IMG/VR virus record: IMGVR_UViG_3300020410_000053
Coordinates: 1 to 25,716 of that record
Direction: 5' to 3' (one strand)
Length of the DNA stretch: 25,716 nt
From: a virus
The position numbers were made by a program, and so were the translations under genes. The notes under the pieces are model-generated. The model had not been told where the DNA came from. It saw nothing but the letters and a program-made list of their open reading frames with translations, and searched no databases. Below are positions 1-25,716 of the stretch, in pieces. How positions within the stretch are numbered: the stretch's first letter is position 1; each line of letters begins with the position of its first letter.

Positions 1-83
1 TAGGATTAAGCCAGATCAAAGATAATGATAGTGGTTTAGCTGGTGGAATAGCAGATCTTACTTTAAAAGAATTAGATAAGTAA
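1..83 (+). CDS. C-terminal end of an unrecognised protein (partial)
   Basis: Reading from base 3, the frame is open from the window edge to TAA at 81-83 and gives 26 residues, ending TLKELDK. Only the tail is visible, so no function can be assigned. It lies on the same strand as the following genes and ends one base before the long folded element at 84-153, so it probably belongs to the same rightward transcript. Confidence 0.55.
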   Translation, partial: GLSQIKDNDSGLAGGIADLTLKELDK

Positions 84-153
84 TTAGGGAGTTCTATTTC
101 CTTCTTCTCTTTTAGTGTTATTCCTCTAACACTTTGGAGATAGGATTCCCTAA
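84..153 (+). other. Long intergenic stem-loop, candidate structured RNA
   Basis: Bases 84-101 can pair without interruption with 136-153, giving an 18-bp stem with a few G-U pairs. Inside it, 114-120 (AGTGTTA) pairs perfectly with 127-133 (TAACACT) around the loop TTCCTC. A 12-base pyrimidine strand (102-113) stays unpaired on one side. The fold starts directly after a stop codon and ends just before the ribosome binding site (159-163) of the next gene. No T-run follows, so it does not look like an intrinsic terminator. The role is unknown; a processed small RNA, a translation control element or a DNA-level packaging or origin site are all possible. Confidence 0.5.
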
Positions 154-166
154 AAATTGGAGAAAG

Positions 167-328
167 ATGAAAAAATTAACATTTAAAATGAATAAAGTTG
201 TATGTGATCAATGTGGATTAAAGGTAAGAACTAATAAATACAAAGTTAAATTACCAATTCCTAGAAAAGTTCCATGCTCACAAGTCCCTGATTATTTATG
301 TGAAAAAAAGAATAAGGATAAAAAGTGA
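167..328 (+). CDS. Small zinc-ribbon-like protein, 53 residues
   Basis: The ATG at 167 sits behind a good ribosome binding site (GGAGA at 159-163), which is better than the in-frame TTG at 134. The product is lysine-rich, with a CDQC pair at residues 13-16 and two further cysteines (VPCSQ and YLCEKK), a spacing compatible with one zinc site. The stop overlaps the GTG start of the methyltransferase as GTGA, so the two are translationally coupled. The family is not recognised. A role as a nucleic-acid-binding or accessory protein is inference only. Confidence 0.6.
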   Translation: MKKLTFKMNKVVCDQCGLKVRTNKYKVKLPIPRKVPCSQVPDYLCEKKNKDKK

Positions 329-1209
329 TTGTATTAAGTTTATTTAATGGAATGTCCACTGGGCATACTGCATTAGATAATGTAGGGATAAAAGTTGATA
401 AGTATTACTCATCAGAAATAAAAACTGCTGCTATAAAGCTAACTCAACATCATTATCCTGATACTATACAATTAGGAGATGTTACTAAATGGAAAGAATG
501 GGATATAGATTGGAAGAATATAGATATGGTTTTAAGTGGCTCTCCATGTCAAGATTTAAGTATAGCGGGATCTAGAAAAGGCTTAAAAGGAGATAGGAGT
601 AGTTTGTTTTATGTTTTTGTAGAAATATTAAATCACATTAAAGAATTAAATCCTAATGTATTATTTTTGCAAGAGAATGTAGGATCTGCTCCTAAATCAG
701 ATGTAGGAGAAATGAGTAGAGCATTAGGAGTTTATCCAGTAAGAATAAACTCATCTTTAGTTACTGCTCAATTAAGAGATAGATATTATTGGAGTAATAT
801 AAGAACTGCTAATGATGGTTTATTTGGAGATGTGATAACAGATATTCCACAGCCTGAAGATAGAAACATTATGTTTAAAGATATAATAACAGATGGAGTA
901 GTGAAAGTTGATAAATCTGTATGCTTAATGGAAAGAACTATTGCCTCTGCAAGTTATAAGAACATAAAGAGCTATAAGGCTCAAAAATTCCTAAAAGGCA
1001 GAGAAGATAGATCTATGATGAGCTTAATCTATGAAGATGATGGAGATATGAGATTGCCTAATAAAATTGAGTTATGTAGGCTACAAGGTTTCAAGGATGA
1101 TTGGTGTGATATACTTACACACACAGAAGCAGGTAGTTTGTTAGGAGATGGATGGACACTACCGATCATTGAACATATTTTTAGTTATATAAAAAAGGAG
1201 AATATATGA
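325..1209 (+). CDS. DNA C5-cytosine methyltransferase, DNMT3-like motif spelling
   Basis: It transfers a methyl group from S-adenosylmethionine to C5 of cytosine in DNA. The ordered motifs are clear: motif I LSLFNGMSTG (4-13), motif IV SGSPCQDL with catalytic Cys75, motif VI ENV (117-119), motif VIII QLRDRYYW (149-156), motif IX RLQGF (252-256) and a motif X-like GDGW (274-277). The target recognition region is about residues 157-245. Motif I and the C-terminus resemble the DNMT3-like group more than classical HhaI-type enzymes. No restriction endonuclease is next to it, so it looks like an orphan phage enzyme, probably for protection of phage DNA. It starts on GTG, overlapping the previous stop, and its own stop overlaps the next ATG. 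The target sequence cannot be read from the protein. Confidence 0.92.
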   Translation: MIVLSLFNGMSTGHTALDNVGIKVDKYYSSEIKTAAIKLTQHHYPDTIQLGDVTKWKEWDIDWKNIDMVLSGSPCQDLSIAGSRKGLKGDRSSLFYVFVEILNHIKELNPNVLFLQENVGSAPKSDVGEMSRALGVYPVRINSSLVTAQLRDRYYWSNIRTANDGLFGDVITDIPQPEDRNIMFKDIITDGVVKVDKSVCLMERTIASASYKNIKSYKAQKFLKGREDRSMMSLIYEDDGDMRLPNKIELCRLQGFKDDWCDILTHTEAGSLLGDGWTLPIIEHIFSYIKKENI

Positions 1210-1337
1210 AGAAAGATATAAAGAGCTTTATAATAGGATTTCTAATGGCTACTATGATCTTTGTAATAATGGCTGCTGGAACTCATCCTTTAGGATCAGT
1301 TCCTCAAAAGCCGCTATATGTAAAGATAGTTAAATGA
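1206..1337 (+). CDS. Small single-pass membrane protein, 43 residues
   Basis: The ATG at 1206 overlaps the methyltransferase stop (ATGA) behind an AAAAAGGAG ribosome binding site, and the TGA stop at 1335-1337 overlaps the next ATG at 1334. After a charged start (MKKDIKSF) there is one hydrophobic segment, about residues 8-24, then a polar tail ending YVKIVK. The double ATGA overlap supports real translation despite the size. It could be a membrane-anchored accessory or a lipid-less exported peptide. No family is recognised. Confidence 0.6.
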   Translation: MKKDIKSFIIGFLMATMIFVIMAAGTHPLGSVPQKPLYVKIVK

Positions 1338-1744
1338 TTATAGAAGGCACACCAAAAGCTCAAAAAAGGCATAGACACACAAGCAGAGGAATAGTGTATG
1401 ATCCATCATATAAAGATAAAAGAGAATACATAAAGCAGTTATTAGATAAAAAGCCTAGTAAGCCTTATGATAAGCCATTAAGCATAGTAGTTCAGTTTGT
1501 TATGCCTTATCCTAAAAAATACTATAGAACTGGAAAGTATAGCAATATACTAAAGATTAATGCTCCTAGAATACATTCAATCAAACCTGATATAGATAAT
1601 ATGCTAAAGCTATTGCTAGATGTATTACAAGATGCTGAATACATAAAAGATGATTCTTTAATTACAAATATTTTTGCTAGTAAAAGGTATGGGAAAGATC
1701 CACATACTGAATTTGAAATCTATCAAACTGGAGAACATGGTTAA
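1334..1744 (+). CDS. rusA: RusA-like Holliday junction resolvase
   Basis: RusA-family enzymes are dimeric, metal-dependent nucleases that cut four-way junctions formed in recombination and replication, and in phages they also trim branched DNA before packaging. The family core is present: the segment around residues 84-92, KPDIDNMLK, carries the two metal-binding aspartates (D86, D88) and a lysine (K92). A further acidic pair follows in IKDDSLI near 105-110. Length (136 residues) fits the family's usual 120-140. It sits just upstream of the terminase block, as in many lambdoid phages. Its stop lies 8 bases inside the next gene. Confidence 0.9.
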   Translation: MIIEGTPKAQKRHRHTSRGIVYDPSYKDKREYIKQLLDKKPSKPYDKPLSIVVQFVMPYPKKYYRTGKYSNILKINAPRIHSIKPDIDNMLKLLLDVLQDAEYIKDDSLITNIFASKRYGKDPHTEFEIYQTGEHG

Positions 1745-1952
1745 GAAATACTACACACCTGAACATTTAGTAAATCATGAACACATCAGAAACTCACTTA
1801 TCAGATCCTTTTGGGATGGCTTATCCTACTCTACTTTAAAATATGAAGAAAAGCTCATTATAGTAGAGAATAAGTTCTTTATAGGAGAAAGCCAAATCAA
1901 GAAAGTATTATCTAATAATGAGTATAAGAAAGAGCCTTTAGTTACTAAATAG
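1737..1952 (+). CDS. Hypothetical protein, 71 residues
   Basis: The ATG at 1737 follows a GGAG ribosome binding site (1730-1733) inside the end of the resolvase gene, with an 8-base overlap; an upstream in-frame start at 1674 would lie deep in rusA. The product begins MVKKYYTPEHLV and is mostly predicted helix with aromatic and charged residues (FWDGLSYSTLKYEEK). No domain is recognised. The coding tail carries the first part of the promoter-like element at 1940-1980. Confidence 0.6.
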   Translation: MVKKYYTPEHLVNHEHIRNSLIRSFWDGLSYSTLKYEEKLIIVENKFFIGESQIKKVLSNNEYKKEPLVTK

Positions 1953-1980
1953 GAACTAACATTATATAATACTCTATAAT
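1940..1980 (+). promoter_or_regulatory. Promoter-like element, copy 1, before the packaging genes
   Basis: This stretch matches 6685-6723. It shares AGTTAC, then A, AT, then an exact GGAACTAACAT (1952-1962), then ATAT and finally CTATAAT, with TATAAT at 1975-1980. Taking GGAACT as the upstream box, the spacer to TATAAT is 17 bases. Only two copies were found, each directly before a head-module operon, so a phage-specific late promoter or activator site is likely. The upstream half lies within the end of the preceding gene. Confidence 0.55.
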
Positions 1981-1996
1981 CTAAATTAAGAATATA

Positions 1997-2275
1997 ATGG
2001 ATTATATAAATTTTATAAGGAATAAGCCTTGCTCAATATGCTTTAATCCGCCTCCTAATGATCCTCATCATTTAATAGCAATAGGGATGGGAAGAAATAG
2101 GAATAAGCTAACAGAGAGAGAACATATAGAGAAAGGTGTAGTTCCTTTATGTAGAAAGCATCATCAGGAGTTTCATAATGTTGGTTTAAAGAAATTTGAT
2201 AAAGATAATAATAGTAATCTATGGGCAGATGCTTATTACTGGTTAATGAGGTATATGGAAAGCAATAATGGCTAA
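1997..2275 (+). CDS. HNH endonuclease-like protein
   Basis: The protein has the zinc-finger HNH layout: CSIC at 12-15, NDPHHLI around 21-27, then PLCRKHHQEFHNVG around 50-64. The pattern DPHHL plus CRKHHxxxH is typical of the DUF968/NinG-like group of phage HNH nucleases. It is 92 residues long. Small HNH proteins beside the terminase often cooperate with it in cutting cohesive-end sites, so cos-type packaging is a reasonable inference. The ribosome binding site is weak, but the gene is the first after the promoter-like element. Its stop overlaps the next ATG. Confidence 0.8.
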   Translation: MDYINFIRNKPCSICFNPPPNDPHHLIAIGMGRNRNKLTEREHIEKGVVPLCRKHHQEFHNVGLKKFDKDNNSNLWADAYYWLMRYMESNNG

Positions 2276-2600
2276 ACAAGCGGATAACAAGCGGAATAGT
2301 AAAGGGCAGTTCACTAAAGGTAATACTGAAGGTGGAAAGTGGAAGAAAGGTCAATCAGGCAATCCTAAAGGTAGAAGAAACTCTTTTACTGATCTATTAA
2401 ATGAGATAGGAGATCAGGAAAAAGATGATAGAACTAAAAGATTCCAGATCATGAGTAAGCTATATGCTATGGCTGAAAAAGGAGATCTAAATGCTATTAA
2501 GTTTATTGTAGAAAGAATTGAAGGTAAGGCTGTAGAAACTATTAAAACTCAAGAGATAGAGCCTATTAAGATCCTAGATTTAGATGAAGAATATGAATGA
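2268..2600 (+). CDS. Terminase small subunit (DUF5681-like)
   Basis: The small terminase subunit recognises phage DNA and brings it to the large subunit for packaging. The N-terminus has the glycine- and lysine-rich signature KWKKGQSGNPKGRR (about 25-38) typical of DUF5681 proteins that lie beside large terminases. A helical middle (YAMAEKGDLNAIKFIVERI) and an acidic tail (DLDEEYE) follow. Length is 110 residues. The gene overlaps the HNH gene on its left, and its stop overlaps the large-subunit start as ATGA. Assignment rests on the signature plus position. Confidence 0.8.
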   Translation: MAKQADNKRNSKGQFTKGNTEGGKWKKGQSGNPKGRRNSFTDLLNEIGDQEKDDRTKRFQIMSKLYAMAEKGDLNAIKFIVERIEGKAVETIKTQEIEPIKILDLDEEYE

Positions 2601-3796
2601 TAAGATTAGATCCAATAAGAAGAAACATCTTAAAGCATCCAGCAAGGCACAGAGTTGTAGTTGCTGGAAGAAGGTGGGGGAAGACACATCTAGCATTGGT
2701 ATTTTTATTACAAGGAAATATACTACCAAATCAAAGGAGGTGGTATATAGCTCCAACTTACAGGCAAGGCAAGATGATTGCATATCCTATTCTGAGAAAA
2801 CTTTTACATGGTTTCAGTAATCTAAGAATGAATGAATCAGAGCTATCTATTAAGCTTAATAATGGAGCAGAGATAGCAATTAAAGGAGCTGATAATGAGG
2901 ACAGCCTAAGAGGAGCTGGATTAGATAAAGTGGTTTTAGATGAGTATGCTACTATGAAGCCACATGTATTTGAAGAAATTATATTGCCTATGTTAGCCAC
3001 TACAAAAGGCAAGAGCATGTTCATAGGATCTCCTAATGGTTTTAACCATTTCTATGAGGTCTATATGAGAGGACAGATAAAGGATGAGCCTAGCTGGAAA
3101 TCATGGCTCTATACTACTTTAGATGGTGGCTTTGTTAGTGCTGATGAGATAGAAGAAGCTAAGAGGAATATGGATGAAAGGCTATTTAAGCAAGAGTTTC
3201 AGGCATCATTTGAAACTGCTGGAAGGAGAGCCGTTTATAACTTTGATAGAGATAAACATATCAAAGAAGGGCAGATCAGTAATGTAATTAAAGCTGGTAT
3301 AGATTTTAATGTGGACTATATGACAGCTGAAATCTTTTGCACATATACTGATGGAACTATCCATTTCTTTGATGAGATAAGATTAAAGAATAGCAACACT
3401 ATGGAGTTAGCAGAAACATTGAAAAGAAAGTATCCTAATATAGTTGTAATACCTGATAGTTCAGGATCAGCTAGATCTACTACATCTAATAGATCAGATC
3501 ATGATATACTTAGGAATTATGGCTTTAAGGTAAGGTGTCCTAAAGCTAATCCATCACATACAGATAGATTAAATGCAATTAATACTAAGCTCTATAATGC
3601 TCAGAATAAAGTAAGCATGACTATCAGCAGCAAGTGTGTTCATCTAATCAAAGATTTAGAATTAGTTCAGAGAGATAAGAAAGGATCAATAGATAAAACT
3701 GATATGGAATTAACTCATGCTTTAGATGCATGTTCATATCCAATAGCTTATTTATATCCAGTAAGAGTATCACACACATCAACTATCATGGCTTAA
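2597..3796 (+). CDS. terL: Terminase large subunit (packaging ATPase and nuclease)
   Basis: This is the motor that pumps DNA into the prohead and cuts concatemers. Walker A is AGRRWGKT at 23-30 and Walker B is VVLDE at 112-116. The coupling motif region reads MFIGSPNG (141-148). The C-terminal RNase H-like nuclease shows the expected acidic residues in AGIDFN (D236), VIPDSSG (D287) and THALDACSY (D377). At 399 residues it is compact but complete. It follows the small subunit with an ATGA overlap and precedes the portal gene by 18 bases. Confidence 0.96.
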   Translation: MIRLDPIRRNILKHPARHRVVVAGRRWGKTHLALVFLLQGNILPNQRRWYIAPTYRQGKMIAYPILRKLLHGFSNLRMNESELSIKLNNGAEIAIKGADNEDSLRGAGLDKVVLDEYATMKPHVFEEIILPMLATTKGKSMFIGSPNGFNHFYEVYMRGQIKDEPSWKSWLYTTLDGGFVSADEIEEAKRNMDERLFKQEFQASFETAGRRAVYNFDRDKHIKEGQISNVIKAGIDFNVDYMTAEIFCTYTDGTIHFFDEIRLKNSNTMELAETLKRKYPNIVVIPDSSGSARSTTSNRSDHDILRNYGFKVRCPKANPSHTDRLNAINTKLYNAQNKVSMTISSKCVHLIKDLELVQRDKKGSIDKTDMELTHALDACSYPIAYLYPVRVSHTSTIMA

Positions 3797-3814
3797 CCAA
3801 AGGAAATAAATTAT

Positions 3815-5119
3815 ATGTATATGACATCACAAGCAAGTAAATCAATCTCTGATGCTTTAAAGAAACTTAAAGCAGATGGTATCAATGAATACTTTAGAAG
3901 GAGAGATTGTTCTATAAACTATTATCAGTATCATAATACTGAACAATATATTAAACAATACTTTGGAGGATCGTTGCAAGATGAGATTCCATTATACACT
4001 ACAAGCTTAACTAAAAGGCTTATTAAAAGAATATCTCTAGTATATAAAAATGCTCCAGTAAGAGAGGCAGATGAAAGATATTTTGAGTATTTAGGGCATA
4101 AAGATTATGAGATGAAATCATTTGAAAAGCTACATAATCTAGTAGGAACTATAGCTGTTAAGCTTTCTATGGTTAATGGAAAGATAAAAAGAACTCCTAT
4201 CCTAGAGTATGAGCCTATCTTTGCTGATGATGATATGATTAATCCAGTTGCTATTTTATATCCAGTTCCACATCCTACAGATAACAGATCACAAACTAAG
4301 AATGATCATTATATCTATTGGAGTGCAGATGAGCATTACATGGTTACTAATAAAGGAGAAAGAATAAGAATTAATGAGGATAATGTTAATCCTTATGGGA
4401 TCTTGCCTTTTGTATTTATACAGCCTGACACATTGATAGATGAGCATTTCAATGTAGGAGCTATTGATATAGCAGAATGTAATAAGCAGATAGATATAGC
4501 CATGACTATGCTACAGCATCACATTAGATCTGCTGGTGGTCAGTTTGTTATTAATGGTAGAGTAGATGATAATAAGATTGAATTAGGACTTAATAAGGTA
4601 GTAGTGCTAGAGGATGGATCTATGAGCAATATAGCATCTAATACCAATGTAAATAACATAATAGAAGGCATCAAGTTTCAGTTACAGAATGTAGCTATCA
4701 ATCATCATATATCTTTTGATTTTGGTATTAATGGTAATGCATCAGGAGTAGCAATTAAAGTATCTAACCTAGAGCTGTTAGAATCAAGAGAGGATGCTGT
4801 AGAATGTTTCAGAATGATTGAGAAAGATATGTTTGATATTGAGAAAAGAATGATAGAAGCAGAGTATGGAATATTGCTTGATAATACTTTTAATATTGAT
4901 TTTAATGAAATAGAGTTCCCTGATCCAGCACAAGAGATGGCTAAATGGGAGTTTAAGTTTAAGCATGGTTTAGCAGATCAAGCTGATTACTTACTTGAAA
5001 CTAATCCTGATGGATTTGAATCAAGAGAAGAAGCTATAGAATATATTCAAGAAAGAAAAGGGCAAGGATCTGCAAGTGGAGCTAATCTACTGAAGGCTTT
5101 GCAAAACAATAATGGTTAA
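3815..5119 (+). CDS. Portal protein
   Basis: The portal is the dodecameric ring at one capsid vertex through which DNA enters and leaves. The 434-residue protein has the expected position between terminase and MuF. The N-terminus is mixed helical (ISDALKKLKADGINEYFRRRDC). LYTTSLTKRLIKRISLVYKNAP, split by family variation, resembles the SPP1/HK97-like portal core, and a late helical stretch rich in acidic residues is followed by a low-complexity tail. The ATG at 3815 has AGGAAA at 3800-3805; an in-frame ATG lies at 3821. Assignment is by synteny and overall resemblance. Confidence 0.82.
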   Translation: MYMTSQASKSISDALKKLKADGINEYFRRRDCSINYYQYHNTEQYIKQYFGGSLQDEIPLYTTSLTKRLIKRISLVYKNAPVREADERYFEYLGHKDYEMKSFEKLHNLVGTIAVKLSMVNGKIKRTPILEYEPIFADDDMINPVAILYPVPHPTDNRSQTKNDHYIYWSADEHYMVTNKGERIRINEDNVNPYGILPFVFIQPDTLIDEHFNVGAIDIAECNKQIDIAMTMLQHHIRSAGGQFVINGRVDDNKIELGLNKVVVLEDGSMSNIASNTNVNNIIEGIKFQLQNVAINHHISFDFGINGNASGVAIKVSNLELLESREDAVECFRMIEKDMFDIEKRMIEAEYGILLDNTFNIDFNEIEFPDPAQEMAKWEFKFKHGLADQADYLLETNPDGFESREEAIEYIQERKGQGSASGANLLKALQNNNG

Positions 5120-5273
5120 GGAATATAAGAATGTATTAGAGCCAGTAATAGAAAAAGGGCATAAATGTGAATACTGCGGAGCTATTGTTAATAATAATGA
5201 GGAATACCTTAAACACTTAGTAGATCATCATTGGAAAGAATACATTAAAGATTGCTTAGGATTGGAGATATAA
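5112..5273 (+). CDS. Small C2H2 zinc-finger-like protein, 53 residues
   Basis: The ATG at 5112 lies inside the end of the portal gene, and the TAA at 5271-5273 overlaps the MuF start as TAATG. The core is CEYC (19-22), twelve residues, H35, three residues, H39, then H40 and Trp41. That is the classical Cys2-His2 finger spacing (C-x2-C-x12-H-x3-H). The rest is charged helix. Its location suggests a cofactor of head assembly or DNA entry, but this is inference. Too short to be called automatically, it is supported by the tight overlaps on both sides. Confidence 0.65.
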   Translation: MVKEYKNVLEPVIEKGHKCEYCGAIVNNNEEYLKHLVDHHWKEYIKDCLGLEI

Positions 5274-6058
5274 TGGCTATTAAAGATACTATAGAGTTTG
5301 CATCAGGTCAGTTTGCTAATGCTCAAGAGAAAGTTATTAAAAGATTAGTTAAAGATATAATGGAGCTTAATGCTGCTTTATCAAGAGATGAGCTGCTTAC
5401 TATTATGAGTTCTATTGATATAGCTAATTATATGCTAACTGAGCTAGGATTTCAGAATGAGATAGATAAGCTACTAAACTCTTATGAGAATTTATTAATA
5501 GATACTCCTTTTTTTGCTACTATAAGTGAAGGCTCTCTAGGAGCTATGCAGATATTAGAAGAATCTACCTACTTTGCTCATGTTACTCAGATCTCTAATG
5601 CAGTTAGATTAGAAACATTAAAAGGAGTTATAGCTGGTAAATCTGAATCAGCAATAAAGAAAACTATAACTGCTATATCAGGACTAAGAAAAGATCAAGC
5701 TCAAGTGTTAGCTAATACATCTATGAATAACTTTAGCAGATCTGTTATTAAGCAGCAGATGGATGAAGCTGATCCTAATCAAAAGTATGTTTATTCAGGA
5801 GTTATAGATGGTAGAACTAGAGATATATGCTTAGCTATGGGATCTGCTGGAGCATTAACTAGAGATCAGATAGTAGAACAATATGGAGAAGGTGTATTGC
5901 TTGATGGTGGTGGATTTAATTGCAGACATCAATGGACACCATTAACATCATCATCTAATGATCTAACAGATACTAAGAAGGCATCAGATCTAATAGAGGA
6001 AAGAGGTAGCAAGTTTGATCCTATTACCTTAGAGGAACTATATGAAAACAAAGCCTAA
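5273..6058 (+). CDS. MuF-like minor head protein
   Basis: MuF-domain proteins (SPP1 gp7 family) bind the portal and a few copies are packed in the capsid. The C-terminal part has the family hallmark: KYVYSGVIDGRTRDICLAM, then a turn with GEGVLLDGGGFNCRHQWTP, matching the conserved T-R-D-x-C and F-x-C-R-H-x-W pattern. The N-terminal 150 residues are helical. The ATG at 5273 has a GGAG site (5263-5266) and is preferred over a TTG at 5252. Length is 261 residues. The gene overlaps the next by 17 bases. Confidence 0.88.
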   Translation: MAIKDTIEFASGQFANAQEKVIKRLVKDIMELNAALSRDELLTIMSSIDIANYMLTELGFQNEIDKLLNSYENLLIDTPFFATISEGSLGAMQILEESTYFAHVTQISNAVRLETLKGVIAGKSESAIKKTITAISGLRKDQAQVLANTSMNNFSRSVIKQQMDEADPNQKYVYSGVIDGRTRDICLAMGSAGALTRDQIVEQYGEGVLLDGGGFNCRHQWTPLTSSSNDLTDTKKASDLIEERGSKFDPITLEELYENKA

Positions 6059-6494
6059 AAGATCTTTCTTTATAAATCTAGCAGATGAGGTAAGAGATAA
6101 GATTCAAGTATCTGCTCAGAAAAAGGGAGAGGATCATAAAGGTAAATCTTTCAATAAATATACTGCTAAATATAAAAAGAGAAAGAGTGCTGGTAAGGCA
6201 GTTCCTAAAGGTCAGGCAGTAGCTAGTAAATCAATTAAACCTGATCTAACACTTACTGGAACTATGTGGCGGAATATGTCTAAAGATAGCGGAGAGGACT
6301 TTGCAGAGGTAGGATGGACAGCAAGGAATCAGGCTGAGAAAGTTCAAGGATTAGCAGATGGAGGGAGAGTTATCTTTTCTGATGATAGTGTGCATCCTGA
6401 TGTAGATAAGCTTATAGAGAAAATGTTTAAAGATGAGGTAGATAGTAATGTTAAGAAAACAAAGCCTAAAGATAAAACAATCAGAATAGGATAA
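6042..6494 (+). CDS. Phage virion morphogenesis protein (Mu gpG-like)
   Basis: This 150-residue basic protein has features of Mu gpG / phage virion morphogenesis family members: a lysine-rich N-terminus with FNKYTAKYKKRK, then LTLTGTMWRNM, then a glycine-bearing stretch AEKVQGLADGGR. Such proteins act in head completion or head-tail joining. It overlaps the MuF gene by 17 bases, and its TAA overlaps the next ATG. The family resemblance is moderate, while position in the head module supports it. Confidence 0.6.
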   Translation: MKTKPKRSFFINLADEVRDKIQVSAQKKGEDHKGKSFNKYTAKYKKRKSAGKAVPKGQAVASKSIKPDLTLTGTMWRNMSKDSGEDFAEVGWTARNQAEKVQGLADGGRVIFSDDSVHPDVDKLIEKMFKDEVDSNVKKTKPKDKTIRIG

Positions 6495-6685
6495 TGGATT
6501 TATTCCTTATATCATTAGTTCAGGTGTATGCTATAGGATATTTTGCATGTATCTTTTCATGGATATTTGGAACTGAATCAAGAGAGCTTATAAGATCTGG
6601 AATAGTTAAGCCTTCTACTATATTAACTAAATCTGTATGGTGGTTTTGGATACTCTACATTACTCTAAAAGATTTAGATGAATAG
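6494..6685 (+). CDS. Small membrane protein with two hydrophobic segments
   Basis: The 63-residue product has hydrophobic stretches at about 3-24 (LISLVQVYAIGYFACIF region) and 44-58 (TKSVWWFWILYITL), joined by a polar loop (GTESRELIRSGIVKP). It starts immediately on the stop of the previous gene. A membrane protein in the middle of the head genes is unexpected. It could be a holin, superinfection or membrane-docking factor, but no family is recognised. The second promoter-like element begins at its stop codon. Confidence 0.6.
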   Translation: MDLFLISLVQVYAIGYFACIFSWIFGTESRELIRSGIVKPSTILTKSVWWFWILYITLKDLDE

Positions 6686-6730
6686 TTACCATATCGGAAC
6701 TAACATCATATCTATTCTATAATATAGAAT
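6685..6730 (+). promoter_or_regulatory. Promoter-like element, copy 2, before scaffold and capsid genes
   Basis: It contains the same AGTTAC...GGAACTAACAT (6696-6706)...CTATAAT arrangement as 1940-1980, with TATAAT at 6718-6723 and a 16-base spacer from GGAACT. In this copy TATAAT lies in a perfect inverted repeat, ATTCTAT (6714-6720) and ATAGAAT (6724-6730). The rest of the gap to 6776 is AT-rich and ends with AAGGAG, the ribosome binding site of the scaffold gene. Confidence 0.55.
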
Positions 6731-6776
6731 ATGCTAATTAAAAGTTTACTTATTAACAATAAATAAGGAGTTCATC

Positions 6777-7319
6777 ATGGATGAAGCCATCAATCAGGAT
6801 GTAAATACTGAAGCCACTAATGAGGAAAGTGTAAAAGATACCTCAGTTGATCAGAACAACTCAAAAAATGATAATGAAAGTTCAATCCCTTATGCAAGAT
6901 TCAAGGAGATTAATGATAAATTCAAAACAGCAACAGAAGAACTATCTAAAATAAAAAGTGCTAATGATAAAGCAAGGGAGCAAAAGCTCAAAGAAGATGG
7001 TAAACTGAAGGAATTGCTTGATGAAAAAGAATCATTGATTTCAGAGTTGCAAGGGAAAGCAGAATCATGGGATAAATATAAGGCTGATCGCAGAGATGTG
7101 TTATTATCTAAGTTGCCTGAATCTGATAGAGATGATTTTGCTGATTTAAATTTAAAACAATTAGAGAAAGTTGTAGATAAGTTATCTGCTAATACTCAAT
7201 CTGCTCCAGTTGCTAATACTCCAGCTAGTAGAGGTGGAGGTTTAGATGTCAATATGAAGGATATGGATAGGAATGAGCAGAGAGAAAAGTGGGCGGATAT
7301 ACTTGCTAAACATTCTTAA
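6777..7319 (+). CDS. Capsid scaffolding protein
   Basis: Scaffolding proteins guide prohead assembly and then leave or are cleaved. The 180-residue product is highly charged. It has an acidic, asparagine-rich N-terminus, a long coiled-coil stretch of about 45-100 (FKTATEELSKIKSANDKAREQ and onward), then a disordered linker (TPASRGGG) and a basic, glutamate-rich end (NEQREKWADILAKHS). Length, composition and position right before the major capsid gene fit a scaffold. The ATG at 6777 has the strong site AAGGAG. No protease motif is seen. Confidence 0.78.
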   Translation: MDEAINQDVNTEATNEESVKDTSVDQNNSKNDNESSIPYARFKEINDKFKTATEELSKIKSANDKAREQKLKEDGKLKELLDEKESLISELQGKAESWDKYKADRRDVLLSKLPESDRDDFADLNLKQLEKVVDKLSANTQSAPVANTPASRGGGLDVNMKDMDRNEQREKWADILAKHS

Positions 7320-7340
7320 ATGAAAAGGAAATAATTAAAG

Positions 7341-8216
7341 ATGGCTAATATTAATCCAACAACTTTAAATGCAGCAGCATCAGGGTTTTTACCAACTCTG
7401 TGGAGTGAGGCTGTATTAAAATATACTGAAAGAAATTTCAGATTAAGAGGACTTATTACTGATTTTAGTTCATTAGTAAGTGGCTCAGGAGCTAGTGTTA
7501 AAGTCCCGATGATCGGGGAAGAAACTGCCGCAGATGCTCCTACTAACTCATCTGCATTAACATTTGGATCTGGAACAGAATCTATAGCTACTATAGATTG
7601 CAACTTGCATCCTTATGAAGCTAAAAGAATTGAGGATATAGCATCTGTTCAAGCTAGTTCAGATCTATTTGATTCTTATGCATCTTCATTAGGTTATGCT
7701 ATTGCTAAAAAAGTTGATGCATCTATAGCAGCAGCTATGGTAGATGATACTAATGTATCTACTAATGATGTTACTTTAGCAGCTGATGCTACTATTACTG
7801 AAGCAGAGCTATTAACTGGAATGGCTAAATTATGGGCAAAAGGTATTGATCCAGCAGACGGGAATACTTTCATGTTCGTATCTCCTTTAGCATATAAATC
7901 TCTTATGGAGATTCCAGCTTTTGCTCATGCTACATTAAGAGGAGACAATGCTAATCCAGTTGCTACTGGAGCTTTAGGTCAGATCTATGGTGTTCCAGTT
8001 TATGTATCTCCTGACTGGGCAGATACTGGAGATGCTACTACTGAATGTGCTACTATCTTTACAAGATCTTCAATGGGTGTAGCTTTTTCAATAGAGCCTA
8101 GAGTTCAATCTCAATATAACTTAGAATATATAGCTAATGATGTTGTAGCTGATTGTGTATTCGGTGTAAGTGTATTAGATGAATCTCATATTGTTAATTT
8201 TAATAATAAAACTTAA
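7341..8216 (+). CDS. Major capsid protein (HK97-fold expected)
   Basis: At 291 residues, with hydrophobic alternating strands and many Ala/Thr/Ser, it directly follows the scaffold and precedes a strong terminator. The N-terminus MANINPTTLNAAASGFLPTL, the middle VPMIGEETAADAPTN and the late GQIYGVPVYVSPDWADTG and AFSIEPRVQSQ segments match the pattern of HK97-like coat proteins (P-domain GVPV strand followed by an A-domain). No cleaved delta domain is obvious, consistent with the separate scaffold. A clear AAGGAAA ribosome binding site precedes the ATG. Confidence 0.9.
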   Translation: MANINPTTLNAAASGFLPTLWSEAVLKYTERNFRLRGLITDFSSLVSGSGASVKVPMIGEETAADAPTNSSALTFGSGTESIATIDCNLHPYEAKRIEDIASVQASSDLFDSYASSLGYAIAKKVDASIAAAMVDDTNVSTNDVTLAADATITEAELLTGMAKLWAKGIDPADGNTFMFVSPLAYKSLMEIPAFAHATLRGDNANPVATGALGQIYGVPVYVSPDWADTGDATTECATIFTRSSMGVAFSIEPRVQSQYNLEYIANDVVADCVFGVSVLDESHIVNFNNKT

Positions 8217-8239
8217 TTAGATTTATTATTAAAGGTTAT

Positions 8240-8278
8240 GGTAATAGGAGCAGTTTATTCTGCTCCTTATTGCCTTTT
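8240..8278 (+). terminator. Intrinsic terminator after the capsid gene
   Basis: GGTAATAGGAGCAG (8240-8253) pairs with CTGCTCC-T-TATTGCC (8260-8274), with one bulged T and one G-U pair, around the loop TTTATT, followed by TTTT. It would limit read-through from the highly expressed capsid gene into the lysis block. The rest of the gap 8217-8309 shows only an AT-rich leader and the AAGGAAA site before the next gene. Confidence 0.8.
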
Positions 8279-8309
8279 ATAATTAAAATTCAAATTATTA
8301 AGGAAATCA

Positions 8310-8609
8310 ATGGCTAAATTAAAAAAAGTATCTCATAAAATTAAAATGATTGCTACTAAGCATACAAGTGCTACTCCTCATCCTAGATTAGCTAAACATA
8401 AAGAAAGCGGTAAGCCTTCAGCAGATCCTAGCGGAGTTGTAATGGATACTGGATCAGAGCAATATAATCAGCATGATCAAGGAGAAAGCAAAAGAAAACA
8501 GCATGATCATAAATCTGATATAGATAAAAAAGCTAAAGAAGCAGCAGCTAAAAAGAAAGAAGAAGCAGCTAAGAAAAAGCCTACACCTCCAGTTAAAAAG
8601 AAAGGCTAA
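8310..8609 (+). CDS. Highly basic low-complexity protein
   Basis: The 99-residue product is rich in Lys, His and Gln. It has a basic N-terminus (KLKKVSHKIKMIATKH), a histidine-bearing middle (HDQGESKRKQHDH) and a C-terminal run of Lys/Glu/Ala blocks (KEAAAKKKEEAAKKK) ending PPVKKKG. There is no recognisable fold and most of it is likely disordered or single helix. It could bind DNA or decorate the capsid; neither is shown. The ATG at 8310 follows AAGGAAA at a good distance. Confidence 0.6.
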   Translation: MAKLKKVSHKIKMIATKHTSATPHPRLAKHKESGKPSADPSGVVMDTGSEQYNQHDQGESKRKQHDHKSDIDKKAKEAAAKKKEEAAKKKPTPPVKKKG

Positions 8610-8613
8610 ATAA

Positions 8614-9033
8614 TTGGAATCTCTTTTAAAGAGTGTTAAGGCTAATGAAGGCTTTAGATCTAAGCCATATTTATGCTCTAATGATGTATTGACTATAGGC
8701 TATGGCTTTGCTGTTAAAGATTTAGAGTTAGATGAGGATATATGTGATATGATCCTAGAAAGAAAGCTTAGAAAGCTTATTAAAGATGTTAATAATAAGT
8801 GGAGCTGGGTTTCAGATCTGCCTGAAAAGGCACAGCATGTCCTCTATGAGATGGTATATCAGATGGGATTAAATGGTGTAAGTAAGTTCAGATTAACTCT
8901 AGGATTCTTAGCTAATCATGAGTTTAAATCTGCTAGTTTAGAGATGTTAAATTCAAAATGGGCAAGGTTAGATAGTCCTCAGAGAGCTTTAAGAATGAGT
9001 AAGATAATTAAGAGCCTCCATGAAGCTAGATGA
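8614..9033 (+). CDS. GH24 lysozyme endolysin (T4/P22-type)
   Basis: It cleaves the peptidoglycan MurNAc-GlcNAc bond to free progeny. The catalytic pattern E-8-(D/C)-5-T is exact: Glu12, Cys21 and Thr27 in the stretch NEGFRSKPYLCSNDVLTIGYG. The cysteine variant is known among lambdoid endolysins. Later segments (LYEMVYQMGLNGVSKF, LNSKWARLDSPQRALRMSKII) follow the family. There is no signal peptide, so release should depend on a holin. The start is TTG at 8614 with AAAGG at 8601-8605 and no good ATG near. Length (139) is slightly short but complete. Confidence 0.92.
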   Translation: MESLLKSVKANEGFRSKPYLCSNDVLTIGYGFAVKDLELDEDICDMILERKLRKLIKDVNNKWSWVSDLPEKAQHVLYEMVYQMGLNGVSKFRLTLGFLANHEFKSASLEMLNSKWARLDSPQRALRMSKIIKSLHEAR

Positions 9034-9241
9034 ATATAGAAATAATATAACATTACATCTAACTACGATCAGTTCAGATGTTGAGCATATAAAAGAGGCT
9101 ACATCTAAGATGGAGAAACATCTTGAAAGGTTAAATGGTAGAGTAAGAGCTAATGAAAGTAAGATTGCGATGATATTTGGAGTAGGTATAGTGTCAGGAG
9201 TGATCTTTAGTGGATTTATAACATTCTTACTGGTATCATAG
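9020..9241 (+). CDS. XhlA-like holin candidate
   Basis: The 73-residue protein has a charged, coiled-coil-like N-terminal half (IKEATSKMEKHLERLNGRVRANESK) and a single hydrophobic C-terminal segment, about residues 49-72 (IAMIFGVGIVSGVIFSGFITFLL). This is the layout of XhlA/hemolysin-type proteins found beside endolysins, which act with or as holins. It overlaps the lysozyme gene by 14 bases, so the two are made together. Function is inferred from topology and neighbours. Confidence 0.65.
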   Translation: MKLDEYRNNITLHLTTISSDVEHIKEATSKMEKHLERLNGRVRANESKIAMIFGVGIVSGVIFSGFITFLLVS

Positions 9242-9245
9242 TTTT

Positions 9246-10007
9246 TTGAAAAGAGCAATAGTAACTCCTGATAAACACTTTCCTCTAGCTGATATGGCTG
9301 CAATCAAGGTAGTGTGTGAGGCAATCAAGCTAGTAAAGCCTGATATATATATTGATTTAGGAGATACTGGAGAATGGGAATCCTTTAGCCATTGGAAATG
9401 GAAGAAGAAGAAAAAGCCGCCTTTAGAGTATATTCAGCCTGATATGGATAAAGAGGTTGATGAGGTTAATAAAGGCATGGATATAATAGATTCTGCTTTA
9501 GATAAGGCTAATTGTAAGGATAGATACTTTGTTCAAGGTAACCATGAGTTATGGCTAGATCAGTTTGTTGATGAACATCCTTATCTACCTCAATATAAAA
9601 CTCAACATGCCTTAAAGCTAAAAGAAAGAGGATATAAGTTCTATCATAATAGCAAGTTCTTAAAGATAGGTAAGCTTTACTTTCATCATGGGAACTTTTA
9701 TGGAGGGCAGTATCATGCAGCTAATCACATTAGAAAGCTAGGATGTAATATAATGTATGGGCATACTCATGATGTTCAGCAACATTCAGCAACTATGTTA
9801 GGTGGGCAAGTATCAGCAATAAGCTTAGGATGCCTTAAAGATATGAGCAAGGAATCTAATGCATGGCTAGGAGGTAGAGAGCATAATTGGTCACATGCTT
9901 TTGCTATAGTTGATTTCTTTGATGCTGGATATTTTACTACAGATGTAGTCCAGATCATAAAAGGTAAGGCAGTAGTGTGGGGAAATTTAATAGATGGAAA
10001 TAAATAG
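9246..10007 (+). CDS. Calcineurin-like metallophosphoesterase
   Basis: The five metal-binding motifs are all present in order: PDKH (D9, H11), DLGD (37-40), GNHE (98-101), FHHG (146-149) and YGHTHD (171-176). Such enzymes hydrolyse phosphomono- or diesters; the substrate of this one is unknown. Phage relatives range from lambda protein phosphatase to nucleases of the Mre11/SbcD type. It starts on TTG at 9246 with poor ribosome binding, so expression may depend on the gene before it. Length is 253 residues. Position between the holin candidate and an MscS-like protein is unusual. Confidence 0.88.
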   Translation: MKRAIVTPDKHFPLADMAAIKVVCEAIKLVKPDIYIDLGDTGEWESFSHWKWKKKKKPPLEYIQPDMDKEVDEVNKGMDIIDSALDKANCKDRYFVQGNHELWLDQFVDEHPYLPQYKTQHALKLKERGYKFYHNSKFLKIGKLYFHHGNFYGGQYHAANHIRKLGCNIMYGHTHDVQQHSATMLGGQVSAISLGCLKDMSKESNAWLGGREHNWSHAFAIVDFFDAGYFTTDVVQIIKGKAVVWGNLIDGNK

Positions 10008-10023
10008 AAATTAATGGAATCTC

Positions 10024-10383
10024 ATGGACAAAGAACAATTAGAAGCTCTGATAGGAGAATATGGATGGATGGCTGTATTAGCTTTCTTTTTTCTAATTGG
10101 AAGAAACACTATAGAAACAGCCATAGAGGCTATTAAAGTTTTTGCTGGTGGAGATTTAAATACAGATGATGTAATTATATTTGATGATAGACCAGCTAGA
10201 GTAGTTAGAGTAGGATTATGGAAAACTATTTTATTTGTTTATGAGGTAGGATCAATAGATGGAAAGCCTTTTGTAAAAGGTGGAAATAAAGTTGCTATTC
10301 AGAATGATAAGCTTAAAGATCACATGATAGAAAAGCCTCTACCAATGTTAGATCTGAAAAAGTGGGAGAATGTAGATAAATGA
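10024..10383 (+). CDS. Small membrane protein with MscS-like beta domain
   Basis: The N-terminus carries one hydrophobic helix (about 13-27, GWMAVLAFFFLIG) followed by an amphipathic helix (28-42). A beta-rich part then reads LNTDDVIIFDDRPARVVRVGLWKT, with a later VAIQNDKL. This order (pore-lining helix, then a small Sm-like beta barrel with an Asn after the last strand) resembles the core of the small mechanosensitive channel MscS, without its first two transmembrane helices. The 119-residue protein starts at ATG 10024. Resemblance was judged by eye and needs a profile search. It sits beside lysis genes, and its stop overlaps the next ATG. Confidence 0.5.
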   Translation: MDKEQLEALIGEYGWMAVLAFFFLIGRNTIETAIEAIKVFAGGDLNTDDVIIFDDRPARVVRVGLWKTILFVYEVGSIDGKPFVKGGNKVAIQNDKLKDHMIEKPLPMLDLKKWENVDK

Positions 10384-10646
10384 TTATACAAAAGATGATA
10401 ATAGGCAAGGTTTTAGAACTTGCTACTAAGCAACTTACTAAAAAGTTTAAGATGAAGAAGGTATTGGATTATGTTGAAAAGCCTAATGATGCAGATGAAA
10501 GAATTGATAAAATAGAGATAGATGTATTTCATCATCATAAAAGGTTAGATAAGCTAGAAACAGAAAGCCATGAGCCTATCTTTACTAAAAAGCAGTATCA
10601 AGATATAATTAAAAGATTAAAGAATTTAGAGAAAAGGAGCAAGTAA
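10380..10646 (+). CDS. Coiled-coil hypothetical protein
   Basis: The 88-residue product is lysine-rich and helical. It has a mildly hydrophobic N-terminus (IIQKMIIGKVLELATKQL) and heptad-like repeats at 42-58 (IDKIEIDVFHHHKRLDKLE) and at the end (YQDIIKRLKNLEKR). It overlaps the MscS-like gene as ATGA. It could be an amphipathic membrane-associated or scaffold-like partner of its neighbours. No family is recognised. Confidence 0.55.
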   Translation: MIIQKMIIGKVLELATKQLTKKFKMKKVLDYVEKPNDADERIDKIEIDVFHHHKRLDKLETESHEPIFTKKQYQDIIKRLKNLEKRSK

Positions 10647-10799
10647 ATGTTAGAATTATTCACAAGTAACTGGGAATGGGTTTTATTAGGTTTATATGTG
10701 CTAGAGAAAGCTATAAAGCTATCTCCATCTAAAAAGGATGATCTAGTGTGGGATATGGTTTTAAAGCCTATAGTAGATAGAATTAAAGGAAATAAGTAG
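10647..10799 (+). CDS. Small hydrophobic-start protein, 50 residues
   Basis: The ATG at 10647 comes immediately after the previous stop behind AAAAGGAG (10632-10639), and the TAG at 10797-10799 overlaps the GTG of the next gene. The N-terminal part (WEWVLLGLYVLEKAI) is hydrophobic and the rest is basic (LSPSKKDDL, RIKGNK). Neat junctions on both sides support translation. The layout fits a short membrane-attached protein of the lysis block, but the function is unknown. Confidence 0.55.
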   Translation: MLELFTSNWEWVLLGLYVLEKAIKLSPSKKDDLVWDMVLKPIVDRIKGNK

Positions 10800-11791
10800 T
10801 GGCTAATAATTCATTAAAATATGCTACTCAACAAGATCTGCAAGATGTGTTCTCTGATTGTTATAAGTATGCATCCTTAGTTCAATTAACTGGAGATTTT
10901 GTAGCTGGAGTTTCTAATGCTGGTTTAGGCTTTACAACATGGTTTTATTATGGAATTGCAGAGCCTTCTAAGATATTCTCCAATAGCATAGCATTAGCTA
11001 AAACAGATCCTTTTACTGCTCAGAATCAATATCAGTATGATGATACTACTGATAAGCTGACACTAGCTCTACCTATAGGAGATTCTCCTAAAGAAGAATG
11101 TATTATTGAGGTAGGAAAGGATTCATCTACTATGATTAGTGATGCTCTTGTTTTAGCTAGTGAAGAATTAAATGCTAAGATAGATAATAGGTATCCTAGA
11201 CCTTTACCAATGACTAGAGTAACTCATTCAACTGATCTAGAATATGAATCTATAGTTAAAAGAGTTACATGCTTAATAGCTGCTAAAAATATGATTAGAG
11301 CTAAAGATCCATCTAATCAGGATGCTCTTATATATGAACAAGAGGCTAATGAAATCATAGAAGGATTAAATAATGGATCTATCAAGTTAGTATGGGAGAA
11401 TGATGCTACAGAAATAGGTTATTTTGAGGCTAATTCAGGTAATACTGGAACTATTACACTAGATTCAGTTATGGGTAGCTGGGTAGGAAGAACTTATGAT
11501 ATTATAGAGATTGAAGCATTAGGAGCTGGAGGTTTAGGAGCAGTTGAGGTTTCTGTTAAATTTGGTAATTCAGATGCTATAGGTAATGATGGAGGAACTA
11601 CTTACACTTATAAGCCTAGCGGATCTTATGATCATATAGGCTCAGGATTGATGATTAGATTTTCTCAAGTAGATGCTACTGGAGCTTTTGTATCGGGAGA
11701 TAAATGGTTAATTCCAGTTAAAAATACTGAAACATCAGGAGGAATTACTAGCTCTAATGTTAGATCTGTTAAGGCTGTAAGGAATAGATAA
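10799..11791 (+). CDS. Head-tail connector, Mu gp36/DUF1320-like, with C-terminal extension
   Basis: Residues about 1-200 have the DUF1320-type pattern: YATQQDLQDVF at the start, then SEELNAKIDNRYPRPLP, then a helical part with IVKRVTCLIAAKNMIRAK. This family forms the ring between portal and tail. Residues 200-330 are a glycine- and threonine-rich beta extension not present in the short family members (usual length near 140). The start is GTG at 10799, overlapping the previous stop. The extension could be a decoration domain of the neck. Confidence 0.65.
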   Translation: MANNSLKYATQQDLQDVFSDCYKYASLVQLTGDFVAGVSNAGLGFTTWFYYGIAEPSKIFSNSIALAKTDPFTAQNQYQYDDTTDKLTLALPIGDSPKEECIIEVGKDSSTMISDALVLASEELNAKIDNRYPRPLPMTRVTHSTDLEYESIVKRVTCLIAAKNMIRAKDPSNQDALIYEQEANEIIEGLNNGSIKLVWENDATEIGYFEANSGNTGTITLDSVMGSWVGRTYDIIEIEALGAGGLGAVEVSVKFGNSDAIGNDGGTTYTYKPSGSYDHIGSGLMIRFSQVDATGAFVSGDKWLIPVKNTETSGGITSSNVRSVKAVRNR

Positions 11792-12219
11792 TGCCTTTAG
11801 GATATTTAAAGCCTACAGAGAAAATAGGACAGAAGCTGAGAACTATTATAGAGGCTGAGTTTAATAATGTTTATCTATCTAGTAATTATCAAGAGTTAGG
11901 GAATGAAAGTATTAGAATTGATGTATTATCATCTGATTTAAAAGAGCAGATCTCAGCTACTATGGAGATTAGAGATTATGAATTTCAGATAACTATTTAT
12001 AGTAGAGATAATTCTAAAGATCATGATTTACATTTAAATAATAGGATAGATAGATTGGTATTTTGGTTAATGAAGCATAGAACTCTATCTTTCAATAACT
12101 TAGATCCTATAGCAGTAGATCTAGTAGTAGATTCAGTTAATTACAAAGAAGAAACTGGAGATGATGATATACTTGCTGGATCTTTATCAGTAACAATTAC
12201 TAAAGAGAATATATTCTAG
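11791..12219 (+). CDS. Tail completion / neck protein
   Basis: This 142-residue protein sits between the connector and the tail tube, the usual place of a tail terminator. It has a helical start (KIGQKLRTIIEAEF), beta strands (MEIRDYEFQITIYSRD), a helix (LNNRIDRLVFWLMKH) and a final strand pair (GSLSVTITKENIF), which is the alpha/beta layout of tail-terminator proteins such as lambda gpU. Assignment rests on layout and position. Its start overlaps the connector stop. Confidence 0.6.
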   Translation: MPLGYLKPTEKIGQKLRTIIEAEFNNVYLSSNYQELGNESIRIDVLSSDLKEQISATMEIRDYEFQITIYSRDNSKDHDLHLNNRIDRLVFWLMKHRTLSFNNLDPIAVDLVVDSVNYKEETGDDDILAGSLSVTITKENIF

Positions 12220-12227
12220 GAGAATAC

Positions 12228-12410
12228 ATGAAATATAAAGCTAAAAAAGGAATCTCTGATGATGGTAAGGCTTTATCCTTACTAGGAAATTATCATTATC
12301 AAAAATTAATTAATAATAAACCAGTTGAGATTGATTCACTACCTAAAGGATGGGATAAGTATGTTGAGCCAGTTTCAAATAAACCTAAAAAGAAGGAGGA
12401 TAAAGAGTAA
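12228..12410 (+). CDS. Hypothetical protein, 60 residues
   Basis: A clear AGGAG site precedes the ATG at 12228, and the stop overlaps the tail tube start (TAATG). The product is lysine-rich with a proline and lysine tail (NKPKKKEDKE) and a short central part (GNYHYQKLINNKPVEIDSLPKGW). Small proteins at this spot are common in siphophage tail modules, but this one cannot be assigned. Confidence 0.6.
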   Translation: MKYKAKKGISDDGKALSLLGNYHYQKLINNKPVEIDSLPKGWDKYVEPVSNKPKKKEDKE

Positions 12411-13408
12411 TGCCTGAATCTAATTTTTTTAAAACTAGTGATATTAAGGTTTATGTAGCTGATGAGGCAGCTTTTGGAACTCCAATTACTGCAACTAGTG
12501 GCTGGAATGAATTGCCTACTACATCTTTTACATTACCTGAATTATCAGCTCCAGTTGAAATATCAGCTGCTAGATCAGGAGCATTAACTACAGAGCTATC
12601 TCAAGCAGAGCATGTATTACATAATAAAGTTTATACTTTTGATGTAACTATGAAAGGATCAGCTAATGCTATAGATAAAGCTATGGAGTTATTATGTGAA
12701 TCAGCATCATCTCCATATAAGTTAGATGGAGATTATACATTTCCTGATGCATATAAAGATGGAGAATCTGTTACTACACAGAAAACATTTTTATTTACTG
12801 GAGTGGGAGCTGGAACAACTAATAATGATCTCCAATTAACATCAGTAGTAGCTACAGGAGTAACATTATCAGAATCTTTAGATAGTGAGAATGGGCAGCT
12901 AACTTGTGTTGTAAATTGCATGACAGCTTATAAACCAGCTTATGTAAATCAAGGATTAGGAACTCCTACTAAATTATCAGGAGTAGCTAAAAACATTAAA
13001 GATCTATCTGTTTATAATATGAATAATGGATCTGCTAGAGATTTACATATCATGAGCTGGGAATTATCTTTAAGTAGGAGTGTAGAAAGAGTAGCATCTA
13101 AAGATTACACTAATTATAAGCCTTATGGCTATGCTATGGTTGGTCAATGGGAGGTTACTGGATCTGTAACTTGCAAAAGAGATACAAGTATTGAGAATCT
13201 TTTAGCAACTTTATCATCAGGAACTTTTGCTCTTAACTTAGCAGAGGCATCTAATTTTACTTTATCTGTTCCTAAGTGTAAAGTAAATGAGGCTACTATG
13301 GATAATGGAGGATCAGTAATGATGCAAACTATCCCTTTTACTGCATATTGTGAGAATCCTGATGCAAGTGATGGAACAGAGAATATAGTTAGCCTAACAA
13401 TAGCATAA
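12410..13408 (+). CDS. Major tail tube protein
   Basis: The 332-residue beta-rich protein lies before the frameshifted chaperones and tape measure, the conserved place for the tail tube. Its pattern of alternating strands with many Thr/Ser/Gly (VEISAARSGALTTELSQAEH, WELSLSRSVERVASKDY, TGSVTCKRDTSIENLLATL) fits the tube fold. No tail sheath gene is nearby, so the tail should be non-contractile. The extra length compared with the simplest tubes (about 170-250) may mean an added surface domain. Confidence 0.82.
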   Translation: MPESNFFKTSDIKVYVADEAAFGTPITATSGWNELPTTSFTLPELSAPVEISAARSGALTTELSQAEHVLHNKVYTFDVTMKGSANAIDKAMELLCESASSPYKLDGDYTFPDAYKDGESVTTQKTFLFTGVGAGTTNNDLQLTSVVATGVTLSESLDSENGQLTCVVNCMTAYKPAYVNQGLGTPTKLSGVAKNIKDLSVYNMNNGSARDLHIMSWELSLSRSVERVASKDYTNYKPYGYAMVGQWEVTGSVTCKRDTSIENLLATLSSGTFALNLAEASNFTLSVPKCKVNEATMDNGGSVMMQTIPFTAYCENPDASDGTENIVSLTIA

Positions 13409-13415
13409 GGAGCTT

Positions 13416-13658
13416 ATGAAGGTTAAAGTAGATAAGGTAGAGTATGAGATTAAAGAGGTAACTCTTTCAGAAAGATGTGAGATTAATGATTTATTATTAG
13501 AAAAAGCAGATTCTCCTTCATTCAGTTTATGGGTTAAAGTGCTACAAGTATGCACAGAGCTATCTGATGAAGAAATCAATGCTATGGAATCATCTCATAT
13601 CATACAATTAGGCTCTAAATGTGTTGATTTAGTTAATAAAAAAAAAGAGATGAAATAA
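13416..13658 (+). CDS. Tail assembly chaperone, short (gpG-like) form
   Basis: In siphophages two overlapping chaperone products, G and GT, coat the tape measure during tail assembly. This 80-residue protein lies exactly between tube and tape measure. It ends NKKKEMK at a TAA just after a run of nine A (13638-13646), where a -1 slip opens the following frame. It begins MKVKVDKVEYEIKEVTLSER, a small beta start followed by helix, as in tail chaperones. The AAGGAG site is close to the ATG. Confidence 0.8.
   Translation: MKVKVDKVEYEIKEVTLSERCEINDLLLEKADSPSFSLWVKVLQVCTELSDEEINAMESSHIIQLGSKCVDLVNKKKEMK
13638..13647 (+). promoter_or_regulatory. Slippery site for programmed -1 frameshift
   Basis: Nine A (13638-13646) read as AAA AAA AAA in the zero frame, then GAG. 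Two tRNA-Lys can re-pair on A AAA AAA after a one-base backward slip. The zero-frame stop comes ten bases after the run, at 13656-13658, and the -1 frame continues for 136 codons. Confidence 0.78.
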
Positions 13659-14056
13659 CACTTAGGCTTAATGTTTTATACTCTCTAAATGGTTGTAATA
13701 ATGGAGAGTTTGAGTTCCCTTATAATGCTAAAAGCTTAACTTTAAATAAAGTTATATCTTTTAATAGCATAGATGATGTGTATGAGGAGTTGGAAAGGTG
13801 TTATGATGAAGCAGTTGCAGAAGGCTATCCTATTGGAACTGCTTTATACTATCAGCATTTTTACTTTGCAAACTCACAAGATTTATTAAGTAGTAAATAT
13901 CAAAGAATTATTAAGGAGTATTCCTATTGCAAAGATACAAACACACCGCCTTATCCATCTATTCAACATACACCAGCAAGTTATATTGATAATTTTATGA
14001 TTATAAAAGAGGAAATTAATGAATTTTATAAGCAGCAGAAGGAGGATAAGAAATAA
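13646..14056 (+). CDS. Tail assembly chaperone, frameshift extension (T-like part)
   Basis: The -1 frame is open without a stop from the nine-A run to TAA at 14054-14056, adding 136 residues to the first 77 of the short form, for a fused product of about 213 residues. The frame's own start candidates (GTG 13778) have no ribosome binding site, so it should be made only by frameshift from 13416. The extension has hydrophobic and acidic helices (SIDDVYEELERCYDEA) and ends KQQKEDKK. Its stop overlaps the tape measure ATG. Confidence 0.8.
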   Translation, partial: RDEITLRLNVLYSLNGCNNGEFEFPYNAKSLTLNKVISFNSIDDVYEELERCYDEAVAEGYPIGTALYYQHFYFANSQDLLSSKYQRIIKEYSYCKDTNTPPYPSIQHTPASYIDNFMIIKEEINEFYKQQKEDKK

Positions 14057-15918
14057 TGTCTGATTCTACTTATAGATTAATAATGAAAGCAGTAGGCTTT
14101 GATAAGGCTGATCAAAAAACAAAGAAAGTGTCAGGCTCATTAAAGAATTTAGCTGCTAGTGCTGCAAAAGCTGCATCTGCTTATCTAGGAGCTAGAATGT
14201 TAGTTGATGCTGTTAGGCAATCAGTAAAAGCTTATGGGATTCAAGAACAAGCTGTAAAGAGGCTAGATCAAGCTATGGGAGGAAATAGTAAATCTCTACA
14301 AGCTTATGCATCTCAATTACAAGCAGTTACTAGATTCGGAGATGAGACTACTTTAGGGCAGATGGCTTTTCTAGGATCTATAGGAATGACAGAAAAGCAG
14401 ATAAAACAGATAATTCCAGTTGCTATGGATCTGGCTACTGCTACTGGTCAAACTTTAGCATTTGCTGTAAGAAATACCGCTAAAACATATAGTGGATTAG
14501 CTGGAGAGTTAGGAGAGCTAGTTCCTCAGATTAGAGAATTAACTGCTGAAGAAATGAAACAAGGAAAAGCAGTTGAGGTAATGGGAGAGCTTTTTGCTGG
14601 TCAGGCTAAGGCAGATGCAGAATCATTTAATGGCTCTATACAACAGATGACTAATTCTTTAGGAGATCTAGCAGAGCAAGTAGGATCATATATAGCTCCA
14701 GCTATTCAAGGATTTGCTGATGCTTTAGTAGATATTACAAGTGTATCAGTAGCTGATCAGTTAGGAGCTGATAAAGAGGCTATGGATGATCTCTTTGAGG
14801 TTGCATCAGATTTTAATGCTACACAAGAGGTTAGAAAAGATGCTTTAGATGCTATTAATAGTAGCTTTGGATCATACCTACCAGCTTTATTAACTGAAGA
14901 ATCTACTTTGGATGATATTAAAAAGGCACATGCTGCAATAGGTGTAGCCATGCTTAAAAATATAGCTATTGAAGTTAATAAAGAAAAGATAGCTAAAAAT
15001 ATGGCTAAGCAGATGAAGCTTAGAGAAGAAGAGCCTAAGCTTATTAATGCTGCTAAAGATGCAGAGAAAAAATATGTAGAGGCTCTAGATAAAGAAAAAG
15101 CAGAAAGAGAAAAGCTAAACAAAGTTCATGTAGAAGGTATTACTAATACTAGTAGGCATAAAGATGATATGGCTGAATTTGAAACAGCATTAGTATCTAA
15201 TGTAGATGCTTATGCTGCTTTAGGTAATGGAGTTACTAATGCTAATGCTGCATGGGCAGAATCTACAGAAGCTTTACAAGCTAATAGAGATGCACAGCAA
15301 GAGGTTATAGATAATAATGTTATTTTAATCCAACAAGGAGAGGAACTAGCTGAAACTTATAGTAATGCGGAAGAAACAGCGGGATCTAGCAATACAACTA
15401 TAGAGGAAAAGATAAGCTTATATCAGAATTTAAAAAAGAATATGATAGATTACTTTACTGCTGAAGAAACTGGAAGAAAGGCAGCATCTAAGTTAGAATT
15501 GGAATCTATTGCTATGTCTGCTCAATCAGCTAAACAAGGAGCATTAACTGCTATTCAAGCTGAAATATCTAAAGCTACAGCTATATTAATCTCATCTATG
15601 TTAAAAAGTGTTCCATATCCTTTAAATCTAGTATTAGCAGCTACTGCTGGAGGAGCTGTAAATGCTCTAATGAGTGATGCGGTAGCTAGAAATCTAGCAG
15701 AAGGATATGATGGAGTAGTTACTAGTCCTACATTATTTAGAGCTGGAGAGCAAGGAGCAGAAAGGATTCAGGTTACTAATTTAACTAAATCTGATGGAGG
15801 GATTAATTCTCCCGGCGGATCATCAAATATTGTTATTAATGCAGAGGTAGCTACTGAGGAGTTCCTTGATAAAGTGATTGATTATATTGATAACAAGCAA
15901 TCAATGAATCTAGCATGA
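14056..15918 (+). CDS. Tail tape measure protein
   Basis: This protein sets tail length and helps DNA pass into the cell. It is 620 residues and mostly helical, with an Ala-rich start (LKNLAASAAKAASAYLGARML), the TMP-like stretch AMGGNSKSLQAYASQLQAVTRFGD, long charged coiled coils (about 320-440), a hydrophobic membrane-active segment near 520-545 (ISSMLKSVPYPLNLVLAAT) and the frequent end motif FRAGEQGAERIQV. By the common rule of about 0.15 nm per residue the tail would be near 90 nm. It follows the chaperones with a TAATG overlap. Confidence 0.93.
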   Translation: MSDSTYRLIMKAVGFDKADQKTKKVSGSLKNLAASAAKAASAYLGARMLVDAVRQSVKAYGIQEQAVKRLDQAMGGNSKSLQAYASQLQAVTRFGDETTLGQMAFLGSIGMTEKQIKQIIPVAMDLATATGQTLAFAVRNTAKTYSGLAGELGELVPQIRELTAEEMKQGKAVEVMGELFAGQAKADAESFNGSIQQMTNSLGDLAEQVGSYIAPAIQGFADALVDITSVSVADQLGADKEAMDDLFEVASDFNATQEVRKDALDAINSSFGSYLPALLTEESTLDDIKKAHAAIGVAMLKNIAIEVNKEKIAKNMAKQMKLREEEPKLINAAKDAEKKYVEALDKEKAEREKLNKVHVEGITNTSRHKDDMAEFETALVSNVDAYAALGNGVTNANAAWAESTEALQANRDAQQEVIDNNVILIQQGEELAETYSNAEETAGSSNTTIEEKISLYQNLKKNMIDYFTAEETGRKAASKLELESIAMSAQSAKQGALTAIQAEISKATAILISSMLKSVPYPLNLVLAATAGGAVNALMSDAVARNLAEGYDGVVTSPTLFRAGEQGAERIQVTNLTKSDGGINSPGGSSNIVINAEVATEEFLDKVIDYIDNKQSMNLA

Positions 15919-18572
15919 TCACAATACCTAATGATTTTAAAACATCTACTTTAAATGAAATATGGGCAATCCATATACACTTAGAAAAAGAATATACTCC
16001 ATATATATATGATTCAGGGAGTGCAACTGGAATAGGAGTTATTTGTTCAGGAAATAGAATGTATATAATAGATCTGACTAATAGTGGAAAGGATTCTTTT
16101 AAAGCATTTGTATGTGGGCATGGAATAAGATATAAAGTAGAATTTCCTGATGCAAGTGCATCTGATAAAGCTGCTACTCATGGAATATATAATTTCAGAT
16201 CATCATGGAGAGGTAATATATATACTGGAGATGATCAAACTGGAGCTTTTACTAATTTTTCAACTCAGAGAATAAGAATAACTCCTATGTATCCTTATTT
16301 AAGGCTATCTACAGCTCCTTTCCATTCAGAAGATACTGCTACAAGAGTAATTAATGGTGTTCAATATCCATCATTAAATACTCCTTATGATCCAGTTATT
16401 ACTAAAATAGGATCTATAAATGATAAAATAGATATTATAAAAAGTAAATCAAAAACATCTAATATTACTTTTAGCTTTGCAGATGATAAGAATAATACTG
16501 GTATCACAAATGGTAGCTCTCATAATTTGATAGAAAGATACTCTGAAATTCTATGCACATCAGATAAGAATTATGATGGAATATCAGCTATTAATCAAAA
16601 GTGTGAAATATTCTCAGTAAATCAGAATCAGGTTAATGATACAATTCAAACAAGAACTAAAATATATGAAGGCAAGATTAACAGAGTTTCTTTAGCTAAT
16701 GGATTAGTTAATGTAAGTGTAACAGCAGAAAAGCCTTTTAGCAATAGAATTATACCTAGTGTTACTGATCCTAATACTAATACTTTAGGAACTTTAGCTT
16801 ATGGTAATTATAGCAGTAATACATCAGCAGATAATTATACTGGGAGAAAGTTCTTTCCAATTCCTTATGCTTTTTCTAAAGATAGATTTAAAAACAATTA
16901 TTATACATTACCTCAGAATCTAGTATCATATGCATCTGCTACTCCTCATTATTATGATAGAACTAATAACAAGTTTTTTCCATTAGTTCAATCTGATTAT
17001 TCTACTTTACTTACAGAAACAATTCAAAGCGGAGGAAATTACTACTCAGTAGTAGATTCTCATTATAGAAAAAATGTGATAGTTAAAGCTAATGTTAATA
17101 CAGATGGAGTAAAAGATACTGATTCTAGTGGAATAATAGAAGGGAATGTAACTCATCCTGAGGTAACTAATTCTAGCATACTTAATACATATGATAATCA
17201 ATCTAGTTCTAATGAAACTACTACTTATGGAGCTATGTATAGACAAATATCCTATACAGCAGATGCATTAAGTCCTGATTTTTTATTATCAACATCTTAT
17301 CCTAGCAATCAATCTCCAGTAGGAGCAGTAGATGTTGTAAGTGGTTACTCACATAAACTGCAATCAGATGTAACAATTAAAGTTACTTATTCTCATGTTG
17401 ATATTTATTGGACTTCACATCCTTCTAATACATTGAATCAGTATGCTAATTCTGGAGGAATTAATAACATGAGAATAGTTTTAGCTGATGCTGCTAATGA
17501 TGCTATAAAAGCTAATATTATACAATTTACAAATGCTTATTTTTCATCTAATGGAGGAACACATACACCTACACAAGTATCTTATGATGTTCCTAAAGCA
17601 ACTTATGAAGGAACTACATCTCCATCTATAAGGTTTACTATTCCTGAGTTTCAGACAGATGGTGTTACTGGTCAATTTTACAACTATTATTTTACATGCA
17701 GATTCTATGATATTATACTAAGCTTTAAAACTGCTATAGATCAAGGAGATGAGGAGCAGATGGAACAAGCAGTAACTGGAATTGATAAGCTTTACATGGG
17801 AGTAGATGGTATTAAAAGATCATGGGATACTGGAAATGCTTGTATCAGACCTCATGAAATACATAGAGATTTATTATGGAGAGAGTGTGGGATACAAGAT
17901 ACTCCTCAAGGATGGGCAGATTTAGAAGCTGCTAGAACTAGCTTTAATGCTAGATTTTGGATAAATAAAGAAAAGAGTTTAGAGAAAACACTAGATAAGT
18001 TGCAAGAGGAGGGAGCTTTTATATTCAGATATAATACTCAAGGAGATCCAGCATATATATATGTTAAAGATTCATATAGTTCAGCAGATGTTAGCTCTGA
18101 AATAAGATTAAGAGATATATCTGATATTAAAAGTAACTGCACATCTAATGATAAGCTAATTACTAAGATTAACTTTAAATATGATAAAGATCCAGCTACT
18201 AATGATTATGTTAATGAAGCAACTCATGAAGATTCTGAAGCTAGAGAAAGATATGGGATGAATACTCTTGATCAGGTTATGGATAAAAGCCTAGATGTAG
18301 TAGTTGATACAACTGGAGTAACAGCATTAGCTAATTACTATTTTAAGATAGCAGCTCAAACTAAATCTATAGTAGAATTTACATTAATAAATCCAGCTAA
18401 ATATGGTTTAGAAATTGGAGATATTATTCAGTTTAGAAATCAAGAACTAAGTAATAAGATTGTAGGAGTAATGACTGGAAGGTTAGGAGATTATTATTAT
18501 ATGATCACAAGCATAAGAAGGACACTAGGAAAGGGAGTTAAAATTCAAGCAAGGGAGGTTTATCAGAGCTAA
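15915..18572 (+). CDS. Tail tip / hub protein, 885 residues
   Basis: Following the tape measure with an ATGA overlap, this is the largest gene of the window. The N-terminal two thirds is Ser/Thr/Asn-rich beta sequence without a recognised domain, which may carry host-contact functions. The C-terminal 150 residues resemble the hub domain of siphophage tail tips: a repeated strand pattern with KITKINFKYDKD-like spacing, a long helix (TGVTALANYYFKIAAQTK), then GLEIGDIIQFRNQEL and a final YYMITSIRRTL strand pair. No peptidase or lysozyme motif was seen. Specific assignment is uncertain. Confidence 0.7.
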   Translation: MITIPNDFKTSTLNEIWAIHIHLEKEYTPYIYDSGSATGIGVICSGNRMYIIDLTNSGKDSFKAFVCGHGIRYKVEFPDASASDKAATHGIYNFRSSWRGNIYTGDDQTGAFTNFSTQRIRITPMYPYLRLSTAPFHSEDTATRVINGVQYPSLNTPYDPVITKIGSINDKIDIIKSKSKTSNITFSFADDKNNTGITNGSSHNLIERYSEILCTSDKNYDGISAINQKCEIFSVNQNQVNDTIQTRTKIYEGKINRVSLANGLVNVSVTAEKPFSNRIIPSVTDPNTNTLGTLAYGNYSSNTSADNYTGRKFFPIPYAFSKDRFKNNYYTLPQNLVSYASATPHYYDRTNNKFFPLVQSDYSTLLTETIQSGGNYYSVVDSHYRKNVIVKANVNTDGVKDTDSSGIIEGNVTHPEVTNSSILNTYDNQSSSNETTTYGAMYRQISYTADALSPDFLLSTSYPSNQSPVGAVDVVSGYSHKLQSDVTIKVTYSHVDIYWTSHPSNTLNQYANSGGINNMRIVLADAANDAIKANIIQFTNAYFSSNGGTHTPTQVSYDVPKATYEGTTSPSIRFTIPEFQTDGVTGQFYNYYFTCRFYDIILSFKTAIDQGDEEQMEQAVTGIDKLYMGVDGIKRSWDTGNACIRPHEIHRDLLWRECGIQDTPQGWADLEAARTSFNARFWINKEKSLEKTLDKLQEEGAFIFRYNTQGDPAYIYVKDSYSSADVSSEIRLRDISDIKSNCTSNDKLITKINFKYDKDPATNDYVNEATHEDSEARERYGMNTLDQVMDKSLDVVVDTTGVTALANYYFKIAAQTKSIVEFTLINPAKYGLEIGDIIQFRNQELSNKIVGVMTGRLGDYYYMITSIRRTLGKGVKIQAREVYQS

Positions 18573-19651
18573 TGCAATATATTAAAAAGCCTAGATTTTA
18601 TACAGATTTTATAACTGCTCAAAGGCAAGGAGGATTACAATCTACTCCAGTAGCAGTAACTAGCACAATAAATATTATAAATTCACATGATATATATGAT
18701 TTAATAGATAATGATCCATCAAATTATATAACTTTTGATGCTAATGGAGAAAGTGCATCTATTACAATATACTTTGAGGATATATATCAGAGAGAATCAA
18801 ATGAGATGAATAATCCTGATATTAATAGCAATATAGATTGTATTCAGATACTAGGGCATAACCTATATCAAGCTGGAGCTAAAATTCAAGTTTTAAGCGG
18901 AGAAACTAACACTTTTGCAACTAATATTAATCATACACCTAATTTATTGAAATCATATGGATCTGGCTTAGCTAATCCAGCTGCTCCAGCACCTATGACA
19001 CATATTCAAATTACAGAGAATGGATCTCATGTTTATAAGATAGGATCAACTACTACTTATAGATATTGGGCATTAAAAATTGAGCCTATGGGAGCATCAT
19101 ATACATCAGATATAAAGTTAGGGTGTTTAAGAATAGGTAAGATTATAGAAGCTCCTCATGCTGTTAATGTATCAGAAAAGCAAACAAGCTTTAAAAATTA
19201 TAAAAAGATGAAATCTTTAGGAGGGCATGTTTTTAGTGTTCAAACAAGTAGAAATCCTATGTGGTTTAATAATAGACCTCCAATGGAAAACTATAATGAA
19301 ACTCAAAGACCTGAGATAGCAGTATTGAAAACTCATTCCTATGGATATACTCCAACTAATTATTCTATGGAACTTTCCTATGTTAGTGATTCAGATTATC
19401 AAGCTAGATCAGGCTTAGGATCAGGAGAATGGTTTGATATTCAATCTGACACATCTTTAAGCGGATTATATGCTCAAACTTTACAAGGACACTTACCAGT
19501 TTTAATGGAAAAAGATTGCAATACATTTCCTAATACAAATCATGATAGGTCAGGAGCTGGTTTTAGCTGGGGATATATAAATAAGTTTGATAGAACTAGA
19601 ATAGCTCCTAATCTATGGAATGTTAGCCTAGATTTTAATGAAACAATATAA
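18572..19651 (+). CDS. Tail tip protein with possible discoidin-like domain
   Basis: This is the last gene of the tail operon, 359 residues. Residues about 35-200 have the spacing of galactose-binding/F5-8C jelly rolls: a DNDPSNYITF strand, an IDCIQILGHNL strand, KIQVLSGE, then a late TYRYWALKIEP and KLGCLRIGKI. Such domains often bind cell-surface sugars, which would suit a receptor-contact role. The C-terminal half is aromatic-rich (SAGF-like, WGYINKF, LWNVSLDF). The domain call is by eye. It overlaps the previous stop, and terminators follow. Confidence 0.6.
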   Translation: MQYIKKPRFYTDFITAQRQGGLQSTPVAVTSTINIINSHDIYDLIDNDPSNYITFDANGESASITIYFEDIYQRESNEMNNPDINSNIDCIQILGHNLYQAGAKIQVLSGETNTFATNINHTPNLLKSYGSGLANPAAPAPMTHIQITENGSHVYKIGSTTTYRYWALKIEPMGASYTSDIKLGCLRIGKIIEAPHAVNVSEKQTSFKNYKKMKSLGGHVFSVQTSRNPMWFNNRPPMENYNETQRPEIAVLKTHSYGYTPTNYSMELSYVSDSDYQARSGLGSGEWFDIQSDTSLSGLYAQTLQGHLPVLMEKDCNTFPNTNHDRSGAGFSWGYINKFDRTRIAPNLWNVSLDFNETI

Positions 19652-19676
19652 GATCTTCTCTACCTTGTCCGCACAG

Positions 19677-19706
19677 AAAGAGCCTTGCTATTTAGTGAGG
19701 CTTTTT
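19677..19706 (+). terminator. Terminator at the end of the tail operon
   Basis: AAAGAGCCT (19677-19685) pairs with AGGCTTTTT (19698-19706), with one G-U pair, around a 12-base loop. The 3' arm itself holds the T-run. It lies 25 bases after the last tail gene and fits the end of the rightward late transcript. Confidence 0.65.
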
Positions 19707-19707
19707 C

Positions 19708-19728
19708 ATTTATGCCTTATTTATGCCT
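19708..19728 (+). repeat. 21-bp direct repeat, left arm-like integrase site
   Basis: The 21 bases are identical to 19888-19908. Each copy contains TATGCCT twice, 11 bp apart (one helical turn), at 19711 and 19722. A further shared octamer TTAGGCTT follows at 19745 here and at 19911 on the other side. Paired repeats around an attachment core are typical of arm-type sites bound by the N-terminal domain of tyrosine integrases. Confidence 0.7.
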
Positions 19729-19772
19729 AAAATATTGGATATTATTAGGCTTTAATGGACTTTATAAAAAAC

Positions 19773-19798
19773 AAAAGCCTCCGATTAAAGAGGCTTTT
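19773..19798. terminator. Bidirectional terminator next to attP
   Basis: AAAAGCCTC (19773-19781) pairs perfectly with GAGGCTTTT (19790-19798) around an 8-base loop. On the plus strand it is followed by T; on the minus strand by TTTTGTTTTTT, giving the stronger end. On the minus strand it lies just past the tRNA CCA, so it probably came with the host tRNA gene and now ends the leftward integrase transcript. Confidence 0.75.
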
Positions 19799-19801
19799 TC
19801 A

Positions 19802-19876
19802 TGGCGGAGAGTATGAGATTTGAACTCATGCATGATTGTTACATCATGACGGATTAGCAATCCGCATACTTTAGAG
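19802..19876 (-). other. attP core: 3' part of a tRNA-Ser(GCU) gene
   Basis: Read on the minus strand, the stretch has an anticodon arm CGGA-TTGCTAA-TCCG (anticodon GCT at 19858-19856), a long variable arm CATGAT-GTAACA-ATCATG, a T arm ATGAG-TTCAAAT-CTCAT, acceptor 3' strand ACTCTCC, discriminator G and CCA (end at 19802). The 5' acceptor strand and most of the D arm are missing, and no GGAGAGT is found upstream. Phages that integrate in tRNA genes carry just such a 3' part so the host gene is restored after insertion. Phage genes flank it on both sides, so this is attP and not attL or attR. Confidence 0.82.
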
Positions 19877-19887
19877 GAGAATATTGT

Positions 19888-19908
19888 ATTTATGCCTTAT
19901 TTATGCCT
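19888..19908 (+). repeat. 21-bp direct repeat, right arm-like integrase site
   Basis: This is the identical second copy of 19708-19728, on the other side of the tRNA fragment. It overlaps the stop codon of the integrase gene (19901-19903), so arm site and coding end share sequence. Confidence 0.7.
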
Positions 19909-20758
19909 TTTTAGGCTTAAAAACAGCCTTTAAATACTCTAATGGAAATGATTTTAAATAGTTCTGAGTAGTTGATAGGTTTGAGTGTCCTAACAACTCA
20001 CTAACTTTCCATATGTTCCCATCATATTTAGATAGCATCTCACATGCAAAAGTATGCCTAAAAGAATGAATAGTATAATCATAATCTAAATACTTACAGA
20101 TTTTACTAAATGCTCTGCCTATAGTTTCAGGATGAATAGTTTTAATCATATCCTGATGAGCATCTAGGTAGGAGCTTATATCTTTTTGCATTGGAACTAT
20201 CCTATACTTATCTCTCTTTCCTAATACATGGAAGAAATCTCCATCAATTCTAAGTGAATAAATCTCAGATCTCCTAATTCCAGTATATAAATAGATTCTC
20301 CATAAATCATTAAAAAATATACCACTATAAATAGATTCTCTTTTAGTTCCTAGTATATCTAATGTAGCCTCAAATATCTTATCTAAATGATCTGGATGAA
20401 TAAAGTTGTTCTTTTTATCCTTATCCTCTATCTCCTTTATATAAAAAGGCATCTCTTTAAGCAGCTCAGTTTCTTTTATCATATAATTAAAGAAAGCTCT
20501 AATTCCTCTTAATCTTATGTTAATAGTGGTAGGATCTAAGCTCTCTTGCATGGCTCTTACTATCTTATGCTTATGTGATCTATTTAAAGTATCTAGATCT
20601 AAATTTCCAGTGATACTTTTCATGGTATTTACAGCAAGTTCATAAGATTTAATAGTAGATGGCTTGATTTGATTCTTCTTACCATTAATAAATATTTTAA
20701 GTGCATCAGATATAGAGATAGATTCCTTGTAATCTGATTTTAATATTCCATTCTTCAT
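19901..20758 (-). CDS. int: Tyrosine-type site-specific integrase
   Basis: It joins attP to the host attB by strand exchange. Numbered from the ATG at 20758, the core-binding helices are at 13-110 and the catalytic domain at 120-285. All catalytic residues are visible: Arg162 in YTGIRRSEIYSLR, Lys181 in LGKRDKYRIVPM, His231/Arg234 in HSFRHTF, His258 in LLGHSNLSTTQNY, and nucleophile Tyr267. From this ATG it has 285 residues, short for a phage integrase, because the arm-binding domain is encoded in frame upstream (20759-20923) without a usual start codon. The real protein is probably about 340 residues. It is on the same leftward transcript as the repressor and lies next to attP. Confidence 0.93.
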   Translation of the reverse strand: MKNGILKSDYKESISISDALKIFINGKKNQIKPSTIKSYELAVNTMKSITGNLDLDTLNRSHKHKIVRAMQESLDPTTINIRLRGIRAFFNYMIKETELLKEMPFYIKEIEDKDKKNNFIHPDHLDKIFEATLDILGTKRESIYSGIFFNDLWRIYLYTGIRRSEIYSLRIDGDFFHVLGKRDKYRIVPMQKDISSYLDAHQDMIKTIHPETIGRAFSKICKYLDYDYTIHSFRHTFACEMLSKYDGNIWKVSELLGHSNLSTTQNYLKSFPLEYLKAVFKPKKA

Positions 20759-20923
20759 AAGAGTGAGTTCAGCATTTTTAGCTTTTAATACTTTTTCAGC
20801 ATCTTTCTTATTGCAATAAAGATACTGCCTAATTCTTTTTTTAGTTATTGGATTGTAGTAATCTAAAAGATAGCATGGTTGCTGCTTAGATTTAATATAT
20901 AGCCTAATAGTAGCAATAATCAG
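20759..20923 (-). other. In-frame N-terminal arm-binding extension of the integrase, non-AUG start
   Basis: Fifty-five codons without a stop run in frame into the integrase ATG. They read as a classical arm-binding domain: ATIRLYIKS, then QPCYLLDYYNPITKKRIRQY, then CNKKDAEKVLKAKNAEL. There is no ATG, GTG or TTG in this stretch. The most upstream plausible start is CTG at 20923-20921, overlapping the repressor stop as CTGA; ATT codons follow. Upstream the frame meets TAA 12 bases earlier. A sequence error or a -1 fusion with the repressor are alternatives. Confidence 0.65.
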
Positions 20924-21780
20924 GAATTGTTTTGTTTATTATAATAATTTTCTATTTCTTCCTGATATTTCTCTTTAGTGGTTTTCTCCATTTGAACAAA
21001 GCTATATCTATCTCCTATAGATACTGAGTATGAGCTAACATAAACAGAGCTACCATCTAATCTCCTTAATTTCCATACATTAAAAGGATAATTATCTTTT
21101 TTTGCTGATTGTGTTGAGGCTACCTCTCCAGAGCCTTTATGTAAAGCAGAAATAATATCACATTTAAAATGATCATCAGGATGAATCACATTATCCCACT
21201 TAAATTCTTTTGACAGCATAACTATAGGAGAATATCCTAAAAGCCTTGCATAAGCTGATGAAACAGAGTGATAAGTTTGATCATCTACTTTTGTTATTAT
21301 TTGATACTCTGCATGGTCTATCTGAGGCATGTTGCATTGTTCTTTCTTTGTTAATTTATCTAATTTCTTATTAACAACTGCTAACTCAGTTTTAAGTTTT
21401 TGTAGTTCTTTATCTTTCTGATCTAAAGATTTATATAAAAGCTTTTTATCCCTTCTCAAATCAGATATAAGTTCATCTGTAGTAAATTTCATACTATCAT
21501 CCTCATTTGAATTTTGGTCTATGTCTAAATTTTTGTTTTCAAATGAAACATATCCTTTATCAAAAACTACCTCTTTATCTAATAATTTAGCTAAAGCAAT
21601 TATATTAGATGATCTAATCTTATAGTTCTCTATTGTTCTCCATTTAAATATAGTAGATCTAGATACATTAAGCTTTAAACCTAACTCAATATCAGATAAT
21701 CCGCTGTGCTGAATTGCCTTTTTAATGGAAGGATGCATAATTGACTTCATGCTATAATTTATAACTTTATAATGTTTCAT
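20920..21780 (-). CDS. Repressor-like regulator: HTH, coiled coil and PAS domain
   Basis: This is probably the lysogeny repressor, judged from its divergent position to a Cro-like operon and upstream of int. From the ATG at 21780 it has 286 residues. A helix-turn-helix lies at about 22-48 (LSDIELGLKLNVSRSTIFKWR), then an acidic linker, a coiled coil at 105-146, and a PAS fold at about 158-265 (SAYARLLGYSP, DNVIHPDDHFKC, WKLRRLDGSSVYVSS). No S24 peptidase Ser/Lys pair is present, so SOS self-cleavage is not expected; PAS domains sense ligands, redox state or partners. The ATG fits a leaderless start 8 bases after a -10 box. Later in-frame ATGs at 21750 and 21738 are possible. Confidence 0.78.
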   Translation of the reverse strand: MKHYKVINYSMKSIMHPSIKKAIQHSGLSDIELGLKLNVSRSTIFKWRTIENYKIRSSNIIALAKLLDKEVVFDKGYVSFENKNLDIDQNSNEDDSMKFTTDELISDLRRDKKLLYKSLDQKDKELQKLKTELAVVNKKLDKLTKKEQCNMPQIDHAEYQIITKVDDQTYHSVSSAYARLLGYSPIVMLSKEFKWDNVIHPDDHFKCDIISALHKGSGEVASTQSAKKDNYPFNVWKLRRLDGSSVYVSSYSVSIGDRYSFVQMEKTTKEKYQEEIENYYNKQNNS

Positions 21781-21788
21781 TGAAAGTA

Positions 21789-21817
21789 ATCTAATGATTC
21801 TTATTGTATAGTTACAA
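21789..21817 (-). promoter_or_regulatory. Leftward promoter for the repressor (PRM-like)
   Basis: On the minus strand TTGTAA (21817-21812) and TTAGAT (21794-21789) are 17 bases apart. The -10 box ends 8 bases before the ATG at 21780, so the transcript would start at or within two bases of the ATG (leaderless). A TTGTA-TAGT-TACAA inverted repeat (21804-21817) covers the -35 box. Confidence 0.5.
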
Positions 21818-21849
21818 GTAGAATTATTTAATAAAATGTTAAATATATG

Positions 21850-21878
21850 TTGTTTATTGTTTCTTAAATAGTTAATAT
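21850..21878 (+). promoter_or_regulatory. Rightward early promoter (PR-like)
   Basis: TTGTTT (21850-21855) and TAATAT (21873-21878) have a 17-base spacer. The expected transcript start is near 21885, directly at the inverted repeat 21886-21903. It faces away from the repressor promoter. Confidence 0.5.
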
Positions 21879-21885
21879 TAGGAAG

Positions 21886-21903
21886 CAATAGGAAACACTA
21901 TTG
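21886..21903. promoter_or_regulatory. Candidate operator, inverted repeat
   Basis: CAATAG (21886-21891) and CTATTG (21898-21903) form a perfect 6-bp inverted repeat around GAAACA, at the expected start of the early transcript. Related TTATTG half-sites lie at 21801-21806 and 21854-21859, so repressor or Cro-like protein could bind several times in the region. Confidence 0.5.
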
Positions 21904-21936
21904 ATAATGTTAGAGGAAAAAATAAAGGAGAATAAG

Positions 21937-22167
21937 ATGGGTATAATGAGTGAATTAGCAAGAGAGATGGAGAATCAATATGATGGATCAGAAGGTATTG
22001 ATTTAGAGAAAGTAATGAGTAAAAAACTTTCAGAAAAAGAAATTATTAATAAGCATTTACAAAGTGAATTAGAAAAGTTTATAGAGTTTGGAGAAAAACA
22101 AAATTCAAAGTTTAATATGGGATTAATAAGAGCATATTTAGAAAGTTTAAAAAAGGAGCAGAAATAA
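21937..22167 (+). CDS. First early protein, hypothetical, 76 residues
   Basis: The ATG at 21937 has an excellent AAAGGAG site (21924-21930), better than starts at 21901 or 21907. The product is helical and strongly charged (MSELAREMENQYDGSEG, KLSEKEIINKHLQSELEKF). Its stop overlaps the next start (TAATG). As the first gene after the early promoter it could be an anti-repressor or regulator. No family is recognised. Confidence 0.6.
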   Translation: MGIMSELAREMENQYDGSEGIDLEKVMSKKLSEKEIINKHLQSELEKFIEFGEKQNSKFNMGLIRAYLESLKKEQK

Positions 22168-22376
22168 TGGACAAAGCTATAGATAAACTATTCACAGCAT
22201 TAGATGTATTTATGAGAGTATATGCTCCTATGATAATGCTTTTAATATGGACTACTTTAACTTTTAGTCACTTTCTTAGAGGATTGAATTGGATGCCTTT
22301 ATTATTCATCTTTCCGCCTTTGATCATGATGGCTGTATCAGCATTGAAAGAATGGAGAGATATTGAAGAAAGTTAA
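22167..22376 (+). CDS. Early membrane protein with two hydrophobic segments
   Basis: The 69-residue protein has hydrophobic stretches at about 18-36 (VYAPMIMLLIWTTLTF) and 42-59 (WMPLLFIFPPLIMMAVSAL), with charged ends. It lies between an early regulator-like gene and the Cro-like gene, with overlaps on both sides. Small inner membrane proteins in early operons can act in superinfection exclusion; that is only a possibility here. Confidence 0.6.
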   Translation: MDKAIDKLFTALDVFMRVYAPMIMLLIWTTLTFSHFLRGLNWMPLLFIFPPLIMMAVSALKEWRDIEES

Positions 22377-22554
22377 AAGAATATTGAAATCTCAAGAGAG
22401 ATCTCAAGCATGGTTAGCTAGAAGGCTGGGAATTACTCCAGCCTTACTATCCTATTGGTTAAATGAGAAATCAAAACACACACCATCATTAGAATATAAG
22501 CTAAAGATGGCTGATGTATTTAATGTAGATATGAAAGAATTATTTAATGATTAG
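22363..22554 (+). CDS. Cro-like HTH regulator
   Basis: The 63-residue protein is a single XRE-type helix-turn-helix: LKSQERSQAWLARRLGITPALLSYWLN (with the recognition helix near 25-33), then KMADVFNVDMKELF. Start is TTG at 22363 with GGAGA (22355-22359) in front. It is divergent from the repressor and the third early gene, as expected for Cro, which would shut the repressor promoter and favour the lytic path. Confidence 0.8.
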   Translation: MKKVKRILKSQERSQAWLARRLGITPALLSYWLNEKSKHTPSLEYKLKMADVFNVDMKELFND

Positions 22555-22747
22555 ATACTTATCAATAAGTAGAGTAATGGATAAGCTATCTATCAAATCT
22601 AAGCAAACCATTTATAATTGGACTAAAGAAGGTATTCTAAAGCCTAGTTACTTACCTAATGGAAATATGAGATTCAAAGATTCAGATATAGATCTGATAA
22701 TAAGAGATAATAAACATCAATTAAAAAGGAGAATAAATGATAGATGA
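22547..22747 (+). CDS. AlpA/MerR-like HTH protein, possible excisionase
   Basis: The 66-residue protein has the helix_turn_helix (HTH_17) pattern: SISRVMDKLSIKSKQTIYNWTKEG, then a wing (LKPSYLPNGNMRFKDSDIDLII). Members include phage excisionases and AlpA-type regulators. In this phage it would be a candidate directionality factor that works with the integrase, or a second early regulator. It overlaps the Cro-like stop. Confidence 0.65.
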   Translation: MIRYLSISRVMDKLSIKSKQTIYNWTKEGILKPSYLPNGNMRFKDSDIDLIIRDNKHQLKRRINDR

Positions 22748-23360
22748 TGTTAAAGCTACTAATGAGATTGCTCCAGCTTTTTTAAAAGCTCAGAGTAAGC
22801 TTAAAGGTGTAGTTAAAAATAATGATGGATTATTTAATGCAAAGTATGCTGATCTAGGACAGATTATAGCAACTTGTCAAAAGCCATTAAATGATGAAGG
22901 AATAATTATTACTCAAGGACATGATTATGATGTTGATAATAATATATTCTTTACTACTACAACTCTGCTGCATAAATCAGGGCAATCAATAACTAATAGG
23001 ATAGGATTTCCAGTAGTTAAAAAAGATCCACATGGTGTAGCTGGATTAGCAACTTATGGAAGGAGATATAGCCTTTTTGCTATGCTAGGAATAGCTGCTG
23101 TAGATGATGATGGAACTGATGCTATGGGCGGATATGTTACTGATGATCATAAAGAGCAGTTTAATGAATTGTTAAAGCATAAAGCATTTGAAGGAACTAA
23201 AACTCCTATTAAGCTTAAATGGGCAAAAATAAAAACTGCTCATGATGCTGAAACTGCATTAATAAAACTTACTAAAAAAGCAAAGGATTATGATCAGGCT
23301 AATTCTGTTCATGATGATCTAGATAGTCAAATGAAATCTAAAATGGAGATGGATGCATGA
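22737..23360 (+). CDS. ERF-family single-strand annealing protein
   Basis: ERF proteins anneal complementary single strands in phage recombination and genome circularisation. The family pattern is clear: FNAKYADLGQIIATCQKPLNDEG, later TTTLLHKSGQSITN, and LATYGRRYSLFAMLGIAAVDDDGTDA near 100-128, the ERF signature YGRRY...LGIAA-DDDG. Length is 207 residues, with an AAAAGGAG site at the ATG. It is followed by a SpoVG/SSB-like protein with a 4-base overlap, so the two likely act together on single-stranded DNA. Confidence 0.9.
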   Translation: MIDDVKATNEIAPAFLKAQSKLKGVVKNNDGLFNAKYADLGQIIATCQKPLNDEGIIITQGHDYDVDNNIFFTTTTLLHKSGQSITNRIGFPVVKKDPHGVAGLATYGRRYSLFAMLGIAAVDDDGTDAMGGYVTDDHKEQFNELLKHKAFEGTKTPIKLKWAKIKTAHDAETALIKLTKKAKDYDQANSVHDDLDSQMKSKMEMDA

Positions 23361-23650
23361 AAATAGTAAGAATAAAAAAAGGATCATGGGGGAAGATAGT
23401 TGCTTTCTTTGATCTACAAACATCAGAAGGTTTATTGTGTAAAGGATTCAAGATCATAGAAGGAGCTAATGGAAAGTTTGTAGCTTTTCCTTCTCAGCAA
23501 GATAAGGATGGAGAATATTTTGATACTATACATTCTGATAAAGCAGTAAGGCAATCTATTAATCAGATTGCTTTAGAGGCTTATGAAAATGCAGATGGTA
23601 ATAGGGAATTAGTCGGAACTCCTTCAAATGATGGAGATGTTCCTTTTTAG
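23357..23650 (+). CDS. SpoVG-like protein with SSB-like C-terminal tip
   Basis: Residues 13-76 match the SpoVG pattern: a strand pair (KIVAFFDLQTSEGLLCKGF), the signature FKIIEGANGKFVAFPSQ (31-47), DGEYFDTIH, then a final helix (SINQIALEAYEN). SpoVG proteins of bacteria bind DNA and RNA. The disordered end finishes NDGDVPF, which resembles the acidic-hydrophobic tip (DDIPF) by which SSB recruits replication partners. No ordinary SSB is present in the window. Placed next to ERF, it could be the phage's single-strand binding protein. That role is inference. Confidence 0.7.
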   Translation: MKIVRIKKGSWGKIVAFFDLQTSEGLLCKGFKIIEGANGKFVAFPSQQDKDGEYFDTIHSDKAVRQSINQIALEAYENADGNRELVGTPSNDGDVPF

Positions 23651-23701
23651 CATCTTGTGATTCCTGATGGGATGCTTGTTTATAGGATTTTACAAGCATC
23701 C
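23649..23701 (+). other. Intergenic element with two competing hairpins
   Basis: GGATGCTTGT (23670-23679) is the perfect complement of ACAAGCATCC (23692-23701), with a 12-base loop. The same left arm can also pair with AGCATC (23649-23654). The two folds exclude each other. It sits between the SpoVG-like gene and the ribosome binding site (AAAGGA) of the next gene. No T-run follows, so it is not a simple terminator. RNA stability or translation control is possible. Confidence 0.45.
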
Positions 23702-23719
23702 TTAATGGAAAGGATTATT

Positions 23720-23884
23720 ATGAATATAAAAAATTTAGATGGAATAGTAGGAGAGCTTGATTATCACATTATGTGGTATAAATGGATGACTATTATCTGT
23801 CCTACTCCTAAAGAGATATATGAGTTCAATAAAATGAATAAAGATGATCAGTTAAAATATTTAAAGGATAAAGCTAATGTGTGA
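23720..23884 (+). CDS. Hypothetical protein, 54 residues
   Basis: The ATG at 23720 has AAAGGA a few bases ahead, which is preferred to a GTG at 23657 that would include the hairpin region. The product has an aromatic middle (DYHIMWYKWMTIICPTPKE) and a charged end (NKMNKDDQLKYLKDKANV). The frame's last codons overlap the next small gene. No family is recognised. Confidence 0.5.
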   Translation: MNIKNLDGIVGELDYHIMWYKWMTIICPTPKEIYEFNKMNKDDQLKYLKDKANV

Positions 23885-24023
23885 TTTATTAAGTGTCTGC
23901 TGCTACTATCCGCCTTTATTTGAGGTAGATGATAGCTATGATGAGCCTATAGGATTATGTAGTAATTGTAAAGATAATACAACATTTGAAAAAGGAGAAA
24001 GCCATGAAAGCTGTAATAACTAA
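23877..24023 (+). CDS. Small zinc-ribbon protein, 48 residues
   Basis: ATG at 23877 overlaps the previous stop, and the frame ends at 24021-24023 inside the start of the next gene. Cysteines are paired as VCCYYPP (8-9) and LCSNC (28-31), a layout seen in a common family of tiny phage zinc-ribbon proteins with a CC...C-x2-C pattern. It is probably a structural zinc site. Function is unknown. Confidence 0.5.
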   Translation: MCDLLSVCCYYPPLFEVDDSYDEPIGLCSNCKDNTTFEKGESHESCNN

Positions 24024-24303
24024 GATTCATCATCCTAAGAAATCTTTTAATGGTGGATATGTATTTCAGAGAATAGATATGAAACTAGAGGATGGTAAGT
24101 GGGCAAAAACTGATATATGCCCTTCATTCAGGAATTATAAGATCTGGAAACCATTGATAGATCTAGGAGTAGGAACTGAAATTAAAGGAGTTAGAGTTAA
24201 AGGTGGTGTTAGAGTTATGACTATAGATGCTGATTCTGATGTTAGTTTATACACACCTCCAGTAGTATCCACACCAACTGAATTAACATTATTTGATGAA
24301 TAA
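24004..24303 (+). CDS. Hypothetical early protein with clamp-motif-like C-terminus
   Basis: The ATG at 24004 has a strong AAAGGAG site (23992-23998 region) and is preferred to the in-frame ATG at 23986. The 99 residues are mainly beta-like (KAVITKIHHPK, VFQRIDMKLEDGKW, VGTEIKGVRVKGGVRVMTID), possibly an OB-like barrel, followed by a proline/threonine linker and the end ELTLFDE. ELTLF resembles the beta-clamp binding pentapeptide QL(S/D)LF. A replication accessory role is conjecture. Confidence 0.55.
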   Translation: MKAVITKIHHPKKSFNGGYVFQRIDMKLEDGKWAKTDICPSFRNYKIWKPLIDLGVGTEIKGVRVKGGVRVMTIDADSDVSLYTPPVVSTPTELTLFDE

Positions 24304-24481
24304 AGAGATAGCAGATATGGTAGTAGCTAGGTTGGAGATGGGAGCTAAAAAGTATGGAAAAGAGAATATAACATCTGATGGTAGAGATTTTACTACAGAG
24401 GCTTTAGAGGAATGTTTAGATATGATAGTTTATATCTGTGCAAGGTTAATTGAGATTAAAAAAGGAGAAGAAAGTGGCTAA
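24296..24481 (+). CDS. Small helical protein, possibly NTP-pyrophosphatase-like
   Basis: The ATG at 24296 overlaps the previous stop. The 61-residue product reads RLEMGAKKYGKENIT, then EALEECLDMIVYICARLIEI, a pattern common in short phage proteins related to all-alpha nucleotide pyrophosphohydrolases (KYG...EALEE-LD-x2-Y). It is too short to hold the full catalytic fold unless it forms oligomers. Assignment is weak. Confidence 0.5.
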   Translation: MNKEIADMVVARLEMGAKKYGKENITSDGRDFTTEALEECLDMIVYICARLIEIKKGEESG

Positions 24482-25268
24482 GAGATATATAGATACTCAG
24501 CTCTATAGGCATAGTTGGTTTAGAAAGCTTACACCTAAGATAAAGTGTGTATGGATATACCTTATGACTAATTGTGATCATGCTGGTATATATGATGTAG
24601 ATGTTGAATTAATGAGCTTTATGATAGGTCAGAAAGTTACTGAAAAGGAAATATTTGAGCATTTAGGAGATCAGATAAGCATCCTTAAAAATGGATCAAG
24701 TAAATGGCTTTTAACAAAATTTGTTAAGTTCCAGTATGGAGAGCTTAAAGATACTAATAATGCTCATAAATCTGTTCTTAAACAACTAAATAAATATGAT
24801 ATTGATTTAGAGGCTAGTGAGGCTCTGACTAGAGGCTCATCAGCTTATAAAGATAAAGATAAAGTTATAGTTAAAGTAAAAGATATAGAAAAAAGATCAG
24901 AAAAATTCACATTAGAGGTATTAGCAGAAGGAGCTAAATGCACACCTATGATAGATCCTGATACTATTTCAGCTTTTACTGAATATTGGACAGAGCCTAA
25001 TAAATCTAAAACTAAGATGAAATTTGAGATGCAGAACACATGGGATACTAGGAGAAGGCTGTTAAGATGGGATAGTAACAACTTTAATCAGCCTAAGAAG
25101 GATCAGAAAAAGCTAACAGATTTCAGAAGGGATACTACTGGCTTTCCTATGGCTTATTGTGCTAAATGTGGAAACAATGAATCATATAGAGAAAATGAAA
25201 TTTTGAATGGAGATTCAAGATGTTGTAATGCAGAATTATTACCTAAAAAAAGGAGCAAAGTTGTATAA
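24474..25268 (+). CDS. Replication initiator (O/DnaD-like) with C-terminal zinc ribbon
   Basis: The start is GTG at 24474 behind AAAGGAG (24461-24467); the in-frame TTG at 24450 lacks a site. The N-terminal 100 residues are a winged-helix domain of the phage replication protein O/DnaD kind (RKLTPKIKCVWIYLMTNCDH, then LLTKFVKFQYGELKD and NAHKSVLKQL). A charged linker leads to FTEYWTEPNKS and KMKFEMQNTWDTRRRLLRW, a motif typical of phage initiators, then a zinc ribbon (YCAKCGNN and SRCCNAELL). It would bind the origin and load the host or phage helicase. Length is 264 residues. Confidence 0.8.
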   Translation: MAKRYIDTQLYRHSWFRKLTPKIKCVWIYLMTNCDHAGIYDVDVELMSFMIGQKVTEKEIFEHLGDQISILKNGSSKWLLTKFVKFQYGELKDTNNAHKSVLKQLNKYDIDLEASEALTRGSSAYKDKDKVIVKVKDIEKRSEKFTLEVLAEGAKCTPMIDPDTISAFTEYWTEPNKSKTKMKFEMQNTWDTRRRLLRWDSNNFNQPKKDQKKLTDFRRDTTGFPMAYCAKCGNNESYRENEILNGDSRCCNAELLPKKRSKVV

Positions 25269-25476
25269 ATCAAAAACTAAAATATCTAAACCTTTCTATG
25301 ATCCAGCTAGGCAGTCATCAATGAATAAGAATAAGAATCCTTATACATCTGTTCCTGATGAGTATAAAGGCTTACCAACTTTTGAAAGAGTAAAGATAGA
25401 GGCATTAAAATGTTCAGATAATGGGAGATGCTGGTGGATATACCAGTTTGTAATTAATAGCTATGGGAGAAAGTAA
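25261..25476 (+). CDS. Hypothetical protein, 71 residues
   Basis: TTG at 25261 lies five bases after AGGAG (25251-25255) within the end of the initiator gene, which is better than the in-frame ATG at 25207. The basic product (KSKTKISKPFYDPARQSS, then FERVKIEALKCSDNGRCWWIYQF) has two cysteines and an aromatic end. No family is recognised. It ends right before the next ATG. Confidence 0.55.
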   Translation: MYKSKTKISKPFYDPARQSSMNKNKNPYTSVPDEYKGLPTFERVKIEALKCSDNGRCWWIYQFVINSYGRK

Positions 25477-25692
25477 ATGGATCATGATTACATGAAAGAA
25501 ACTATTGCAAGAGTTTTAAAAGAGAATGATATAAATAAGAAAGGATTAGCTCAAGCAATAACTAAATCAATAAAAGCAGATATATTAAGATTTCATGAGT
25601 TTCAGAATAAAGAATTAACTAGAGAACTATTAATTAAATCAGTTAGGATAAATAAACTTGAATCAAGAATTAATGAACAAGAAAATAAGTGA
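25477..25692 (+). CDS. Hypothetical helical protein, 71 residues
   Basis: ATG at 25477 follows the previous stop directly, with GGGAGAAAG upstream as the ribosome binding site. The product is helical and charged (MKETIARVLKENDIN, AITKSIKADILRFHEFQ, LESRINEQENK), with a possible coiled coil at the end. No domain is recognised. The gene belongs to the early operon. Confidence 0.55.
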   Translation: MDHDYMKETIARVLKENDINKKGLAQAITKSIKADILRFHEFQNKELTRELLIKSVRINKLESRINEQENK

Positions 25693-25716
25693 TCTATTTG
25701 CAGAGATAGAGAGCCT
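25673..25716 (+). CDS. Possible start of the next early gene (partial)
   Basis: From ATG at 25673, in a different frame from the gene before, the sequence is open to the window end (MNKKISDLFAEIES). It would overlap its neighbour by 20 bases, and the ribosome binding site is weak. Only 14 codons are visible, so no function can be given. Confidence 0.3.
   Translation, partial: MNKKISDLFAEIES

Follow-up and report, generated by a model that had tools for sequence, protein, structure and literature searches.

Repressors of the lambda cI and P22 c2 type carry an S24-like C-terminal part, and the usual setting of a lysogeny repressor gene is beside the integrase gene, in divergent orientation to the early operon. 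The Gifsy repressors are not cleaved and are inactivated by antirepressors under the control of LexA (PMC3121763), while modules of a transcription factor and a small protein inactivate phage repressors by a route that does not depend on DNA damage (PMC10432266). In vibriophage VP882, the PAS transcription factor VqmA binds an autoinducer and activates the antirepressor gene qtip (PMC8284805). Here we describe a protein at the CI position of another phage, in which a coiled coil and a PAS domain are present where the S24 part is usual. This domain make-up is unusual for repressors at this position; in the titles and opening abstracts of the open-access literature searched, PAS domains are undescribed for CI-position repressors.

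The whole stretch of DNA analysed, referred to as the window, is a single virus contig of 25,716 nt (25.7 kb; IMG/VR record IMGVR_UViG_3300020410_000053). In the related contig L015, the genes at the right end of the window run straight into those at its left end (window positions 25689 and 322; junction at L015:2799-2965). Since the two ends adjoin in this relative, the window is considered to be circularly permuted and close to a whole phage genome. The carrier is a small temperate phage. For host assignment, the relatives of the terminase and capsid were examined, giving only distant Chlorobiaceae terminases (36-37%) and uncultivated viral contigs. The terminase large subunit of L015 (L015:5260-6455) is split into two overlapping frames of 127 and 270 amino acids, as a result of either a frameshift within L015 or faulty assembly. 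A gene for C5-cytosine DNA methyltransferase is located at 325-1209 (+), with 92% identity to its copy in L015.

The putative repressor gene sits between the tyrosine integrase gene and a divergent early operon, which encodes, in this order, a 76-aa protein, a hydrophobic protein, a Cro-like HTH protein, an HTH_17 protein and the Erf annealing protein (Table 1). The gene order of integrase, repressor, 76-aa-like, hydrophobic, Cro-like and HTH_17 proteins is kept in the contig IMGVR_UViG_3300030372_002435 (L002), which carries the sole known homolog of the repressor. The original prediction of a protein at the repressor position is thus borne out by its neighbours on both sides. The integrase frame stays open upstream of its first ATG (20759-20935, -), encoding an N-terminus of arm-binding-like type, with a similar sequence in L002. 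This extension is devoid of in-frame ATG, GTG and TTG, with only CTG or ATT beside the repressor stop, and its counterpart in L002 is interrupted by a deletion of ~7 bp. The possibility that a programmed frameshift or a fusion joins the repressor to the integrase was ruled out, the relative frames of the two genes being different between the window and L002.

Table 1. Features of the repressor locus (window coordinates unless marked otherwise)
Feature	Position	Strand	Remarks
Tyrosine integrase	19901..20758	-	Phage_integrase 3.8e-14; 93% identity in L002 contig; probably starts further upstream
Putative CI-position repressor (HTH, coiled coil, PAS), whole gene	20920..21780	-	286 aa
PAS_3-type domain, about residues 160-269	20974..21303	-	Pfam, phage-pair profile, model neighbours
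Long helix, predicted coiled coil, residues 101-146	21343..21480	-	One continuous helix of ~45 residues in AF2 model
XRE/Cro-CI helix-turn-helix, residues 12-82	21535..21747	-	HTH_3 in both phages; P22 c2-like fold
Operator-like site, one mismatch	21770..21781	+	Over repressor start codon; counterpart L004:417-428
Divergent intergenic region, repressor/early operon	21781..21936		Candidate operators and promoters
Operator-like site TATTGTTTCTTA	21855..21866	+	Exact TANTGTTTCNTA; counterpart L002:333-344
Operator-like site TAGTGTTTCCTA	21889..21900	-	Exact; inverted to 21855..21866 site, 22 nt between; counterpart L002:299-310
First early gene, 76 aa	21937..22167	+	ATG at 21937 after AAAGGAG ribosome-binding site; antirepressor candidate by position only
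Second early gene, 69 aa, hydrophobic	22167..22376	+	
Cro-like XRE HTH protein, 63 aa	22363..22554	+	HTH_3 2.9e-8; 85% identity in L002 contig

The homologous protein of L002 starts at the same point as the ATG at 21780 (MKHYKVINYSMKS / MKHFNVIDYSMKS), and its open frame reaches only 11 codons further upstream. Based on this comparison, the ATG at 21780 is supported as the repressor start, and the longer TTG-started ORF is not conserved. Around this ATG (21780-21817, -) no ribosome-binding site is evident, and 7 nt upstream from it is the end of a weak promoter-like box (TTGTAA-N18-TAGATT), which has a counterpart in L002. For these reasons, the repressor mRNA may be leaderless; the lambda cI mRNA is leaderless.

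As originally predicted, the protein is composed of HTH, coiled-coil and PAS modules. When the N-terminal domain was scanned alone, HTH_3 was detected at residues 19-70 with 23.6 bits in the window protein and 25.2 bits in its L002 homolog, above the curated cut-off of 23; in full-length scans the scores were 20.8 and 22.3 bits, respectively, slightly under the same cut-off. In the AF2 model, the HTH forms a block of pLDDT ~63-82 over residues 11-80, and its structural matches include P22 c2, C.Kpn2I, ImmR and the N-terminal domain of lambda cI. The comparison of the whole protein with PHROGs gave the HTH-type family phrog_8. The helix of residues 101-146 lies between this domain and the C-terminal part.

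For the C-terminal part scanned alone, PAS_3 was the sole Pfam family matched (E 5.6e-5, profile positions 3-75 of 89), and the same family was found for the C-terminal part of the L002 protein (E 3.2e-4), the scores of 23.8 and 21.4 bits both being just under the curated 25.6. A two-phage profile was searched against 394 genomes from the phylum to which Chlorobium belongs, a choice of phylum that says nothing about the phage host. Matches were obtained in 19 genomes, all overlapping the PAS part and mostly within long open frames, and all five of the loci scanned carry clear PAS_3 domains in cellular proteins. A model of the PAS part alone (pLDDT 49.8) contains five strands and two short helices, with the Falpha region unmodelled. 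Nearly every PDB structure close to this low-confidence model is a PAS, LOV or haem-PAS domain, including those of FixL, DOS, LOV and AHR, at Foldseek E>0.1 and Z of at most 5.7. Structure prediction had been suggested originally for both the PAS fold and its pocket: the weakly scoring neighbours point to PAS, while the model is too poor for the pocket, as is the PAS part of the full-length AF2 model. Neither an S24-like nor an unrelated fold was seen in residues 158-265. Judging from the profile matches and the model neighbours, the PAS assignment is sound at the level of the family and tentative in the detail of the fold. The C-terminal segment gave no match to the MmyB-type ligand-binding domain at E<=10 (HMMER filters on), the PAS segment gave nothing convincing in PHROGs, and sequence searches of PDB gave nothing below E 0.09. 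Light had been listed among the possible signals, but a LOV light sensor is unlikely, given that a GxNCRFLQ-like cysteine motif is absent from the translated repressor sequence.

The S24 family (PF00717) was not detected (E<=1) in the window, the L002 contig or the L015 contig, while 13 of 14 control genomes were positive. The cI of VP882, run as a separate control, was recognised as S24 at 6e-20. The claim that the S24-like part is missing therefore holds, and the protein appears not to belong to the lambda-type S24 repressors as defined by a C-terminal S24 peptidase-like domain. The absence of S24 does not by itself indicate ligand sensing, because many S24-less repressors are switched off by antirepressors. 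The "different logic" of prophage induction proposed in the original prediction likewise does not follow from the missing S24 alone, as illustrated by the Gifsy antirepressors (PMC3121763). SOS induction could still take place in this phage, because the Gifsy repressors, though uncleaved, fall to antirepressors controlled by LexA. Three kinds of SOS-box pattern were no commoner than expected by chance and no standard SOS box was found; by sequence, no antirepressor was identifiable in this phage.

The L002 repressor is 55% identical to the window protein, is encoded beside a 93%-identical integrase, and is also composed of HTH and PAS without S24. Using the whole protein, the pair alignment, the HTH alone, the PAS alone or the L002 protein as queries, only L002 was found among the viral contigs. 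One scan of genome contigs with the repressor gave no homolog, tblastn gave none in phages (E<=0.01) or plasmids (E<=1), and the PAS segments gave only noise against phages at E<=10. The repressor family, with two members, is either rare or badly sampled.

The two repressors differ markedly in conservation along their length. The HTH is ~85% identical with dN of 0.125, indicating that DNA recognition is constrained, while the linker and coiled coil are ~40% identical. Within the PAS domain, the first (N-terminal) half including the HPDDH region is 62% identical with dN/dS of ~0.27. In contrast, conservation is lowest in the second half, which comprises Falpha and the G-H-I strands and shows ~25% identity and dN not below dS, although the alignment of this half is uncertain and the estimates of selection are rough because dS is near saturation. 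On the pocket side, the Falpha region of L002 is shorter by ~20 aa, in-frame. Such divergence on the pocket side does not seem to fit a conserved cofactor pocket shared by the two phages. With the DNA-binding part apparently held fixed and the pocket side of PAS apparently changing freely, either the two phages respond to different cues or the PAS domain serves mainly for assembly or partner contact. Since the N-terminal half is constrained and the pocket-side half is not, a role in assembly or partner contact is favoured over a shared cofactor site, and dimerisation or partner binding by PAS is at least as likely as ligand sensing.

The only two exact copies of TANTGTTTCNTA in the whole window are both located within the divergent region, facing each other, and the same arrangement is observed in L002. 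Allowing one mismatch, 5 of the 11 matches in the window fall within 21770-21900, a count that is circular because the pattern was derived from those very sites. In an unbiased repeat search, three related 12-mers were detected in the divergent region, a result equalled by 4 of 300 shuffles and 62 of 1024 genome tiles. The clustering of putative operators is suggestive only. A scan for promoter-like sequences gave no excess of hits over shuffles. The DNA pattern of the operator region was also searched in viral contigs, and two further matches, both inside unrelated structural genes, were rejected as chance.

The proposed role of the protein as lysogeny repressor is drawn from the gene position and the operator-like repeats, and the operators, the assembly role and the release mechanism are all inferred. 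With confidence a little better than even, we propose the following mode of regulation. The XRE HTH would bind the operator-like repeats at 21770-21900, and the bound repressor would shut off the rightward early operon for the 76-aa, hydrophobic, Cro-like, HTH_17 and Erf proteins, probably tuning its own gene as well. The coiled coil and PAS would stand in for the C-terminal domain of the lambda repressor, allowing dimerisation or oligomerisation and serving as the part for switching off. Release would then occur through an altered assembly of PAS and coiled coil, and, because S24 is absent, not through RecA-stimulated self-cleavage. As the trigger, a protein partner of phage or host origin is likelier than a small ligand, given the lack of conservation on the pocket side, the existence of antirepressors that act on non-cleavable repressors (PMC3121763), and the transcription factor-small protein modules by which phage repressors are inactivated without a need for DNA damage (PMC10432266).

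Direct sensing by the repressor is a less probable mode, which we regard as a tentative possibility. The PAS domain would read a small ligand, haem, flavin or the redox state, the coiled coil would relay the change to the HTH, and a metabolic cue would thus induce the prophage directly, with a sensor half evolving fast between the sister phages and a DNA-binding half staying the same. The kinship of the PAS_3 domain to those in long cellular open frames, as well as the sensor domains among the closest solved structures (FixL, DOS, LOV and AHR PAS), is in agreement with such a mode, and precedents are known in MltR, an XRE and PAS regulator with a bound fatty acid (PMC3406030), and in VqmA, the phage PAS receptor for DPO (PMC8284805). 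However, the half of PAS that should form the pocket is the one that is not conserved, with Falpha differing by ~20 aa between the sister phages, and the LOV motif is missing. Moreover, ligand residues are unassignable on so poor a model, and structural matches this weak do not indicate a cofactor.

The same fast divergence, including 25% identity in the second half of PAS, dN not below dS and the in-frame length change in Falpha, could also be expected for a degenerate PAS remnant used for packing only, induction then being spontaneous or through dilution of the repressor. We consider this very improbable, since the first half of PAS with the HPDDH region is conserved and neither phage has lost the open frame. 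Improbable too, if less so, is a role of the protein as an accessory regulator, for instance an activator of the early operon or the integrase, lysogeny being kept by the 63-aa Cro-like protein or a host repressor. The genome does encode a second XRE protein (22363-22554) and an HTH_17 protein, and both phage PAS regulators and XRE proteins that activate antirepressor genes are known (PMC8284805, PMC10432266); yet it is the gene for the PAS protein that occupies the usual place of the repressor, while the Cro-like gene lies inside the early operon.

For the proposed CI-position repressor, the domain make-up suggests that something other than cleavage of the repressor by itself may induce this phage. 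If PAS controls repression, induction would be coupled to something besides self-cleavage, possibly directly to the state of the cell within one protein, and no relay of receptor plus antirepressor as in VP882 would be needed. With the protein defined and a candidate operator region located, this question becomes amenable to testing.

Among the known systems, lambda cI and P22 c2 have in common with the window protein the XRE HTH fold, the genomic position and a C-terminal part beyond the HTH, which is S24-like in these two repressors but not in the window protein. The Gifsy repressors remain uncleaved on induction, as proposed here, but they are controlled by identified small antirepressors under LexA (PMC3121763), whereas searches of the window phage gave no antirepressor and no standard SOS box. 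VqmA of VP882 is also a phage-encoded PAS transcription factor bearing on lysis versus lysogeny (PMC8284805); its sequence similarity to the window protein is undetectable. The domain order is reversed, VqmA carrying PAS_4 at the N-terminus and a LuxR-type GerE HTH at the C-terminus, in contrast to HTH_3 followed by PAS in the window protein, and VP882 keeps a separate cI with HTH_3 and S24, while S24 is absent from the window genome. The regulators of the MmyB/MltR family, found mostly in actinomycetes, are cellular and are proposed to be ligand-switched activators, in contrast to the phage protein without a match to the MmyB-type domain; like the window protein, however, they are composed of an N-terminal XRE domain and a C-terminal PAS-related domain, and are thought to be dimeric (PMC3406030).
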